A stretch of 64,000 nt of DNA from NCBI RefSeq assembly GCF_004135205.1, contig NZ_CP035490.1:6067501-6131500 (forward strand), given 5' to 3'. Below are positions 1 to 64,000 of this stretch, in pieces; within the stretch, counting starts at the first letter, position 1, and the number at the start of each line of letters is the position of its first letter. A program made the position numbers and the translations under genes. Source of the DNA: Hahella sp. KA22. GTDB lineage: Bacteria; Pseudomonadota; Gammaproteobacteria; Pseudomonadales; Oleiphilaceae. The notes below the pieces were generated by a model, which did no database searches, was not told where the DNA came from, and was given only the letters and a program-made list of their open reading frames with translations.

Positions 1-1
1 T

Positions 2-487
2 TATGAATGGGTAAAGACCACCAGACCCGACTTGCATGAAGACGCCATTGGCTGGGTCAATCACGGGCGCGTGAACCCGGGCTGGCTGGAACACTCCTCC
101 GCCCCCAGCGACTACAGCATTCCGGCGGCGCCGGAAAGCAAGCTGCCATTTATCGACATTGCTCCCGCCCCCCAACAGGATATCGTACGCAAAGAAAATC
201 GCGGCGATGGTTATTTCAGTTGCGGCTGGGTTTTCTCGCCCAAATACTGTTTCGATTTGAAGGAAGTGCTGAATCTCGTCTACTCTCTGGATGTGGAGCG
301 CTGCAAAGGCGTGTTTCGCACAGCGGAAGGCGCTGCGGTGATCAACGCGGAGAATGGCGGAGTTACCGTTTATACCGTCACCGAAGCGCCAGACAGCCGC
401 ATCGAGGTGATCGACAGTCAGCCTTTGCAAGTGGAGAGTCTGGAAAAGCTTCTAAAGGAGATTCTGGCCAGCGAGGCAGCGATTTAA
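2..487 (+). CDS. CobW/P47K-family metal-binding GTPase, C-terminal part
   Basis: The reading frame is open from base 2, so this is the 3' end of a gene that begins before the window. The visible 161 residues match the CobW C-terminal domain, with a core reading ERCKGVFRTAEGAAVINAENG in the middle of the fragment; this small beta-rich domain follows the GTPase domain in COG0523 metallochaperones. The GTP-binding motifs and the CxCC metal site would lie upstream and cannot be seen. Family members insert or deliver zinc or cobalt. No neighbouring gene identifies the client protein. The family call is fairly secure, the metal is unknown. Confidence 0.75.
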   Translation, partial: YEWVKTTRPDLHEDAIGWVNHGRVNPGWLEHSSAPSDYSIPAAPESKLPFIDIAPAPQQDIVRKENRGDGYFSCGWVFSPKYCFDLKEVLNLVYSLDVERCKGVFRTAEGAAVINAENGGVTVYTVTEAPDSRIEVIDSQPLQVESLEKLLKEILASEAAI

Positions 488-520
488 TCAATCAGCGCCG
501 CCTTATCAATACAGACAGAA

Positions 521-1468
521 TCAGACCGCATCCAACAGGCTGCGTAACTCCTCCGCGGTGAAAGAGACATGCTTGATCGTTTTGCGCCGCCATGTGTAAG
601 CGATATGGAGATCGCCACAGCGAGTCAAACAGGCGCATGGGTAAGAGAACTCTCCCTCGCCGTTTTCGAGCACATGAACAGGTCGCCATTGCTCGCCATC
701 CGTTGAGGCGGACATAATCAACACGGAGCGACCTGCCGCGCCGGAGTTATGCAACAAGAGAAACCGGCCATCGTTGGCGCGCACCACATCAATGGCGGCG
801 TCCAGCGCAGGTATTTGCGTCAGACGCAAATCGGTCCAGTTGCGGCCTTCATCAAACGACCAGCATTCACCCAGGAAACCTTCCGTCGTACGGCAAAGGC
901 TCTGAATGGCTTGCCCATGAATCAGCAGTACGGGCTGAATCGCAGGCAAAGACGAGGCCTTCGGTCCATGCGCGCTCCAAGTTTTACCCCTGTCTTCACT
1001 GCGCTCAAAGCAGATCCGCCACACCTCATTTTCTGTGCTGGTTGGGATAAGCATTGCGCCGGAAGGCAACACGACTGGACGCCCACGCACCGGCCCTATT
1101 CTGCCGCTATCAAGCAAGCGCGGCTGCGACCAGGTCGCGCCCTCATCCACTGATTCGATATAGGCGCCCCACCAGCGGGAAGGACTTGGCCCCACTTGAT
1201 AGTACAGCAGCAAGCGACCATCGCCAGACCTTGAGAAAACAGGATTCCATAAGGGGTAACGGCGTCCGCTTGGCTGCAGGGGGTCAACCAGGAGGCGCTG
1301 GTTGCGCCAGCGTCCGTCACGATACTCAGCGCCCCAAATCCCCGTTTTCTGCGATCCTTCTCCAGGGCCTGCAAAGCAAGCCAGCAATAAGCCGTCCTCT
1401 ACGTCCTGAATGGTCGCAGCATGACATTGCTTCCCATCGTTAACATCGAAAACAAAGGCTTCCTGCAT
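521..1468 (-). CDS. Sialidase-like (BNR/Asp-box) six-bladed propeller protein
   Basis: A 315-residue protein with three clear Asp-box motifs, SVDEGATW (about 109-116), SEDRGKTW and SFDEGRNW, and further family landmarks: WNPVFSR, GPVRGRPVVLPSG, a STENEVW stretch and the C-terminal SYPCACLTRCGDLHIAYTWRR. This is the BNR neuraminidase-like family (PF13088 type) of the six-bladed propeller fold. No signal peptide is seen, so it is probably cytoplasmic. Homologues are usually annotated exo-alpha-sialidase, but substrate is rarely proven; no sialic acid transport or catabolic gene is nearby. The ATG is preceded by a GAGGTGG Shine-Dalgarno. The 1495-1788 gene ends 26 bp upstream and may be co-transcribed. 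Confidence 0.8.
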   Translation of the reverse strand: MQEAFVFDVNDGKQCHAATIQDVEDGLLLACFAGPGEGSQKTGIWGAEYRDGRWRNQRLLVDPLQPSGRRYPLWNPVFSRSGDGRLLLYYQVGPSPSRWWGAYIESVDEGATWSQPRLLDSGRIGPVRGRPVVLPSGAMLIPTSTENEVWRICFERSEDRGKTWSAHGPKASSLPAIQPVLLIHGQAIQSLCRTTEGFLGECWSFDEGRNWTDLRLTQIPALDAAIDVVRANDGRFLLLHNSGAAGRSVLIMSASTDGEQWRPVHVLENGEGEFSYPCACLTRCGDLHIAYTWRRKTIKHVSFTAEELRSLLDAV

Positions 1469-1494
1469 GATCGACCACCTCTTCTGAAGCTTTC

Positions 1495-1788
1495 CTACAA
1501 ATCGATGTCGACATCTCCATCGCGGAACAGCATGCGAATAAGACGGAAAGGCAGCATGACCAGTTCAAAACCGATATCAATGATGAACTCCAGCCAATCC
1601 AGTGCGTCCAGCCAGCCGCTATCGCTGTGGCGATGCTTTTTACTTGGCCAGACATAATGAGCGAGGATAAATCCCGCGATAGATGCCGCCAGTATCCATC
1701 CATTAAAACCCTGGGTGAACTGACTTACAACGCCTATCACCGCGCCAACGAATAACGCCAGCGACAACAACACTCTCAACAAATCCAT
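1495..1788 (-). CDS. Small membrane protein, unknown function
   Basis: A 97-residue protein with two hydrophobic segments near the N terminus (about residues 4-22 and 29-47), a basic/histidine linker (PSKKHRHSD), then an amphipathic stretch rich in W, F, L and I around WLEFIIDIGFELVMLPFRLI, ending in an acidic tail. It is probably an inner-membrane protein with a cytoplasmic or membrane-surface C terminus. I do not recognise a family. It lies directly upstream of the sialidase-like gene on the same strand and could be translated from the same message. Confidence 0.6.
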   Translation of the reverse strand: MDLLRVLLSLALFVGAVIGVVSQFTQGFNGWILAASIAGFILAHYVWPSKKHRHSDSGWLDALDWLEFIIDIGFELVMLPFRLIRMLFRDGDVDIDL

Positions 1789-1953
1789 AACGCCCGGTCA
1801 GACCTCTACAAAATATACGCCGACAGTACGGCGCCATATGAGCGGCCACAAGGCCGAAAGCTCATGCTCAATACTACGTCAAAGGTTAACCCAGTTTAAT
1901 GCGGAGGAAACGCCTCATCCTAATTCTTTCTGCTAACATACGAGCGCTAGTCG

Positions 1954-2445
1954 GTGAAGGCGCATGATGAAGGCATGGGGATTTCGAACTATTCAAAATT
2001 AATTGCTGCGCTGGCGATCATATTGCCGGCGATGGGACTCGCTTTGTATTTCAAAGCTAACAGTCGCGGTAACGCGGCTTCGCAGGAGTGCCTGTTCGGC
2101 AATATTTACGAATTGCTGGAAAGCCAGAAAGTCGGCGATAACGTCTATGAGCTGTATCTTCATGTAAGCGGCTGGCCGGACAGAATAGAAAGCATTTCTC
2201 TGTTCAGTCCTCCTGCGTCCTTTGACGCCTGCGGACAACCTTTACAAAAAGCGCTGGCTTCATCGCCAGTGGAGTACGGTCAGGAAGGAAAAATCGTTAA
2301 GTGGCCGATCCGCTTTGTCGTGGAAGGCGGCGCTGTCAAAATCCGCTATTCCAGCGACAAAGACGGCAGACTGGCGATGGAAGACGTTCCCGTAGACTGG
2401 AAACTCAGCTCAACCACGCAGCTTCCTCCACAACTTACGCACTAA
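1954..2445 (+). CDS. Hypothetical protein with N-terminal membrane anchor
   Basis: Up to 163 residues. A hydrophobic segment (LIAALAIILPAMGLALYF, near residues 16-33) is followed by a soluble region with two cysteines (ASQECLF and DACGQP) that could form a periplasmic disulfide. The first start in frame is a GTG at 1954; an ATG at 1975 (MGISNYSK) gives a better signal-anchor but has the GAAGG almost touching it, so the start is uncertain. No family is recognised. The 3' end overlaps the 3' end of the convergent 2410-2619 gene by 36 bp. Confidence 0.55.
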   Translation: MKAHDEGMGISNYSKLIAALAIILPAMGLALYFKANSRGNAASQECLFGNIYELLESQKVGDNVYELYLHVSGWPDRIESISLFSPPASFDACGQPLQKALASSPVEYGQEGKIVKWPIRFVVEGGAVKIRYSSDKDGRLAMEDVPVDWKLSSTTQLPPQLTH

Positions 2446-2619
2446 AGAGTTAGCATACTCGGCTCGCATTTCATGAGCCCGATTGATGTAGTAGTGATAG
2501 TCGATGCTTCCATCCTCCTCTATTCGATAGTCCACTGTACGGGCTTTCTTCGCGGGATTTTCCCGAACGGTTTCCGTCATCAGGAACACTTCCGCCATAG
2601 TCAGAGCTTTCATATTCAT
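2410..2619 (-). CDS. Small conserved-looking protein with YINRAHEMRAEY segment
   Basis: A 69-residue protein. The C-terminal half (DYHYYINRAHEMRAEYANSL then a basic RKLWRKLRG tail) resembles small proteobacterial proteins that carry a Y-I-x-R-A-x-x-[ML]-R-[AS]-E signature and a basic helix, sometimes annotated RSP_7527-like. That resemblance is from memory. The gene is leftward and its stop lies inside the 3' end of the rightward 1954-2445 gene, a tail-to-tail overlap of 36 bp. It diverges from the LysR gene at 2720 across a short AT-rich gap. Function unknown. Confidence 0.5.
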   Translation of the reverse strand: MNMKALTMAEVFLMTETVRENPAKKARTVDYRIEEDGSIDYHYYINRAHEMRAEYANSLVRKLWRKLRG

Positions 2620-2719
2620 ACCCTCTTGGATCTGTACTGAACTTTTAATTCATCTTAGTTCGTTCTATGATTCATAAAAATCGATATTTTTCGATGGTAT
2701 AGTTCAAGATATTTGATAT

Positions 2720-3577
2720 ATGAAGCTTCCTGATATTTCCACGGAATTACTGCAAACCTTCGTCACGGTCGTGGACAGCGGCGGTGTGCTACGCGCCAGC
2801 GAACGTCTGTTCAAAACCCAATCCACCGTCAGCATGCAGCTCAGCCGTCTGGAGGAGCGCCTCGGCGTCGCCTTGTTCCGAACGGTGGGACGCCGTAAAG
2901 AGCTGACGCCGGAAGGCGAAACCATGCTGATCTACGCCCGCAAGATTCTGGATCTACAGAACGAAGCATTGAAGGCCATTCAGGGCGTGCAGTTTGAAGG
3001 CGAGCTGACCATCGGCATTTCCCGTTCTCTGGTGGACGGGGACCTGACTAATGAACTGTCCAAGTTCGCCATGCAGTATCCGCTGATAAAACTTAACGTG
3101 CGCTCCGCATCCAGCATGCATTTGCATAACGCATTCGAACAAGAGGAGTTTGACTGCATTATTCGCCTGACTCAGGACCCTTCCGCAGACGAGTTAGTGC
3201 TCAGCAAAGCAAAGATGGTCTGGGTGGCGTCGGATAAGTTTCAGTTCGATCCCAGCGTCCCGTTGCGCATGGCCAACTTCACCACGCCCTGCCAGTTCCG
3301 CTCAATCAGTGAAAAGGCGCTTAAGGCCGCTGGCATTGTGTGGCAGGAAGCGTACACCACCAACAATCTCAACGCATTGATGTCTGCGGTGCGGGGCAAT
3401 CTGGCGGTCAGCGCCCGCACCCAGCACGCGCTGCAGCCGGGAACCCGGGTGGTGGGACCAGAGGAAGGACTCCCTGAGCTGCCGGAAATTTTCGTCGTGG
3501 CGCAGACCCGCGGCAGTTCAAGACTGGCCGAGTTCTTTATTTCATGGTTGGCGCCCCGTCCTCCGGTCGCGGCTTGA
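2720..3577 (+). CDS. LysR-family transcriptional regulator (LrhA/HexA-like)
   Basis: 285 residues with the LysR winged helix-turn-helix at residues about 4-63 (LLQTFVTVVDSGGVLRASER, then STVSMQLSRLEERLGVALF) and an effector domain from about residue 90. The sequence QSTVSMQLSRLEE resembles the LrhA/HexA/PecT subgroup. The effector domain is slightly short. No clear target gene adjoins it; the divergent neighbour is the 69-aa gene. Its last 41 bp overlap the 3' end of the convergent LysR gene at 3537-4526, so both reading frames use the same DNA at their C termini. Confidence 0.85.
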   Translation: MKLPDISTELLQTFVTVVDSGGVLRASERLFKTQSTVSMQLSRLEERLGVALFRTVGRRKELTPEGETMLIYARKILDLQNEALKAIQGVQFEGELTIGISRSLVDGDLTNELSKFAMQYPLIKLNVRSASSMHLHNAFEQEEFDCIIRLTQDPSADELVLSKAKMVWVASDKFQFDPSVPLRMANFTTPCQFRSISEKALKAAGIVWQEAYTTNNLNALMSAVRGNLAVSARTQHALQPGTRVVGPEEGLPELPEIFVVAQTRGSSRLAEFFISWLAPRPPVAA

Positions 3578-4526
3578 AGTCGGAAGGCGACGGACAGCCC
3601 GCGCTCTCGCAGAACTCATTCAGGGGCAGATCCCAATAAGGCGTCCCGTTGAAGCGCTCCAGAACGTAATCCACAAAGGTGCGCACCCGGTGAGAAAGAT
3701 GGCGGGTATGGGGATAAATCAGATACGCATTCGCCTCCACCAGTTGGTATTCCGTGAGTATGGGCTTCAGGGCGCCGCTGGCGATTTCCTTATACAAAAT
3801 GAAATTAGGCTGCGTCACGATCCCATAATCGTTCACCGCCGCTTGCCGCAGATAATCGCCCGCGTTGGCTTGTAGCCAGGGATTCACATTCACCTCGATA
3901 CATTCGCCCTTGCTGTTCCAGAAGCGCCAGATACTGTTGGGCAGATTGGAGTAATGAATCACTCGATGCTGCGTTAATTCTTCCGGGGTTTTGGGCTCGC
4001 CGAACTTCTCCAGATAAGCGGGACTGGCGCAGATCACCGAGTGTATTTTGCAGATCGGGCGGGCGATCAAAGTGGAGTCCACCAGGCGTCCAATACGTAT
4101 GGCCAGATCATACCCTTCCTGCACGATGTCGACCTGACGGTCATTAAAATTGATATCGAAATTCAGGTTCGGGTGCATTTGCATAAAGTCATTGAAAACA
4201 CAGCCCAAGTGCATCATCCCGAACGTGAACGGCGCAGCGATCTTCAGCTTGCCGCTGAGGGACTTGTGCTCGCTGGTCACCGCCTCTTCCAGTTCCGCCA
4301 GATCCTCCAACAGTCGCAAACAGCGCTCGTAATAACTGCGCCCTGTTTCGGTCAGGGTCAACTTGCGGGTGGTTCGCACCAGCAACTGCACGCCCAGACG
4401 GGCCTCCAGCTCCGCCAACCGGCGGCTCACTGCCGACTTGGCGATGTCCAGAACCTGCGCCGCGCGGGTGATGCTGCCAGTCTCCACCACTTTGGCGTAG
4501 ATCTGCATTTCCTCAAAACGACTCAT
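3537..4526 (-). CDS. LysR-family regulator, divergent from azoreductase
   Basis: 329 residues. The N-terminal helix-turn-helix is typical of the large CrgA/AaeR-like LysR group (FEEMQIYAKVVETGSITRAA, AKSAVSRRLAELEARLGVQLL), followed by the effector-binding domain with ITAPFTFG-like and YDLAIRIG motifs (here IAAPFTFGMMH and YDLAIRIGRL). The protein carries a proline- and charge-rich C-terminal tail of about 25 residues beyond the usual end, encoded in DNA shared with the LysR gene on the other strand. Divergent placement 137 bp from the azoreductase start suggests it controls that gene, a very common pairing. The target is inference. Confidence 0.85.
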   Translation of the reverse strand: MSRFEEMQIYAKVVETGSITRAAQVLDIAKSAVSRRLAELEARLGVQLLVRTTRKLTLTETGRSYYERCLRLLEDLAELEEAVTSEHKSLSGKLKIAAPFTFGMMHLGCVFNDFMQMHPNLNFDINFNDRQVDIVQEGYDLAIRIGRLVDSTLIARPICKIHSVICASPAYLEKFGEPKTPEELTQHRVIHYSNLPNSIWRFWNSKGECIEVNVNPWLQANAGDYLRQAAVNDYGIVTQPNFILYKEIASGALKPILTEYQLVEANAYLIYPHTRHLSHRVRTFVDYVLERFNGTPYWDLPLNEFCESAGCPSPSDFKPRPEDGAPTMK

Positions 4527-4663
4527 GCGCCCTCTCCAAATATGCTTCGTTTAATTGTTCTTATTTTAGCAACAGAATTTTCATTACAGCCATGTTTATC
4601 CCTTTAATCTCAACAAATATAGTGAGCCCATCTAAACGACAGCCAAGTTTCGGGAGATATTCC

Positions 4664-5278
4664 ATGACCCAATCAATTACTCGCATTCTGAAAATCGATA
4701 GCAGCGCCCGTGCGGAAAGTTCAATGAGCCGCAAGCTGGCGCAACAACTTACTGAACAACTGGTGGCGGCCAACCCTGGCGCGGAAGTGGTTAACCGCGA
4801 TGTGTCCGGCGGATTGCCTTTCGTTACAGAAGAATGGATCGGCGCCAGTTACACCCCGGCGGATCAGCGCACTGAAGCGCAAAACCAGGCGCTGGCGCTG
4901 TCAGACAGCCTGATCGAGGAACTACAGGCGGCCGACACGCTGGTTATCGCCGCGCCCATGTATAACTTCAGCATTCCCGCTACCTTGAAAGCGTACATCG
5001 ATCAAATTTGCCGTGCGCAAGTAACGTTCCGCTATACAGAGCAGGGCCCGGTTGGACTGCTGGAAAATAAAAAGGCGTATGTAGTGGCTGTCACCGGAGG
5101 TACGCCCGTCAACAGCGCGGCAGACTTTGTGTCCGCCTATATGCGTCAGGTGCTGGGATTCATCGGCATCAAGGATGTGACCTTTATCAACGCCGACCGC
5201 ATCAAGGTTGACCCGGAGTCCATTCTGGCCGACGCGCAGCAGCAGATCGCCGCTGTAACGGATGTCGCCGCCGCTTAA
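4664..5278 (+). CDS. azoR: FMN-dependent NADH-azoreductase
   Basis: 204 residues of flavodoxin-like fold. The N terminus has the FMN phosphate-binding segment KIDSSARAESSMSRKL; PMYNFSIPATLKAYIDQICR (about 95-114) is the signature FMN-contact loop of AzoR/AcpD; GGTP near residue 142 follows a beta strand. The enzyme reduces quinones and azo compounds by two-electron transfer from NADH. I chose the ATG at 4664 because GGGAG sits 7 bp upstream; an earlier in-frame codon at 4592 would add 24 residues unlike the family. The divergent LysR gene probably regulates it. The 3' end lies 7 bp from the convergent glycerate kinase stop. Confidence 0.93.
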   Translation: MTQSITRILKIDSSARAESSMSRKLAQQLTEQLVAANPGAEVVNRDVSGGLPFVTEEWIGASYTPADQRTEAQNQALALSDSLIEELQAADTLVIAAPMYNFSIPATLKAYIDQICRAQVTFRYTEQGPVGLLENKKAYVVAVTGGTPVNSAADFVSAYMRQVLGFIGIKDVTFINADRIKVDPESILADAQQQIAAVTDVAAA

Positions 5279-5285
5279 GCGTTCG

Positions 5286-6422
5286 TCAGCCTCGTCCAGC
5301 AAGGAAGCAGGCTGTCGCATTTTCCGCGCTGCGACGCAGGTTGACGGCGGCATCCGCCAGGGCCTGGTCCAGAGTGACCACGCCCGGCGCAATGGGAAAG
5401 ACAGCCGTCAATCCCATTGTTCGCGCCGCCGCCGCATCGCCTAAAAGCGCGCCAACCAGCGCAATGGTGGGCGCGCCAACTCTTTGGGCTCTCTGCGCCA
5501 CCCCCAGTGGCGCTTTGCCTCGCAGGCTTTGACTGTCCATACAGCCTTCTCCGGTAAACACCAGATCCGCTCCCTTCAGCTTTTCGTCAAATCCACTGAG
5601 CTCCAGCACCAAATCAATGCCCTTGCGCCCTTGAGCGCCAAGCACGCCGACAAACGCCATCCCTAATCCTCCCGCCGCACCGCCGCCGGGTATCGCCTGC
5701 AACTCTCGTCCCAGCGCCCGCTCATTCAACGCCAGCCAATGAGACAACAAGCGATCGAGTTCCTGCACATCAGCGGACGTAGCGCCTTTTTGCGGACCAA
5801 AAACCGCTGACGCGCCCTGTTCCCCGCACAGGGGATTATCCACATCCAGCGCAATGGTGATGTCGCATTCGCGCAAGCGAGGGTCCAGACCGCTGTAATC
5901 CAGCGTGACCAGCTCCTTTAGCCCCTGCGCGCAGGGAGCAATTGATTCGCCCGCCGTATTGAGCGCGCGCAGGCCCAACGCCATTAACATCCCGACTCCG
6001 CCATCATTGCTGGCGCTGCCGCCGAGTCCGATCATGAAGCGCCTGGCGCCGGCGTCCAGCGCATCGCGAATGACTTCACCACTGCCCCAGCTGCCCGCCA
6101 AAAAGGGATTACGCTGCTCCCGCGTCAATAAATGCAGCCCCGTCGCCGCCGCGACTTCTATCACCGCTGTGGCGCCATCCTCCAGCAATCCCCACATGGC
6201 GGTGACCGGCTCTCCCAGTGGATTACGCACCGTCGCGTAGCGCTCATGTCCTCCCTTATTGGCGAGAATCGCCGCGACAAACCCTTCGCCGCCATCGGAG
6301 ATTTGTATCGCTTCGCAATGAGCGTGAGGCGCAGCTCGCAATACGCCCTCCATGATCGCGGCGCCGACTTCCCGGGAAGACAGGCATTCTTTGAACGAGT
6401 CTGGAGCAATCAGAACTTTCAT
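5286..6422 (-). CDS. Glycerate kinase (GarK/GlxK family)
   Basis: 378 residues starting MKVLIAPDSFKECLSS, the standard N terminus of the PF02595 glycerate kinases. Further landmarks are IQISDGGEGF, IGLGGSASNDGGVGM (substrate/nucleotide loop around residue 130), the GGGAAGGLG stretch and VFTGEGCMDSQSLRGKAP, all characteristic. The family converts D-glycerate to 2-phosphoglycerate (or 3-), ATP-dependent, linking glycolate, tartronate or glucarate catabolism to glycolysis. A start 17 codons further upstream is possible, but MKVLIAPDS matches family length. No glyoxylate or tartronate-pathway genes are adjacent. It ends almost against azoR, convergent, with no visible terminator between them. Confidence 0.92.
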   Translation of the reverse strand: MKVLIAPDSFKECLSSREVGAAIMEGVLRAAPHAHCEAIQISDGGEGFVAAILANKGGHERYATVRNPLGEPVTAMWGLLEDGATAVIEVAAATGLHLLTREQRNPFLAGSWGSGEVIRDALDAGARRFMIGLGGSASNDGGVGMLMALGLRALNTAGESIAPCAQGLKELVTLDYSGLDPRLRECDITIALDVDNPLCGEQGASAVFGPQKGATSADVQELDRLLSHWLALNERALGRELQAIPGGGAAGGLGMAFVGVLGAQGRKGIDLVLELSGFDEKLKGADLVFTGEGCMDSQSLRGKAPLGVAQRAQRVGAPTIALVGALLGDAAAARTMGLTAVFPIAPGVVTLDQALADAAVNLRRSAENATACFLAGRG

Positions 6423-6488
6423 TATTTGTTTCCGCATAAGAATAGGTGACCGACCTAGCCTAGCCATTCCCATGCCAGGGCTAAAGGA

Positions 6489-7046
6489 TCAGGTGAACTC
6501 GCGACAGATTTTTTGCGAATCTTCCGCAGACAGTCCTTCACCCGTCAGTCCGCATTGTCCTGTCCCAGCGCCGCCGGATTGGTAATGCCGACAGGTGTGG
6601 CACACGCCAAAGCGCTGCCGTTTACGCGCTATCTGCCATTGCGCCAGGATATCGCGCAGGCTCCCAAGTAAGGCGGCTTCTTCTGTTCCGGAGAAGTTGC
6701 GCATGGCGGCGTCGAACCCCGGCGGTGGCGTCAATTTATCCAGCAGCGCTTGCGCTTTTTCCGTCAGATGCAGGTGCACCATGCGCCGATCTGAGGCGTC
6801 CGCCTGCTTTTCCACAAAGCCTTTGGACTCAAGCTGCTTGATGCTCTGGGATATCGTGCCTTTGGTGATTTCTAGATATTCCGCAACGCCTTGCGGCGTA
6901 TCCGAATAGCGGTTGCAGGCCGCCAAATAACGCAGCACATCCAGATGTACTGGCTGCAGATCGTACTCCAGCAACGCCTTGCGCCACTCCGTGCGGATGA
7001 CGTAACCGATACGTTCGATGAATTCAAAAATAAGATTATCAGGCAT
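6489..7046 (-). CDS. MarR-family regulator with C-terminal cysteine cluster
   Basis: 185 residues. The winged helix domain spans about 30-100 (HLDVLRYLAACNRYSDTP, ITKGTISQSIKQLESKGFVE, DRRMVHLHLTEKA with the beta wing DASDRR). Beyond the usual MarR end is a cysteine-rich tail: CHTCRHY then GQCGLTGEGLSAEDSQKICREF, giving four cysteines in a C-x2-C...C...C pattern that could bind zinc or an Fe-S cluster, or act as a redox switch. The start is ATG at 7046; a TTG two codons earlier is unlikely. A 13-bp element (7059-7071) lies 12 bp upstream of the start and recurs twice in front of the divergent lipoprotein gene, so autoregulation and control of that gene are likely. Confidence 0.9.
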   Translation of the reverse strand: MPDNLIFEFIERIGYVIRTEWRKALLEYDLQPVHLDVLRYLAACNRYSDTPQGVAEYLEITKGTISQSIKQLESKGFVEKQADASDRRMVHLHLTEKAQALLDKLTPPPGFDAAMRNFSGTEEAALLGSLRDILAQWQIARKRQRFGVCHTCRHYQSGGAGTGQCGLTGEGLSAEDSQKICREFT

Positions 7047-7058
7047 ACGCAAATACTA

Positions 7059-7071
7059 TCGACACAATACT
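7059..7071 (-). promoter_or_regulatory. Candidate MarR operator, copy 1
   Basis: On the minus strand this reads AGTATTGTGTCGA. It fits AGTATTGnnTCGA, a pattern also found at 7174-7186 (plus strand) and 7217-7229 (minus strand) and placed just ahead of the MarR start. Such spacing is typical for an autorepressor site. Function is inferred from repetition and position only. Confidence 0.5.
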
Positions 7072-7172
7072 GTAATCACAACCGCCCCGATAACGCGATT
7101 TTCTGATCAAGCCATCTGATATGCAATTTCTATCAAGGTGATAAGAACAATTAGGCGCTATAGATCCAGATA

Positions 7173-7230
7173 TAGTATTGACTCGAAACTTTATGTGGAG
7201 ATAAATTAAATACGTTTCGAGTCAATACTA
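7173..7230. promoter_or_regulatory. Perfect 17-bp inverted repeat, candidate MarR operator pair
   Basis: The left arm 7173-7189 (TAGTATTGACTCGAAAC) and right arm 7214-7230 are exact reverse complements, separated by 24 bp. Each arm contains AGTATTGnnTCGA, also present ahead of the MarR gene. The pair ends 13 bp before the start of the 7244 gene, whose Shine-Dalgarno (AGAGG) follows at once. It may be a double operator covering the promoter, or, if transcribed, a stable hairpin in the leader. Confidence 0.6.
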
Positions 7231-7243
7231 AAAAGAGGTTTCT

Positions 7244-7987
7244 ATGTTTACGTCCCGATTACTTGCTTGCAGCGTTCTACTGGTCTCTGTTGGCGCTTGC
7301 GCTCATACGCCGTCCCCCACGAAGTTTGAATCCGCGGCTAATAAGGCGATACCAGGGGAGTTCGATCTGATCCAAACCCGTGTTTACCGTGATGGCCCTT
7401 ATGCTGTTTTTGAACACAGCGTTCGCTATGGCGCAGGCGCGCTGAAACCCAACGCCATCGGCCAGTTGGCGGGTAGTGAAGTGTTCAGCTATGTCTGGCC
7501 GACTTCTCTGAATAGCAGTGCGGTAGGGTTTGCAGCGGCCCAGGGCATTCTCGCCTTCGTGCTAACGGCGCATCCAGACTTTGACGACACGCCGAAGTTC
7601 GACGAGAACGCCGACGGCAAGTTCGATAATGACGGCGACCTCTGGCACAGCCACTGGGTAGTGCTGACGCCGGACGAGCAGTGCGGCCCTGGCGCGTTGA
7701 AGGTGAAGGACATTCCCGCTGACGCCCACCCCAACCTGCCTGCAACCTGGCCTGGACTGCCCCTGTTTATCGACAGCCCAGGTTATGAGCCTGAACTGAA
7801 GGGAGAACAGGTTCGCGCCAGGGTTCCTCTCAAAGACATAGGGTTTCCGGAAGCGTTTCAGTATGACGGCGTCACCGCCGCCCTGCGGGTCAACGCCAAT
7901 GTGCACAGTCCGTTACTGTGCGTGACCAATGTATGGGATGTGACTTCCGGCGATTTAAGCCTGCCGGCGACTTACGCGCCTCAGTAG
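7244..7987 (+). CDS. Predicted lipoprotein, unknown function
   Basis: 247 residues. The N terminus is a lipoprotein signal (MFTSRLLACSVLLVSVGAC with lipobox VGAC, modified Cys about 19). The mature part includes HSVRYGAGALKP, a DENADGKFDNDGD stretch reminiscent of calcium-binding acidic loops, and WHSHWVVLTPDEQCG, with paired cysteines later (CGPG, LLCVTN). I do not recognise a family. It is transcribed away from the MarR gene and preceded by the 17-bp inverted repeat, so it is the likely regulated target. An envelope protein induced by the MarR ligand is the simplest reading. Confidence 0.65.
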   Translation: MFTSRLLACSVLLVSVGACAHTPSPTKFESAANKAIPGEFDLIQTRVYRDGPYAVFEHSVRYGAGALKPNAIGQLAGSEVFSYVWPTSLNSSAVGFAAAQGILAFVLTAHPDFDDTPKFDENADGKFDNDGDLWHSHWVVLTPDEQCGPGALKVKDIPADAHPNLPATWPGLPLFIDSPGYEPELKGEQVRARVPLKDIGFPEAFQYDGVTAALRVNANVHSPLLCVTNVWDVTSGDLSLPATYAPQ

Positions 7988-8318
7988 CGAGGGCATTCTA
8001 AAATGTACAGACATGTTTAACCTTCGGGTGGGTGAATAACGCCGACATGAGAATAGTAAGAATAGTGAAAGTAAGTTAGTCCGGCGAACAGATAAAGCCC
8101 TTCTAAGAGCCGGAAAACGACAGGGCCTGGGCATGCCAGGCCTTGTCTCCTGCGGACTCGCGCAGCGCTAACGTCCATCTGTTTGCATTAACGCGGCATT
8201 CCTTGCGCGATAGCGCACAGTCTCAGCAAGCTGGCGAAAGCAGTATTCTGCTTCTATAAAATTAGTATTGGGTACGAAACTGTATCAGGCGCTGATTCAG
8301 AATGTAGGAGGGCACGCC
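7988..8318. other. Intergenic region holding dispersed hairpin repeat copy A
   Basis: 331 bp between the lipoprotein gene and the 59-aa gene. It contains the repeat copy A at 8117-8178 and little else I can identify. An in-frame TTG at 8268 upstream of the next gene is not a convincing start. Confidence 0.6.
8117..8178 (+). repeat. Dispersed intergenic hairpin repeat, copy A
   Basis: The first 39 bp match the minus strand of 25603-25641 at 33 of 39 positions, including an identical 13-bp start ACGACAGGGCCTG. The match continues less exactly to a shared CGTCCAT (8172-8178). The core 8119-8147 folds as a 12-bp stem (one G-T pair) around a GCATG loop. Two copies of such a palindromic unit in different intergenic regions suggest a REP-like or miniature mobile family. 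Confidence 0.6.
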
Positions 8319-8498
8319 ATGGCTGAGGAGTTCGAAAAACTGCATCCGATTCTTAATGAAATCACCCGCACTTTCACACAACTGTATGAACGGCAAAAAG
8401 ACGTCGACACGCTTGAAAAGCTCATCAAGCTGGAGGCCATACTGAAAGTCAAACTGGATGAAATCCAGGCCGTCAGGGCGAAAGTGGAGAACGAGTAA
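8319..8498 (+). CDS. Small helical protein, unknown
   Basis: 59 residues (MAEEFEKLHPILNEITRTF...) predicted almost wholly helical with heptad-like spacing of L/I residues (LEKLIKLEAILKVKLDEI), so a short coiled coil is likely. The start at 8319 is fixed by a strong AGGAGGG 6 bp upstream. There are no cysteines and no membrane segment. I do not recognise a family. Repeat copy A lies in its upstream region; the convergent mtlR stop is 15 bp downstream. Confidence 0.65.
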   Translation: MAEEFEKLHPILNEITRTFTQLYERQKDVDTLEKLIKLEAILKVKLDEIQAVRAKVENE

Positions 8499-8513
8499 CG
8501 CTCTCCAGCCTTA

Positions 8514-9392
8514 TTAAAAACGCTGAGTCGCCTGCTGCCGGTACTCTCTGGGCGTAAGCCCTTTCAATTCCTGAAAACGCCGATTGAAGTTGGCGACATT
8601 ATTGAAGCCCACCTGAAAACAGATGCTCGCCACCTGTTCATCGGTTTCCGCCAGCAGACAACACGCGCGGCTGACGCGGATGCGATTGAGAAACTCCACA
8701 AAGCGATTACCAGTAGCCTTGCGGAAAAATCGTGAGAAGTGACTGTCCGTCATCCCCACCAGTTCCGCCACCTCCTGCAAGCTGATTGGCGACTCAATAT
8801 TGTTGATCACATACTCGACCACCGTGTTGATCTTGCGTTGCATGGTCTCGTTGGCTTTGGAGTTGATCTGCATGGTGGAGAGCATGCGGTAATTCGGCCA
8901 GGCCGCCAGCTCATTCATGAAATCAAAAAACAGCACAATGCGGGTCAGACCGGAGGCGTCGCGGATCTCAGCGAAGCGGTTGCGCACCTCATCAAGATCG
9001 ACGCCGATGAATTCGATGCCGGAGCGCGCGCGTTCCAGCATCGGCAGCAGCTGGCTCAATTCGGGAATGACCTTGATGCCCTGCTCGATCGTGTCGTGAT
9101 TAAAGTGCAGCAACATGTCCCGTAGCTCCACCTCGGACTCCGGGTCATTCTTGCTGATCCAGTTATGAGGCAGCCTGGGCCCGGTCAGAATCAACTGCCC
9201 CGGCCCGAACAGCCCCACATAATCGCCGATAAAGACTTTGCCGGTAGTGGCGACGATGAAGTGCAACTCGTACTCCTCGTGCACATGCCAGCGAATCAAA
9301 TCGCTGGGAAATCCATGCTCGATATAACGCACGGTGCCCGCGCTGCGGTCCGTCAACTCGATTTCCGGCACGCCTTTATTCATCTTCCGCAT
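8514..9392 (-). CDS. mtlR: AraC-family activator, probable regulator of the polyol operon
   Basis: 292 residues. An N-terminal cupin-like sensing domain (WHVHEEYELHFIVATTG near residues 35-51, GPGQLILTGPRLPHNW) is followed by the AraC DNA-binding domain with two helix-turn-helix motifs (SLQEVAELVGMTDSHFSRFF and VASICFQVGFNNVANFNRRF) and the PREYR end. It matches the MtlR type that activates mannitol/sorbitol/arabitol uptake genes in Pseudomonas. Here it is the last gene of the operon, 16 bp after mtlD on the same strand, so it would be amplified along with its targets. Polyol sensing is inferred from context. Confidence 0.85.
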   Translation of the reverse strand: MRKMNKGVPEIELTDRSAGTVRYIEHGFPSDLIRWHVHEEYELHFIVATTGKVFIGDYVGLFGPGQLILTGPRLPHNWISKNDPESEVELRDMLLHFNHDTIEQGIKVIPELSQLLPMLERARSGIEFIGVDLDEVRNRFAEIRDASGLTRIVLFFDFMNELAAWPNYRMLSTMQINSKANETMQRKINTVVEYVINNIESPISLQEVAELVGMTDSHFSRFFRKATGNRFVEFLNRIRVSRACCLLAETDEQVASICFQVGFNNVANFNRRFQELKGLTPREYRQQATQRF

Positions 9393-9408
9393 CGACTTAA
9401 CCTACTGC

Positions 9409-11670
9409 TCAGCTCATGACGTTGCCGCCATCCACATTGAATGTCTGCGCCGTAATGTAGTTTGAGGCCGGCGACGCCAGAAACAGCGCCATCCCGCAGA
9501 TATCCTCCGGCGCGCCCATGCGTCCAAGCGGCACATCCAATCCCACCCGCCTTTTCTTCTCGCCCAGAGGCAGGTTTTCATATTTGGCGAACAACGCGTC
9601 CACCTGCTCCCACATGGGAGTATCCACCACTCCGGGGGAGATCCCGTTAACAGTGATATTGTGTTTGGCCAGCGCCAGCGCCGCCGACTGCGTATAGCTG
9701 ATGATCGCCGCTTTGCTCGCACAGTAGTGCGACACTAACGCCTCACCTCTACGCCCGGCCTGGGACGCCAGGTTGATGATTTTGCCCTGCCTTTGCGAGT
9801 CTACCATGTGTTGCGCCACTTTCTGCATCGTGAAAAAAGCCCCTTTCACGTTTACGGAAAATATCCGCTCATACATGGCTTCATTGGATTCCAACAGCGG
9901 CGCCAGATCAAATACCGCCGCGTTATTGAACAGGATATCCACGCCGCCGAAACGTTCGACCGACTGCGCCAGCAAGCGATCCACAGAGGCCATATCCGTC
10001 ACGTCCGCCTGCACATAACAGGCAGTTTCGGGGTACTGCTCCAACACTGCCGCAGCTTCTTTCGACGGCGTTGCAGGCAAGTCGCAGAGCACACAAGAAG
10101 CGCCGGCGGCCAGATACGCCTCCGCCACCGCTGCGCCAATACCGCCGCCAGCGCCGGTCACCAGTGCGGTTTTGCCCTGCAGGTTGGTCAGTTTTTCGAT
10201 TGGGTAACTCACAATGTCTTTCCTTTCAAAAGAGGGGATATCGTTAAAGGCGCGGGAAGCCGACTCGATATGACGTCGCAGCAAGTCGCCGAAAGCGGGA
10301 TAGCGCTGCGGCAGATCTCCCCAGAGCTTGGCGTCGGAGACAAAGCGCTCCAAAGCATCCGGGGCGGATAATAGTTTTTCCAGCCGCGGCCATTCCGGCT
10401 CGTAATAAGGAACCGGAGCCTGCCCGGCGCGCACTCGCTGCATGAAAACATACCAGTACGCAATGGCCTGCAGCGTTCGCTCCGGCGTGCGACCGGCGGC
10501 GAAGCCGCCTTGCAACGTCGGCAGGATGAATATCGGGAACTTGCTGCCGCCGTCCGCACAAATGCGTTCAATACGATCGCCGATATTGCGGTTGCCGAAT
10601 CGGGCCAGCACTTTGCGCCAGTAGGCGTGTAAATCCAGAGGCGAATCGCCTAACGCCGGAATCGCCTCCTGCACTTCAAAGGCCTCGACAAAGGCTCTCA
10701 ACTCTGGATCATGCACCGCTGCGTCGTAAGTGGGGAATCCGCGCAGAGCGGCGAGATAAGACAGTGCGGTGTGGCCGCCATTGAGAATACGGATTTTCGC
10801 TTCCTCATAAGGCTGCACATGATCCACCAGCGTTACGCCGACGCGCTCCAACGGCGGACGCCGCCCGGCGAAATCATCCTCAACCACCCACTGCACGAAG
10901 TCTTCCGCCATCACCGTCAACGCGTCGGCGACGCCGAATCGCGCCCTTACGTCACGGGAATGTTCAGGAGCAAGACGCGGTGTAATACGGTCCACCATGG
11001 CGTTGGGGAAACTGGCGTTATCACGCAGCCAGGACAACAGCTCGGCATCGCCGACCTGCTGCAGGTATTGAGTAAAGCCTGTCTTCAGGGTATCGCCATT
11101 ATGACGCAGGTTGTCGCAGCTCAGCAGAGTGATGGGCCCTTGCCTGGACTGCATTCTCGCTCTTAAACCCGCATGCAGAAACGCATATAGCGTATTGCGT
11201 CCACTACCCTGCAGATCTGCGGCGATTTCAGGATGGGCGACATCCAGCAAACCATCCTCCTGCAAATAGTAGCCGCCCTCCGTCACCGTGATGGTGACCA
11301 ATTGCGTTTGCGCATCCGCCAGGCATTGATCCACGCTTTGCGGAGACACAGCGCCATCCAACAGACGAATCAGCGCGCCAATTTCTTCATAACGCGCCTC
11401 ACCTTCAGGCGAAACGGTTTTCAGCACATAGCTTCCGGACTGCGCCTGCAGCGCAGCGAACGCGGGGCTGTCGGCGGGCCGGAGATTCACGCCGGTAACG
11501 CCCCAGTCCTGACAGTCCTCATAGGCCAGCAGCGCATTGAAGTAATAAGCCTGATGCGCCCGATGGAAAGCGCCAACGCCTAAATGGACGACCGATGAGC
11601 TAACCTGCGAACGATCATAAGACAGCTTGAGCAACGTCGCGTCGTTCACCCCAGAACGCGTATCAGACAT
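9409..11670 (-). CDS. mtlD: Fusion: mannitol 2-dehydrogenase + short-chain (sorbitol-type) dehydrogenase
   Basis: 753 residues in one open frame. Residues 1-486 form a complete polyol-specific long-chain dehydrogenase: HLGVGAFHRAHQAYY at the NAD site and catalytic K292, N297, H300 in KIRILNGGHTALSY, as in Pseudomonas mannitol dehydrogenase (about 493 aa). Residues 487-753 form a complete SDR: TGAGGGIG at 505-512, NNAA, S/Y649/K653 in SHYCASK, and DGGN at the end, most like sorbitol (L-iditol)/galactitol 2-dehydrogenases. Together they could oxidise mannitol and sorbitol to fructose. The start ATG (11670) overlaps the mtlK stop by 8 bp. A GTG at 10212 with AGGA 8 bp upstream could also start the SDR alone. 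Confidence 0.9.
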   Translation of the reverse strand: MSDTRSGVNDATLLKLSYDRSQVSSSVVHLGVGAFHRAHQAYYFNALLAYEDCQDWGVTGVNLRPADSPAFAALQAQSGSYVLKTVSPEGEARYEEIGALIRLLDGAVSPQSVDQCLADAQTQLVTITVTEGGYYLQEDGLLDVAHPEIAADLQGSGRNTLYAFLHAGLRARMQSRQGPITLLSCDNLRHNGDTLKTGFTQYLQQVGDAELLSWLRDNASFPNAMVDRITPRLAPEHSRDVRARFGVADALTVMAEDFVQWVVEDDFAGRRPPLERVGVTLVDHVQPYEEAKIRILNGGHTALSYLAALRGFPTYDAAVHDPELRAFVEAFEVQEAIPALGDSPLDLHAYWRKVLARFGNRNIGDRIERICADGGSKFPIFILPTLQGGFAAGRTPERTLQAIAYWYVFMQRVRAGQAPVPYYEPEWPRLEKLLSAPDALERFVSDAKLWGDLPQRYPAFGDLLRRHIESASRAFNDIPSFERKDIVSYPIEKLTNLQGKTALVTGAGGGIGAAVAEAYLAAGASCVLCDLPATPSKEAAAVLEQYPETACYVQADVTDMASVDRLLAQSVERFGGVDILFNNAAVFDLAPLLESNEAMYERIFSVNVKGAFFTMQKVAQHMVDSQRQGKIINLASQAGRRGEALVSHYCASKAAIISYTQSAALALAKHNITVNGISPGVVDTPMWEQVDALFAKYENLPLGEKKRRVGLDVPLGRMGAPEDICGMALFLASPASNYITAQTFNVDGGNVMS
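10210..10226 (-). promoter_or_regulatory. Possible internal ribosome site and GTG start for the SDR half
   Basis: On the minus strand AAAGGAAAG is followed, 8 nt after its AGGA, by GTG at 10212-10210, in frame with mtlD at its codon 487. This is exactly where a stand-alone SDR gene would begin and where the mannitol dehydrogenase family normally ends. It may be a relic of two once-separate genes or a working internal start giving free SDR as well as the fusion. Confidence 0.45.
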
Positions 11671-12769
11671 GAGCCGTCTCCCCGCCATTCACATACACCG
11701 CCTGATTTTGCGGATTGAATAAACGCATCTCTTCCGCATCAAAATTCAGGCTCACTTGCTGACCTTCCATCAAACCGCTGCGCGCAGCGGATTTCACCAC
11801 CAGATTGCCGCAGCCGTTCACCTGCACATGGCAATAGGCTTCCGAGCCCAGGTTTTCAATCAGTTCAATGCGCCCCTGCACCGGTCCATCGCCTATCGGA
11901 GCGATATGGATATGCTCAGGCCGCACCCCCAGACTCCAACCAGCGCCTACGTTGTCCGCCAACACCCGCGCAGGAAGACGCAGATGGGCGTCAGCGGCGC
12001 GCACTTCGACGCTTTCGCCGCCCTGAATCACTTGATCGATGGCCAGCATATTCATCTTCGGCGTGCCGATAAATTCCGCGACAAAGCGATTCGCCGGCTG
12101 TTGGTATAGGTCAATGGGAGAGCCGCACTGTTCGATCTGGCCCTGATTAAGGATGACCACCCGGTCCGCCAGGGTCATCGCCTCCACTTGATCGTGCGTC
12201 ACGTAAATCATCGTCGTGCCAAGCTGTTTATGCAGACGCGCCAGCTCAAGACGCATCTGCACCCGCAGAGCCGCGTCCAGGTTCGATAACGGCTCATCAA
12301 ACAGGAAGACTTTAGGCTGACGTACGATAGCGCGACCAATGGCGACCCGCTGCCGCTGTCCGCCGGACAACTCGCGCGGCTTGCGCGCCAAAAGCTTATC
12401 CAGTTGCAACGAGGCGGCGACGGAACGCACTTTCTCATCAATTTCCGCCTGCGGCCGTTTCGCCAGACGCAAGGCGAAGGAAAGGTTTTCCGCCACGGTC
12501 ATATGCGGATACAGCGCATAAGACTGGAACACCATCGCCAGATCCCGCTTGGAAGACGGCGCTTCGGTGATATCCCTTCCGTCCAGATGGATAGAGCCTT
12601 CAGAGACCAGCTCAAGCCCCGCGATCAAACGCAACAACGTGGATTTACCGCACCCGGACGGGCCGACGAAAACGATAAACTCCCCTTCCTGGATTTCCAG
12701 ATTGACGCCGCGAATAGCATGGTACTGATCGTAATGTTTATGCAGATCTTTAATATTCAGATAACTCAT
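11663..12769 (-). CDS. mtlK: Polyol ABC transporter ATPase
   Basis: 368 residues of the MalK/UgpC type. The nucleotide-binding domain has Walker A GPSGCGKST (about 36-44), Q-loop MVFQSYALYPHMT, signature LSGGQRQR, Walker B VFLFDEPLSNLD and the H-loop YVTHDQ. A C-terminal TOBE/regulatory domain begins after IGTPKMN (about 240) and contains LGVRPEHI. It would energise the MtlF/MtlG permease for import of mannitol, sorbitol or related polyols. It lies 18 bp after mtlG and overlaps mtlD by 8 bp, so translation of the two is probably coupled. Confidence 0.92.
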   Translation of the reverse strand: MSYLNIKDLHKHYDQYHAIRGVNLEIQEGEFIVFVGPSGCGKSTLLRLIAGLELVSEGSIHLDGRDITEAPSSKRDLAMVFQSYALYPHMTVAENLSFALRLAKRPQAEIDEKVRSVAASLQLDKLLARKPRELSGGQRQRVAIGRAIVRQPKVFLFDEPLSNLDAALRVQMRLELARLHKQLGTTMIYVTHDQVEAMTLADRVVILNQGQIEQCGSPIDLYQQPANRFVAEFIGTPKMNMLAIDQVIQGGESVEVRAADAHLRLPARVLADNVGAGWSLGVRPEHIHIAPIGDGPVQGRIELIENLGSEAYCHVQVNGCGNLVVKSAARSGLMEGQQVSLNFDAEEMRLFNPQNQAVYVNGGETAHV

Positions 12770-12787
12770 CGGATAAATCCTCGAAAA

Positions 12788-13618
12788 CTATTTCACGGCG
12801 CCGAACGTCAGGCCCTGCACCAACTGCTTCTGACATAACCAGCCGAACGCGACGATGGGGGCGCAGGCCAGTGTGGAAGCCGCTGAAAGCTTGGCCCAGA
12901 ACAGGCCTTCCGGGCTGGAGTATGAGGCGATCATGGAAGTCAGCGTGCCGGCGTCCGCCGCGGTCAGGTTGAGAGACCAGAATGACTCGTTCCAACACAG
13001 CACGATGGACAACAGACCAGTGGAGGCGATGCCTCCCCAGGCCAGCGGCATGACGATTTTCACTACCTCTCCCATGGGACTGGCTCCATCCATTCTGCAG
13101 GCTTCCAGGATTTCCCTGGGAATGTCTTTGAAGTAGGAAAACAGCATCCACACCACGATGGGCAGGTTCATCATGGTGAAAATGATGATCAGACCAATAC
13201 GCGTATCGAGCAGCCCGTAATCACGGAACAGAATGTAAATCGGCACCAGTACGCCCACCGCGGGCAGCATTTTGGTGGACAACATCCACAGCAACAGATC
13301 CTTGGTGCGCTTTCCGGGATAAAACGCCATGGCGTAAGCGCCGGGAATGGCGATCAGCAGCGCCAGAATAGTCGCGCCGAAGGACGTCACAATCGAGTTG
13401 ATGGCGTGCTTCAGGTAATCGCTGCGCTCCTGCACCAGAGAAAAGTTCTCCAGAGTCGGTTCGAACACCAATGTGGGCGGCGAGGAAATCGCCTGCAGCT
13501 CAGTTTTGAATGAGGTCAGAAACATCCACAGAATGGGAAAAAACAGCAGCAAAGCGATTCCCCAGGCGGAAACGCCTACGATCCAGGTACGCACTTTATA
13601 TTTTTGCTTCAGATTCAT
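12788..13618 (-). CDS. mtlG: Polyol ABC transporter permease (MalG-type)
   Basis: 276 residues with six predicted membrane helices, the first at about residues 12-34 (TWIVGVSAWGIALLLFFPIL). The ATPase-coupling EAA loop is plain: EACRMDGASPMGEVVKIVMP near residue 180. It is the shorter of the two permeases in this CUT1-family importer. It starts 7 bp after mtlF and is followed 18 bp on by mtlK. Substrate assignment rests on the operon, whose dehydrogenases act on mannitol and probably sorbitol. Confidence 0.92.
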   Translation of the reverse strand: MNLKQKYKVRTWIVGVSAWGIALLLFFPILWMFLTSFKTELQAISSPPTLVFEPTLENFSLVQERSDYLKHAINSIVTSFGATILALLIAIPGAYAMAFYPGKRTKDLLLWMLSTKMLPAVGVLVPIYILFRDYGLLDTRIGLIIIFTMMNLPIVVWMLFSYFKDIPREILEACRMDGASPMGEVVKIVMPLAWGGIASTGLLSIVLCWNESFWSLNLTAADAGTLTSMIASYSSPEGLFWAKLSAASTLACAPIVAFGWLCQKQLVQGLTFGAVK

Positions 13619-13625
13619 AGCCGCC

Positions 13626-14486
13626 TCACACCGTTAAGTTCTTGCCGATGGCGCGAATCAGGAAAAACGCCACGATATTGGCCAACACCACCGCAAACAA
13701 ACCGCCTGCGGACGCAATGCCCACATCGAATTGCAATAGCGCCTGGGAATAGATCAGATACGCCAGGTTGGTGCTGTCATAGCCGGGGCCACCGCCGGTA
13801 GAAACATAAATCTCAGCGAACACCACCAGCAGAAAAATGGTTTCGATCATGATCACCACAGCGACCGGGCGAGCGAGATGGGGAATGGTGAGATAGCGGA
13901 AAATATGCCAGCTGGTGGCGCCGTCCATCCGCGCCGCTTCTTTTTGCTCCGTATCCTGGGACTGCAACGCAGTGACGAACACCAGAATCGCAAACGGCAG
14001 CCACTGCCAGCTCACCATGATGATGATGGAAAACAGGGGGACGTCCGCCAGCCAGTCCATCGGCTCCATCCCGACCATTTGCGAGAGCCAGGCGAAGACC
14101 CCATACACCGGGTTCATCATCATGTTTTTCCAGATCAATGCGCTGACCGTAGGCATGACGAAAAACGGCGAGATCAACAATACCCGCACCGCGCCGCGAC
14201 CAAAGAAAGGCTGATCAATCAGGGCGGACAACGCCACGCCAAGCACCACAGTGATAGCCAGCACCGATCCCAGCAGGATCAGCGTATTGTTCACCGCCGG
14301 CCAGAAGCCGGGGTCGGTGACGAAAAACTCGTAGTTCAGCAAGCCAGTGAAGTTATGCTCGCCGGGGTACAGCAGGTTATAACGGATGGTGGAGAAATAT
14401 ATCGTCATCGCCAGGGGCACGATCATCCACAACAACAGTGAGATGACGGACGGAGCGAGTAACGTTCGCGTTACAGCACGTTGCAT
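13626..14486 (-). CDS. mtlF: Polyol ABC transporter permease (MalF-type)
   Basis: 286 residues, six predicted membrane helices beginning near residue 11 (LLAPSVISLLLWMIVPLAMT). The EAA loop EAARMDGATSWHIFRYLTIP (about 187-206) marks an ABC importer permease. The start is 133 bp downstream of mtlE, the only sizeable gap in the operon, and that gap holds two inverted repeats, one of them a GC-rich hairpin, that may limit read-through or protect the upstream mtlE message. The partner is MtlG. Confidence 0.92.
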   Translation of the reverse strand: MQRAVTRTLLAPSVISLLLWMIVPLAMTIYFSTIRYNLLYPGEHNFTGLLNYEFFVTDPGFWPAVNNTLILLGSVLAITVVLGVALSALIDQPFFGRGAVRVLLISPFFVMPTVSALIWKNMMMNPVYGVFAWLSQMVGMEPMDWLADVPLFSIIIMVSWQWLPFAILVFVTALQSQDTEQKEAARMDGATSWHIFRYLTIPHLARPVAVVIMIETIFLLVVFAEIYVSTGGGPGYDSTNLAYLIYSQALLQFDVGIASAGGLFAVVLANIVAFFLIRAIGKNLTV

Positions 14487-14533
14487 CGAAACACTCTCTG
14501 GTAACTGGGTTCTTAAGATCCGAAGACGGCTTC

Positions 14534-14585
14534 GCGGTTCGAACCGCCGCCCGCAGCCCGCCGTGAATGCCCATAAACACGGCGG
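14534..14585 (-). terminator. Intercistronic inverted repeats between mtlE and mtlF
   Basis: Two symmetric sequences lie here: a perfect 14-bp palindrome GCGGTTCGAACCGC (14534-14547) and an 8-bp perfect stem CCGCCGTG/CACGGCGG (14558-14565 with 14578-14585, 12-nt loop). No T-run follows on the minus strand, so a full terminator is unlikely. In binding-protein-dependent operons such hairpins often stabilise the binding-protein message relative to the permeases. Confidence 0.5.
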
Positions 14586-14619
14586 CGCAGACGGCTTATC
14601 TCATGTCGCGAAGAGCGGA

Positions 14620-15936
14620 TCAGTAATAGCCGGACTGACGCATCTGACGATCCGCCGACACATTGGCGGACTGCAGCGCTTTTTCAACGGACACGCTGCC
14701 CGTCAACGCCCCGGTCAACATCTGCCCGGTCGCCATGCCAATCGCCTGAAATTCGGGAATGGCGGCGAACTGCACGCCGATATAGGGCGACGGCTCCAGA
14801 GTGTTGTCTTCTGGATTAGCGGAGTTAATGGCCTTAAGCTCCGCTGATGCGAATACCGCCGCTTTCAGGAACTCAGGATTTTCGTAGGTGCTGGTGCGCG
14901 TACCGGTAGGAACCGAGCCCCATCCCTGCGTATCCGCCACCAGTTGGATGTAGTCCTTGGAAGTGGCCCAGGTGACGAACTTCTGCGCCGCTTCAGCATG
15001 CTTGGTCGCGGCGGGAATGGCGAGCGACCATGCCCACAGCCAGTTGGCGCCCTTATCGGTCACAGCGACGGGGGATTGCGCAAAGGCGACCTTGTCTGCA
15101 ACTTTGCTCTGTTTGGGATCGCTGACGAATGACGCCGCTATAGTGGCGTCGATCCAGATGCCGCACTTGCCTTCGTTGAATAGCGCCAGGATCTCGTTGA
15201 AGCTGTTAGAACTGGAGCCCGGCGGGCCGTAGTTCTTCAGCAGATCAACATAGAAGCTGACGGCATGGGTCCAGGCGGGCGTGGTCAGCTGCGGCTTCCA
15301 TTTTTCATCAAACCAGCGCGCGCCAAATGAGTTGGCCATGGTGGAGATGAACGCCATGTTGTCGCCCCATCCGGATTTGCCGCGCAGGCAGATGCCGTAG
15401 ACGCCTTCCTTAGGCTTGTGCAGCGCCGCCGCCACATCTCTGATATGCCCCCAGGTGGGTCGATCTTCGATGGTCATGCCCGCTTTTTCGACCAGGTCCT
15501 TGCGGTACATGATCATGGAGCTTTCGCCGTAAAAAGGCGCCGCATAGAGTTTGCCGTCGACAGACAGTCCTTTACGAACCGCCGGTAGAATATCGTCCAC
15601 ATCATAGGACGCGTCGGTATTTATTTCCTTTAACCAACCGCGTTTGCCCCAGATCGGCGTCTCGTACATGCCGATGGTCATCACATCGTACAAGCCGCTC
15701 TTATTGGCGATGTCCTGCGTGACGTTCTGGCGCAAAACGCCTTCTTCCAACGTCACCCATTTCAATTTGATGTCTGGATTGGCCTTTTCGAAATGGCTGC
15801 TCAGCTTCTGCATTTCGATCATGTGGCCGTTGTTGACGGTAGCGATTGTGATTTCCTCAACCGCTGACGCGAGAGACGAGATCCCCAGGGAAATGGTCGC
15901 CGCCGAAACCAGCGCAGCGCGGGATAGAAACTTCAT
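14620..15936 (-). CDS. mtlE: Polyol ABC transporter substrate-binding protein
   Basis: 438 residues. A typical Sec signal peptide (MKFLSRAALVSAATISLGIS, cleavage after ASA near residue 25) precedes a family 1 extracellular binding fold. The mature start EEITIATVNNGHMIEMQKLS and later YAAPFYGESSMIMYRKDL resemble the MtlE/SmoE polyol binding proteins. It is the first gene of the operon, with GGAGG 7 bp before the ATG. It binds its polyol in the periplasm and passes it to MtlF/MtlG. A -10-like TATAAT lies about 113 bp upstream of the start. Confidence 0.92.
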   Translation of the reverse strand: MKFLSRAALVSAATISLGISSLASAVEEITIATVNNGHMIEMQKLSSHFEKANPDIKLKWVTLEEGVLRQNVTQDIANKSGLYDVMTIGMYETPIWGKRGWLKEINTDASYDVDDILPAVRKGLSVDGKLYAAPFYGESSMIMYRKDLVEKAGMTIEDRPTWGHIRDVAAALHKPKEGVYGICLRGKSGWGDNMAFISTMANSFGARWFDEKWKPQLTTPAWTHAVSFYVDLLKNYGPPGSSSNSFNEILALFNEGKCGIWIDATIAASFVSDPKQSKVADKVAFAQSPVAVTDKGANWLWAWSLAIPAATKHAEAAQKFVTWATSKDYIQLVADTQGWGSVPTGTRTSTYENPEFLKAAVFASAELKAINSANPEDNTLEPSPYIGVQFAAIPEFQAIGMATGQMLTGALTGSVSVEKALQSANVSADRQMRQSGYY

Positions 15937-16048
15937 AGGTTACCTCCGAAGAAGTGTTATTTTTATATTCAAAGGGGGCCTTAATGACTTAAAGCAGAAT
16001 TACTATGCGTCAATCCAGTTTCCAACTCTAATACCTACCATCGAAAAA

Positions 16049-16094
16049 ATTATACTTTTTTGACAAAATTTCCATGAAATCGGGATAATTTTGT
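16049..16094 (-). promoter_or_regulatory. Candidate mtlE promoter with activator-type -35 region
   Basis: On the minus strand a perfect TATAAT occupies 16054-16049. The hexamer 17 bp upstream (TCATGG at 16077-16072) is far from TTGACA, as expected when an AraC-type activator is needed. An inverted repeat ACAAAATT/AATTTTGT (16063-16070, 16087-16094) brackets that zone and is a candidate MtlR or accessory site. Confidence 0.4.
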
Positions 16095-16166
16095 AAATTC
16101 AGTACATATATAACGTAGTTCTTCAGGGAATCGGCAAAGTCAGCCGGCGTTGCATAGCGTTTCTTT

Positions 16167-16260
16167 ACCGCAGCCTAGGGTACACCCCAGGTGGCGTGCG
16201 GTTATGAGCGTCTATTATGTTTCTGCATCCGGCGCCGACCGGATGCGATAGCGACGCTCA
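16167..16260 (+). other. Two adjacent strong hairpins, structured leader
   Basis: Hairpin 1: ACCGCA/TGCGGT (16167-16172, 16197-16202) enclosing CCTAGGG/CCCCAGG. Hairpin 2: outer 8-bp stem TGAGCGTC/GACGCTCA (16205-16212, 16253-16260) enclosing inner 8-bp stem GCATCCGG/CCGGATGC (16225-16232, 16239-16246, loop CGCCGA). They end 38 bp before the 16299 start codon. This could be a cis-acting leader, a small RNA or a protein-binding cruciform. I see no match to a riboswitch class I know. Confidence 0.55.
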
Positions 16261-16298
16261 ACGCTGACCGAGCCGATTGAGGGAGTTGGAAGAAGACA

Positions 16299-16829
16299 AT
16301 GACAAAAGTGGCGGGAAAAATCTGTGGCGTTGGTTGGGAGCTCACTCTTTATTCAGTGAGCGAGTTTGAGGAACGCGCCACCTATCAGGATATCGCCCGG
16401 CTCACCCGCTTCAAGCTGGTGTACGCCAACGATAATATCGAAGAAGAAGTCTGCGACATTGCGGACCTGAACAACCTGCTGATCCAAAACGGCGTATTCG
16501 TCAGCCATTTCTCGCCGTCGCAAACCAGAGGCATGGCGGAAATACTCTGCAAACTCAATCATATGGGAGAGCTGGTATGCGCCAACTCGCCATACTGGGC
16601 CGGAATCGAGGCCTACACTGGCCATGGCTCTGACGAGATCACCCCGCAAGTCACCTCGGAGTCGATCAGTTTCGTCGTGTTCCGTTCCTATCTGATGTTC
16701 AAGCGCCACGGATTCTTCCTGGCCCGGGTGTCGGTTCGGGATATGTCGAAATATGAGTTATGCTGTTTTTCAGAACAAACACGCCATTCATTTATGAGAC
16801 CTGCATTTTCTGGAAGAAAGAATGAATAA
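16299..16829 (+). CDS. Hypothetical protein, first gene of an unknown pair
   Basis: 176 residues, no signal peptide or membrane segment. The first half reads like a beta-rich domain (GKICGVGWELTLYSVSEFEE, TRFKLVYANDNIEEEVCDIADLNNLL). Five cysteines are present. I recognise no family. Its last codons overlap the start of the 1128-aa gene in an ATGAATAA arrangement (8 bp), which points to translational coupling and a shared job. The gene follows a leader with two strong hairpins. The GGAAGAAGAC sequence before the ATG is a plausible ribosome site. Confidence 0.6.
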   Translation: MTKVAGKICGVGWELTLYSVSEFEERATYQDIARLTRFKLVYANDNIEEEVCDIADLNNLLIQNGVFVSHFSPSQTRGMAEILCKLNHMGELVCANSPYWAGIEAYTGHGSDEITPQVTSESISFVVFRSYLMFKRHGFFLARVSVRDMSKYELCCFSEQTRHSFMRPAFSGRKNE

Positions 16830-19800
16830 TCCCATACTGACGCGAGACAATCTGCTGGGCGGCAAGCTGGCGGAAATCATGAGCTACTACATGCTGCAGC
16901 AGGACGCGGACAGAAAGGACTTCTTAAACATCGCCCGCAAGCAAAAAGGTAAATTCGAGGACAAAGCCAAACGTGTAGAGGCGCTTTTCGGCTATCCCGT
17001 CCCTGCTGAAGTTATCGAAGCGGAAGAGTGCATGACCGCTTATGACAGGTACAGTGGCGTCGCCCAAGACGTCTGGATGCTTGCTGGCGAAATGATGAGC
17101 CTGCCTGACCAAGTCAGCGCCAAAGACATCGCTACCTCTCTCCGTGACTTCGAACTGATTATGCGCCTGCTCACCGGGCTCGAAATTATCGGCCGGGACC
17201 CCAGCGGCGATACCTGCTTTCTCAACATGCTCCCCTCTCCTCTCGGTACGGCCCGAGTGATAGTTTATGATCACGAAACCGGGGAGCCGTCCTCCGAAGA
17301 GTATTTCTCCATCGCCGACTTCGTCGCAGACCGTTGGGAGGAGGACTGCCTTAGAGAGCCGGACGACGATGACATGGATGATAAGGATGAAGATGAAGAG
17401 GAGGAGTACGAAGAAGACTTCCAGGAAGAAGAATGGTTCAGCAAACACTCCGACGCCGCCAAACAAGCCATTGAAGACTTCAACTCCTTCGCCGAAGCGG
17501 AAATAGAACAACGCCCTTACTATCACGACCCCAAACAATTATTCAGCCGCACAGATTGGCTGCATGGCCATCCCTCCGGCCGCCCCACTTACGCCTTCGC
17601 CTCCAAAATGGATCAAGCCCCAACGTTTGAAGTGTACGAGCGGGAGAAATCATTACTCGATAAAGAACCTGCGCTGGCGAACTATTGGATGCTCGCGCAT
17701 TTCTTTCTGGGCAATCATGTCGCCTGTCGCAACACGATTAATCTGGTCAGACAGGCCAACGCCCTCGGAAGCATTACGCAAGCGCTGGCGGAAGCCCTGT
17801 ATGAAACACTGACCGCCTTGGAAACCAAGCCGGACTCAGCGCAATTCGGACGTCTTGATCATCAGAAAATAACTGACCTCATAAGCCAGACTCAAGCCAA
17901 TAGCTCACCTGAGCATCTTGAACCTGCGCGCCGCGCAGCCCTGTTGGAAGCCAGAGGCGAGACCCAGCTTAAACGGCTAAAACCCAAAGAGTGCAAACAG
18001 CGTCTCGCCAGTGGCGTCGACCCGCTTACTCTGATAGAAGAATACCCCGATGACGTCGCAACACATGACTTAGCGCTGGCCGCCTTGGGAGAACAAGACA
18101 GTGAATTCAATAAAATAGTCACCGCCTATTTCAAGGAGCGAACTGAAGACGCGTTTAATGAGTGGCCCTACAAGCGACAGCCAGAGCTTATAGACAGGCG
18201 CTTGTCACTGCCTTTGGCCGCTGCGTTTAAATCCGGGTTGAAGTACGACGCAGATCATAAAAAAGCTTACTCAGGCATCACCCTGACTCTTGGTAAGTAT
18301 GACGACGACAACGCAATGGCTGCGCTGGAAGCGGCAGTATCACAACTGCCTCCGGACGATGATCGCCTGGAATATGTCATTCAATGCTTGCAGAACAGCC
18401 AGCATCCCCGTCGCAACGAAATGATGGGCAAAGCCGCCTGGCGACTGTTCGATATTCTGGATGTCGCGTTGAAAAATCAGCAGGAGCAGGCCCAGCAGCG
18501 CAGAGAGGAAGGCCCGACGCTGGATAATATGATCAATGTGGAAAACCATTATCTAACGGCAGCGCATATATTTTTGCAGGAAAACTCCAGCGAAGCCTTA
18601 CAGGTCGCGGAAAAGCTTCTCGGTAACCGTGAGCATTTCAGGTTGTTCAAGCACATATTGGGAGACGCCTTCAGGCTCGCCGGGAACCACAACCTGAAAG
18701 AGCATGCGGAATTCGCTAAATATTACGTAACGCGCGTCGCAGCGATTGAAGTTAACGATACTGAAATGACCATCGAAGACCTCACACTGCTGAACTATAT
18801 TGAGGCCGCCATCGCCTGGTGCAAATTAGATCCCAAAGCGGCCAAAGCCACCGCTAAAAAACTATTTAAACGTAAAACTGAGAGTGCGTATTTCGACCTG
18901 GAAATCAAATCCGGGCAGCTCTACGCCTTGTTGGCGGATGATAAAGATAACGCTGAATTATTGAGCTGGGCGCGTCGGCTGCTGGGCAATCGCAGTAACG
19001 CCACGCGCATTTGCGGCCCCCTGCGCGCAGCGGGGGAACTTAAGCTGACGTCGCTGATGGAGGACGTCCGTTATCACCTTTATTCTGATCACAATGACTT
19101 ATTTCCCGAACAAGTTCTGCTCAAAGAAATCGCTTGGGACAGTTATCGCGCGCTCAATAAAGATGGCATCGAGGCCCCTGCTCAAAGGAAGAAAGACCAG
19201 TTCGCCCGTTATGTCGAAGTGGACAAGCTCGCTGACGCTCTGGGTCATCCTGAGAGACACGATCCGGACCATGTATGCAAACGCATCTACAAGGAAAACC
19301 ACGTCTCTCCGGAAGCCATACCTGCTTTATCCAAATATTTAACAGACCTGTTGCAATACAGTGCTGACGACACCGATAGAGTCGAAGCAAGGGAAGGACT
19401 GCGCGCCTTACGCATTCAGGGAGTTGAGGCACAGCCTGCATTGGCGAGCCTCCTGCAACTGGAGCATATGGCGACGGACCATTTCAACACAATTCTCTAC
19501 ACCATGCGTTTCGTGGAGCCTGAAGCCAGCTTACGCGAGTGGTTATACGGCGCAGACTTAACTGAGCTGTTGGCGCAACTCACCCATCCAGCTCCCCGTT
19601 TTCTACCCTGGCTGGATGTAATTGCCGCGCGCGCCATCGCCATTAATCAAAATCAGGATTCGGAGCCGTTGCTCAGTGCGCTCTCTCAAGCGATGGAACA
19701 CCGCTTGTCATTTCCCCTGGGGGACTGGAGCGATGAAGAACCGACGCTGATCAGGCTGCCGCAGATCCTGTCGCGGTTCAAAGGCGATAAACGCATAGAT

Positions 19801-20208
19801 GGCAGCTTAAAGAAACTTAAGCGCTGTGTAGACAAGGCGGAACTGTACACTTTCGACGTCAGCCGCCTGTCCCGCCGCCGCGCCATACCCGATGCAAATG
19901 CGCTTGAAATAGTCAAAGGCGAAACCATCCGTTTCAAGCAGCCTATTAAAGGCCCCGACGATGACGAAGCCATCTACACGCTGACGATTACCCCCACCAG
20001 CGACAGCGTCATGTTTGAGTGCAGCGTGCACAATCTCTACTTCCGCACCTGTATGGAGGACGAGGAGTTGAAGAGCGCGGGACAGATCCCCGTCCAGAAT
20101 GAAAACGCCGCGCTATTACTGGCGCAATCCATGGCGTTTGAGGCCATGATTCTTGGCTACAGTCAGGAAAAACCAGCGCCTAAAAAAGCGAAGAAACGCA
20201 GCAAGTAG
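16822..20208 (+). CDS. Large hypothetical protein, mostly helical, with acidic insert
   Basis: 1128 residues with no signal peptide or membrane helix. Residues 181-204 are almost all D and E (DDDDMDDKDEDEEEEYEED). Much of the rest reads as amphipathic helices of TPR/HEAT-like character (NYWMLAHFFLGNHVACRNTI, LEAAVSQLPPDDDRLEYVIQ), and the last 12 residues are strongly basic. The final 130 residues may be a separate beta-rich domain (TIRFKQPIKGPDDDEAIYTL onward). I recognise no catalytic motif. It overlaps the 176-aa gene by 8 bp and is followed by a GC-rich terminator. A cytosolic scaffold is a guess. Confidence 0.65.
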   Translation: MNNPILTRDNLLGGKLAEIMSYYMLQQDADRKDFLNIARKQKGKFEDKAKRVEALFGYPVPAEVIEAEECMTAYDRYSGVAQDVWMLAGEMMSLPDQVSAKDIATSLRDFELIMRLLTGLEIIGRDPSGDTCFLNMLPSPLGTARVIVYDHETGEPSSEEYFSIADFVADRWEEDCLREPDDDDMDDKDEDEEEEYEEDFQEEEWFSKHSDAAKQAIEDFNSFAEAEIEQRPYYHDPKQLFSRTDWLHGHPSGRPTYAFASKMDQAPTFEVYEREKSLLDKEPALANYWMLAHFFLGNHVACRNTINLVRQANALGSITQALAEALYETLTALETKPDSAQFGRLDHQKITDLISQTQANSSPEHLEPARRAALLEARGETQLKRLKPKECKQRLASGVDPLTLIEEYPDDVATHDLALAALGEQDSEFNKIVTAYFKERTEDAFNEWPYKRQPELIDRRLSLPLAAAFKSGLKYDADHKKAYSGITLTLGKYDDDNAMAALEAAVSQLPPDDDRLEYVIQCLQNSQHPRRNEMMGKAAWRLFDILDVALKNQQEQAQQRREEGPTLDNMINVENHYLTAAHIFLQENSSEALQVAEKLLGNREHFRLFKHILGDAFRLAGNHNLKEHAEFAKYYVTRVAAIEVNDTEMTIEDLTLLNYIEAAIAWCKLDPKAAKATAKKLFKRKTESAYFDLEIKSGQLYALLADDKDNAELLSWARRLLGNRSNATRICGPLRAAGELKLTSLMEDVRYHLYSDHNDLFPEQVLLKEIAWDSYRALNKDGIEAPAQRKKDQFARYVEVDKLADALGHPERHDPDHVCKRIYKENHVSPEAIPALSKYLTDLLQYSADDTDRVEAREGLRALRIQGVEAQPALASLLQLEHMATDHFNTILYTMRFVEPEASLREWLYGADLTELLAQLTHPAPRFLPWLDVIAARAIAINQNQDSEPLLSALSQAMEHRLSFPLGDWSDEEPTLIRLPQILSRFKGDKRIDGSLKKLKRCVDKAELYTFDVSRLSRRRAIPDANALEIVKGETIRFKQPIKGPDDDEAIYTLTITPTSDSVMFECSVHNLYFRTCMEDEELKSAGQIPVQNENAALLLAQSMAFEAMILGYSQEKPAPKKAKKRSK

Positions 20209-20222
20209 GTTGTTTCATCAAT

Positions 20223-20245
20223 AAGGCGCGTCCCACCGCGCCTTT
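20223..20245 (+). terminator. Terminator of the 1128-aa gene
   Basis: Perfect 8-bp stem AAGGCGCG/CGCGCCTT (20223-20230, 20237-20244), loop TCCCAC, 14 bp after the stop codon. The T-run is short (TTTC), so efficiency is uncertain. Confidence 0.6.
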
Positions 20246-20486
20246 CAAGTCGATATCAGCAAATAGCAAAAGCCAGTAATGTTAAAACTGTATGAGGCTG
20301 GACTTTCTCTGCCACATAGCCAGTTTTCCACCGGAAAAAATCCAACATATCCGTATTCATGGAAGCCAATAAACAACCCTGCCCGGCGTGACCTAATCCA
20401 CGCTAAACCTTTGCTTTATACCGGATTTCCCATTGACCTAAACCACATTAAAAGAAGACCATAATCTTTTGATTAAAAAGGTATAG

Positions 20487-20530
20487 AATTGTGTAATTTT
20501 GTCGCTCCATGGGTGCAAAATCACACAATT
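20487..20530. promoter_or_regulatory. Imperfect inverted repeat upstream of pbpG
   Basis: AATTGTGTAATTTT (20487-20500) and AAAATCACACAATT (20517-20530) are complementary at 13 of 14 positions, spacer 16 bp. Its AT-rich arms look more like a protein-binding site than a terminator. It lies about 107 bp before the pbpG start. Confidence 0.4.
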
Positions 20531-20636
20531 GGTCTATGCTAGAGCAATAGACCCTGTTTAACGCCTTACACCCGTTTACGGTCGGGGTTCGTGCGGCAAG
20601 ATACTTTTCAGACCTGACTACAACGTTGCGCCATTT

Positions 20637-21578
20637 ATGAAAAACATCCTGATCGCTCTGTCTCTTTTATTCTGTTCCTCGGTTGTGCTCGCTGATTCTG
20701 AAACCACTCTCCCTGAAAACCTGCAAAGCCTGGATACGTCCAACATCAGTTTGGGTTCCGTGAACGCCAAGGTGGTGGATGTGGAGAGCGGCGTTACGTT
20801 ATTCGCCAAAAATCCGGAAACGGTGGCGCCCATCGCATCCATCAGCAAGCTAATGACCGCCATGGTGGTGCTGGATGCGGAATTGCCCCTTGATGAAATG
20901 GTGACGATTACGGAAGAGGACGTCGACACTTGGAAAAACACTTACTCGCGGATGCGTATCGGCGCGGTATTGCCCCGCAGCGAGCTTCTGCTACTCGCAC
21001 TGATGTCTTCGGAAAACCGCGCTGCGCTGGCGTTGGGACGCTCCTACCCCGGCGGTATGAGCGCCTTCGTCAACGCCATGAATGACAAGGCGAGAGCGCT
21101 GAACATGCGCGACACCCGCTTTGTCGAGCCCAGCGGATTGTCCATGGAGAATGTGTCCACCGCGTCGGACTTGGTCAGAATGGTCTCCGCCGCGTCGCGC
21201 TATAAACTCATCCGTGATTACACCACGACCCCCAGCCACCTGATCAAGCTCGGCGAAACGGAAAACGAAATGGAGTACCGCAACACCAACCTTCTGGTGC
21301 GCCAAGGTGAGTGGGGCATCAGACTCAGTAAAACCGGATTTATCAATGAAGCCGGTCGTTGCCTGGTGATGATGGCCGATGTAGGCGAACGTCCTGTAGC
21401 AATCGTGCTGTTGGACTCCTATGGCAGACGCACGCCTATTGGCGACGCCAACCGCATCAAGCAATGGATGGTCACTGGAAAAAGCGCGCCCGTCGCGGGA
21501 GCGGCGCTCAAATACGAACAGGAGAAAAATTCCGGCGTATTCCAGACCGCCGCCATGGACGACGACACGCAAAGCTAA
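20637..21578 (+). CDS. pbpG: D-alanyl-D-alanine endopeptidase (PBP7/PbpG family)
   Basis: 313 residues with a signal peptide (cleavage after VLA, near residue 19). All three penicillin-binding motifs are present in order: SISK (SxxK, about residue 78), SEN (SxN, about 124) and KTGF (KTG, about 222), with the LMTA and SGLSMEN contexts typical of PbpG/S11 peptidases. It works in the periplasm, cutting D-Ala-meso-DAP cross-links or trimming peptidoglycan. The C-terminal 40 residues past the S11 core are polar and low in structure. It ends before a strong inverted repeat shared with the convergent 21622-22125 gene. Confidence 0.92.
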   Translation: MKNILIALSLLFCSSVVLADSETTLPENLQSLDTSNISLGSVNAKVVDVESGVTLFAKNPETVAPIASISKLMTAMVVLDAELPLDEMVTITEEDVDTWKNTYSRMRIGAVLPRSELLLLALMSSENRAALALGRSYPGGMSAFVNAMNDKARALNMRDTRFVEPSGLSMENVSTASDLVRMVSAASRYKLIRDYTTTPSHLIKLGETENEMEYRNTNLLVRQGEWGIRLSKTGFINEAGRCLVMMADVGERPVAIVLLDSYGRRTPIGDANRIKQWMVTGKSAPVAGAALKYEQEKNSGVFQTAAMDDDTQS

Positions 21579-21586
21579 GGGCCTTT

Positions 21587-21615
21587 GACTGCGGCGATTC
21601 GATCGCGCCGCAGTC
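21587..21615. terminator. Bidirectional terminator between convergent genes
   Basis: Perfect 10-bp stem GACTGCGGCG/CGCCGCAGTC (21587-21596, 21606-21615) with a 9-nt loop, placed between the pbpG stop and the stop of the 21622-22125 gene. No long T-run on either side. Confidence 0.55.
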
Positions 21616-21621
21616 TCCACT

Positions 21622-22125
21622 TCAAGGAAACAGCTGTACGATACCGCTTTCCGCCTTCATATCCGCCACCATCCATATCTGCTCAAAAGGATGACTGTCC
21701 GGCACCTGAATACAGTGCTGCAAACCGCGAATTTCATCGGCGCGCCATGCCGGATGGGCATTGCGGATGACCAGCCAAACCCGCTCGCTTTTGTATGTCT
21801 TCAAGGCTTTGTTGGCGAGTATGCGGTTCAACGCTCGCAGCAAACGTCCGTCGGCGTCCGATTCCTCCAGCATCTGCAGTTCATGGAGCGTATTGCGGTC
21901 CAGGTCGCGCCCCAGTAATTGCATGGCCTCCTTTTCTGAGCCATACAAATGCGCAATTTCCATATCCAGACGCTCGCCGTTCAGAAAGCAGGAAACATCC
22001 GGTTTGATCGGCTGGTTGTGCCAGATATGCCGGATTGGCGTCCCCGTCAGCCGCTCATAACACCGCATGAACAAACGAGCTGCATCATGTTCAAGCACCA
22101 GTTTTTCTGATTCGCCAGGAGTCAT
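21622..22125 (-). CDS. Hypothetical cytosolic protein, possible nuclease-like fold
   Basis: 167 residues, no signal or membrane segment. The segment KPDVSCFLNGERLDMEIAHL (about 41-60) has the spacing of a D-x(n)-E strand pair as seen in some PD-(D/E)xK-like proteins, followed by WLVIRNAHPAWRADEIRGL. The resemblance is weak; a catalytic Lys after the Glu is missing (ExA rather than ExK). I recognise no named family. It stands alone between convergent pbpG and the phzF-like gene 103 bp upstream. Confidence 0.55.
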   Translation of the reverse strand: MTPGESEKLVLEHDAARLFMRCYERLTGTPIRHIWHNQPIKPDVSCFLNGERLDMEIAHLYGSEKEAMQLLGRDLDRNTLHELQMLEESDADGRLLRALNRILANKALKTYKSERVWLVIRNAHPAWRADEIRGLQHCIQVPDSHPFEQIWMVADMKAESGIVQLFP

Positions 22126-22228
22126 TCGCTACGCCGCTATCTCAACAAAAATCAAAAATCTGAGTCGGATAATGGCATAACCGGCGCAAAAGAAAAACGC
22201 TTCTTAGAGCTGACGAAAACGAGTTTGT

Positions 22229-23014
22229 TCAGATCGAAATAACGCCTCTCAGATAAGTCACTGCCGACCCGGACATCAGCACCCTGTCGCCAGCCACTTC
22301 ACAATCCAGACGACCTCCGCGCTGGGATAACTGCGCGGCGCTCAGTGAAGTTTTGCCGAACCGGACCGCCCAATACGGAGCCAGAGAACAATGCGCGGAC
22401 CCAGTGACCGGGTCTTCGAAAATGTGCGCCTGGGGCGTAAAAAACCGGGAGACAAAATCAACCTCTTTGCCCGGCGCCGTCGCCACTACGCCACCAGGGT
22501 CCAGGTTTATGCGATCCATCAACATTCGATCTGGTTGCAGCGCCCGAATCGCGCCCTCATCGGCGTAAACCAGCACGATATCCCGTGCGCGCAAGACTTC
22601 CAGCGGCTGGATATTAAGCGACTCCAGCACCTCAACCGGCGCTGTCGCCACGCTCGGCGGCCGGGCGGGAAAGTCCAGGGTCAACCGTCCATCTCTCCTG
22701 GTCACTCGCAATTCTCCGCTAAGGGAGCGGAATATTATGGTGTCACGCTCATAACCAAGATGTGTCGTCAAAACATGAGCGGATGCGAGGGTGGCATGGC
22801 CGCATAAATCCATCTCTATTTCCGGCGTAAACCAACGCAGATGAAACGCATCCCCTTCCCGCACAAAGAAGGCCGTTTCCGCCAAAGCGTTTTCCTGTGC
22901 AATCTTCAACAGCACAGAGTCAGGCAACCAGGCCTCCAATGGACACACAGCCGCGGAATTACCGCCAAAGACTTCATCGGTAAAGGCGTCAACCTGAAAA
23001 AGCTTTATATCCAT
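22229..23014 (-). CDS. PhzF-family isomerase/epimerase-like protein
   Basis: 261 residues. The N-terminal signature MDIKLFQVDAFTDEVFGGNS, then NLAETAFF-like AETAFFV and the glycine-rich DLCGHATLASAHVL, and in the second half FEDPVTGSAHCSLAPYW, are all hallmarks of the PhzF/YddE fold (two pseudo-symmetric DAP-epimerase-like halves). Catalytic Glu (PhzF E45) is matched by the E of AETAFF. PhzF itself isomerises a phenazine precursor; most chromosomal homologues have unknown substrates and no other phenazine gene is here. I prefer the second of two tandem ATGs because AGGAG lies 4 bp before it. Confidence 0.88.
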   Translation of the reverse strand: MDIKLFQVDAFTDEVFGGNSAAVCPLEAWLPDSVLLKIAQENALAETAFFVREGDAFHLRWFTPEIEMDLCGHATLASAHVLTTHLGYERDTIIFRSLSGELRVTRRDGRLTLDFPARPPSVATAPVEVLESLNIQPLEVLRARDIVLVYADEGAIRALQPDRMLMDRINLDPGGVVATAPGKEVDFVSRFFTPQAHIFEDPVTGSAHCSLAPYWAVRFGKTSLSAAQLSQRGGRLDCEVAGDRVLMSGSAVTYLRGVISI

Positions 23015-23197
23015 CATTCTCCTCGCTGAGTGACTTCTTTTGAAAAGCGGACAACATCATTCCTAACGTCCTTTTCGACAAACGTGGAATCAAATCCGAC
23101 AGGCTCTAATAATCATTTGCAGAACAGCAGCTTGCAACTTAATCTTATGATCGGTATGGCCAACAGGCAGGACGTGACAAAATCAGGGGCGCACACC

Positions 23198-23659
23198 ATG
23201 GAAATCAAACTTTATTCCGTTATCCACAAACAAGATTGCCTCCGTATTTTTGACAGCAATCTCGACAAATATTTCGCGCCTCATGAAAAAGAACAATTCG
23301 ATGAGTTCCTCGATAGCGTGACCCAGGCTGACGATAATCTGTATTACGTCGCCCTATTGGATGGCCTGCTCGTGGGATGCGGCGGACTACGCCTCTATCA
23401 GGATACGGTCTATTTATCCTGGGGCATGCTCACCCGAACAAAACATAAAACAGGGCTGGGTGAAAAACTGTTACAACATCGGCTGGAGCAAGCAACACGC
23501 CTGCATCATGGAAAAGAGATTGTGATTGAAACATCACAACACACCCAAGGCTTCTTCGCCCGCTATGGCTTTGCGATAGAAAAATCAGAGATTGACGGAT
23601 TTGGCGAGGGTATCGATAAAGTCACGATGCGTCTGAGCGATCAGATACATTCGAAGTAA
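23198..23659 (+). CDS. GNAT-family N-acetyltransferase
   Basis: 153 residues. The GNAT core is recognisable: a strand YYVALLDGLLVGCGGLRL, then LSWGMLTRTKHKTGLGEKLL where the acetyl-CoA pyrophosphate loop (R/Q-x-x-G-x-G/A pattern, here TKHKTGLGEKL) sits, then QHTQGFFARYGF, the usual motif B. The substrate is unknown. ATG at 23198 is preceded by AGGGG 9 bp upstream; a GTG at 23030 would add 56 unrelated residues. Its 3' end overlaps the convergent 23622-24611 gene by 38 bp. Confidence 0.8.
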   Translation: MEIKLYSVIHKQDCLRIFDSNLDKYFAPHEKEQFDEFLDSVTQADDNLYYVALLDGLLVGCGGLRLYQDTVYLSWGMLTRTKHKTGLGEKLLQHRLEQATRLHHGKEIVIETSQHTQGFFARYGFAIEKSEIDGFGEGIDKVTMRLSDQIHSK

Positions 23660-24611
23660 AGTCCCCCGAGTCGGATATTTCCTCCAGTCTGGCTCGAAGC
23701 TCATCCGAACCATACTTCCTGACCTGCGCCTGCAAACTAGCAGACGGCGTTTGACCTACCACCAGCCCACATGACAGGCAGGCGCGTATTCGAGTATCCA
23801 ACAGCGGAAGCGTGTTAGCTAGTCTCTGGCGTATACCCTTCGCTTTCGCGTCGTCGAGTTCAAGCGGAACAGCATGCACATGACGCAACTCACCACTTAA
23901 CATCGATTCGCTCGCACACCGGGGACAAACAGAAACGGAAAGTTCTGGCAGCGCTTTGAGACGACGAGGCTTATAAACATTTCCAACTTGAACAAAAGAC
24001 TCGCTCTCTTCACTTTCCGTAAAGTACTCCCGCTGGCGCTCAAGCGCCTCGGCCTCTGTTTTCTCGTTAATGACCTCTCCCACCAACTCCGCCTGCGCCC
24101 CCGCCGGCAATGCTTGAAAGATGTCATACAAGCGAGATTTATCCAGGCTTTGATAGTGCATTTTGTTCAGCAGGAAAGCATTTTGCAGATCTCTTAGAAA
24201 CTCATTCACGACTGCAGAGGCGCCCAGCTCAACACGCCCCTCAGAGGTGACCAGCGCCAGGTTAAAACCTCGCCTGCCAATGTAATAAATATCTTTGGCC
24301 TCTAGCGTTCTTTCAGTAATAGGCTCATCAGAAAAATAACCGCTATAAGTCAAGCGAACCGCATGGTCTTGCAACGCGATGGCCGAAATAGCGCCTCTGC
24401 GTATAAAACGTAGCAACTGCACCGACCAGATAAATATGAAAACGACGAAAAGCTCCGTCCCATGCTTCTCCAAATAGGGAAGCCAATCAATGATTCTGTT
24501 TCGCCATGGCCCGAATAACGCCATCCACACCGCAACCAAAACAAAGGCGTGCAGGAGACAGCGCTTCAACAGCCGATTGACTTGATTGGGAAGGCGGTAT
24601 TCTTTGGGCAT
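23622..24611 (-). CDS. Membrane-anchored hypothetical protein with two CxxC pairs
   Basis: 329 residues. Two membrane segments lie near the N terminus (about 17-35 and 52-70). A PH-like beta region follows (ISAIALQDHAVRLTYSGYFS, IYYIGRRGFNLALVTSEGRV). The C-terminal third carries CPRC (SVCPRCASES) and CLSC (RACLSCGLVV) about 60 residues apart, the pattern of a split zinc ribbon. No family is recognised. It is probably an inner-membrane protein with a cytoplasmic metal-binding tail. The 3' end overlaps that of the GNAT gene. Confidence 0.6.
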   Translation of the reverse strand: MPKEYRLPNQVNRLLKRCLLHAFVLVAVWMALFGPWRNRIIDWLPYLEKHGTELFVVFIFIWSVQLLRFIRRGAISAIALQDHAVRLTYSGYFSDEPITERTLEAKDIYYIGRRGFNLALVTSEGRVELGASAVVNEFLRDLQNAFLLNKMHYQSLDKSRLYDIFQALPAGAQAELVGEVINEKTEAEALERQREYFTESEESESFVQVGNVYKPRRLKALPELSVSVCPRCASESMLSGELRHVHAVPLELDDAKAKGIRQRLANTLPLLDTRIRACLSCGLVVGQTPSASLQAQVRKYGSDELRARLEEISDSGDFTSNVSDRSDAS

Positions 24612-24695
24612 AACAACTGCTCACTGGCGTATGAATTCAAATTATTTTAGCCGCCGCTGAGAAATTAAGCCTTGCAAATGGCCGAGCTGAAAACA

Positions 24696-24722
24696 AATAA
24701 AGAGGCCTTAGGCCTCTTTATT
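24696..24722 (-). terminator. Rho-independent terminator of first PEP-CTERM gene
   Basis: A perfect 12-bp stem AATAAAGAGGCC/GGCCTCTTTATT (24696-24707, 24711-24722) with a TTA loop and flanking A/T runs, 17 bp past the stop of the 24740 gene. It should work on both strands. Confidence 0.85.
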
Positions 24723-24739
24723 AATAAGAAAAGGTAAAA

Positions 24740-25435
24740 TCAGGCTCGTTTCAGGCGTCTCGCGACCAGGCCCAAACCGCCCAACAACAACATCGCGTAT
24801 GTTGCTGGCTCGGGTACCTCTCGGAAAACAAAATAATCGCTGTTATAGGTTGATCCATAGCGGTAAGTCATCTCGCCATCCACATTATACCCTTCAAGAT
24901 ACATATAACTGCCTGAATTAGGGCCATTTCCATCAATTGGAAGAGAAAACAATGGGCCGGTAATAGTATTCCTTATTCCATCATATGCTTGAAAGCCAAT
25001 TTTTACTTTATCGCCGCTATCTGTTTCTAACCATGCAGAAAATGACATATCATAATACTCGGAGTGAAACTCAGTCCCATCCTCTTCCGCGTACTGAACA
25101 TAGCCACTTATCGTTATGCTATTAGGGCCATAATCACTCAGATGATAACGATCCCCTCCTAACATAAAGGAAAACTCAGTAAACGCATCAGCATAGCTGC
25201 CAGAATAATACTTAAAATCATATTTTTCGTCCTTGTAGCTATACTCAGAGACGGGTGTGTTTGAGTTGTACTGAAAAAATCCAGAGAATATATCATCACC
25301 AGTCTGATATGGGCCGCTTCCAATCTCTAATGTATCAAAGACACCATTTAAGTCTGCTTCAATAAGAGCAGAATGCGCTGAAAAAGAAATGCCCAAAGCA
25401 CAGACAGATGTCAGAAAAACTGTAGTTAATTTCAT
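24740..25435 (-). CDS. PEP-CTERM sorted exported protein, paralogue 1
   Basis: 231 residues. Signal peptide MKLTTVFLTSVCALGISFSA, then a beta-rich body, then a PEP-CTERM tripartite tail: VPEPATYAMLLLGGLGLVAR followed by RLKRA. Such tails direct export and exosortase-dependent processing, usually alongside exopolysaccharide production; no exosortase gene is in the window. The body shares DIFSGFFQYNSNTPVSEYS, FSFMLGGDRYHL and SFSAWLETDSGDKVKI motifs with the next two genes upstream. I chose the ATG preceded by GGAG 6 bp away over an ATG four codons earlier. Confidence 0.88.
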   Translation of the reverse strand: MKLTTVFLTSVCALGISFSAHSALIEADLNGVFDTLEIGSGPYQTGDDIFSGFFQYNSNTPVSEYSYKDEKYDFKYYSGSYADAFTEFSFMLGGDRYHLSDYGPNSITISGYVQYAEEDGTEFHSEYYDMSFSAWLETDSGDKVKIGFQAYDGIRNTITGPLFSLPIDGNGPNSGSYMYLEGYNVDGEMTYRYGSTYNSDYFVFREVPEPATYAMLLLGGLGLVARRLKRA

Positions 25436-25533
25436 CGATTGCTCCATTTAAAATTTATACTTTCTAAATACTAAGCCAATCAGGCCAAGAAAAATTGATA
25501 ATACAGGCGCTGGCACAAAAACCACTTTCTTTG

Positions 25534-25680
25534 ATTATTAACATGGCAATGATATTGGCATGTTAATAATCAGGCGCATGGACGCGCCTGCGCGGCGTTA
25601 AGCCGCGGGAGAGAGGGCCTGACATGTGCAGGCCCTGTCGTTGCAGACAAATAGAAGGAAGCTATTTGTCTGCCTGATTA
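25534..25680. repeat. Multi-hairpin intergenic element including dispersed repeat copy B
   Basis: Five stems lie in 147 bp. 25534-25570: 17-bp arms with one mismatch. 25571-25590: CAGGCGC/GCGCCTG. 25591-25607: CGCGGC/GCCGCG. 25614-25636: AGGGCCTG/CAGGCCCT. 25643-25673: a perfect 12-bp stem GCAGACAAATAG. An outer TAATCAGGC/GCCTGATTA pair (25567-25575, 25672-25680) could close the last four. Minus strand 25578-25641 is repeat copy B, matching 8117-8178. The element sits between two PEP-CTERM paralogues; it may be a mobile palindromic unit, a structured RNA or a transcript-processing site. Confidence 0.65.
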
Positions 25681-25732
25681 ATAATAGAATAAGTCGCGCC
25701 AGCAAATACCAGGGCAGCAAGTCATTAGGTTA

Positions 25733-26443
25733 CTATGCCTTTATAAACCGTCTTGCGGTTAATCCTGCAACCCCCATTAGCAACATTGCAGCAGTATAGG
25801 GCTCTGGAACTTTCTTGAACTCATAACTAGCGCTATCTGAGAATATCGACTTGATTTTGTACGTCATATTTCCGCCTGCATCGTACCCTTCGAAGTCAAT
25901 TCCAGTCATACTGGATGGACCATATCCGCCGGTAGGCAAAGCATAGAGAACATCGCTACCAGAACCATCTTCTCTATATGCATCTGACCCCAGATAGCTT
26001 ATTTTCACTTTTTTACCATCAACCGACTCCAGCCACGCAGAAAAGGAAAATGTATAATAATTGTATCCAGACATATTTCCTTCTTCGTCGTAAGTTACAT
26101 ACCCAGCAATCGTCACATCATTGGAAGCAGCGTCATCAAGATGATACTCGTCTCCGCCGACCAAAAAGCTAAAGTCTGTAATTGCATTATTGTACTTCCC
26201 TGAATAATCCACCCACACATCGCCAGAGTGATTAGTAGACTCAGTACTGTATTCCGAAACAGGCGTGCGCGAATCAAATTGAATGGTTACATTAAAAATA
26301 TCGCCCCATATTTCATAAGGAGATTCGCCAGATTCCACTTCGCTAAAAACACCTTCAAAGTCCATTTCAACCAAAGCCGCATTGGCTTGAAAAGCCATAC
26401 TGGCAAATACAGATGCGGATAAGAGAGTAGTAGTAAGCTTCAT
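25733..26443 (-). CDS. PEP-CTERM sorted exported protein, paralogue 2
   Basis: 236 residues. Signal peptide MKLTTTLLSASVFASMAFQA, a body with DIFNVTIQFDSRTPVSEYS and FSFLVGGDEYHL close to paralogue 1, and the tail VPEPYTAAMLLMGVAGLTAR then RFIKA. The ATG at 26443 has AGGA 7 bp upstream; the 24 bp around the start (AAGATCAATAGGAATGATAA then ATGAA) are nearly identical to those of paralogue 3, so these two arose by tandem duplication including the leader. Expected location is outer surface or matrix after processing. Confidence 0.88.
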   Translation of the reverse strand: MKLTTTLLSASVFASMAFQANAALVEMDFEGVFSEVESGESPYEIWGDIFNVTIQFDSRTPVSEYSTESTNHSGDVWVDYSGKYNNAITDFSFLVGGDEYHLDDAASNDVTIAGYVTYDEEGNMSGYNYYTFSFSAWLESVDGKKVKISYLGSDAYREDGSGSDVLYALPTGGYGPSSMTGIDFEGYDAGGNMTYKIKSIFSDSASYEFKKVPEPYTAAMLLMGVAGLTARRFIKA

Positions 26444-26499
26444 TATCATTCCTATTGATCTTATGTGAAGAAAAACAAAATTATATTTTTGAGGGAAAA

Positions 26500-26522
26500 C
26501 CGCTTTGCTGAACGCAAAGCGG
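26500..26522 (-). terminator. Terminator of PEP-CTERM paralogue 3
   Basis: A perfect 9-bp stem CCGCTTTGC/GCAAAGCGG (26500-26508, 26514-26522) with a 5-nt loop, followed on the minus strand by TTTTCCC, 15 bp after the stop of the 26538 gene. Confidence 0.75.
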
Positions 26523-26537
26523 CATATACGTCATCTT

Positions 26538-27227
26538 TTAGACTTTCTTCAAGCGTCGAGCCGCCAGTCCAGCAGCGCCCATCAGCAAGATGGCCGCCGT
26601 ATAAGGCTCTGGAACCTTTTTGAACTCAGTAGCATTCATATAGCCGAAGCCTGGAGTAAACAATGTGTATAGCAGTTCATCTTCGTCATCGTATGCTTCG
26701 GCGGTAAACCATACGCCAGAGCCGCCATAACCACTCTCTGGCAGGGCGTCCAATATATAGTCTGGGTATTCCGGGTAATCGATCATTCCTCTAAATGCAT
26801 CCGGCGCTTTAAAGGAGACCTTCAGACTCATACCGCTTTCTGCAGTTAACCAAGCTGTAACATCGAAGTTAAAGTTAAGCGCAGCGCTAGTGTCACTTGT
26901 CACTTCGATTTGATTTTCTTTCGAAGCATCAAACGCAAAGTTATCACCGTTGATATTCAACTTCATATCCGTCAACGCATTCAGATATAAGCCATGTGTG
27001 ATTACCACAGGACCTTCCACTACATCAACGGGGTCTAAGTCAGGAGAGTTTGAGTCGAACTGAATTTTTCCAGTCACCCAGTCCGCATAAGAATATGGCG
27101 CGCTACCAGCGCCATTCGTCACAGTGTCAACAACGCCTTCAAAGCCCAGTTCAATCAGGGCTGCATTAGCTTGCCCGGCCAATCCCGCAGCCATCGCTGC
27201 GCATAGTAAAGTTCTGGAGAGTTTCAT
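26538..27227 (-). CDS. PEP-CTERM sorted exported protein, paralogue 3
   Basis: 229 residues: signal peptide MKLSRTLLCAAMAAGLAGQA, a diverged body that still keeps LIELGFEGVVDTV, GKIQFDSNSP and FDVTAWLTAESGMSLKV, and the tail VPEPYTAAILLMGAAGLAAR then RLKKV. Length and architecture match the other two. The start at 27227 is supported by AGGA in the leader shared with paralogue 2; a longer frame upstream (to 27281) is not supported. The middle third is the most divergent part, which may reflect different ligands. Confidence 0.88.
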   Translation of the reverse strand: MKLSRTLLCAAMAAGLAGQANAALIELGFEGVVDTVTNGAGSAPYSYADWVTGKIQFDSNSPDLDPVDVVEGPVVITHGLYLNALTDMKLNINGDNFAFDASKENQIEVTSDTSAALNFNFDVTAWLTAESGMSLKVSFKAPDAFRGMIDYPEYPDYILDALPESGYGGSGVWFTAEAYDDEDELLYTLFTPGFGYMNATEFKKVPEPYTAAILLMGAAGLAARRLKKV

Positions 27228-27545
27228 TATCAATCCTATTGATCTTCCATATGATCGTGAGACATGCCGACACTCCCTCATTGGACGTTCCGTAAGGTGT
27301 CAAAAGCAAACTCACGAGGGTTAATATCGCCAACGCCAATACAACCCAAATTTGGCGCGAGACGGTATCTTGCATCGTAATGACGCAGGATTTATTTATT
27401 GGCGTGAAGAGAAGTTGAACTGGCTTGTAGAGGGCTCTACAGCCGATAAGTTATTTTGTTATTTCAAGCACTATAATGTATCGCTGAGAGACATTCAACG
27501 CATTGTTTTCAGGTGATATTTTGTCACTTTACAAACATGTTAACG
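27228..27545. other. Intergenic region between PEP-CTERM genes
   Basis: 318 bp. Upstream region of paralogue 3. It contains a short perfect palindrome GTAGAGGGCTCTAC near 27427-27440. A 69-codon leftward frame with a hydrophobic start (27375 to 27166) lacks a ribosome site and runs into the real gene, so I do not call it. Confidence 0.5.
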
Positions 27546-28019
27546 TCATCCCAAAGATCGGTTTCTACAAGAAAACGCAGCGAATAGTGCGACCAGCTTC
27601 TCATTGGGAATAGTCCTGCGCATCCTCATTCCCAACATAACAAGCAGCGCCGTATGCAGGAGCGTATTAGTAGCTGGCTCTGGAATCACGATCAACTTTT
27701 CATACCAACCCGCACCGCTGTTAACGCCGGATGCATAATACAACTCCCGCGTAGCCGCCCAGTTGGAGAATGAGAAGTGCGAGCTTGAGAGCCCTGGCGC
27801 AGATAAGGCAGAGTCCGTCACAGCGCGGATCAAATTACGTGGGGTTATATTTCCGGCGAAGGGCGCATATAGCCACTCATCTGATGACGGCGGATGATCG
27901 TCAACCACCTCATCGTGGCCGACATCCGCATAAGCAGGCGCGCTATTGAAAGTGGGCAAAGCATAGGCGGGGCTCAGTGCGGGTATTAGCGCCAGGGCGA
28001 TTGTCGCAATGTATCTCAT
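27546..28019 (-). CDS. Atypical PEP-CTERM protein with extra C-terminal tail
   Basis: 157 residues. Signal peptide MRYIATIALALIPALSPAYA, a short body (about 95 residues) with FSFSNWAATRELYYASGVNS, then IPEPATNTLLHTALLVMLGM and the basic cluster RMRR. Normal PEP-CTERM proteins end within a few residues of that cluster; here about 22 more follow (TIPNEKLVALFAAFSCRNRS...). A lost stop or frameshift may have added them. The body is unrelated to the three neighbouring paralogues. RBS CGGAGAAGGAC precedes the ATG. Confidence 0.7.
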   Translation of the reverse strand: MRYIATIALALIPALSPAYALPTFNSAPAYADVGHDEVVDDHPPSSDEWLYAPFAGNITPRNLIRAVTDSALSAPGLSSSHFSFSNWAATRELYYASGVNSGAGWYEKLIVIPEPATNTLLHTALLVMLGMRMRRTIPNEKLVALFAAFSCRNRSLG

Positions 28020-28502
28020 GTCCTTCTCCGTATTTCCCTTAATTCCTGGTTTGCGTCATCGCTCTTTCCGCAACGTACTCTGTTTCAGAAGAGCCACAGC
28101 AATAGCGGGCTCTTTATAGCGCAAGCGGGCGTCTGCTTTCATGATGGACATCAAACCGACGCGTTAGGTCCGTTGACGCAAACCTCTTCGCAACCCTGAC
28201 TATCATGTCTGGATTGAGACTTCTCAGGCGGTGAAGGAAAGTCCGACGACCCCGTGAGTTGATTGGGGCCTTATTATTAAAGATTGAATCTCCAATTTAG
28301 AGAATATACCGAGCACCTTCAAGCGTGGGTTAGACTATGTTTTCACAGCACAGAGCCCGTATATAGCGGATATTTATGACCAGACAAAACGTGGCATTTA
28401 CTATTATTCACGCATCAAAGAAAGCTTATCATTCCATAGCTTAATTGCCAGTTAGTCGTCAGCTTCAAAATCGCTGAGTCAATGTCGCACAGGACTGTTT
28501 AT
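28020..28502. other. Divergent intergenic region
   Basis: 483 bp between two outward-facing genes (27546-28019 minus, 28503 plus). An inverted repeat AAGAGCC/GGCTCTT lies at 28089-28095 and 28108-28114. Otherwise I see no gene, repeat or promoter I can support. Confidence 0.5.
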
Positions 28503-29504
28503 ATGCGTTATTCACTTCAAACTGCGATGGGATTTTTCGGACGCCGTCAGCCCCTTCTCCGATCAATGACGCGTGTTTTAGTGATGCTCATTCCCGTCGT
28601 CTTATTCACGCTTTCTGCAGTCGGCAGGGCTGAAATCTACAAATGGACCGACGCCAAAGGCACTGTGCACTATTCCGACGCAGCCCCCGCTGACAACGAC
28701 GCGCAAGTCATTACCCCCACATCCGCCATTGACGGCGTCAGATTGCTATCGGATGAGGCGAAAGCGCGTTACAAAAACCATCCGTCAGAACCTGAACCAG
28801 GAAGTCCGCCCGTCGCAAATTCGACACGCCCCGTTGCAAGCGCACAGGACCCCAAACAGACCGAGGATATATTGTGCGATGACGTCAACGGAGACTGCTT
28901 TACCGAGGAAGACACCCGCGTCTGTAAGCTCAGGTTCGGCAAACCCTGCGAGGAGGTGTATCTCTGGAAGGTTTGCGCCTTACAAAAGATGTGTACGACT
29001 GATCGTTGCGACAACGCGCGCTTTGTTATCGATTGGCGTCCCCCTGTCGTAGGCGTGCGGGATCTCGGGCGTTCACTCCCGCTGCGCGCCAATGTCTCCG
29101 AAAAGGACTGGAACTGCCTGCAACACAGCGGCTTTTACTGCGATGAACTGGCCCTGGAAACACAATGTCAAAAGGATTACAGAGAAAGCTGCGGCGTCGT
29201 TGGAGACTGGCTGCTCAATGCGCCGGAAAAATGCGAGAAGGACAAAAATATCGACTGCGATGAGTTGGACTCGTTGATCAAGTATCGTCCGGTTTCAGAA
29301 GAAGAGCGTTTGAAAATTGGAGGCTCTAACGCCAGCGGCGGCCGTTTCGCTCGCGACTTGCTCATGGAAGAAGTCGAACAGAAAAAGAATGAACTCTCCG
29401 ACGAGAGCTTACAGTCAGTGTTGGACAAACTTCCCGGCATTGACCGCCATAGCTTTCGCAGAGACATCAGTTGCTCCTTGAAGTCCTGGCGGCGGTACCG
29501 CTAG
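28503..29504 (+). CDS. DUF4124-type, cysteine-rich exported protein
   Basis: 333 residues from the ATG at 28503, which has AGGA 8 bp upstream (an ATG 7 codons earlier is also open). A hydrophobic segment at about residues 25-43 (LVMLIPVVLFTLSAVGRA) acts as signal or anchor. It is followed by the DUF4124 core AEIYKWTDAKGTVHYSDAAP. The remainder is unusual: about 15 cysteines in DDVNGDC, CKLRFGKPC, VCALQKMC, DRCDN and later pairs, suggesting several disulfides in the periplasm. Function of DUF4124 proteins is unknown. Its stop overlaps the convergent LysR stop by 4 bp. Confidence 0.75.
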   Translation: MRYSLQTAMGFFGRRQPLLRSMTRVLVMLIPVVLFTLSAVGRAEIYKWTDAKGTVHYSDAAPADNDAQVITPTSAIDGVRLLSDEAKARYKNHPSEPEPGSPPVANSTRPVASAQDPKQTEDILCDDVNGDCFTEEDTRVCKLRFGKPCEEVYLWKVCALQKMCTTDRCDNARFVIDWRPPVVGVRDLGRSLPLRANVSEKDWNCLQHSGFYCDELALETQCQKDYRESCGVVGDWLLNAPEKCEKDKNIDCDELDSLIKYRPVSEEERLKIGGSNASGGRFARDLLMEEVEQKKNELSDESLQSVLDKLPGIDRHSFRRDISCSLKSWRRYR

Positions 29505-30418
29505 CCTAAAATGTCGTCGTCCCAGGGCGGCGTATCGCCAAAGCGCTCCACCAGAAAATCCAGCAGCGTACGCAAGGTGGCGGGCATATGCTTGCGAGAC
29601 TGATAAACGCCAAACATGCCCAACCGCAGCGCCTCCCAATCAGTTAATAACGCAGTCAGCTCTCCACGCTTTACATAATCCGTCACCATATAGGTCGGCA
29701 ACATGGCGATCCCCGCGCCAGCCGTACAGGCGTTGGTCAACGCCAGCACTTCGTTGGCGCTAAGATTGCCCGTCACTTCAGCGGCGTCGACGGCGCCGGT
29801 CTTCTTGTGCGTAAAGCGCCATTGGCTTTTGCCAAAGTGCGAATAAGTCAGACAGTTGTGTTCCGTTAACTCTCTTGGGGTTTTGGGCGCGCCCCGCTCT
29901 TTAAGATATTGTGGGGAAGCGCAGATGACGGAACGGCAGTCCGTCAACTTACGGGCGATCAGGTTGGGATCGAGATCGTTCGTGGTGCGTATGGCCAGAT
30001 CAATACGCTCTTCTATCAGATTGACGCTACGATCAAGCAATTGCATGTCTACGCGGGTTTTCGGGTAACGCTTGAGGTATTCCGCCACCACCGGCGCCAA
30101 ATGTACTTGTCCGAAGGCGACGCTTGTCGTGATTCGGATCAGCCCGTAGGGCTCAGTCTCCCGTTTACCGGCGACAGCTTCCACATCGTCTGTCAGATCC
30201 AGAATCTGTCGACAGCGCAACAGACAGCTTTCTCCCGCTTCCGTCAAAGAGATGCGCCGAGTCGAACGGTTTAACAGGCGCGCGCCCAGCCAGCTTTCAA
30301 GCTCATTCACATACCGGGTGGTCATCGCCCGCGACATGTCCAGGTTGTCCGCCGCCGCAGTAAAACTTTTGCGGGCCGCGACCTCGGCGAACACTTTCAT
30401 AGCCGTCAGTCTATCCAT
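29501..30418 (-). CDS. LysR-family regulator, divergent from NmrA-like oxidoreductase
   Basis: 305 residues of the large CrgA-like LysR group: helix-turn-helix DRLTAMKVFAEVAARKSFTA and MSRAMTTRYVNELESWLGAR at residues 2-60, then the effector domain with YGLIRITTSVAFGQVHLAPV and IDLAIRTTNDL. It is divergent from the gene at 30585 with 166 bp between starts, and a symmetric TTTGTT-N10-AACAAA site in that gap fits a LysR operator. Control of the neighbouring oxidoreductase is therefore likely, possibly in response to quinones or electrophiles. Confidence 0.88.
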   Translation of the reverse strand: MDRLTAMKVFAEVAARKSFTAAADNLDMSRAMTTRYVNELESWLGARLLNRSTRRISLTEAGESCLLRCRQILDLTDDVEAVAGKRETEPYGLIRITTSVAFGQVHLAPVVAEYLKRYPKTRVDMQLLDRSVNLIEERIDLAIRTTNDLDPNLIARKLTDCRSVICASPQYLKERGAPKTPRELTEHNCLTYSHFGKSQWRFTHKKTGAVDAAEVTGNLSANEVLALTNACTAGAGIAMLPTYMVTDYVKRGELTALLTDWEALRLGMFGVYQSRKHMPATLRTLLDFLVERFGDTPPWDDDILG

Positions 30419-30451
30419 CTTCAGCGCCTCCCCGATATGTGAACAGAAATC

Positions 30452-30479
30452 TTATTTGTTCAAATTAAGCAACAAAGAA
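30452..30479. promoter_or_regulatory. Candidate LysR operator
   Basis: TTTGTT (30455-30460) and AACAAA (30471-30476) are exact inverted repeats 10 bp apart; after one mismatched base the flanks CTT and AAG extend the symmetry. The centre lies 33-40 bp from the lysR start and about 120 bp from the 30585 start, the usual place for a LysR site. Confidence 0.55.
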
Positions 30480-30584
30480 GGTCATTTTACTGCATTTATT
30501 GGACGCATAAAGAAAATTATAGTGTGTCCATCTTTTAGCCAAACCGGCTTTCGCTTAGTAACAAGACTATATGAGGAGCAGACT

Positions 30585-31469
30585 ATGAACACATCGATTC
30601 CTTCTACCCGCAAAATCGTTATCACTGGCGCCAGCGGACGCTTGGGCTCACTGGTCGCAAAAGCGTTGATAGCGCGCGCAGGCGACGCAGATCAGCTGAC
30701 CTTCTCCGCACGCGCTCCTGAAAAAATCGCCGCACTGGCTGCGCCGGGCAATGAAATAGTCAAGGCGGACTTCGACCAGCCGGAGACCTTACTCATCGCT
30801 TTCAACGGCGCCGACACCGTGCTGATCATCTCCGGCGACGCCCCAGTGGATGTGCGTATTCGTCAACACCGCAACGCCATCGACGCCGCCAGGAAAGCGG
30901 GGGTCAAACGTGTGGTTTACACCAGTTTCGTCAACCCAACCGCAGAAAGCCAGTTCACTTTCGCCCGTATCCATGAGGACACAGAACAGTACCTGAAGGA
31001 ATCTGGATTGCAGTACAGCATCCTGCGCAACAATCAATATGTCGCCAACCTGAGTTCAGGCCTGGCTCACTCAAAAGAAACCAATCAATTGGCGCAGCCT
31101 GGCGCCGCAGGCAAAGTGGCGTTTATCACGCATGAAGATATCGCTGAAGCCATCGCCGCTGTGTTACTGGAGTCAGGACACGAAGGCCGCACTTACGAGT
31201 TGACCGGTCCAGAGGCGTTGAGTCTGTACGATGTCGCAGACATCCTGAGTGAAGCCCGGGGCGCACAAGTAACGGTTATTGAGGCGGAGCCGGCGGGATT
31301 TGGTGAAATATTGCAGTCAGTTGGCTTGCCGCCATTCATGGTGGAGGCGCTGCTGGGTATTTTCGCCGCCACCAAACAGAATGAATATGCAGCGGTATCC
31401 GGCGATATTGAACGTATCCTGGGGCGCAAACCACAGTCAGTGCGCGACTATATCAAGTCTTTCGCATAA
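30585..31469 (+). CDS. NmrA-like NAD(P)H-dependent oxidoreductase (QorB/SDR-a type)
   Basis: 294 residues. Rossmann start RKIVITGASGRLGSLVAKAL gives the GxxGxxG dinucleotide site at about 14-20; FDQPETLLIAFNGADTVLII and AGVKRVVYTSFVNP are family landmarks; YSILRNNQYVANL replaces the classical catalytic Tyr-Lys region. It resembles E. coli QorB and NmrA-like quinone or NADP(H)-sensing proteins. The ATG at 30585 has GAGGAG 6 bp upstream. The divergent LysR gene is its probable regulator. Confidence 0.85.
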   Translation: MNTSIPSTRKIVITGASGRLGSLVAKALIARAGDADQLTFSARAPEKIAALAAPGNEIVKADFDQPETLLIAFNGADTVLIISGDAPVDVRIRQHRNAIDAARKAGVKRVVYTSFVNPTAESQFTFARIHEDTEQYLKESGLQYSILRNNQYVANLSSGLAHSKETNQLAQPGAAGKVAFITHEDIAEAIAAVLLESGHEGRTYELTGPEALSLYDVADILSEARGAQVTVIEAEPAGFGEILQSVGLPPFMVEALLGIFAATKQNEYAAVSGDIERILGRKPQSVRDYIKSFA

Positions 31470-31477
31470 GCCATGAC

Positions 31478-32356
31478 TCATGGGAGCCTCGTCTGGCGAC
31501 GATAGCTCCCCGGCGTGACGCCCGCCATCTGTTTGAACGCCCGCGTAAAGTGGCTTTGATTGGCGAATCCGCATATCAAAGCCACTTCCGCCAGATCCAC
31601 GCCTTGCGCCAGAAGCTCTCTTGCTGCATTGATGCGCAGCCGGCGCAGATACTGATGCGGCGCCTCAGCCATAGTGATTTTAAACATCCGGGCGAAGTGG
31701 AAAGGACTGAGCCCCGCTACCAACGCCAAGCACTCCAGCGATAGATCTTCGCCGAAATGCGCCTGCATATATTCCAGCACCTTTCTTTTCGTCGCTGGCG
31801 CCAACCCGCCTTTGTAAGCCGCTTCAGGCTTGCGAAAAACCGCATAACGACGCAGCACGTGCGCCATCATCTCATAACTGATTTGCTGCAACGCCAGATT
31901 ATCCGCGCCCAGCAGCCCTTCCGGCTGCAGAGCCGCGATATGTCCCAGTCTCGTCAGCTCGGGATCGTCCGCATAAGCCAGGTCCGGCAGCTCTACGCGA
32001 CGAGGGTCCATATCCCATAAGCTCAGCGCCATCTGCTTGAAGCTGGCCTCGGAAAAATAGAGATGCGCAAACTCGAGGGGACCGCTGACCTGCCATGTAG
32101 AGTCATGCTCCGCCGGCATCAGGCAGATTTTACCCGGACCGCCGCAACGATCAGGCGCGTCGATACGGCAGGTTTCCGTCCCGCCACGCAAATAGATGCT
32201 CAGCGTGTGATGTCCCACCATCTGATAGCGCACCCGGTCCTGCCGGTTCGCCCAACGCGCCAGCGCCAGATCCTCATTCAGGCGCAAATAATCCAGTCGT
32301 GTTGCGGACGAACGACTCAAGGTGAGATCAACGCTATTGGTGAAGGATTTACGCAT
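31478..32356 (-). CDS. AraC-family regulator
   Basis: 292 residues. A cupin-like N-terminal domain (HHTLSIYLRGGTETCRID, GKICLMPAEHDSTW) is followed by the AraC DNA-binding domain at about 188-290 with both helix-turn-helix motifs (SLECLALVAGLSPFHFARMF and LAEVALICGFANQSHFTRAF) and the closing GVTPGSYRR. Subgroup and effector are unknown. It is convergent with the NmrA-like gene (8 bp apart) and divergent from the DMT exporter at 32531, which is its most likely target. Confidence 0.87.
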   Translation of the reverse strand: MRKSFTNSVDLTLSRSSATRLDYLRLNEDLALARWANRQDRVRYQMVGHHTLSIYLRGGTETCRIDAPDRCGGPGKICLMPAEHDSTWQVSGPLEFAHLYFSEASFKQMALSLWDMDPRRVELPDLAYADDPELTRLGHIAALQPEGLLGADNLALQQISYEMMAHVLRRYAVFRKPEAAYKGGLAPATKRKVLEYMQAHFGEDLSLECLALVAGLSPFHFARMFKITMAEAPHQYLRRLRINAARELLAQGVDLAEVALICGFANQSHFTRAFKQMAGVTPGSYRRQTRLP

Positions 32357-32530
32357 AACATGACAACAAATGGGGTTAACTCAGAAATTAACCGGTCGAT
32401 GATTGACTGGCAAGCCAACACCGGCCAGAAATGCGCAAGATTATGCAAAAAGAGCAATTTCAGAAAAGACGCAATCTCTCGGGCTTATTAACCTTTCACG
32501 CATCAATGTCATGCATGATGGGAAGCATCT

Positions 32531-33457
32531 ATGAACGCCCTGCTCTATCTGACCACCGTCCTCATTTGGGGAACCACCTGGATCGCCATCCATTTGCAAC
32601 TGGGTTCAACGCCGGTTTTGACGTCAGTGTTCTTCCGCTTTGCGTTGGCGGGGAGCCTGTTATTGCCAATCCTGCTGCTATGCCGCCGCCTACAGCCTAC
32701 GCGAACGGTGGACCACCTGTTTTTTCTGCTTCAGGGCGCCTGCCTGTTTTCTCTGAACTTCATCTGCTTTTACAACGCCGCTCAGTATGTGGCGAGCGGC
32801 GTCATTTCGGTTGTTTTTTCCGCCGCCACCCTCTACAACGCATTCAATAGCTGGATGATATGGAAAGAAAAGCCCGCCGGACGGGTTTATGTGGCCGGGG
32901 CCGTCGGCGTATTGGGGCTGACTTTGTTGTTCTGGCGCGAACTGGGCGTCAATACACTGTCTATAGAGGCGCTGACCGGCCTCGGGCTTGCGGCTGTCGG
33001 CGCTTACTTCTTCTCTCTGGGTAATATGATCAGCGTGCGGCACAGCCGTCAGGGGCTGACGCCTTTGACCAGCAACGCCTTCGCCATGCTGTACGGCGCC
33101 GCTATTCTTTTGACGCTTATCTGTGTTTCCGATACCCCCATCGTTTGGGATGAGCGGCCGGCCTATCTTTACAGTCTGCTCTATCTGGCTATTCCCGGCA
33201 GCATCGTGGGGTTCACTGCTTACTTGATGCTGGTGTCACGCATTGGCGCCAACAACGCCGCCTACGCCACTGTGTTATTCCCGGTAGTTGCACTAAGTCT
33301 GTCGTCTGTTTACGAGGGATACGAGTGGGATGGGTGGAATATCGCGGGGCTGATTCTAGTACTGTCGGGCAATCTCATTTTGCAAGGCTCTGTCGATAAA
33401 ATCCGCAAGTTTTTACGCGCCCGCGGCGAAGTCGCCGCCAACCCGCACAGCCCCTGA
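32531..33457 (+). CDS. EamA-family (DMT superfamily) transporter
   Basis: 308 residues with ten predicted helices in two EamA repeats. It begins MNALLYLTTVLIWGTTWIAI, the typical DMT entry with conserved WGTTW, and has GRVYVAGAVGVLGLTLLFWR in the middle and NNAAYATVLFPVVALSLSSV in the second repeat. Members export amino acids, metabolites or drugs across the inner membrane; no substrate can be read from the sequence. GGAAG lies 6 bp before the ATG. It is divergent from the AraC gene. Confidence 0.88.
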   Translation: MNALLYLTTVLIWGTTWIAIHLQLGSTPVLTSVFFRFALAGSLLLPILLLCRRLQPTRTVDHLFFLLQGACLFSLNFICFYNAAQYVASGVISVVFSAATLYNAFNSWMIWKEKPAGRVYVAGAVGVLGLTLLFWRELGVNTLSIEALTGLGLAAVGAYFFSLGNMISVRHSRQGLTPLTSNAFAMLYGAAILLTLICVSDTPIVWDERPAYLYSLLYLAIPGSIVGFTAYLMLVSRIGANNAAYATVLFPVVALSLSSVYEGYEWDGWNIAGLILVLSGNLILQGSVDKIRKFLRARGEVAANPHSP

Positions 33458-33599
33458 TGGCGAGGGCTGGCGGCGTTCACAGAATTGAGCGCCGCTCGTT
33501 AAAAATGATTCGAATTTAAATAAGTTCATTGTATGATCTGCGGTCCAACATTTACTGACAAAATAATAACAATTCGGAACAATTCGCAGGATCGCCGCA

Positions 33600-34412
33600 A
33601 TGAATACAACCCGTAAGCCGCCGACGGCGGTGGACCCTTTTAGGGTCGAAGAAAAGCTGACGCTGTCAGTCGTCATCGATAACCCTGACGCTGATTGGCG
33701 TAAAGGACAAGCCGTCATATTCAAACGCGCGCTGGAAGCCAGCGCAGGCTCTGATGTGCTGGAAGCGCGCCTGGATACCGGGGCGCGCCTGGGACAGATC
33801 TGCAATACGCTGATCGCCAAATACCTGCAGGCTGGCGGAAAAGCCCGCGCCAAGATAATCAACCGTCCTGGCTTGTCATTTCTACCCGCCAAGAAAGGCC
33901 AGCTGAAAACCGCCCTGATAGAGGTGCGCCCGGATGGATTGGACTGGAGTCTGATCGACCCGATCATCCAGCGTGATAATGAAATCGCCTACAAAATTAC
34001 AGAGGCGGCTCATTTCAGCAAGCGCCAGCCCAGTATCGCACTGGCTTTCTATCAGGACGCCATCAACGACATTATCGATCTGCATTTTGAAAACCCGTTG
34101 GCGGATCACTGGCGTCGCGTGATTTTCCCGGTCAACGAACTCTCTGCCTTACTGGAGAGCCAGAAAGAGTATAAACGCGCCTATGAGACCATTCGGGCCT
34201 ATGAAGCGTTTGACGATAAGCTGGGGTTGCCACCGGAAGAAATGGCGCAATTACAAAAACGCAAAGGCCGTCTGAAAAATGAGTTACGCCTGAACGATGG
34301 AGAAGTCAAACAAGGCTCCCCTCTTTACTCCAAGCAAATGGAGGAAGTGCGACGCCTGGCGGTGGACAACGCCGTGACTAATTTGCATTACTTCTCCAAG
34401 AACGAGGGATAG
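33600..34412 (+). CDS. Hypothetical cytosolic protein
   Basis: 270 residues, no signal or membrane segment. The first 120 residues are mixed and basic (RKGQAVIFKRALEASAGSDV, AKIINRPGLSFLPAKKG); the second half is helical and TPR-like (SIALAFYQDAINDIIDLHFE, ESQKEYKRAYETIRAYEAFD), ending near a coiled coil. I recognise no family. AGGA lies about 8 bp before the ATG. It stands alone, with a small inverted repeat AGGGAT/ATCCCT just at its stop (34405-34428) that may serve as terminator. Confidence 0.55.
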   Translation: MNTTRKPPTAVDPFRVEEKLTLSVVIDNPDADWRKGQAVIFKRALEASAGSDVLEARLDTGARLGQICNTLIAKYLQAGGKARAKIINRPGLSFLPAKKGQLKTALIEVRPDGLDWSLIDPIIQRDNEIAYKITEAAHFSKRQPSIALAFYQDAINDIIDLHFENPLADHWRRVIFPVNELSALLESQKEYKRAYETIRAYEAFDDKLGLPPEEMAQLQKRKGRLKNELRLNDGEVKQGSPLYSKQMEEVRRLAVDNAVTNLHYFSKNEG

Positions 34413-34550
34413 CGTTTACCGCATCCCTCTACTTTGACTGAGCCGCCCAGCTCTCCATATCCTGTTGGCGCTATCGCCGCACTTCCACCCTATCCAGATT
34501 CCGCCAAACCCTGTTCGGGAATAGCGGGCGCAAGCTCCCTCCGTCGCAAA

Positions 34551-34904
34551 CTATCGCGATAGCTCAGACATGATATTAACTCTGACATGCTCACGGTCGG
34601 CGTAGCTGTATCGCAGCACATACTCACGCCAATAAGTAGGCTCCTCTGACGATAGCTCTATCAGTTCGCGCCCTCTGTCGTTGGCGATATGCAGCCCAAT
34701 CAAGTACTCCGAGACGCGTTTATCCGCTCTCAGCGTATCGATAATATAGGCGACTTCAAACTCCATACCTTCGTAGCGAAGAGTTTCGCCGTAGCGCAAA
34801 GACAACTCCGTCGCACCCTGCCCCCATGCCCTGTGCGTAGCGAATATAAGCATGATCATCGCAACGATTAATGGCTTCACGATTTGCGTTCGCACCTTGA
34901 ACAT
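34551..34904 (-). CDS. Small exported hypothetical protein
   Basis: 117 residues from the ATG at 34904, which gives a clear signal peptide (MFKVRTQIVKPLIVAMIMLI, cleavage after AWG). The mature part is short and beta-rich (LSLRYGETLRYEGMEFEVAY, EYVLRYSYADREHVRVNIMS). The frame is open further to 35096 but the added 64 residues do not look like protein and would bury the signal peptide; the ribosome site at 34904 is nevertheless poor. No family recognised. It is divergent from the binding-like gene at 35162. Confidence 0.5.
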   Translation of the reverse strand: MFKVRTQIVKPLIVAMIMLIFATHRAWGQGATELSLRYGETLRYEGMEFEVAYIIDTLRADKRVSEYLIGLHIANDRGRELIELSSEEPTYWREYVLRYSYADREHVRVNIMSELSR

Positions 34905-35161
34905 CGCTCCAGGCCCTGGCGTAGCACAGCCGTATGACCAATCCCATGATGCGTCCAGATGACTCATACGCCCAGTTACGTCAGCGAGTGGACGCTCCTG
35001 CGCCATTGTCCGCAGCGACCAATGTGAGAAGTGTAATACGCCAAATGGAATCAGGAAATCACATTGGCGCTGCAAGGCGCCTCGAATTAACGACAAAGAC
35101 TCAGCATTAACTACACTTTTTATGTAGGTGTGGTGGGTTCAATAGCGAGGTCTGCGGAGTA

Positions 35162-36010
35162 ATGGCACAGAAGGTGGTCTTGTTTGGCTTTCTACTCTGG
35201 ATGCTGACGCCGAACTGGTCGTCTGCGCAGGAGGTCGCTGTTTACGCCCGTTCCCATACCCAGTTCGATGACCGTAATGAATATCCTGTAAAACTCTTGG
35301 AGCATGCCCTGCAAACCAGCGGCGCAGACATCAAACTACAATCCAGCCAGGATATCATTCTGCAGGGCCGCGCCATCAACCTGATCCGCAATAACCAGGG
35401 CATTCACGTTCTCTGGGCCATGACCAGCAAAGAGCGGGAAACAGAACTGTCCCCCATACGCATCCCGATTTATAAAGGCCTGATCGGTTGGCGACTTTGT
35501 ATTGTCCATCCCAACAATATCAAGAAGTTTGCCCGCATCCATTCACTGGAGGACTTACGGACAATCACCTTTGTGCAAGGCCATGATTGGCCGGATCTGG
35601 ATATTTTTCAGCACAACGGTTTGCAGGTCGAGAGCAACGCCAACTATCACTCTATGTTTAAAATGATCGAAATGGAGCGGGTTGACGCCTTCCCCCGAGC
35701 GCTGATCGAGATCTGGCCGGAATTGGAAACTTACTCCAGTTTGCGCGCAGAGCCGCACTTATTGATCCGCTATCCTGCGGCGGTGTATTACTTTGTCAGC
35801 CGCAGTAATCCCAGTCTGTACCAGGCGATCAAAGACGGGCTGGAGAAAATGATGGCGAACGGCGAGTTCACCCGCCTGTTCAATGAATTTTATTTGCAGG
35901 CGATTGAGCGCGCCCGCTTGCAGGAACGTACGGTCATCGACCTGGAGAATCCGTTATTACCTGCCGATACGCCGCTGAATAATCCAAGATTGTGGTACGC
36001 CAATCCTTAA
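35162..36010 (+). CDS. Periplasmic solute-binding-like protein, orphan family, copy 1
   Basis: 282 residues with a signal peptide (MAQKVVLFGFLLWMLTPNWS, cleavage after SSA). The fold appears to be a family 3 type II binding protein: two lobes, with IRIPIYKGLIGWRLCIVHPN at the lobe crossing. It is homologous to the protein at 53533-54417: VLWAMTSKERE/VAWSSTSEEKE, PIRIPIYKGLIGWR/PIRIPLRKGLLGYR, and the C-terminal NPLLPADTP/NPLLPKETP. No transporter permease is adjacent to either copy, so transport is doubtful; a sensing or signalling role is possible. Confidence 0.7.
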   Translation: MAQKVVLFGFLLWMLTPNWSSAQEVAVYARSHTQFDDRNEYPVKLLEHALQTSGADIKLQSSQDIILQGRAINLIRNNQGIHVLWAMTSKERETELSPIRIPIYKGLIGWRLCIVHPNNIKKFARIHSLEDLRTITFVQGHDWPDLDIFQHNGLQVESNANYHSMFKMIEMERVDAFPRALIEIWPELETYSSLRAEPHLLIRYPAAVYYFVSRSNPSLYQAIKDGLEKMMANGEFTRLFNEFYLQAIERARLQERTVIDLENPLLPADTPLNNPRLWYANP

Positions 36011-36076
36011 CAGCACAACGATACGGATGGCGCCGCAAGCGCCCACACAGCCGACGCTTACCACGGAAGCTGAACC

Positions 36077-36790
36077 TTATTGAGCGCCAATCCCCTTGTC
36101 TTTACGCCATTCGTTGGCGAGCTTTTCCGCTTTGGAGATTTCTTCCTGCGACATCTTTGACCCCAGGAAAGAGACGAACTGAATGGCGCGAGGAAACTTC
36201 TTCTCAGCGCTCAACATAGCCCAGCGTAGCGCCTCCACCATGTTTTTATCCGTGCCTTCCCCAGTGGCGTAGGAATACGCCAGATTAAACTGGCCGAATA
36301 CATTGTTCTGCTCGGCGGAACTGCGATAAAGCTCAAACGCCTTGCCCAAATCTTTTTCCACCCCCTCGCCTTTGGCGTAACGTAGCGCGAGATTATATTG
36401 GGCGGTGGCGTTGCCGGCGTCAGCGGCTTTGGAGAACCACTTTACCGCCTCTTTATAGTCCTGAGGCACGCCGCGCCCCTGATTATAGAGCTGCGCCAGA
36501 TTATTCTGCGCTGAAGGGTGTCCCTGTTCCGCCGCGGCTTTATACCATTCCGCCGCCTTTTCCTGATTCACTTCCGTACCGCGACCTTTCTCGTACATCA
36601 TCGCCAGCAGGAACTGGGCGTCAGGATGTTTTTGATTCGCCAACACCTGCAGGCCATCGAACGCTTTGTCCATGTCGTTCTTCTTAATAGCCTCCGCCAC
36701 TTCCGTCATAGTGACGGCGAACGCCGCCTGAGTAGAAAGCAGCACAACAGCGATTGCGGTGGTGATGAGCTTGAAGATTCGTCTGACCAT
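36077..36790 (-). CDS. Sel1-repeat exported protein
   Basis: 237 residues from the ATG at 36790 (GGGGA upstream). Signal peptide MVRRIFKLITTAIAVVLLST, cleavage after AFA. Four to five Sel1-like (SLR) helix pairs follow, e.g. AQFLLAMMYEKGRGTEVNQE, AQNNLAQLYNQGRGVPQDYK, AQYNLALRYAKGEGVEKDLG and GQFNLAYSYATGEGTDKNMV, each ending in the G-x-G-V/T turn. Such proteins are protein-protein adaptors. The partner is unknown. An upstream extension of the frame to 36985 is not supported. Confidence 0.85.
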   Translation of the reverse strand: MVRRIFKLITTAIAVVLLSTQAAFAVTMTEVAEAIKKNDMDKAFDGLQVLANQKHPDAQFLLAMMYEKGRGTEVNQEKAAEWYKAAAEQGHPSAQNNLAQLYNQGRGVPQDYKEAVKWFSKAADAGNATAQYNLALRYAKGEGVEKDLGKAFELYRSSAEQNNVFGQFNLAYSYATGEGTDKNMVEALRWAMLSAEKKFPRAIQFVSFLGSKMSQEEISKAEKLANEWRKDKGIGAQ

Positions 36791-37108
36791 GTCTTGTCCC
36801 CGAGAAACGACCTTGCCACCCTCGCCTCGTAGATAACAGGCAAGGTGACGCAATTTTATACTTCTTGTTCGATAACGCCTAAGGTTGCGCCCGCTTCTCC
36901 GCCTTGAGATCACCGCGCGCAGCCGACGATCAGAAAAAACTAGCAAAGCCGTTTGGCCAGAACAAGCGAAATTCCGCGCAGACATTAAAGCTGTGATGGA
37001 TTGCTCAATGAAGACTAAAGAGAAGAGTTTCGCGCTAGAAAGGCGACGCCAGAACGCAAAAAGGCCGGGTAAACCCGGCCCTTTTCCACACTGTTGGCGC
37101 TATAAGGA
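36791..37108. other. Intergenic region between sel1 gene and aceF
   Basis: 318 bp containing the upstream region of the Sel1 gene and the aceF terminator at 37058-37085. The short frames here are not supported. Confidence 0.6.
37058..37085 (-). terminator. Rho-independent terminator of aceEF
   Basis: Stem GGCCGGG/CCCGGCC (37063-37069, 37074-37080), loop TAAA, with AAAAA on the left that reads as TTTTT on the minus strand and TTTT on the right. It lies 24 bp beyond the aceF stop. Confidence 0.9.
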
Positions 37109-38737
37109 CTACAGCAGCAACTTACGGATATCGCCCAGCAATTCACCCAGCAAAGAGGTGAAACGCGCAGCGTCGGCGCCGTTAATGGCGCGGTGGTCGT
37201 AGGACAAGCTCAGCGGCAGCATCAAACGGGGCACGAAGCCGCCGTTCTCATACACAGGCTTCATCTGCGCTTTGGACACGCCCAGAATCGCCACTTCAGG
37301 CGTATTCACGATAGGCGTGAACGCAGTGCCGCCCAAGCTGCCCAAGCTGGAGATAGTGAAGCAGCCGCCCTGCATTTCGTTCGGCTTGAGCTTACGATCT
37401 TTGGCCTTGGCCGCCATTTCCGCACACTCTTGCGCCAGTTCCCACAGACTCTTCTTGTTGACGTCGCGAATAACCGGCACCACCAGGCCCGCGGGAGTGT
37501 CCACCGCCACGCCGATGTTGATGTAATGCTTCTGAATGACTTCTTTCTTATCCATATCCAACGACACGTTGAACTGAGGATAAGTTTCCAGCGCATAAGC
37601 GCAAGCCTTCAACAGGAAGGGCAGCGGAGTCAGCTTGACGCCTTTCTTCTCCCCAGCCGTCTTCTGCGCTTTGCGGAAGTCTTCCAAATCGGTGATGTCC
37701 GCATCGTCAAACTGGGTGACATGGGGAACCACCAACCAATTGCGCGCCATATTATCAGCGGTCACCTGATGGATCTTGCTCATCGGCAGACGATCAATCT
37801 GTCCGAATTGCGAGAAGTCAGGCAATTTCACCGTCGGCAAGCCAACGCCAGCGCTGACTGCGCCGCCGGCAGCGCCAGCCTTAAGCTGCTGCATGCCGTT
37901 CTTGACGAAAGTTTGCAGATCCTGCTTCAGGATACGGCCTTTCGGACCCGTGCCTTTGACCATGGCCAAATCAACGCCGAACTCACGCGCCAAACGACGC
38001 ACAGCAGGACCAGCGTGCACTTTGCCTGATGTCGCAGGAGCGGACTCTTGCTGCGCGGGCGCGCTCACTGGCGCAGGAGCGGCTTTAGCAGGCTCCGCGG
38101 ACGCTTTAGACTGCGCGGGAGCTTGCTCAGCAGGAGCCGCCGCAGGCGCGGCGCCCTCTACTTCAATTTCCGCAATGGCGTCGCCTTCGTTGACGGAATC
38201 GTTGGCTTTGATCAGCAGTTTCTTGATAACGCCAGCGACTGGAGACGGCACTTCCATCGTCGCCTTGTCTGATTCAAGCACCAGAATAGGGTCGTCGACC
38301 TTAACGGTATCGCCTTCCTTTACGGAGATTTCGATAACCGTTACGCCTTCCGCGCCGCCGATATCCGGTACAGGAATCGTCTGTACGCCGCCGGAGGCCG
38401 CGGGAGCCGCTGCAGGCGCAGCGGGTTCCGGTTCTTGCGCTGGGGCCGGGGCTGGCTTCTCTTCCTGCGCCGGCGCAGGTTCAGACGCTTCCGCAGCGCC
38501 TTCGCCCGCCATCAATAGAATCAGGTCGCCTTCGGATACTTTATCCCCCACCTTGATTTTCAACTCGGCGATTTTACCCGCCTGAGGAGAAGGGATATCC
38601 ATAGTGGCCTTATCAGACTCCAGAACAATCAGAGAGTCTTCCGCGCTCACCTCATCGCCAGGCTTAACGCAGACTTCAATAACCTCAACATCGGACGCTC
38701 CGCCGATGTCAGGAACTTTGACTTCGATATTACTCAC
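37109..38737 (-). CDS. aceF: Pyruvate dehydrogenase E2, dihydrolipoyllysine acetyltransferase
   Basis: 542 residues. Two lipoyl domains, each with ESDKATM (lipoyl Lys about 44 and about 162, contexts DIPSP and EVPSP), are joined by Ala/Pro-rich linkers (PAPAQEPEPAAPAAAPAASG). The peripheral subunit-binding domain follows (AGPAVRRLAREFGVDLAMVK), then the catalytic domain ending with SLSYDHRAINGADAARF. The transacetylase motif is HxxxNG rather than HxxxDG, as in many pseudomonad-type AceF proteins, so it is not a defect. It forms the core of the pyruvate dehydrogenase complex. It is 15 bp after aceE; the E3 gene is not in the window. Confidence 0.96.
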   Translation of the reverse strand: MSNIEVKVPDIGGASDVEVIEVCVKPGDEVSAEDSLIVLESDKATMDIPSPQAGKIAELKIKVGDKVSEGDLILLMAGEGAAEASEPAPAQEEKPAPAPAQEPEPAAPAAAPAASGGVQTIPVPDIGGAEGVTVIEISVKEGDTVKVDDPILVLESDKATMEVPSPVAGVIKKLLIKANDSVNEGDAIAEIEVEGAAPAAAPAEQAPAQSKASAEPAKAAPAPVSAPAQQESAPATSGKVHAGPAVRRLAREFGVDLAMVKGTGPKGRILKQDLQTFVKNGMQQLKAGAAGGAVSAGVGLPTVKLPDFSQFGQIDRLPMSKIHQVTADNMARNWLVVPHVTQFDDADITDLEDFRKAQKTAGEKKGVKLTPLPFLLKACAYALETYPQFNVSLDMDKKEVIQKHYINIGVAVDTPAGLVVPVIRDVNKKSLWELAQECAEMAAKAKDRKLKPNEMQGGCFTISSLGSLGGTAFTPIVNTPEVAILGVSKAQMKPVYENGGFVPRLMLPLSLSYDHRAINGADAARFTSLLGELLGDIRKLLL

Positions 38738-38752
38738 GTCAGTCTCCTTCTA

Positions 38753-41407
38753 TCAGGCGTAGATTGGGTTCGGTTTGTTAGGATCAATGCCGTATTTGCG
38801 GATCGCTTCAGTCACCACAGAACGTTCGATCTTGTCTTCCCGAGCCAGACAATCCAGCGCAGCCACCGCAACGTAGTAGCGGTCGACTTCGAAGTGCTGT
38901 CTCAGCTTCTCACGAGTGTCGCTGCGGCCAAACCCGTCTGTGCCCAGTACGTGTACGGTCTGCTGTGGAATGAACTGACGCACCTGATCGGCGAACAAAC
39001 GCATGTAATCGGTAGACGCGATAACAGGACCTTCGCGGTCTTTCAGACACTGCTTCACGTAGCTCTCGCGACGCGGTTCTTCCGGATGCAGCATGTTCCA
39101 GCGACGTACGTGATGGCCTTCGCGGGCCAGCTCGGTGAAGCTGGTGACGGACCAAATATCGCTGTCGATGCTGAAGTCGTCCTTCAGCAGTTTCGCCGCT
39201 TCACGCACTTCGTTGAAAATAGCGCCGCAACCCAGCAACTGAACTCGCGCCTTGCCGTCTTTCGCGCCTTCTTCGAACAGGTACATCCCTTTCAGGATGC
39301 CTTCTTCGGCGCCTTCCGGCATGGCGGGATGCTCGTAGTTCTCGTTCATCAGCGTCAGGTAGTAGTAGACGTTTTCGTTTTCGCCATACATACGACGCAG
39401 ACCGTCGCGAACGATAACCGCTACTTCGTAGCCGTAAGTCGGATCATAAGAAATACAGTTCGGGATGGTCGCCGAGATAATGTGGCTATGACCATCCTGG
39501 TGCTGCAAACCTTCGCCGTTCAGCGTGGTGCGGCCAGCCGTGCCGCCCAGCAGGAAGCCGCGCGCGCGCATGTCGCCAGCAGCCCAGGCCAGATCGCCAA
39601 CGCGCTGGAAACCGAACATGGAGTAGTAAATGTAGAACGGGATCAACGGGTAATCGTTGGTGCTGTAGGACGTCGCCGCTGCAATCCACGCGGACATGGC
39701 GCCCGCCTCGTTGATGCCTTCCTCAAGGATCTGACCTTGCTTGTCTTCCTTGTAGTACATGATCTGATTGCGGTCGTTCGGCACATACTTCTGACCTTCG
39801 GAAGTATAAATACCCAACTGACGGAACATGCCTTCCATACCGAAAGTACGGGCTTCGTCAGGAACGATCGGAACAACGCGACCGCCGATCTGCTTGTCTT
39901 TAACCAGTGCGTTAAGCACACGTACGAACGCCATGGTGGACGAGATCTCGCGACCTTCGCTGCCTTTCAGTACAGCGTCGAACGCATCCAGACCCGGAAT
40001 CTGCAACGGCTGGCTGTCTTTGCGACGCTTGGGCAGGAAGCCCCCCAGGCTTTCACGCATTTTCTTCATGTACAGCGCTTCAGGAGAATCCGGCGCCGGA
40101 CGGTAGTAAGGCAGATTCTCGATCTCATCGTCGGAGATCGGCACGCCGAAACGATCACGGAATTTCTTGACCGTCTCCATATCCAGTTTCTTCAACTGGT
40201 GCGTGGTGTTCTGGGCTTCGCCCTGCTCGCCGAAACCATACCCCTTAACGGTATGCGCCAGAATTACAGTCGGCTGACCTTTGTGATTCACCGCATTGTG
40301 ATAGGCTGCGTAAACTTTGTAAGGGTCGTGACCGCCGCGGTTAAGTTTGTAAATGTCCTCGTCAGACATGTTCTCAACCATTTTCTGCAGTTCTGGGTAC
40401 TTACCAAAGAAGTGCTTACGGGTGTAAGCGCCGCCATTGGATTTGAAGTTCTGCATTTCGCCGTCGACCGCTTCGTCCATACGCTTCTGCATAAGACCGT
40501 GGTCGTCTTTTTCGAACAGAGGGTCCCACAGGCGTCCCCATACGACTTTCAATACGTTCCAACCCGCACCGCGGAAGATGCCTTCCAGTTCCTGGATGAT
40601 CTTGCCGTTGCCGCGCACCGGTCCATCCAGACGCTGCAGGTTACAGTTGATGACGAAGATCAGGTTGTCCAGCTTCTCACGGCCGGCCAAACCGATGGCG
40701 CCCAGAGTTTCAGGCTCGTCGCACTCACCGTCGCCAACGAAACACCACACTTTGCGGCCTTCCATATTGGTCAGCTCACGGCTGTGCAGGTATTTCATGA
40801 CGTGCGCCTGGTAGATCGCCTGAAGCGGCCCCAGACCCATGGATACCGTCGGGAACTGCCAGTAATCAGGCATCAGCCAAGGGTGCGGATAAGAGGACAG
40901 ACCGTTACCGTCAACTTCGCTGCGGTAGTTGTCCATCTGCTCTTCAGAGAAGCGGCCTTCCAGGAAAGAACGCGCGTATACGCCAGGGGAAGTGTGGCCC
41001 TGGAAGTAAACCAAATCGCCTTCGCGCTTGTCGTCGCCAGCGTGGAAGAAATAGTTGAAGCCTACATCATATAGAGTGGCGATGGAGGAGAACGAGGACA
41101 AATGTCCGCCCAACTCGCCAGGCTTCTTATTCGCACGCAATACCATCGCCAGAGCGTTCCAGCGCACCAATGAACGAATGCGGCGCTCCATGAACAGGTC
41201 GCCAGGCATACGCGCTTCTTTAGTATGCGGAATAGTGTTGCGATAGGGTGTCGTAATGGAATAAGGCAGTTGCGTCCCGTCGCGCGTCGCCCGCTCCGCC
41301 AACCGTGTCAGCAGGTAGGTTGCACGCTCGACGCCTTCAGTATCCAGGACGGATTCCATCGAATCCAACCACTCCTGGGTTTCAATAGGATCGGCATCAT
41401 CATGCAT
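38753..41407 (-). CDS. aceE: Pyruvate dehydrogenase E1 (homodimeric type)
   Basis: 884 residues, the usual length for the gammaproteobacterial homodimeric E1. The thiamine diphosphate motif is CFVGDGECDEPETLGAIGLA through NLIFVINCNLQRLDGPVRGN (about 225-260). The N terminus (EWLDSMESVLDTEGVERATY) is the family's E2-binding part, and TLNGEGLQHQDGHSH lies in the pyrimidine-binding region. It decarboxylates pyruvate and passes the acetyl group to AceF. AGGAG sits 8 bp before the ATG. pdhR lies 152 bp upstream on the same strand; I found no perfect TGGTnnnACCA site in that gap. Confidence 0.97.
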   Translation of the reverse strand: MHDDADPIETQEWLDSMESVLDTEGVERATYLLTRLAERATRDGTQLPYSITTPYRNTIPHTKEARMPGDLFMERRIRSLVRWNALAMVLRANKKPGELGGHLSSFSSIATLYDVGFNYFFHAGDDKREGDLVYFQGHTSPGVYARSFLEGRFSEEQMDNYRSEVDGNGLSSYPHPWLMPDYWQFPTVSMGLGPLQAIYQAHVMKYLHSRELTNMEGRKVWCFVGDGECDEPETLGAIGLAGREKLDNLIFVINCNLQRLDGPVRGNGKIIQELEGIFRGAGWNVLKVVWGRLWDPLFEKDDHGLMQKRMDEAVDGEMQNFKSNGGAYTRKHFFGKYPELQKMVENMSDEDIYKLNRGGHDPYKVYAAYHNAVNHKGQPTVILAHTVKGYGFGEQGEAQNTTHQLKKLDMETVKKFRDRFGVPISDDEIENLPYYRPAPDSPEALYMKKMRESLGGFLPKRRKDSQPLQIPGLDAFDAVLKGSEGREISSTMAFVRVLNALVKDKQIGGRVVPIVPDEARTFGMEGMFRQLGIYTSEGQKYVPNDRNQIMYYKEDKQGQILEEGINEAGAMSAWIAAATSYSTNDYPLIPFYIYYSMFGFQRVGDLAWAAGDMRARGFLLGGTAGRTTLNGEGLQHQDGHSHIISATIPNCISYDPTYGYEVAVIVRDGLRRMYGENENVYYYLTLMNENYEHPAMPEGAEEGILKGMYLFEEGAKDGKARVQLLGCGAIFNEVREAAKLLKDDFSIDSDIWSVTSFTELAREGHHVRRWNMLHPEEPRRESYVKQCLKDREGPVIASTDYMRLFADQVRQFIPQQTVHVLGTDGFGRSDTREKLRQHFEVDRYYVAVAALDCLAREDKIERSVVTEAIRKYGIDPNKPNPIYA

Positions 41408-41559
41408 AGAGGTTACTCCTGTAGAGCTAGATTGATTGTAATTGTGTTACCGGACGCGCCGACGCCTCGTGAGCGCCCACGCACCATAAAAAAATGTTCC
41501 GGAGTCCCCATCGACCCACATCAGGATCTTTTAAAAAGTAGTCGCGCGGCAGGATTTTT

Positions 41560-42327
41560 TTATTCATCCAGATTTTGCAGGCGCCGCAGGGAGCGCATGT
41601 TTCTGGAATCGGCCTTGCCTTTTTCCAATACGATTTCTTCCACATATGCGAGATGCTCGTGAGCCGCGGCTCGGGCGGCGTTCGGATCTCTCGCCAGTAC
41701 GGCTTCTTTCAGGCGAAAGTGTTGCTCTTTTATTTTCAGCCGCATCGCCTCTTCTTCGTAGAGGTAATGTAGGTTGCTAACAATATTCTGTTTCAACAAG
41801 GTGAACAATGCGCGCATAGTATGAAGCAGCACCACATTATGAGCCGCTTCTGCGATGGACAGATGAAACTCCGCATCCGCTTTCGCCTCTAGATCAGAGA
41901 CGCGTTGTTCGTGATAGTTCAGCCAGTCATTGTAGCGTTTTTCAATAATTTTGCGATCCGCCCCCGTCCCGCGAATCGCGGCGTAGTAAGCGGCCACGCC
42001 TTCCAGCGCGTGACGGAACTCCAACAGGTCATACTGCGCTTCCGGATGCTGCCCGATCAGGGCGAACAACGGTTCGGTGTAACTGGCGCCCAGTTCCTGG
42101 GACACAAAATTGCCCCCGCCCTGACGCCTCACCACCAGCCCTTTGGCCTCCAATTTCTGGATAGCCTCTCGCACAGAGGGCCTGGATACTTCAAACTGCA
42201 CCGCCAACGACCGCTCGGGAGGCAACCGCTGACCTGGTTTCAGGCTGCCTTCCAATATCATTTGCTCCAGGCTATCGACGATAACATCCGACAACTTGGG
42301 TTGTTTGAGGGGCTTCATTACAGGCAT
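41560..42327 (-). CDS. pdhR: GntR/FadR-family regulator of pyruvate/lactate metabolism
   Basis: 255 residues. N-terminal winged helix (LPPERSLAVQFEVSRPSVRE, AIQKLEAKGLVVRRQGGGNF) and a helical C-terminal FCD ligand domain with the metal-site histidines spaced along E-F-R-x-x-L-E (LEFRHALEGVAAYYAAIRGT) and later FHLSIAEAAHN. The closest matches are PdhR and LldR. PdhR senses pyruvate, LldR lactate. Its position between aceEF and the lactate genes, plus TGGTATKACCA sites on both sides of the 42328-42908 gap, suggests it controls both sets and itself. Confidence 0.9.
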   Translation of the reverse strand: MPVMKPLKQPKLSDVIVDSLEQMILEGSLKPGQRLPPERSLAVQFEVSRPSVREAIQKLEAKGLVVRRQGGGNFVSQELGASYTEPLFALIGQHPEAQYDLLEFRHALEGVAAYYAAIRGTGADRKIIEKRYNDWLNYHEQRVSDLEAKADAEFHLSIAEAAHNVVLLHTMRALFTLLKQNIVSNLHYLYEEEAMRLKIKEQHFRLKEAVLARDPNAARAAAHEHLAYVEEIVLEKGKADSRNMRSLRRLQNLDE

Positions 42328-42622
42328 TAAAATGTCACCGAGACGGTGTTGTGGCTCCAGACAGACGCTAAACGTTTCACTTTCCGACGCTCCCTTACCC
42401 CGCAGTCTGTGGAATCAAGTTCCTCGCGGGCGGATGTCAGGACATTTAGCCGCAGGCGCTTGAAAGGCCGAGCATGCGCGCAGCGATGTACGCAAGTAAG
42501 CTTAGCACGGGAGGCGTATGCGGCCACTTTCCAATAGCCCCGGCGCCCCGCGCGCCGCCTATAATCCTGGTGTTTCTTTGGAAACCGCGGCGGATTCGCC
42601 GCTGACGGCTTGACCAACAAAC

Positions 42623-42633
42623 TGGTATGACCA
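42623..42633. promoter_or_regulatory. PdhR/LldR-type operator 1
   Basis: TGGTATGACCA inside ACTGGTATGACCAAT, a very good match to the known PdhR box AATTGGTnnnACCAATT. It lies 296 bp ahead of the pdhR start and 276 bp ahead of lutA. Confidence 0.75.
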
Positions 42634-42805
42634 ATCCAAACGACGCGCAGGCTAACACAACTGTCCTGCAAACGCATTATTGCTTAGACCAAAGTATTAA
42701 CACCCTACCAACCAGTACATTTATTAGCCATGCACGAGGTTTATTGCCGCTAATTGACACCAGCGGGAGCCCCGCGTTATTTTAGCCTCAACACTTTTGG
42801 TAAAC

Positions 42806-42816
42806 TGGTATTACCA
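42806..42816. promoter_or_regulatory. PdhR/LldR-type operator 2
   Basis: TGGTATTACCA inside ACTGGTATTACCAATT, differing from operator 1 by one base in the centre. It lies 93 bp before the lutA start, where it could block the lut promoter. A near-match half TTGGTAA precedes it at 42798. Confidence 0.75.
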
Positions 42817-42908
42817 ATTATTAAAACCACAATTCCTCGCACAAAATCCACGGCAGCCAATACTGACCGTTAGCTTTAGCTCAGGGGAAGACAACGCAGA
42901 GATCAGAC

Positions 42909-43658
42909 ATGCAACGAGCCTATCCGGAAAAACCCGAGCAGGTGTATTTTTTCGGCACCTGCCTCATTGATCTGTTCTACCCCGAAGCGGGTATGGCGGG
43001 CATTCAATTGCTGGAGCGCGAAGGCGTCAAGGTGGTCTATCCGCAACAGCAATCCTGCTGCGGCCAGCCCGCCTATAACTCAGGGTACGACAATGAGGCG
43101 CGCAAGGTGGCGGCGGCGCAAATCGCCTGTCTGGGAGAAGAACTGCCAATTGTAGTCCCTTCTGCTTCTTGCGCGGATATGTTCCGCCATCACTATACTG
43201 ACCTGTTCGCCGATACGCCCCTGCATAAACAGGCGCTGGAATTGGCTGCGCGCACCTACGAACTCACCGAATTTCTGGTGCATGTCTGTAAAATTCGCCT
43301 TGAGGATAATGGACCTGCCGCCACCGTGGCCATCCATAATTCCTGCAGCGCCCAGCGCGGTACGAAGACAGCGCAGGACGCCATCTCCCTGCTGCGCCAG
43401 ATGAGCAACGTAGCCATCGTACAACAGGAGCGCGCCTCCGAATGTTGCGGATTTGGCGGTACGTTCGCCGTGAAAGCGCCGGACATTTCCAATGCGATGG
43501 TGCAGGACAAATGCGACAACCTGCTCGCCACCGGCGCCAATGATCTGGTTTCTGGCGACTGCGGCTGTCTGATGAATATCAGCGGAGCCCTGGAAAAGCG
43601 CAAAGATAAGCTCCCGGCGCAGCATATCGCTTCCTTTATATGGGAGCGTACGCAATGA
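42909..43658 (+). CDS. lutA: L-lactate utilisation protein LutA/LldE (CCG-domain Fe-S protein)
   Basis: 249 residues. Two cysteine-rich CCG domains: QQSCCGQPAYNSGYDNEARK near residue 54 and ASECCGFGGTFAVKAPDISN near residue 180, with FFGTCLIDLF at the start, as in LutA/LldE. These motifs bind a [4Fe-4S] cluster, as in heterodisulfide reductase subunits. With LutB and LutC it forms an iron-sulfur L-lactate dehydrogenase feeding electrons to the respiratory chain. It overlaps lutB by 4 bp (ATGA). Repression by the PdhR-type regulator is likely. Confidence 0.93.
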   Translation: MQRAYPEKPEQVYFFGTCLIDLFYPEAGMAGIQLLEREGVKVVYPQQQSCCGQPAYNSGYDNEARKVAAAQIACLGEELPIVVPSASCADMFRHHYTDLFADTPLHKQALELAARTYELTEFLVHVCKIRLEDNGPAATVAIHNSCSAQRGTKTAQDAISLLRQMSNVAIVQQERASECCGFGGTFAVKAPDISNAMVQDKCDNLLATGANDLVSGDCGCLMNISGALEKRKDKLPAQHIASFIWERTQ

Positions 43659-45124
43659 GCCGCTTCGAGCCCGCCACGGTCAATCTTGAGTTCGACAAAC
43701 GCGTCGACGACGCCCTGCGAGACCAGGAACTGCGCGCTAATTTCCGCGGCGCCATGGACTTCCTGATGGGCAAACGCGCCGCCATGTTTCCTGACAAAGA
43801 AGACCTGGAAGCCTTACGCAGTCAAGGCGAAGCCATCCGCAATCGTTGTCTGAGCCAGCTGCCTGAGCTACTGGAGCAATTCGAGCAACGCTGTACGGAA
43901 AACGGCATACAGGTGCATTGGGCGGAAACTTCACAGGAGGCCAACGCCATCATTTTGGAGATCATGCACAAGCATGACGCCACCCGAATGGTGAAGGGCA
44001 AGTCCATGGCGTCGGAGGAGATTGGGCTCAATCATTTCCTGGCCGATCATGGCGTCGAGTGCCTGGAAACCGACATGGGCGAATACATCGTCCAACTGGC
44101 GGACGAAACGCCCTCACACATCATCATGCCCGCCATTCACAAGAACAAACAGCAGATCGCCCGCCTGTTCAACCAGAAAATAGACGGCATGGAATATAGT
44201 GAAGACGTCGACCGCCTGATCGGCATTGGCCGCGATGTGCTAAGGCAGAAGTTTTTCGAGGCGGAGGTGGGCCTTTCCGGCGTGAACTTCGCCGTAGCGG
44301 AAACCGGCACGCTCTGTCTGGTGGAAAACGAAGGTAATGGTCGCATGACCACCACGATTCCGCCTGTACATATCGCGCTTTGCGGGATTGAAAAAGTGGT
44401 TGAGTCGCTACAGGACATTCCTCCCCTGTTGCGCCTGCTTACCCGTTCAGCAACCGGGCAAGCCATCACCACTTATTTCAATATGATCAGTGGTCCACGC
44501 AAACCGGATGAAAAAGACGGACCGCAGGAGGTGCATGTCGTACTGCTGGATAACGGACGTTCGCGCATCTATGCAGATAAGCAACTGCAAGAGACTCTGC
44601 GCTGCATTCGTTGCGGCGCCTGTATGAATCACTGTCCGGTGTATACCCGTATCGGCGGCCATGCGTATGGAACCACTTATCCCGGCCCCATCGGCCAAGT
44701 AGTCTCGCCGCAGATTTGGGGGTTGCACACGGCGGGCGCCATCACCAAGGCCTGCTCCCTCAATGGCGCCTGTGGCGAAGCCTGCCCAGTCAAGATTCCA
44801 TTAGCGGACCTGATCCGTCGCTTGCGTTATGAATCCAACAACGACGAACCAACGACCGTACCCGCCCCAAGAGGCCAAGGCTCATTACGCAAACGCTCGG
44901 AAGCGGTTACCTGGAAGTTATGGGCGCTGCTGTCGCGCAAGCCCGGACTGTACAAACTGGCGCTACTGCTCGCTACCCGGCTGCGCGCGCTGACGCCAAA
45001 ACACATCGGTCCCTGGACCCTCTATCGCAGCGCTCCCAAACCCGCCGCGCGCTCGTTACATGAACTGGCGGCGCAGCGCTCTCAATCAAACGCGTCATCA
45101 CAGGAGCACGGTAGGAATGAGTAG
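43655..45124 (+). CDS. lutB: L-lactate utilisation protein LutB/LldF (ferredoxin-type Fe-S protein)
   Basis: 489 residues. N-terminal LUD domain (VKGKSMASEEIGLNHFLADH, AVAETGTLCLVENEGNGRMT) and a C-terminal pair of [4Fe-4S] motifs: CIRCGACMNHCPV (about 315-327) and CSLNGACGEACPV (about 366-378). This is the standard LutB/LldF layout. It starts at the ATG that overlaps the lutA stop and its own stop overlaps the lutC start by 8 bp, so the three are tightly coupled. It works with LutA and LutC in oxidising L-lactate to pyruvate. Confidence 0.94.
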   Translation: MSRFEPATVNLEFDKRVDDALRDQELRANFRGAMDFLMGKRAAMFPDKEDLEALRSQGEAIRNRCLSQLPELLEQFEQRCTENGIQVHWAETSQEANAIILEIMHKHDATRMVKGKSMASEEIGLNHFLADHGVECLETDMGEYIVQLADETPSHIIMPAIHKNKQQIARLFNQKIDGMEYSEDVDRLIGIGRDVLRQKFFEAEVGLSGVNFAVAETGTLCLVENEGNGRMTTTIPPVHIALCGIEKVVESLQDIPPLLRLLTRSATGQAITTYFNMISGPRKPDEKDGPQEVHVVLLDNGRSRIYADKQLQETLRCIRCGACMNHCPVYTRIGGHAYGTTYPGPIGQVVSPQIWGLHTAGAITKACSLNGACGEACPVKIPLADLIRRLRYESNNDEPTTVPAPRGQGSLRKRSEAVTWKLWALLSRKPGLYKLALLLATRLRALTPKHIGPWTLYRSAPKPAARSLHELAAQRSQSNASSQEHGRNE

Positions 45125-45797
45125 CCGCGAAGCCATCCTCAATCGTTTACGCACTTATCGTCAACCCAAGCCTTCCCAGCCCGCGCAGGACAGGGCCTCC
45201 GCCACGGCATCGGCGGCGCTCAGTATGGCGGAGAAAGTGCGCCTTTTTACCGAAAACCTGCATGCGGCGCACGCTGAAGTGATCACGGCGACACAAGAGG
45301 ATTGGGCGCAGCGCCTTTTGTCTCTGTGGCGGGAAACGGGCGTTCATAGCGTGACTTACTCCCCGAACACGCCACATGGAGCCAGCCTGAAATCTGCGGC
45401 CCCCGGGTTTCCCGAACTACAGCTTCACGCCTATGAGAGCCCTATCGAGAACTGTAAAGACGCGCTGTTCAACCACATCCAGGGAGGCTTTGGCGCCGCC
45501 ATGGCGGGCGTCGCCGAGACGGGAACCCTGATGGTGAAAACCGGCCCCGATGAGCCTCGCGCTCTGTCTTTGGTTCCCTCCACGCACAGCCTGATTATCC
45601 ACGCCAAAGACTTGTATGCGGATCTACCCGAAGCGTTTCATCAAACCCAAGTCGAATCCGCGTTGCCGACAAACCTGCTGCTTATCTCCGGCCCTTCCAA
45701 AACCGCAGACATTCAGCAGACGCTGGCTTACGGAGCCCATGGTCCCAAGCGACTTATCGTCGTTCTGATTGTTGCGGAGGAAAGCGATCGTGACTGA
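45117..45797 (+). CDS. lutC: L-lactate utilisation protein LutC/LldG
   Basis: 226 residues from the ATG at 45117 (MSSREAILNRLRTY). A LUD domain occupies the C-terminal two thirds, with GGFGAAMAGVAETGTLMVKT and LSLVPSTHSLIIHAKDL as its best-conserved parts. The family has no cluster cysteines of its own; this copy has one Cys (NCKDAL). It is the third subunit of the LutABC complex. It overlaps the next gene by 8 bp (GTGACTGA), so the D-lactate dehydrogenase is part of the same operon. Confidence 0.92.
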   Translation: MSSREAILNRLRTYRQPKPSQPAQDRASATASAALSMAEKVRLFTENLHAAHAEVITATQEDWAQRLLSLWRETGVHSVTYSPNTPHGASLKSAAPGFPELQLHAYESPIENCKDALFNHIQGGFGAAMAGVAETGTLMVKTGPDEPRALSLVPSTHSLIIHAKDLYADLPEAFHQTQVESALPTNLLLISGPSKTADIQQTLAYGAHGPKRLIVVLIVAEESDRD

Positions 45798-48630
45798 GTC
45801 CTTCACCCGCTTCTCTCAGGCGGTGCGCCAATTCATTCCCGCCGCCAGAGTGATCGACGATCCGCTGCGCCGTCTCGCCTATGGGACGGACGCCAGCTTT
45901 TATCGGTTGATTCCGCAACTGGTGTTGCGGGTGGAAAACGAAGACGAAGTCGTCCGCTTGTTGCAGGAGGCTGACACGCACCGTATTGCGCTAACCTTCA
46001 GAGCGGCGGGCACCAGCCTGTCGGGCCAGGCCGTAACGGACTCTGTCTTAGTGCAGCTGCAGGGCTGGCGCGAGCATCACATTGAAAATAACGGCGACCG
46101 CATTCGCCTGCAGCCCGGCGTGATCGGCGCTCACGCCAATCGCTATCTGGCGCCCTTTCAACGCAAGATCGGCCCTGACCCCGCGTCTATTAATGCAGCG
46201 AAAATCGGCGGCATCGCCGCCAACAACGCCAGCGGCATGTGCTGTGGAACCAAACAAAATAGTTATCACACCCTGGCGCATATTCGCGCCGTGATGGCGG
46301 ACGGAACTGTCCTGGATACTGCCGACGAGGGCTCCCGCAAGGCATTTGCGCAGACGCATGAAACGCTGTTGCGAGGCGTATCGAAACTGCGCGCGGAGAT
46401 TCTCGCCAAGCCCGAGCTGGCGGCGAAAATCCGACACAAGTATCGTCTGAAAAATACCACCGGTTACGGCATCAATGCGCTTCTGGACTTTACCGACCCG
46501 GTGGATATTCTGGCGCACTTGCTGATCGGTTCCGAAGGGACGCTGGGATTCATCTCATCCATTACTTACAACACCGTGGCGGATCATCCTGACAAAGCCA
46601 CCGCCCTGGTGTTTTTTCCAGACATCCATATCGCATGTCAGACGGTGTCGAAGTTAAAGACCTCCCCCGTGGCGGCGGTGGAGCTGATTGACCGACGCGG
46701 CCTTGCCTCTGTGCAGAGCAAGCCCGGCACGCCGGAGTTTGTGAGCGACCTGCCCCCTGGCGCGGCGGCGCTGTTGATTGAAACCCGCGCCGCTGACGCT
46801 TTGACGCTGGATACCCAGATCCAGCAGATTCAGCAACTGCTCAATGAGTTTTCACTGCTCAACCAAGTTCCTTTCAGCAAAGACCCTCATCATTGCGCGC
46901 AATTGTGGAACCTGCGCAAAGGCCTGTTTCCTGCACTGGGGGCCGCCCGGGACGTTGGTACGACGGTTATCATCGAAGACATCGCCTTTCCGATAGAGCA
47001 CTTGGCGGATGGCGTCCTGGAGTTGCAGCGCCTGTTCAACGAGTACGATTATCCTGACGCGCTGATTTTTGGCCACGCTCTGGAAGGGAACCTGCACTTT
47101 GTGTTTTCCCAGGAATTTTCCTCCGATCTCGCCATTGAACGTTATCGTGGACTGATGGATGCTGTGGCGCAGTTAGTGGCGGTGCGCTTTGGCGGCTCCC
47201 TGAAAGCTGAGCATGGCACAGGCCGTAATATGGCGCCGTTTGTTGAGCTGGAATGGGGCGTGGAAGCCTATGCTGTTATGCGTCGCATCAAAGAACTATT
47301 CGACCCCAAAGGCATACTCAACCCCGGCGTTATCATTAATGACGACCCGGAGGCGCATTTACGCCATCTCAAGCCGCTACCCGCCGCCGACCCGCTGGTA
47401 GATAAGTGTATCGAGTGTGGATTCTGCGAGCCCGCCTGCCCTTCTCGCGAACTAACCCTAACGCCGCGCCAGCGCATCGTCGCCTCCCGGGAAATCGCCC
47501 GCCTGCAGACAAGCGGAGAAGACGCCGAACAATTACGGACATTAATGGACGCTTATGACTACGCCGGTGACGACACTTGCGCCGCGTGCGGTCTATGCGC
47601 GCTAAGTTGCCCTGTGAGCATTAACACCGGCGATCTCACCCGCCTGCATCGCAAACAGAAAAACGCCGCGCAAGTTGGTAAAGCCCAATGGGCCGCCGAA
47701 CACTTTTCCACGCTAACTAAAGCCACACGCCTGGGGCTCGGCGGCGCTGACGCCATGCACCGGGTTTTAGGCGCAGGAGCAATGTCCACGTTAAGCGAGG
47801 CCGCGCGCAAAATAAGCGGCGAACGGATACCGCTCTGGCACCCCTACCTTCCCACCGCCGCCCATTCATGTCGGGCAGATGAAAAGGCGGCGGACGTAGT
47901 GTATTTCAGCAGTTGCGCTTCCCGTACGATGGGCCCTGCCCGGGGCGATGCGGAAACACGCTCTCTCACGGAAGCCTGTTTGCGCTTGTTGGAAAAAGCC
48001 GGCTTTCAGGTTCGCTTCCCGTCCAATATCGGCCAACTTTGCTGTGGCCTGCCCTTCGCCAGCAAAGGTTTTCCCGACAGCGCCCAGCATAAGGCCGAAG
48101 AGTTGGCGCAAGCGCTGCTGGCGTCCAGTGAAGGCGGGCGACTCCCTATCTTTTGCGACGCCAGCCCATGCACACAGAAATTGAAGGAAGCGATTGAACA
48201 AACCGATGCCGGGAAGAAATTAAAGATTTACGATTCCGTCGAGTTTATTCACGACTACGTGCTCGATCGCCTGAGTATTCAAAAAGAAGATGCGCCCATC
48301 GCCATTCATGTCACCTGCAGCGCGCAAAGAATGGGGATTGGCGACAAGCTCCTGGCGATCGCCAAACGCTGCAGTCATCAAGTGGTGACGCCGGAACATA
48401 TCACCTGCTGCGGATTCGCCGGCGACAGGGGCTTCAGTCACCCCGAATTGAACGCGTCTGCCTTGGCGCCGCTGAAAGCGCAAGTACAGGAAAAAGGATG
48501 CGGTGAAGGCTTCTCGAATAGCCGTAGCTGCGAAATCGGCTTATCACTGCATGCGGGAGTGCACTATCACAGCATTGTTTATCTGGTGGACAGAGTCAGC
48601 GAAAAATTGGCGGGGGCGGCAAGGGTGTAA
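45790..48630 (+). CDS. FAD/Fe-S D-lactate dehydrogenase (GlcD-GlcF-type fusion)
   Basis: 946 residues from a GTG with GGAGG 8 bp upstream. The N-terminal half is an FAD-binding PCMH domain plus FAD-oxidase C domain (LTFRAAGTSLSGQAVTDSVL; GGIAANNASGMCCGTKQNSY; LIGSEGTLGFISSITYN; GHALEGNLHF). Then come two ferredoxin-type motifs, CIECGFCEPACPS (about 540) and CAACGLCALSCPV (about 602), and two CCG domains (QLCCGLPFASKGFP; ITCCGFAGDRGFSHPE). This layout matches the Dld-II/YdiJ class of D-2-hydroxyacid dehydrogenases. The operon context favours D-lactate. It would complement LutABC, so both lactate isomers can be oxidised. Confidence 0.9.
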   Translation: MTESFTRFSQAVRQFIPAARVIDDPLRRLAYGTDASFYRLIPQLVLRVENEDEVVRLLQEADTHRIALTFRAAGTSLSGQAVTDSVLVQLQGWREHHIENNGDRIRLQPGVIGAHANRYLAPFQRKIGPDPASINAAKIGGIAANNASGMCCGTKQNSYHTLAHIRAVMADGTVLDTADEGSRKAFAQTHETLLRGVSKLRAEILAKPELAAKIRHKYRLKNTTGYGINALLDFTDPVDILAHLLIGSEGTLGFISSITYNTVADHPDKATALVFFPDIHIACQTVSKLKTSPVAAVELIDRRGLASVQSKPGTPEFVSDLPPGAAALLIETRAADALTLDTQIQQIQQLLNEFSLLNQVPFSKDPHHCAQLWNLRKGLFPALGAARDVGTTVIIEDIAFPIEHLADGVLELQRLFNEYDYPDALIFGHALEGNLHFVFSQEFSSDLAIERYRGLMDAVAQLVAVRFGGSLKAEHGTGRNMAPFVELEWGVEAYAVMRRIKELFDPKGILNPGVIINDDPEAHLRHLKPLPAADPLVDKCIECGFCEPACPSRELTLTPRQRIVASREIARLQTSGEDAEQLRTLMDAYDYAGDDTCAACGLCALSCPVSINTGDLTRLHRKQKNAAQVGKAQWAAEHFSTLTKATRLGLGGADAMHRVLGAGAMSTLSEAARKISGERIPLWHPYLPTAAHSCRADEKAADVVYFSSCASRTMGPARGDAETRSLTEACLRLLEKAGFQVRFPSNIGQLCCGLPFASKGFPDSAQHKAEELAQALLASSEGGRLPIFCDASPCTQKLKEAIEQTDAGKKLKIYDSVEFIHDYVLDRLSIQKEDAPIAIHVTCSAQRMGIGDKLLAIAKRCSHQVVTPEHITCCGFAGDRGFSHPELNASALAPLKAQVQEKGCGEGFSNSRSCEIGLSLHAGVHYHSIVYLVDRVSEKLAGAARV

Positions 48631-48632
48631 AA

Positions 48633-48974
48633 CTACGCATGCCCATTGGCGTAATCGTTAAGGAAGTGGGCGGTTTCATCGTCGATATCGGTGATCTCCA
48701 CGCCAACCAGATAGGACGATGTGCGCACGACGACGTGTCGCACGATCACTGACGCAATACTTTCCCAACGTTTGGCGTGATGCACGATCTCGACTTTCAT
48801 GATTAAGGTCGCCCCGACGGGAACGGGGACAGGAAACTCAAACAGGTAACCATGGGCGGAGACATTATCGATTTTGCCCATGTACATCTTTTTGTCGGGG
48901 GTTTTGACTATCGTTCGCCATGACGCGTTCCGCCTGGGACTGCGTCGTCCATCATGCTCAGGAGCATCGCTCAT
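48633..48974 (-). CDS. PilZ-domain protein
   Basis: 113 residues from the ATG at 48974 with GGAG 6 bp upstream. It carries the PilZ c-di-GMP signature: RRSPRRNASW (RxxxR) near residue 9 and DNVSAHGYLF ([DN]xSxxG, a clean match) near residue 37, with the beta-barrel strands in between. It is a single-domain PilZ protein, so it likely acts as a c-di-GMP-responsive adaptor on motility or surface attachment. It is convergent with the D-lactate dehydrogenase gene, 2 bp away. The target is unknown. Confidence 0.88.
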   Translation of the reverse strand: MSDAPEHDGRRSPRRNASWRTIVKTPDKKMYMGKIDNVSAHGYLFEFPVPVPVGATLIMKVEIVHHAKRWESIASVIVRHVVVRTSSYLVGVEITDIDDETAHFLNDYANGHA

Positions 48975-49234
48975 CGCATTCTCCGGTTTCGCCAGCTTAG
49001 TGGGATGTCGCAATACCGGCGCATGAACTCCATTCTCGGGTCTGTCGCTCCAGCCCCCGAGTCGCGCCTTAGCCTTTTCTTATCGAGCCTGCATATACTA
49101 AAGATTAGCAGACCCTACGCCAACGCCAATTCAGTGCTAACTTGATTTGTATCGGGTTAAGCGCGCGGATGATCGGACACAATGTCCCCTACGTCATTGA
49201 TCGGTGAATCCGCGCCAGCGACACAGGGGGAGTA

Positions 49235-50368
49235 GTGAAAAAGGCTTTGATAACGCTGATTGCCGCGGCGTTGATACTCGGGCTGGGCTATTGGAAATGG
49301 CGTCCGCAACCTTTGCCTGTTTCCTTGCATACGCTCAGCAAAGGCTCAGTGGAAAGCACCGTAGCCAATACTCGCGCCGGCGCCGTGCGCGCCTGTCAGC
49401 GCTCCAAACTCTCCATGCCGACTGGCGGCGCGGTATCCGCCCTCCACGTTAAGGCGGGGGACAGAGTCGAATCCGGGCAACTGCTGTTGGAGCTTTGGAA
49501 CAAGGATCTGCGCGCGCTCTATGATCAGGCCCGCGCCGGATTATCCGTCGCCGAGCGGAAAAAGGCGGAGGTCTGTTTCGGCGCCGAGCGGGACCAGCGT
49601 GAGCTGCAACGCCAACAGACCCTGGCCAGCAAGAAATTATCCTCCGAAGATATTCTGGACGCCGCCCGCACCCAGGCGGGAATGTCCGCCCTCGCCTGTA
49701 AGGCCGCCGCGGCGCAGATTGAAGAAAGCCAGGCTGTCGTAGCGCTGCAGTCCGCCCAATTGGAGCGCAGCGCGTTACGGGCGCCGTTCAGCGGCGTCGT
49801 TGCGGAAATCAATGGGGAAATTGGCGAATACGTAACGCCTTCTCCACCCGGCGTTCCCACTCCCCCCGCCGTCGACCTGATAGACGACAGTTGTCTGTAT
49901 GTGCGCGCCCCCATAGATGAAGTCGACACGGCGCGCATCAAGGTCGGCATGCCTGCGCGCGTGACGCTGGACGCCTTTCGCGGCCGTGCGCTGCAGGCGG
50001 TGGTGACGCGGGTCGCGCCCTATGTGCAGGAGTACGAAAAGCAGGCGCGCACCGTCGATGTGGAAGTGGAAATCAGCGAATTTCCCAAGGACATGAATTT
50101 ACTGGTGGGCTACAGCGCGGACATTGAGATCATCATCGATAGCCGGGAAAACGCATTGCGTATCCCTACCGAGATGATTCTGGAAGGCGACGCCGTCCTG
50201 AAATTCGACCCGAACGACCGCAGCCTGCATAAAGTCGCCTTCCAGGGCGGCATCGGCAACTGGGTGTACACAGAGGTTGTAAGCGGCCTGAACGAAGGCG
50301 ATCGCGTCCTCTCCGCACTCGATCAGGAAGGGGCGGAAGATGGCGTGCAGGTGCGCCCGCAACCATGA
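49235..50368 (+). CDS. HlyD/MacA-family periplasmic adaptor
   Basis: 377 residues. Signal-anchor at residues 3-20 (KALITLIAAALILGLGYW), then two lipoyl half-motifs (SMPTGGAVSALHVKAGDRVE about 63-82, and LRAPFSGVVAEINGEIGEYV about 182-201) flanking a coiled coil (RDQRELQRQQTLASKKLSSE) and a beta-barrel part (VRAPIDEVDTARIKVGMPAR). Typical of adaptors linking an inner-membrane ABC pump to an outer-membrane channel. The start is a GTG after AGGGGG. It shares 4 bp with the ATPase gene and belongs to a four-gene operon. Confidence 0.85.
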   Translation: MKKALITLIAAALILGLGYWKWRPQPLPVSLHTLSKGSVESTVANTRAGAVRACQRSKLSMPTGGAVSALHVKAGDRVESGQLLLELWNKDLRALYDQARAGLSVAERKKAEVCFGAERDQRELQRQQTLASKKLSSEDILDAARTQAGMSALACKAAAAQIEESQAVVALQSAQLERSALRAPFSGVVAEINGEIGEYVTPSPPGVPTPPAVDLIDDSCLYVRAPIDEVDTARIKVGMPARVTLDAFRGRALQAVVTRVAPYVQEYEKQARTVDVEVEISEFPKDMNLLVGYSADIEIIIDSRENALRIPTEMILEGDAVLKFDPNDRSLHKVAFQGGIGNWVYTEVVSGLNEGDRVLSALDQEGAEDGVQVRPQP

Positions 50369-51111
50369 GCGTCGCGAACCGTTCGTCAACGCCCCCAGAC
50401 CAGTCAAAGTCGGCGGCGCCTGTCGTCGCCTTGCATGAGATCAATCGGCATTTCCAACTTGGCGAACAGACCGTCAAAGCTCTGGATGCAGTCAGTCTGG
50501 AACTGCTGGCCGGAGACTATGTCTCCGTCATGGGACCTTCCGGCTCCGGTAAGTCGACCCTGTTGAATATACTCGGATTACTGGATCGACCAGACGCCGG
50601 CGCCTATTTGTTGAACGGAGAGCCCACCCAGGATCTCAGCGAGGAAAAGCGGGCGCGTTTGCGGCAACAGAATATCGGATTCGTGTTTCAGTCCTATCAT
50701 CTTATCCCCCGCATGAGCGCACGGGAAAATATTGAATTGCCACTGGTTCTCGCCGGCGCAGCGCCCAAAGAACGCACACGTATGGTGTCCGAGATGCTCG
50801 AACGACTGGGCCTGACCGCTCGCGCCAATCACCTGCCCAATCAGTTGTCCGGCGGGCAACGACAACGGGTCGCCATCGGCAGAGCCATCATCATGAAGCC
50901 CAAGCTGCTCCTCGCGGATGAGCCAACAGGAAACCTGGACACCCAGTCCGGCGCTGACGTCGTAACTTTGTTGGAAGAGTTGAACGCTCAGGGCATTACT
51001 CTGGTGGTGGTCACTCACGATGTCGAGCTGGGCAAACGCGCCAAACGTCAGCTGCGAATGGTGGACGGCCGCATTCAGAGCGACCTGCGCCAAAGCAACA
51101 CAGGCGCTTAA
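50365..51111 (+). CDS. ABC transporter ATPase, MacB/LolD type
   Basis: 248 residues. Walker A GPSGSGKSTL (about 57-66), Q-loop FVFQSYHLIPRMSARENIEL, signature LSGGQRQRVAIGRA, Walker B LLLADEPTGNLD, H-loop VVVTHD. This is the MacB/LolD subfamily, whose LDRPDAGAYL and EPTGNLD motifs are diagnostic. It powers a mechanotransmission complex rather than a classical importer. It overlaps the adaptor gene by 4 bp and is 2 bp ahead of the first permease. Confidence 0.92.
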   Translation: MSVANRSSTPPDQSKSAAPVVALHEINRHFQLGEQTVKALDAVSLELLAGDYVSVMGPSGSGKSTLLNILGLLDRPDAGAYLLNGEPTQDLSEEKRARLRQQNIGFVFQSYHLIPRMSARENIELPLVLAGAAPKERTRMVSEMLERLGLTARANHLPNQLSGGQRQRVAIGRAIIMKPKLLLADEPTGNLDTQSGADVVTLLEELNAQGITLVVVTHDVELGKRAKRQLRMVDGRIQSDLRQSNTGA

Positions 51112-51113
51112 GC

Positions 51114-52328
51114 ATGCGCGCCGTGGACCTAGCGCGCTTCAACATCCAGGTCATGGTCGGACACCGTTTCCGCACACTGATGCTGATGATCGCACTCATC
51201 ATTGGCGTAGCGGCGGTCAACCTGCTGACCGGGCTTGGAGAAGGCGCGCGCCTGTTTGTCTTGGGCGAGTTCAGCTTTCTCGGTAAAAATACGCTGATCA
51301 TCATGCCCGGCAAGAAAGAGACCACTGGCGGCATGCCTCCCATAACAGGTGAAGCCCCACGGGATCTAACTTTGGAGGACATGCAGGCTCTGACGCGGCT
51401 TTCCGCTATCAACCACGCGGCGCCGCTTATCGCAGGTATGGCGGAGCTGTCCTATCAAAGCCGACTGCGGGAAAGTTTTGTGGTGGGAACCACCCATGAC
51501 TTCTTTGCAATCCGCAAGCTGAGCCTGTTGCAAGGACGGGCGTTGCCGCCGGGAAATCCGACCTTCGCCGATGCAGTCTGCGTGCTGGGGCAAACACTTA
51601 AACGAGAACTCTTCGGCCCTGAGCCCGCTCTAGGCCAATGGGTGCGCGCCGGCGATCGTCGCTTTCGGGTTATAGGCATTCTGGAAGGCAAAGGCGTCGC
51701 CATGGGCCTGAACTTTGATGAAGCCATGCTGATCCCCGTCGCCAGCGCCCAGATGCTATTCAACCAGGAAGGGTTATTTCGACTGTTTGCGGAAGTCCGC
51801 TCCGAACGCGAATTGACGCCTACTCGCAACACCATTCTCAGCATCATCAAGGAAAGACACGACGGCGAGGAAGACATCACACTGATCACGCAAGACGCGT
51901 TACTGTCTTCCTTCGATGAAATTCTGCGCACACTGACGTTGGCGGTAGGCGGCATCGCCGGGATCAGTCTGGCTGTGGCGGGTGTGCTGATTATGAATGT
52001 CATGCTGATCAGCGTCAGTCAACGCACAGCGGAAATAGGACTGCTGAAAGCGCTTGGGGCCAGCGCCGCCACCGTCCGCCGGTTATTTCTCAGTGAGGCG
52101 CTATTGCTGGCGATAATCGGCAGTCTGATCGGGCTCTTGATAAGCGAATCCTTGTTGGCGGCGGGCCGTCTGCTCTACGACCAGATTCCATTGGGCTCGC
52201 CAGTATGGGTGAAGATTGCGGCGGTAGGCGTTGCGATTGTCACCGCTCTGCTATTCGCCTATCTGCCCGCACGCAAGGCCGCCGCCCTGGCGCCCGTCGA
52301 AGCGCTGACGCACAAGCAAGGTCCCTGA
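51114..52328 (+). CDS. ABC transporter permease, MacB-like (first of two)
   Basis: 404 residues. One N-terminal helix (LMLMIALIIGVAAVNLLTGL, about 23-42), a large periplasmic domain of the MacB_PCD type, and three C-terminal helices of the FtsX fold (LAVGGIAGISLAVAGVLIMN, RLFLSEALLLAIIGSLIGLL and a last one ending PARKAAALAPVEAL). It keeps the ERTAEIGLLKALGAS-like coupling helix (SQRTAEIGLLKALGASAATV). It has no fused ATPase domain. It presumably pairs with the next permease as a heterodimer. Confidence 0.87.
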   Translation: MRAVDLARFNIQVMVGHRFRTLMLMIALIIGVAAVNLLTGLGEGARLFVLGEFSFLGKNTLIIMPGKKETTGGMPPITGEAPRDLTLEDMQALTRLSAINHAAPLIAGMAELSYQSRLRESFVVGTTHDFFAIRKLSLLQGRALPPGNPTFADAVCVLGQTLKRELFGPEPALGQWVRAGDRRFRVIGILEGKGVAMGLNFDEAMLIPVASAQMLFNQEGLFRLFAEVRSERELTPTRNTILSIIKERHDGEEDITLITQDALLSSFDEILRTLTLAVGGIAGISLAVAGVLIMNVMLISVSQRTAEIGLLKALGASAATVRRLFLSEALLLAIIGSLIGLLISESLLAAGRLLYDQIPLGSPVWVKIAAVGVAIVTALLFAYLPARKAAALAPVEALTHKQGP

Positions 52329-52329
52329 T

Positions 52330-53526
52330 ATGAACGCGCCGGACTTACTAAAAATGGTGACCCGCACCATCAGCTTTGGCCGCACCCGCGCTGTGCTCAC
52401 ATCGCTCGGCATCACCATCGGCATCGCCGCAGTCGCTTTGCTCACCTCTATCGGAGAAGGCGTGCGCAGCTATGTGATGGATGAGTTTTCCCAGTTTGGC
52501 GCGCGTATCATCGCGATTAACCCGGGTAAAAACGTCACTGGCGGTATGGGAGGCATTCTCAGCACCGTGCGTCCTCTATCGTTACAGGACGCGGAAGCCC
52601 TGCGTCAGGCGCCTTATGTGGAATATGTGGTGCCGGTGGTGCAAGGGGCTGGAGCCATAGAGCACAAACAGCGCACCCGCAATGTGGATATCTTCGGCGT
52701 CAGCGCGGATATGCCCGCGGCCTGGCGTTTCGCCGTGGCGCAGGGTCGTTTTTTGCCCCGTAACAACGATGCGCGCTCCAGCCCTTATGCGGTGATCGGA
52801 CACAAGGTCAAGCAGGAGCTGTTTCAGGGCGAAAGCCCATTGGGTCAGCTCATCCGAATCGGCGGCATGCGTTTTCGCGTGATTGGGGTGATTGAGCCGA
52901 AGGGAGATATGCTGGGGTTCGACCTTGACGACACCGCCTACATTCCCGCCGATCTGGCGCTGGACCTATTCAACCGCGAAGGCTTGATGGAGATTGACGT
53001 TATTTTTTCCCCCGCCACAGACTCCACCTACATGTCAGCCCTTATTAAAAAGATGCTGATTCAACGCCATGGCCGCGAAGACTTTACACTCATCACACAG
53101 GATCAAATGCTCACTAGTCTGAACAGCATTTTATCGGTGTTGACGCTTGCCGTCGGTTTGCTCGGCTCTATTTCCCTGTTGGTCGGCGGCGTCGGCATTC
53201 TCACCACCATGACCACCAGCGTGAGGGAGCGCACCAGCGAAATCGGTTTGCTACGGGCGCTGGGCGCCACCCGCGCGCAAGTGCTCAGTCTGTTCCTGGC
53301 GGAGGCTGTCACGCTCTCGACTATAGGCGGGATATGCGGGCTGCTGCTCATGGGAGTCGTTACAACACTGGCTTTTCTGTTCGCGCCCGAATTCCCTATC
53401 CGTCCCCACGTCCCGTTTCTGTTGATTGCGTTATTACTGTCTTCGCTGATTGGACTTATCGCAGGCGTCGTCCCGGCGCTACAAGCTTCGCGATTGAATC
53501 CTATCGACGCGCTCAGAACAGAGTAA
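52330..53526 (+). CDS. ABC transporter permease, MacB-like (second of two)
   Basis: 398 residues of the same architecture as its neighbour: N-terminal helix (AVLTSLGITIGIAAVALLTS), MacB_PCD periplasmic domain (GARIIAINPGKNVTGGMGGI), then three helices with the coupling helix SVRERTSEIGLLRALGATRA. It starts 1 bp after the first permease. The two share order and motifs but differ clearly in sequence, so the pump is likely a permease heterodimer with one ATPase homodimer. Substrate is unknown. Confidence 0.88.
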   Translation: MNAPDLLKMVTRTISFGRTRAVLTSLGITIGIAAVALLTSIGEGVRSYVMDEFSQFGARIIAINPGKNVTGGMGGILSTVRPLSLQDAEALRQAPYVEYVVPVVQGAGAIEHKQRTRNVDIFGVSADMPAAWRFAVAQGRFLPRNNDARSSPYAVIGHKVKQELFQGESPLGQLIRIGGMRFRVIGVIEPKGDMLGFDLDDTAYIPADLALDLFNREGLMEIDVIFSPATDSTYMSALIKKMLIQRHGREDFTLITQDQMLTSLNSILSVLTLAVGLLGSISLLVGGVGILTTMTTSVRERTSEIGLLRALGATRAQVLSLFLAEAVTLSTIGGICGLLLMGVVTTLAFLFAPEFPIRPHVPFLLIALLLSSLIGLIAGVVPALQASRLNPIDALRTE

Positions 53527-53532
53527 ACGCCG

Positions 53533-54417
53533 CTAAATCTGCGACATCAGATTCAACGGGTCGTACCAGAGCTCTTTGCGACGAACTGGCGTCTCTTTCG
53601 GCAAAAGCGGATTTTTGATGACGAAAGCCCGGCGCTCGGACAAACGCGCTTTATTGATGGAGTCGCCATGATGCTTGAGGAAAACCTGATCAAACGTCTT
53701 ATCGGCGATCATGATATTCAGCCCCCGCTCGATGCGTTCAGCCAGCTTGGCGTTCTGCTTGGAGACAAAGAAATAGTATGGCCACGGATAATAAATCAGC
53801 GTGTGCTGCTCAATCTGAATCTGTGACAGATAATCCCGCCGGGCCAGATACTCGGCGAAAATCTCGTTCACGCCCCGGGGAAAATGATCAAACCGGCGTT
53901 GCGCCAGCATCTTGAACAAGCCTTCGTAACTACTGGCCGTCACCACCTGAAAACCGTTCTTCTCGTAGACCTGGATATCTCCCCACCCCAGGCCCTGGCC
54001 GATGCTTAATAAGCGCAGATCGGAGAGGTTTTCGAGGGCGTCGAATTTGGCCTGAGTTTCCTCCGTGATCAGGCTGATGCGATAACCAAGCAGCCCTTTG
54101 CGTAAGGGAATGCGGATAGGGCGCATCAAACGTTCCTTCTCCTCCGAGGTAGAACTCCAGGCCACATTTAGAACGGACGACCCTCTATCCAATTCCGCCA
54201 GATAGCGGGCTTCGCTCATCGCCAGTGGCGTCTCCTCCAGCAAATAGGGCCCGTATTGCTCCACGGTTTTATCCAGGGAGACTTTCAACATCTCCACCAG
54301 ATCGATAAACCGGGTGTCCTGCAAAGATTCAGAAGCGGGAAAAATGACTTTCAACGGGCCGGCGGCCCATGCGACCTGACAGGCGAAAAAGGCGATTCCA
54401 ACAATGATCAACTTCAT
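53533..54417 (-). CDS. Periplasmic solute-binding-like protein, orphan family, copy 2
   Basis: 294 residues, signal peptide MKLIIVGIAFFACQVAWAAG. It is a paralogue of the 35162-36010 protein: shared VAWSSTSEEKERLMRPIRIP, LRKGLLGYRISLITEETQAK, HFPRGVNEI and the C-terminal NPLLPKETPVRRKELWYDPL. The spacing between these landmarks is the same, so the whole chain is conserved. No transporter genes adjoin it. It is convergent with the second MacB-like permease (6 bp apart). A ligand-sensing role, or a binding protein for a transporter coded elsewhere, are both possible. Confidence 0.7.
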   Translation of the reverse strand: MKLIIVGIAFFACQVAWAAGPLKVIFPASESLQDTRFIDLVEMLKVSLDKTVEQYGPYLLEETPLAMSEARYLAELDRGSSVLNVAWSSTSEEKERLMRPIRIPLRKGLLGYRISLITEETQAKFDALENLSDLRLLSIGQGLGWGDIQVYEKNGFQVVTASSYEGLFKMLAQRRFDHFPRGVNEIFAEYLARRDYLSQIQIEQHTLIYYPWPYYFFVSKQNAKLAERIERGLNIMIADKTFDQVFLKHHGDSINKARLSERRAFVIKNPLLPKETPVRRKELWYDPLNLMSQI

Positions 54418-54497
54418 AACGGAGCCCCATCATGAAATGCAGGTGGCGTTTATCCTTAAGCTTAGCAAAGCCCGGCGAGCAGTCACGCTCTCCAGGC

Positions 54498-54845
54498 TCA
54501 GCCCCCTTTCTTACGCAGCTTTTTCTTGGGCGAAAAACCAGCGGGCTTGGAGCCAAGCCACTGCGTAAACTCCTGCACTTCAGGCAGCGCCCGCAGGCTT
54601 TCAAGACTGTTGTAGTGGGCCGCCAGCTCAGATTCAGACTTCAATCCGTGGATGAAGCTATGGCAGGAGCGGCAAACCCAGACAATGGCCTTGTTGAGAT
54701 AATCCCGATCATACTGACGGCGAATATTTTTCTTGCCGTGCAGCGTCTTGGGAATCAAATGATGGCGAGTCAGAGATGATACTTCACGACGGCACAACTG
54801 GCAGCCGTCAACATCACGGGGATAATTCCGCTCTGAATCCAACAT
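54498..54845 (-). CDS. HNH-type endonuclease-like protein
   Basis: 115 residues. CQLCRRE near residue 15 and CRSCHSFIHG near residue 58 supply the two zinc cysteine pairs; between them TRHHLIPKTLHGKK provides the catalytic H-H of the HNH beta-beta-alpha-metal fold, and HSFIH closes it. The small size with a basic tail (KKKLRKKGG) is typical of the stand-alone HNH group conserved in marine gammaproteobacteria. No phage or toxin context is visible. Function in the cell is unknown. Confidence 0.8.
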   Translation of the reverse strand: MLDSERNYPRDVDGCQLCRREVSSLTRHHLIPKTLHGKKNIRRQYDRDYLNKAIVWVCRSCHSFIHGLKSESELAAHYNSLESLRALPEVQEFTQWLGSKPAGFSPKKKLRKKGG

Positions 54846-54875
54846 TTTCGAATCTGCTTTCAGCGTCGTACAACC

Positions 54876-55739
54876 TCAGTGAAGTAAAGCGTACAGCTTG
54901 CGACGATATGTCCGCACCAAAGGATGCGCAGCGCCCAGCATGTCGAAGAGCTCGATCAGGGTTTTCCTGGCGGCGTCATCGCCATAACTCCGATCCGTCT
55001 GCATCAAGTTCAACAAGGCCTCCACCGCATCCTCGAACTTGTTGTTCATGATAGCGTGCAAAGCGAGCTGAAAGCGCGCTTCGGAGTCGGCCGCATTCGA
55101 CTGCAAACGTTGTTGGATATCCGCCAATGGCGCAATAGCGCCGGCCTTTTCCACAAAGCGTATACGCGCCAGCAATTGTTTGACGTCCGGACGCCCCTGT
55201 ATATCCGCCGGTAAACTGGACAGAATCGCTGCGGCTTCGTCCTTCTCTCCCAGTGCGACCTTTACTGCGGCGATATCCACCAGAATCTCCATGTTGTTAG
55301 GGTCCGCCTGGTTCGCCTGAGTCAACATCGCCAAGGCCTGCTCGGCCTGGCCTTGCTCGACCAAAGTACGGGCCTGGTCACGCAATTCTGCGCCCGGGCT
55401 TTGGATATAGCGGCTCAACAACTCGCGCACTTTGGATTCCGGCTGCGCTCCGCTGAACTCCCCCGCCAACTTGCCTTGATGAACCAGCTTAACCGTAGGC
55501 AGACTGCGCACGCCCAGGTGCGACGCCAGTTCCTGCTGCTGATCCGCATTCACCTTGGCCAGAATAAAAGCGCCCTGATACTCCGTCGCCAGCTTTTCCA
55601 AAATCGGCATCAGTTGCTTACAAGGGGCGCACCAGTCCGCCCAGAAATCCACCAATACGGGAACCTGCATGGATTTTTCCAGCACTTCCGCCGGAAAGTT
55701 TTCTAGGGTCGCTTCGATGATATAGGGAGATTCGGCCAT
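54876..55739 (-). CDS. cnoX: CnoX/YbbN-type thioredoxin-fold co-chaperone
   Basis: 287 residues. An N-terminal thioredoxin domain with WADWCAPCKQL (about 32-42) and cis-Pro SLPTV, then TPR-type helices (EQALAMLTQANQADPNNMEI onward). Family members protect proteins from aggregation and oxidation and hand them to GroEL. E. coli CnoX lacks a full CxxC, but here both cysteines are present (CAPC), so a redox function may be retained, as in the Caulobacter form. It is the first gene of a leftward run (30 bp before the HNH gene). Confidence 0.9.
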   Translation of the reverse strand: MAESPYIIEATLENFPAEVLEKSMQVPVLVDFWADWCAPCKQLMPILEKLATEYQGAFILAKVNADQQQELASHLGVRSLPTVKLVHQGKLAGEFSGAQPESKVRELLSRYIQSPGAELRDQARTLVEQGQAEQALAMLTQANQADPNNMEILVDIAAVKVALGEKDEAAAILSSLPADIQGRPDVKQLLARIRFVEKAGAIAPLADIQQRLQSNAADSEARFQLALHAIMNNKFEDAVEALLNLMQTDRSYGDDAARKTLIELFDMLGAAHPLVRTYRRKLYALLH

Positions 55740-56001
55740 GTCAGATATGACTCCGGTTTATAAAAAAGCCAGGCGCGACGAAGGACTTCATGCGCCTGAA
55801 TTGTCGGGAAGAAACAATGCTTAAGAATGTGAGGGCGGCCTCTTGTAAAAACAAGGCGTCATAGCCCCATCGCCGCCAAGAGACTATAATTTAACCAGCT
55901 TCATCAGATGTACAGCAGGGCGACGCCGGAATCCGACGGCCAGACCGCCACATGTGCAACAAAGCCGCCACGAGCGGCTGTCATGCTGAGGAGGATACAA
56001 T

Positions 56002-56472
56002 ATGTCTATTTCCAATACGCTCCAACGATTTCTGACCAGTCATAACGTGACTTATGAGGTCATTACCCATCCGTACAGTGAAACATCCATGGCCAGCGCG
56101 CAAACAGCCCATGTTCCCGTGGAAAGAATGGTGAAAGCAGTCGTCCTCAAAGATGAAAAAGGCTACGTCATCGCAGCCATTCCCTCCACCAATCATCTCA
56201 ATCTGCGCGAAATTAATCAGGCGATGAAACGTCAATTAGCTCTGGCCAGTGAGGAGGAGTTATGTGAGCTGTTCGGGGATTGTTCCGCCGGCGCCATTCC
56301 CGCTGTCGGAGAGGCGTTCGGCATGCCGACTATCTGGGATGAGCAACTGGCTTATGAACCGGATTTCTACTTGGAAGGCGGCGATCATCAGGAACTGGTG
56401 CACATCTCTCACTATGATTTCATGGAGATGATGAAGAGCTGCCCCCACGGCACTTTCAGCGCGCATAACTAA
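56002..56472 (+). CDS. YbaK/ProX-type aminoacyl-tRNA deacylase
   Basis: 156 residues spanning one YbaK domain: MVKAVVLKDEKGYVIAAIPS (about 43-62, with the conserved catalytic-site Lys), then ASEEELCELFGDCSAGAIPA and GMPTIWDEQLAYEPDFYLEG. The family trans-edits mischarged tRNA, such as Cys- or Ala-tRNA(Pro). AGGAGG sits 7 bp before the ATG. Which mischarged tRNA is its target cannot be read from the sequence. It is a single gene, ended by a strong GC stem at 56481-56503. Confidence 0.85.
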   Translation: MSISNTLQRFLTSHNVTYEVITHPYSETSMASAQTAHVPVERMVKAVVLKDEKGYVIAAIPSTNHLNLREINQAMKRQLALASEEELCELFGDCSAGAIPAVGEAFGMPTIWDEQLAYEPDFYLEGGDHQELVHISHYDFMEMMKSCPHGTFSAHN

Positions 56473-56480
56473 CGTCGCCG

Positions 56481-56503
56481 GAGCGCCCGAGCTGCGGGCG
56501 CTC
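56481..56503 (+). terminator. Terminator-like hairpin after the YbaK gene
   Basis: Perfect 9-bp stem GAGCGCCCG/CGGGCGCTC (56481-56489, 56495-56503) with loop AGCTG, 8 bp after the stop. The downstream AACTAATTT is only partly T-rich. Confidence 0.6.
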
Positions 56504-56560
56504 AACTAATTTCCCCCGCCAGCATTACAACTTACTCACCTATTTTATTGGCGCGCCTCA

Positions 56561-56589
56561 CTTTAACTCGCGTTATTCGTCCCCCATCT
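56561..56589 (+). promoter_or_regulatory. Candidate sigma-32 (heat-shock) promoter of the Lon-like gene
   Basis: -35-like CTTTAAC (56561-56567; 5 of 7 match CTTGAAA), then 14 bp, then CCCCATCT (56582-56589), a full match to the sigma-32 -10 CCCCATNT. It ends 48 bp before the start codon. The promoter is inferred from motif and spacing; the gene type supports it. Confidence 0.55.
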
Positions 56590-56637
56590 ATTTCGCCATG
56601 AGCAAATGGTTATTCATTACTGACAAGATCACCGCAC

Positions 56638-59058
56638 ATGACAGAAAGTAATTTTGACTCCGATTCCAAGCATTCCGAATACATAGGCAAGGACGAAGCC
56701 GAAGACAGCCGCCCTGGCGGCGCGCTGGTGCTTCCCGGTCAGGTAATGCCCAAGCGCATTTATTTGCTTCCCATCAGCAACCGGCCCTACTTCCCTGCAC
56801 AAGTTCAACCACTGGTCATTAACGCCAACCTATGGGAAGAAACCCTGAAACGCGTTGGCAAGACCGAACACCAGATTCTGGGACTGACTTACGTAGAAAA
56901 AATCCCCTCCCCGGATGAACCGCCTGATACCAATGACTTCGCCCATATCGGCTGTGTGGTGAAAGCGCATAATGTCGTTAACGAACGCGGCAAACTGCAG
57001 TTTATCGCCCAGGGTTTACAGCGCTTCCGCATCACGCAGTGGCTGCGTCGTACGCCGCCCTATCTGGTTGAAGTCGAATACCCTGAGCCGGCGAAAGAGT
57101 CGGAGAAGGAGCTCAAGGCTTATGCGATCGCCCTGATTAACACCATCAAAGAGTTGCTGCCGCTTAACCCGCTGTACAGCGAAGAGCTGAAACAGTATCT
57201 GAGCCGCTTCAGCCCTGACGAACCTTCCGCACTCACTGACTTCGCCGCCGCCATCACCACGGCGGAAGGTCCAGCACTGCAGGAGGTACTCGATACCGTG
57301 CCGCTGCTCAGGCGGATGGAAAAAGTATTGATTCTGCTGAAGCAGGAACTGGAAGTCGCCAAGTTGCAGACCCAGATCAGCGCTGAAGTGAACCAGAAGA
57401 TCAACGAGCGTCAACGCGAATTCTTTTTACGCGAGCAACTTAAGGTTATCCAGAAAGAGCTCGGGCTTGCTAAAGACGATCGAACGGCGGACGTAGAGGA
57501 ATTCCAGCAGCGTATGAGTGAACGTCATCCGCCGAACGATGTACGTAAACGCTTCAACGAAGAAATCAAAAAACTGTCCATGCTGGAGACTGGTTCGCCG
57601 GAGTATGGCGTCACCCGCAACTATCTTGATTGGCTTACCCAGGTCCCCTGGGGCGTGCACACTGAGGACAAACTTGATATCGCCCGCGCCCGGGAAATTC
57701 TCGATAAAGAACATGATGGTCTGGATGACGTTAAAGACAGAATTATCGAATTCCTTGCGGAAGGCTCTTTTAAAGGAGAGGTATCCGGCTCGATTCTATT
57801 GCTGATCGGCCCACCCGGCGTCGGCAAAACCTCTATCGGAAAATCCGTCGCAGCGGCGCTGGGCAGAAAGTTCTATCGCTTCAGCCTGGGCGGCATGCGC
57901 GATGAAGCGGAAATCAAAGGCCACCGACGTACTTACATTGGCGCAATGCCGGGCAAAATGGTGCAGGCGCTGAAAGACGTCGGCTCCGCCAATCCCGTCA
58001 TCATGCTCGACGAAATCGACAAAATTGGCGCTTCTTACCAAGGCGACCCAGCCAGCGCCTTGCTGGAAACGCTGGACCCGGAACAAAACAATGAGTTCTT
58101 GGATCACTACCTGGATGTCAGGTTGGACCTGTCGAAAGTGCTATTCGTTTGCACCGCTAACCAGTTAGATACGATTCCAGGCCCGTTATTGGATCGAATG
58201 GATGTATTGCGTCTGTCCGGTTACATCACGGAAGAAAAAATAGCCATCGCCAAGAACCATCTTTGGCCGAAGCTTCTGAAGCGCATGAAGCTGAAAAAGA
58301 AACAGGTATCCATCACTGACGCAGCGCTGCGCCAACTGATCGACGGCTACGCCAGAGAAGCCGGCGTGCGCAATCTGGAAAAAAGACTGCATCGACTGAT
58401 TCGTAAATCCATCGTTCGCCTGATGGAGCAACCAGAAGAACCGATAAGGATAGGCGTTAACAACCTCGTCGACTTCCTTGGTCAACCACTATTCCGCAAA
58501 GAGAAAAATCTGCGCGGCGTTGGCGTGGTCACCGGACTGGCCTGGACCGCGATGGGCGGCGCCACGCTTCCGGTTGAAGCCCAATTAATTCATTCCAGTA
58601 ACCGGGGCTTCAAATTGACCGGCAAGCTTGGCGATGTCATGCGCGAGTCTGCGGAAATCGCTTACAGCTATGTCTCCGCTCACCTGAAAGAGTTCAAAGG
58701 CGATCCCGAATTTTTTGAGCGCGCCTTCGTCCACCTCCACGTGCCGGAAGGCGCCACGCCAAAAGACGGCCCCAGCGCAGGCGTTACAATGGCGACGGCG
58801 TTGCTGTCCCTGGCGCGCAACCAAACACCCAAAAGCAATGTTGCGATGACGGGAGAGTTAACCCTGACCGGCCAGGTATTTCCGGTAGGAGGCATTCGCG
58901 AAAAAGTGATTGCGGCGAAACGCAGCGGCGTAAATGAAATCATTCTGCCCGAAGCCAATCGTCGGGATTATGATGAACTTCCGGAACACATTCGCTCCGG
59001 TTTGACGATGCATTTCGCCAGCACATTCCAGGACGTCTACAAAGTCATGTTTGGATAG
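56638..59058 (+). CDS. ATP-dependent Lon-type protease, AsrA-like subfamily
   Basis: 806 residues. A LON substrate-binding domain (about 37-235), coiled coil, AAA+ module with Walker A GPPGVGKTS (about 391) and Walker B VIMLDEID (about 457), and the protease domain with catalytic S713 (PKDGPSAG) and K756 (REKVIAAK). The N terminus KRIYLLPISNRPYFPAQVQP (not the usual Lon PVLPLRDVVVYP) and overall sequence match the second Lon of pseudomonads (AsrA, Lon-2) by memory. It degrades damaged proteins. Its context (no clpX, no hupB) also differs from classical lon. A sigma-32-like promoter lies upstream. Confidence 0.92.
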   Translation: MTESNFDSDSKHSEYIGKDEAEDSRPGGALVLPGQVMPKRIYLLPISNRPYFPAQVQPLVINANLWEETLKRVGKTEHQILGLTYVEKIPSPDEPPDTNDFAHIGCVVKAHNVVNERGKLQFIAQGLQRFRITQWLRRTPPYLVEVEYPEPAKESEKELKAYAIALINTIKELLPLNPLYSEELKQYLSRFSPDEPSALTDFAAAITTAEGPALQEVLDTVPLLRRMEKVLILLKQELEVAKLQTQISAEVNQKINERQREFFLREQLKVIQKELGLAKDDRTADVEEFQQRMSERHPPNDVRKRFNEEIKKLSMLETGSPEYGVTRNYLDWLTQVPWGVHTEDKLDIARAREILDKEHDGLDDVKDRIIEFLAEGSFKGEVSGSILLLIGPPGVGKTSIGKSVAAALGRKFYRFSLGGMRDEAEIKGHRRTYIGAMPGKMVQALKDVGSANPVIMLDEIDKIGASYQGDPASALLETLDPEQNNEFLDHYLDVRLDLSKVLFVCTANQLDTIPGPLLDRMDVLRLSGYITEEKIAIAKNHLWPKLLKRMKLKKKQVSITDAALRQLIDGYAREAGVRNLEKRLHRLIRKSIVRLMEQPEEPIRIGVNNLVDFLGQPLFRKEKNLRGVGVVTGLAWTAMGGATLPVEAQLIHSSNRGFKLTGKLGDVMRESAEIAYSYVSAHLKEFKGDPEFFERAFVHLHVPEGATPKDGPSAGVTMATALLSLARNQTPKSNVAMTGELTLTGQVFPVGGIREKVIAAKRSGVNEIILPEANRRDYDELPEHIRSGLTMHFASTFQDVYKVMFG

Positions 59059-59522
59059 CAGTTATCTCACTTCATCATCCTGGAAATGGATGCTAAATAA
59101 CGCGCTGGAGCGCCTATTATTCCTAGGCCGCATACCGTATCGGAAATCACGTATTATGCGGCTTTATGGTGGAGTTTTATACTGACCTTTACCAGTTGTG
59201 ATGATGTTTTGTCCTGTCTTTCTAGTATAGAAAAGCGTTTGAGGTGCTCTCCAAGCACCTTTTTTTTTGCCTTAAATTTTTGCCTCCGAAAAAACTGCGC
59301 GAAATCCTTATATCCAAGACAAATGCGCATCTTTTCACCGCGACGCTTTGAGGTTAGTATTCCAACTGGTCAATAGGCCAATGGCCTTAAAATAAAAGTC
59401 TATTAACGATTAGACCATAATATGCCAGTATGAAGCCCCGTCCGAAAAAGAGCCTCAGAGCTCACTCTACTCGGCGGCGTCTGAACCTGGGATAACTAAT
59501 AACTTAAATCGGGAAGACAATA
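59059..59522. other. Intergenic region between lon-like gene and livK
   Basis: 464 bp. It contains a hairpin GCCGCATA/TATGCGGC (59127-59134, 59155-59162), a strong terminator at 59242-59268, and the livK upstream region with AGGCC-AAT-GGCCT (59378-59390 area) and AT-rich sequence. The 183-bp stretch between the lon-like stop and the terminator could encode a small RNA, but I see no clear promoter. Confidence 0.5.
59242..59268 (+). terminator. Strong Rho-independent terminator
   Basis: Perfect 7-bp stem AGGTGCT/AGCACCT (59242-59248, 59254-59260), loop CTCCA, followed by an uninterrupted run of T (59260-59268). It lies 184 bp after the lon-like stop. Confidence 0.9.
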
Positions 59523-60644
59523 ATGAAGAAACAGATCGCTCGGAAAGTATTAGGTGTTGGCGCTTCAATTTTATTAATGGGCGGCTTGAACCTGGCTAAC
59601 GCAGAGACTATCAAAATCGCCATCGCCGGCCCGCAGTCCGGTGACGTTGCTCAGTATGGCGACATGCAGGTAATCGGCGCGGAAATGGCTGTTGAGCAGA
59701 TCAACGCTGCTGGCGGCGTAAACGGCGACAAGCTTGAGGCGATTAGATACGACGACGCCTGCGAACCCAAGCAAGCGGTGGCCGTAGCCAACAAAATCGT
59801 TAATGACGGCGTTAAATTTGTAGTGGGCCACTTGTGCTCCAGTTCCACTCAACCGGCTTCCGACGTCTACGAAGACGAAGGCATCATCACTATCACGCCG
59901 GCTTCCACCAACCCGGACATCACTGAGCGCGGCTACCAGATGATCTTCCGCACCATCGGTCTTGATAGCCATCAGGGTCCGACTGCCGGCAAATTCATCG
60001 CGACTGTAGTCAAGCCCAAGCGCGTTGCAGTTATTCACGATAAGCAACAGTACGGTGAAGGCATCGCAACTGCGGTTAAGAAAACTCTGGAAGAGAAGAA
60101 CGTCAACGTCGTTCTGTTCGAAGGCGTTAACAAAGGCGACAAAGACTTCTCTCCTCTGATCGCAAAACTGCAGAAAGAGAACGTAGACTTTGTTTACTAC
60201 GGCGGCTACCACCCTGAGCTGGGCCAGATTCTGCGCCAAGCGTCAGAGAAAGGCCTGGACATCAAGTTCATGGGTCCTGAAGGCGTGGGTAACAAAGACA
60301 TCAGTCAGATCGCGGGTAAAGCTTCCGAAGGTCTGTACGTGACCCTGCCTCCCGCTTTCGATCAGAGACCAGAAAACAAAACTCTGGTTGACGCGTTCAA
60401 AGCGAAAAACCAAGACGCCAGCGGCGCATTCGTAATGACTTCCTACGCAGCAGTTCAGGCTATCGCTGACTCAATCAAAGGCGTAGGCTCTACCGATACT
60501 GATGCAATCCAAGCTTACCTTCGTAGCCACTCCTTCAAAACCCCCATGGGTGAAATTGCGTTTGACGAAAAAGGCGACTTGAAAGGTTTCGATTTCGAAA
60601 TCTATACCTGGCACGCTGACGGTTCCAAAACCGTAGTAAAATAA
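59523..60644 (+). CDS. livK: Branched-chain amino acid ABC transporter binding protein
   Basis: 373 residues. Signal peptide MKKQIARKVLGVGASILLMG, cleavage after ANA. Mature start ETIKIAIAGPQSGDVAQYGD, then DDACEPKQAVAVANKIVNDG and LCSSSTQPASDVYEDEGIIT (ligand-site region; disulfide between the two cysteines, C78/C102 region), typical of LivJ/LivK/BraC. It captures leucine, isoleucine, valine and sometimes alanine in the periplasm. GGAAG precedes the ATG. A hairpin after it separates it from the rest of the operon, which usually raises its level over the membrane parts. Confidence 0.95.
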   Translation: MKKQIARKVLGVGASILLMGGLNLANAETIKIAIAGPQSGDVAQYGDMQVIGAEMAVEQINAAGGVNGDKLEAIRYDDACEPKQAVAVANKIVNDGVKFVVGHLCSSSTQPASDVYEDEGIITITPASTNPDITERGYQMIFRTIGLDSHQGPTAGKFIATVVKPKRVAVIHDKQQYGEGIATAVKKTLEEKNVNVVLFEGVNKGDKDFSPLIAKLQKENVDFVYYGGYHPELGQILRQASEKGLDIKFMGPEGVGNKDISQIAGKASEGLYVTLPPAFDQRPENKTLVDAFKAKNQDASGAFVMTSYAAVQAIADSIKGVGSTDTDAIQAYLRSHSFKTPMGEIAFDEKGDLKGFDFEIYTWHADGSKTVVK

Positions 60645-60662
60645 ACCGTATCGCTTCATAAC

Positions 60663-60700
60663 AACACCTTCTTTCCGGTTCCCCGGAAGAGGGTGTTTTT
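60663..60700 (+). terminator. Attenuator-like hairpin between livK and livH
   Basis: Inner stem TTCCGG/CCGGAA (60673-60678, 60683-60688) and outer stem AACACC/GGTGTT (60663-60668, 60692-60697) with one bulge, followed by TTTTT. It ends 55 bp before livH. As in other liv operons, it probably lets only part of the transcripts continue. Confidence 0.8.
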
Positions 60701-60754
60701 ATTAGCAAAGCCTGTCAGTTTCTAGGCCGGTTCAAATCTTCCGGAGTAACACCC

Positions 60755-61681
60755 ATGCTAGAAGTGATTCTTTACTTCATTCAGCAATTAATTAACGGAA
60801 TTACCATTGGGAGCACTTATGCTCTCATCGCCATAGGCTACACCATGGTCTACGGCATCATAGGAATGATCAACTTCGCTCACGGCGAAGTCTACATGAT
60901 AGGAACTTACGTCGCGTTCATGGCTATTTCTGGTATGGCCATGCTGGGCATTGAGTTTCTGCCATTAATCTTCCTGGTCGCCCTGCTTTCAAGCATGTTG
61001 GTGTCCAGTAGCTTCGGTTGGGCCATTGAACGCATCGCCTACCGCCCACTGCGCGGCGGCAACCGTCTGATCCCTCTTATTTCGGCCATCGGGATGTCCA
61101 TTTTCCTGCAGAACTATGTTCGTTTAGGGCAAGGTTCACGGGATATCGCCATGTCATCTCAGATCAGCGGCGGTTGGAGCTTCGGTCCGGAAGACGGCTT
61201 CCAGGCGTCCCTTTCTTATATTCAGGTTCTGATCTTCGTTGTCACTATCATCTCCATGACCGTGCTGACGTTGTTTATCTCCAGATCCAGAATGGGCAGA
61301 GCCTGTCGCGCCGTCGCACAGGACTTGAAAATGGCGAACCTGCTGGGCATCGACACCAATCGCGTAATTGCTTCCACTTTCGTCATCGGCGCTGCGCTAG
61401 CGGCGGTTGCGGGCACGCTGCTCGGCATGTACTACGGCGTCGTGAACGCATTCGTCGGATTTATCGCCGGTCTTAAAGCCTTTACTGCAGCCGTTCTTGG
61501 CGGCATCGGCAGTATCCCTGGCGCAATGCTGGGCGGCATCATTCTCGGCGTCACCGAAAGCATGACCGCCGCATATTTCAGCACTGAGTACAAAGACGTT
61601 GTCTCTTTTGCGCTATTGGTGCTGATCTTGTTGTTTAAGCCGACAGGCATACTCGGCAAGCCGGAAGTGGAGAAAATCTAA
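60755..61681 (+). CDS. livH: Branched-chain amino acid ABC transporter permease LivH
   Basis: 308 residues with about eight helices. Landmarks are the N-terminal [38 protein letters not shown] and the coupling region [20 protein letters not shown] with [20 protein letters not shown], all conserved in LivH/BraD. It forms the membrane pore with LivM. It starts 110 bp after livK, behind the attenuator, and overlaps livM by 1 bp (TAATG). Confidence 0.95.
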
Positions 61682-62976
61682 TGCGCAAGAATCTGCCGTT
61701 CGCTTTATTCACGGCCGTCATTACTCTGGTTCTGTCCTTGCCTATTTTGGGCCTGAAGCTAACTCATGAAGGCACCAAACTCGTACTCGAAGGCGCTACG
61801 CAAAGCACCTACGTGTACATTTTACTCGCCGCAGCAGTGGTTTTCCTGAGCCAGCTGTTTAGAGAGCAGCTAAATGCCGCCAAAGCAGCGGTCAAGCCAA
61901 AAGGAAATATTCTGGCCAAGCTAATGCCGCCGGAAGAAAAGCGCGCCATGGCCGGCAAAATCTTTTTTGTCGTCCTGCTTATCGCCGCTGTTCTGGTTCC
62001 TTTCAATACCGGACGCATATGGTCTGACATAGCCACTCTGGCGCTTATCTACGTTATTCTTGGCCTTGGTCTGAATATCGTAGTGGGCCTGGCCGGCTTG
62101 TTAGACCTTGGTTACGTCGCTTTCTACGCTGTCGGCGCTTATAGCTACGCTCTGTTATCGCAATACTTTGGTTTGTCATTCTGGGTGTGTCTGCCTATCG
62201 GAGCGTTGCTTGCTGCGACATTCGGTTTCCTGCTGGGCTTCCCGGTATTGAGATTACGTGGAGACTATCTCGCCATCGTGACTTTAGGTTTCGGGGAAAT
62301 CATCCGTATTCTCTTGAACAACCTGACCAGCCTGACCGGCGGGCCTAACGGTATTGGCGGCATTCCTAAGCCAACTATCCCGATGCTGCAGTTCGATCCT
62401 GAGTTCTCCATCGTGAACCTGGAATTCAGTCGCAGAGCCGCTGAAGGCAATGTTGCATTCCATGAGTTCTTTGGCGTTCCTTACGACTCATCCTTGAAAG
62501 TCGTCGTGCTTTACCTCATCGCACTAGTGCTGGCTTTGGTGACGATCTTTATCGTGCGCCGCCTGATTCGCATGCCTGTAGGACGTGCATGGGAAGCCCT
62601 GCGTGAAGACGAGATCGCATGCCGCTCGCTGGGCTTGAACCGCACCGCTATCAAGCTGTCCGCCTTCACCATCGGCGCGGCATTCGCAGGTTTTGCCGGC
62701 TCCCTGTATGGCGCTCGCCAAGGCCATATCAGCCCTGAGTCGTTCATATTCTTCGAGTCCGTTATTATCCTCGCCATCGTTGTTCTTGGCGGTATGGGCT
62801 CGCAAATCGGCGTTATGGTCGCAGCCGTTCTGGTGGTGCTGCTTCAGGAACTGTCGCGGGAGTTCGACGAGTATCGTCTACTCGCCTTCGGAATGGTCAT
62901 GGTGTTGATGATGATCTGGTGTCCGCAAGGCCTGATCCCGATGAAACGCCCACATCTGCAGTTGAAACAGGAGTAG
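61681..62976 (+). CDS. livM: Branched-chain amino acid ABC transporter permease LivM
   Basis: 431 residues. The first 100 residues are an extra region with one or two helices, as in gammaproteobacterial LivM; the conserved core begins [20 protein letters not shown] and contains [34 protein letters not shown], and the coupling helix [20 protein letters not shown]. It ends [15 protein letters not shown]. With LivH it forms the permease heterodimer. It is 4 bp before livG. Confidence 0.95.
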
Positions 62977-62980
62977 GACA

Positions 62981-63736
62981 ATGCTGTCTGTTCGCGAATT
63001 ATCCATGAGGTTCGGCGGCCTGCTCGCAGTAAATGGCGTATCGCTGGACGTCAACGAACGGGAAATCATTTCCATTATCGGCCCTAACGGCGCAGGTAAA
63101 ACGACTGTCTTTAACTGCATCTCCGGCTTCTATAAGCCGACCTCAGGGCAAATCACCTTCAAAGGTAAGCAGGTACAAGGGCTGCCTGACTTTAAGATTT
63201 CCCGCCTTGGCATGGTTCGCACGTTCCAACACGTGCGTCTATTCAACCGCATGACGGTGATTGAGAATCTGTTGGTGGCGCAACATCGCCATGTCAACAC
63301 GAACCTCCTCTCCGGTTTATTGAAAACGCCTTCTTATCGCAAGAAAGAAAGCGAAGCCATGGAGAAAGCCGCCTATTGGCTCAAGAAAGTCGATCTGCTG
63401 CCACTCGCCAACCGCGAAGCGGGTAACCTGGCTTATGGCCAACAACGCCGTCTGGAAATTGCTCGCTGCATGGTGACAGGGCCAGATCTGTTGATGTTGG
63501 ACGAACCCGCAGCCGGCTTGAACCCGAAAGAAACCCGGGATCTCGACGAACTGATAGTCAGCCTAAAGCACGACTACAACGTCTCCATTCTGTTAATAGA
63601 GCACGATATGGGACTGGTAATGGGCATTTCTGATCGCATCTACGTTGTCAGCCAGGGCACGCCTTTGGCCGACGGCACGCCTGATGAAATTAGAACGAAC
63701 GCAGATGTCATCAAGGCGTACTTGGGAGAAGACTAA
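62981..63736 (+). CDS. livG: Branched-chain amino acid ABC transporter ATPase LivG
   Basis: 251 residues. Walker A GPNGAGKTTVFNCI (about 37), Q-loop MVRTFQHVRLFNRMTVIENL, signature NLAYGQQRRLEIARCM (the YGQQR variant of this family), Walker B LLMLDEPAAGLNPKET and H-loop LLIEHDM. LivG class rather than LivF, by AAGLNPKET. It overlaps the next gene by 1 bp (TAATG). Confidence 0.96.
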   Translation: MLSVRELSMRFGGLLAVNGVSLDVNEREIISIIGPNGAGKTTVFNCISGFYKPTSGQITFKGKQVQGLPDFKISRLGMVRTFQHVRLFNRMTVIENLLVAQHRHVNTNLLSGLLKTPSYRKKESEAMEKAAYWLKKVDLLPLANREAGNLAYGQQRRLEIARCMVTGPDLLMLDEPAAGLNPKETRDLDELIVSLKHDYNVSILLIEHDMGLVMGISDRIYVVSQGTPLADGTPDEIRTNADVIKAYLGED

Positions 63737-64000
63737 TGCTTACACTCGAGAATGTTTACACCCACTACGGCAAGATCGAAGCTCTGCACGGCATCAGTCT
63801 GAAAGTCAATCAAGGTGAAATCGTCTCATTGATCGGCGCCAACGGCGCAGGTAAAACCACGTTGTTGATGACGGTCTGTGGCGACCCGAGAGCCAGTGAT
63901 GGCCGCATTACCTTTATGGGCAAAGACATCACCGAAACGCCCACTTCCGAAATCATGCGCAGCGGCATAGCCATTGTGCCTGAGGGTCGTCGTGTTTTTT
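63736..64000 (+). CDS. livF: Branched-chain amino acid ABC transporter ATPase LivF, 5' part
   Basis: The first 88 codons are visible: MLTLENVYTHYGKIEALHGI, Walker A GANGAGKTTLLMTV and IVPEGRRVF just at the end, the Q-loop-like LivF signature. The gene continues past the window. It is the second ATPase of the importer, partner to LivG. Order livK-H-M-G-F is the common one. Confidence 0.95.
   Translation, partial: MLTLENVYTHYGKIEALHGISLKVNQGEIVSLIGANGAGKTTLLMTVCGDPRASDGRITFMGKDITETPTSEIMRSGIAIVPEGRRVF

Follow-up and report, generated by a model that had tools for sequence, protein, structure and literature searches.

A mannitol-type dehydrogenase joined in frame to a sorbitol-type dehydrogenase in a polyol operon of Hahella

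We have analysed a stretch of 64,000 nucleotides of Hahella sp. KA22 (the window) in which one reading frame of 753 codons joins a mannitol dehydrogenase (MDH) to a short-chain dehydrogenase (SDR) of the sorbitol type. Judging by sequence and gene context, the product is probably a bifunctional NAD-dependent polyol dehydrogenase, formed from two joined overlapping genes of an operon and acting on sorbitol and on mannitol or D-arabitol. What is new is the fusion itself; both enzymes are of kinds already known and no new class of system is involved. The fused gene, its parts and the other genes of the operon are the following.

14620..15936, minus strand, extracellular solute-binding protein, first gene of the operon (Pfam)
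13626..14486, minus strand, ABC transporter permease 1 (Pfam)
12788..13618, minus strand, ABC transporter permease 2 (Pfam)
11663..12769, minus strand, ABC transporter ATPase of the UgpC/SmoK type, overlapping the fused gene by 8 nt
9409..11670, minus strand, fused MDH~SDR gene, 753 codons plus stop (Pfam domains, open frame)
10240..11670, minus strand, MDH half, codons 1-477, predicted polyol-specific long-chain dehydrogenase with K292, N297 and H300
10213..10239, minus strand, linker, codons 478-486, probably a former intercistronic spacer, containing AAAGGAAAG upstream of GTG487
10210..10212, minus strand, GTG codon 487, which the alignment places at the first ATG of a free-standing SDR (genome G271); a TGA of the +1 frame overlaps it (GTGA)
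9412..10212, minus strand, SDR half, codons 487-753, predicted L-iditol/sorbitol 2-dehydrogenase of the SmoS type with S636, Y649 and K653
8514..9392, minus strand, AraC-type regulator, last gene of the operon (Pfam)

The original prediction, that a complete MDH and a complete SDR share one 753-codon frame, was borne out by the open frame and by both sets of domains, all above their Pfam cut-offs: Mannitol_dh (PF01232, residues 26-275) and Mannitol_dh_C (PF08125, 284-455) in the first half, adh_short (500-690) and adh_short_C2 (506-749) in the second. An alternative in-frame ATG six codons upstream would extend the protein to 759 aa. The calculated mass of the fused protein is 82 kDa, and the two halves made separately would be of about 53 (MDH) and 28 kDa (SDR). 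The best PDB match of residues 17-452 was the mannitol dehydrogenase 1lj8 and that of residues 497-753 the sorbitol dehydrogenase 1k2w, which come from Pseudomonas fluorescens and Rhodobacter sphaeroides, respectively. All the residues named beforehand were present: K292, N297 and H300 lie in a stretch well aligned with 1lj8, and the TGxxxGIG motif (TGAGGGIG, 505-512), Y649 and K653, together with S636, in one well aligned with 1k2w. We assume for them the usual catalytic roles in the two families, including those of the Lys, Asn and His of the MDH. The SDR half passes the NCBIfam model of L-iditol 2-dehydrogenase (NF005472, 408.9 bits against a cut-off of 338). For the MDH half the top NCBIfam model was D-arabinitol 4-dehydrogenase, at 455.2 bits and below the cut-off of 600, so that its substrate is not fixed by this match, and the sequence does not separate mannitol from D-arabitol. 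The seven Pfam families matched do not include a phosphatase domain, and the protein is thus not a bifunctional MtlD of the Acinetobacter type. Nor is the SDR the stand-alone polypeptide expected of the SmoS type, as it is fused to the MDH in all four of the Hahella genomes that have it.

The frame was found intact, with no stop, in four of the seven Hahella genomes: that of the window (G000) and three others at 97% (G004), 96% (G006) and 95% (G001) identity. At E <= 1e-60 the match in two more (G002, G003) was limited to an MDH of 38% identity, and the seventh (G005) gave no match to the fused protein at this limit. It is scarcely conceivable that an artefact of assembly or sequencing deleted a stop codon. 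Such an error would fit the fact that operon relatives carry MDH and SDR as separate genes, but the same frame recurs in four different genomes whose fused genes show a whole-gene synonymous divergence of 0.30-0.44, and this rules out the sequencing error or frameshift at the junction that had been named beforehand as something that would refute the prediction. Within the genome of Hahella sp. KA22 nothing but the fused gene matched the MDH half, and the best SDR match after it had 35% identity, so there is no close second copy. The MDHs of G002 and G003 lie on another, deeply separated branch, and the search gave no SmoS-type SDR in these two genomes at the limit used. Related yet distinct polyol-type transporter genes occur in the other Hahella species (loci L138 of G002, L013 of G003 and L140 of G005); in L140 the ATPase (4712-5789) and the AraC gene (9401-10213) are each broken into two frames, whether through an error or through decay.

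Purifying selection acts on both halves. In the six pairwise comparisons of the four Hahella genes, codons 1-474 (MDH half) gave a dN/dS of 0.056-0.084 and codons 495-753 (SDR half) one of 0.007-0.020; in the linker region (20 codons) each pair has just 0-3 nonsynonymous differences, so that its six values are little informative. Change is faster in the MDH half than elsewhere in the operon, possibly a sign of relaxed constraint: compared with the window, the other three fused genes are 92.5-96.5% identical in this half, while for the SDR half and the remaining genes of the operon the range is 97.8-99.5%. One might then suppose that only one half is active and that the other has become a passenger or a docking platform, and the difference in dN (0.019-0.042 for the MDH half vs 0.002-0.007 for the SDR half) points that way. 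We consider it unlikely, given the low dN/dS of both halves and their intact catalytic residues. Activity of both halves within the fused protein, their substrates and the use of NAD+ are predictions.

The original prediction saw no linker at the junction, and here it needs correcting. The ends of 26 stand-alone MDH relatives align at Hahella residues 474-500 with a median of 477 (four reach 488 via a gap and one reaches 500 by a single misplaced residue), which leaves about nine residues before V487. In the structure model the last MDH helix runs to residue 476, pLDDT falls below 50 at 478-491 and the first SDR strand is at 501-505. The model is poor elsewhere too (pLDDT < 50 at 288-395, pTM 0.44), its alignment being too shallow for the MDH core, and therefore it does not fix how the halves are placed relative to each other. 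With the MDH ending at about 477 and the SDR starting at V487, residues 478-486 are most simply a former spacer that is now read through. The linker is probably a short, flexible or disordered remnant of that spacer, together with its ribosome site.

As to how the two genes came to be one, the proposal of a lost stop codon stands in part. That two genes were fused is supported by the unfused pairs found in the same operon elsewhere; a small change of frame in the last MDH codons is just as possible as the loss of the stop, since the GTGA seen here resembles the ATGA overlaps of the relatives. Most likely, adjacent overlapping MDH and SDR genes were joined in frame in a Hahella ancestor, either because the MDH stop was lost or through a minor change of frame in its vicinity, and the former spacer would have become the short flexible linker.

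The GTG at codon 487, preceded by AGGA with 8 nt between, is there in the sequence as described, and with its ribosome site retained the cell might contain a free sorbitol dehydrogenase besides the fused protein. We hold this second product to be possible, although we would not bet on it. In its favour, the first ATG of the free-standing SDR of G271, with GGAGAG shortly upstream, falls on GTG487 in the alignment; the GTG and the preceding AGG AAA GAC (codons 483-485) do not vary among the four Hahella sequences; there is no synonymous change over codons 479-488, and of the AGG codons in the gene only AGG483 is conserved in every one of the four; and the ribosome-site energy (-5.6) falls within the range of the other operon starts (-3.4 to -10.8). 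However, by this energy GTG487 is only 17th of the 65 in-frame NTG codons (22nd of 120 in all frames), so that a strong internal site can be discarded and a free SDR is no more than possible. Besides, the run of ten codons without synonymous change is only the sixth or seventh longest in the gene, with five longer ones, and recent ancestry could explain why the site has been retained.

The fused gene is the fifth of an operon in which binding protein, two permeases, ATPase, MDH~SDR and AraC-type regulator all point in one direction. The 8-nt overlap with the ATPase gene and the gap of only 16 nt to the regulator argue for co-transcription. Binding protein, two permeases and ATPase beside the dehydrogenases are the make-up of a polyol uptake operon of the Smo type. 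No convincing MtlR-like operator was seen upstream of the operon, the best candidate agreeing at 11 of 20 positions within 664 bases. There are eight matches to PfkB-type sugar kinases in the genome, none inside the window, and one of them could act as fructokinase. Elsewhere in the window, two similar neighbouring proteins (24740-25447 and 25733-26449, minus strand) have tails that resemble those of the PEP-CTERM kind.

Polyols would be taken up by the ABC transporter of the operon and then oxidised by the fused enzyme, the N-terminal half acting with NAD+ on mannitol and/or D-arabitol and the C-terminal half, also with NAD+, on sorbitol and perhaps galactitol. The joint use of polyols proposed at the outset fits the context of ABC transporter and AraC-type regulator and, by analogy, the enzymes SmoS and MtlK of Sinorhizobium meliloti; the comparison then made with the mtl operon of Pseudomonas is beside the point, the host genus being Hahella. 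In S. meliloti, SmoS is described as the enzyme for sorbitol/galactitol and MtlK, a separate one, as that for mannitol/D-arabitol; both depend on NAD+ and are fed by an ABC transporter (PMC10433430). Fructose is the product of both SmoS and MtlK in that account (PMC10433430), and in Hahella two such dehydrogenases sit in one chain at a 1:1 ratio. On these grounds the halves might run in opposite directions through shared fructose and NAD(H), as a redox-neutral interconverter of sorbitol and mannitol. We think this very improbable, because the context, with its uptake system, is catabolic, there is no evidence of channelling and the S. meliloti relatives oxidise their substrates for growth (PMC10433430). 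Its fullest version, with two active sites interconverting the polyols, fructose staying near the chain, NAD+ and NADH recycled between the halves and a free SDR from GTG487 setting the ratio of activities, is more improbable still. Oxidation by both halves after uptake is the reading that we prefer.

The seven products of this operon occur in the same order, with MDH and SDR as separate genes, in four other genomes, of which G109 belongs to the same order as Hahella and G371 and G600 to the same class; the fourth is Xenophilus azovorans (L047). Stop of the MDH and start of the SDR overlap as ATGA in G109, G600 and L047 and as TAATG in G371 (starts inferred). It is this identical order with separate overlapping genes that leads us to think that the pair was joined within a Hahella lineage. 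A tree built from 33 MDHs places the Hahella fusion at one unresolved fork with G109 and two groups of other MDHs, so that the tree establishes neither the arrival of the Hahella MDH with the operon nor its common descent with the MDH of G109. All 12 of the unfused MDH-then-SDR pairs examined (L047, L110, L116, L117, L125, L127, L155, L156, L157, L171, L175 and L176) have separate stop-to-stop frames; in S. meliloti (L127) the two genes are 19 nt apart.

With the fused protein as query, the fusion was seen only in Hahella among the sampled genomes. The samples comprised 293 genomes of the order, 369 of the class, 398 of the phylum and 116, 63 and 22 of the families of G109, G371 and G271; they overlap, the three largest are subsets of larger groups, and only matches below each E-value limit were considered. 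Among 176 loci, including 80 on genome contigs (among the matches listed) and the matches with the longest open frames, both halves shared one frame in eight (L001, L009, L010, L011, L014, L144, L145 and L146, with L014 a record of G004), all from the four Hahella genomes. The search for the same domain order elsewhere, suggested together with the original prediction, was thus fruitful within Hahella and turned up no fusion outside it among the loci checked.

Several candidates for a further fusion were discarded. In G1093 and G1097 the match was continuous over residues 4-753, but the DNA has two frames with in-frame stops. None of the long open frames of G872, G996, G834, G108 and G197 holds both halves, and in the adjacent pairs of G1155 and G1156 the halves are not in one frame. 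Sinorhizobium medicae plasmids also gave one-piece matches, but in the one examined at the junction (L125) the genes lie 45 nt apart with a stop; 213 plasmid records matched, 40 of them were listed and the junctions were examined in four. We also observed that MDH and SDR of G1093 and G1097 (L155, L156) are in the same frame and kept apart only by stops within it and a short spacer, an arrangement that comes near to a fusion. In G872 (L170) a 34%-identical SDR frame stands directly before the MDH frame, in reverse order and unfused.

No description of a natural MDH-SDR fusion was found among titles and abstract openings in the literature, a search outside which most subscription journals lie, and the main text of the paper on SDR196C phylogeny mentions neither a fusion nor Hahella (PMC3458964). 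The gene offers a clean example of how an overlapping pair of operon genes can fuse: operons that otherwise agree in gene order still exist both with and without the fusion, which makes the step open to test by dividing the gene again. A naturally occurring enzyme that turned both mannitol and sorbitol into a single product with a single cofactor might also be of use in the biocatalysis of rare sugars or mannitol.

Joining a dehydrogenase of a mannitol pathway to another enzyme is already known from Acinetobacter (PMC6291793), and the Hahella fusion is new only as a variant in this respect. There, MtlD is a mannitol-1-phosphate dehydrogenase/phosphatase, reported to be restricted to one genus; it is likewise a dehydrogenase of mannitol metabolism joined to a second enzyme, but it is joined to a phosphatase and serves to make an osmolyte (PMC6291793). 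The mtlE-Z operon of P. fluorescens, for mannitol, arabitol and glucitol, resembles that of Hahella in its ABC transporter, its MDH (MtlD) and its AraC-type activator MtlR; it differs in including the kinases MtlY and MtlZ and in having MtlR encoded elsewhere, and no SDR is named in the available part of its description (PMC4514859). The smo locus of S. meliloti and R. sphaeroides has the same two enzyme families and the same kind of transporter (PMC10433430, PMC3458964). In S. meliloti there are two genes and a DeoR-type regulator, smoC (PMC10433430), whereas Hahella has one gene, with the MDH first, and an AraC-type regulator. The operons of G109, G371, G600 and X. azovorans share all seven products in identical order and differ in keeping MDH and SDR in separate, overlapping frames.
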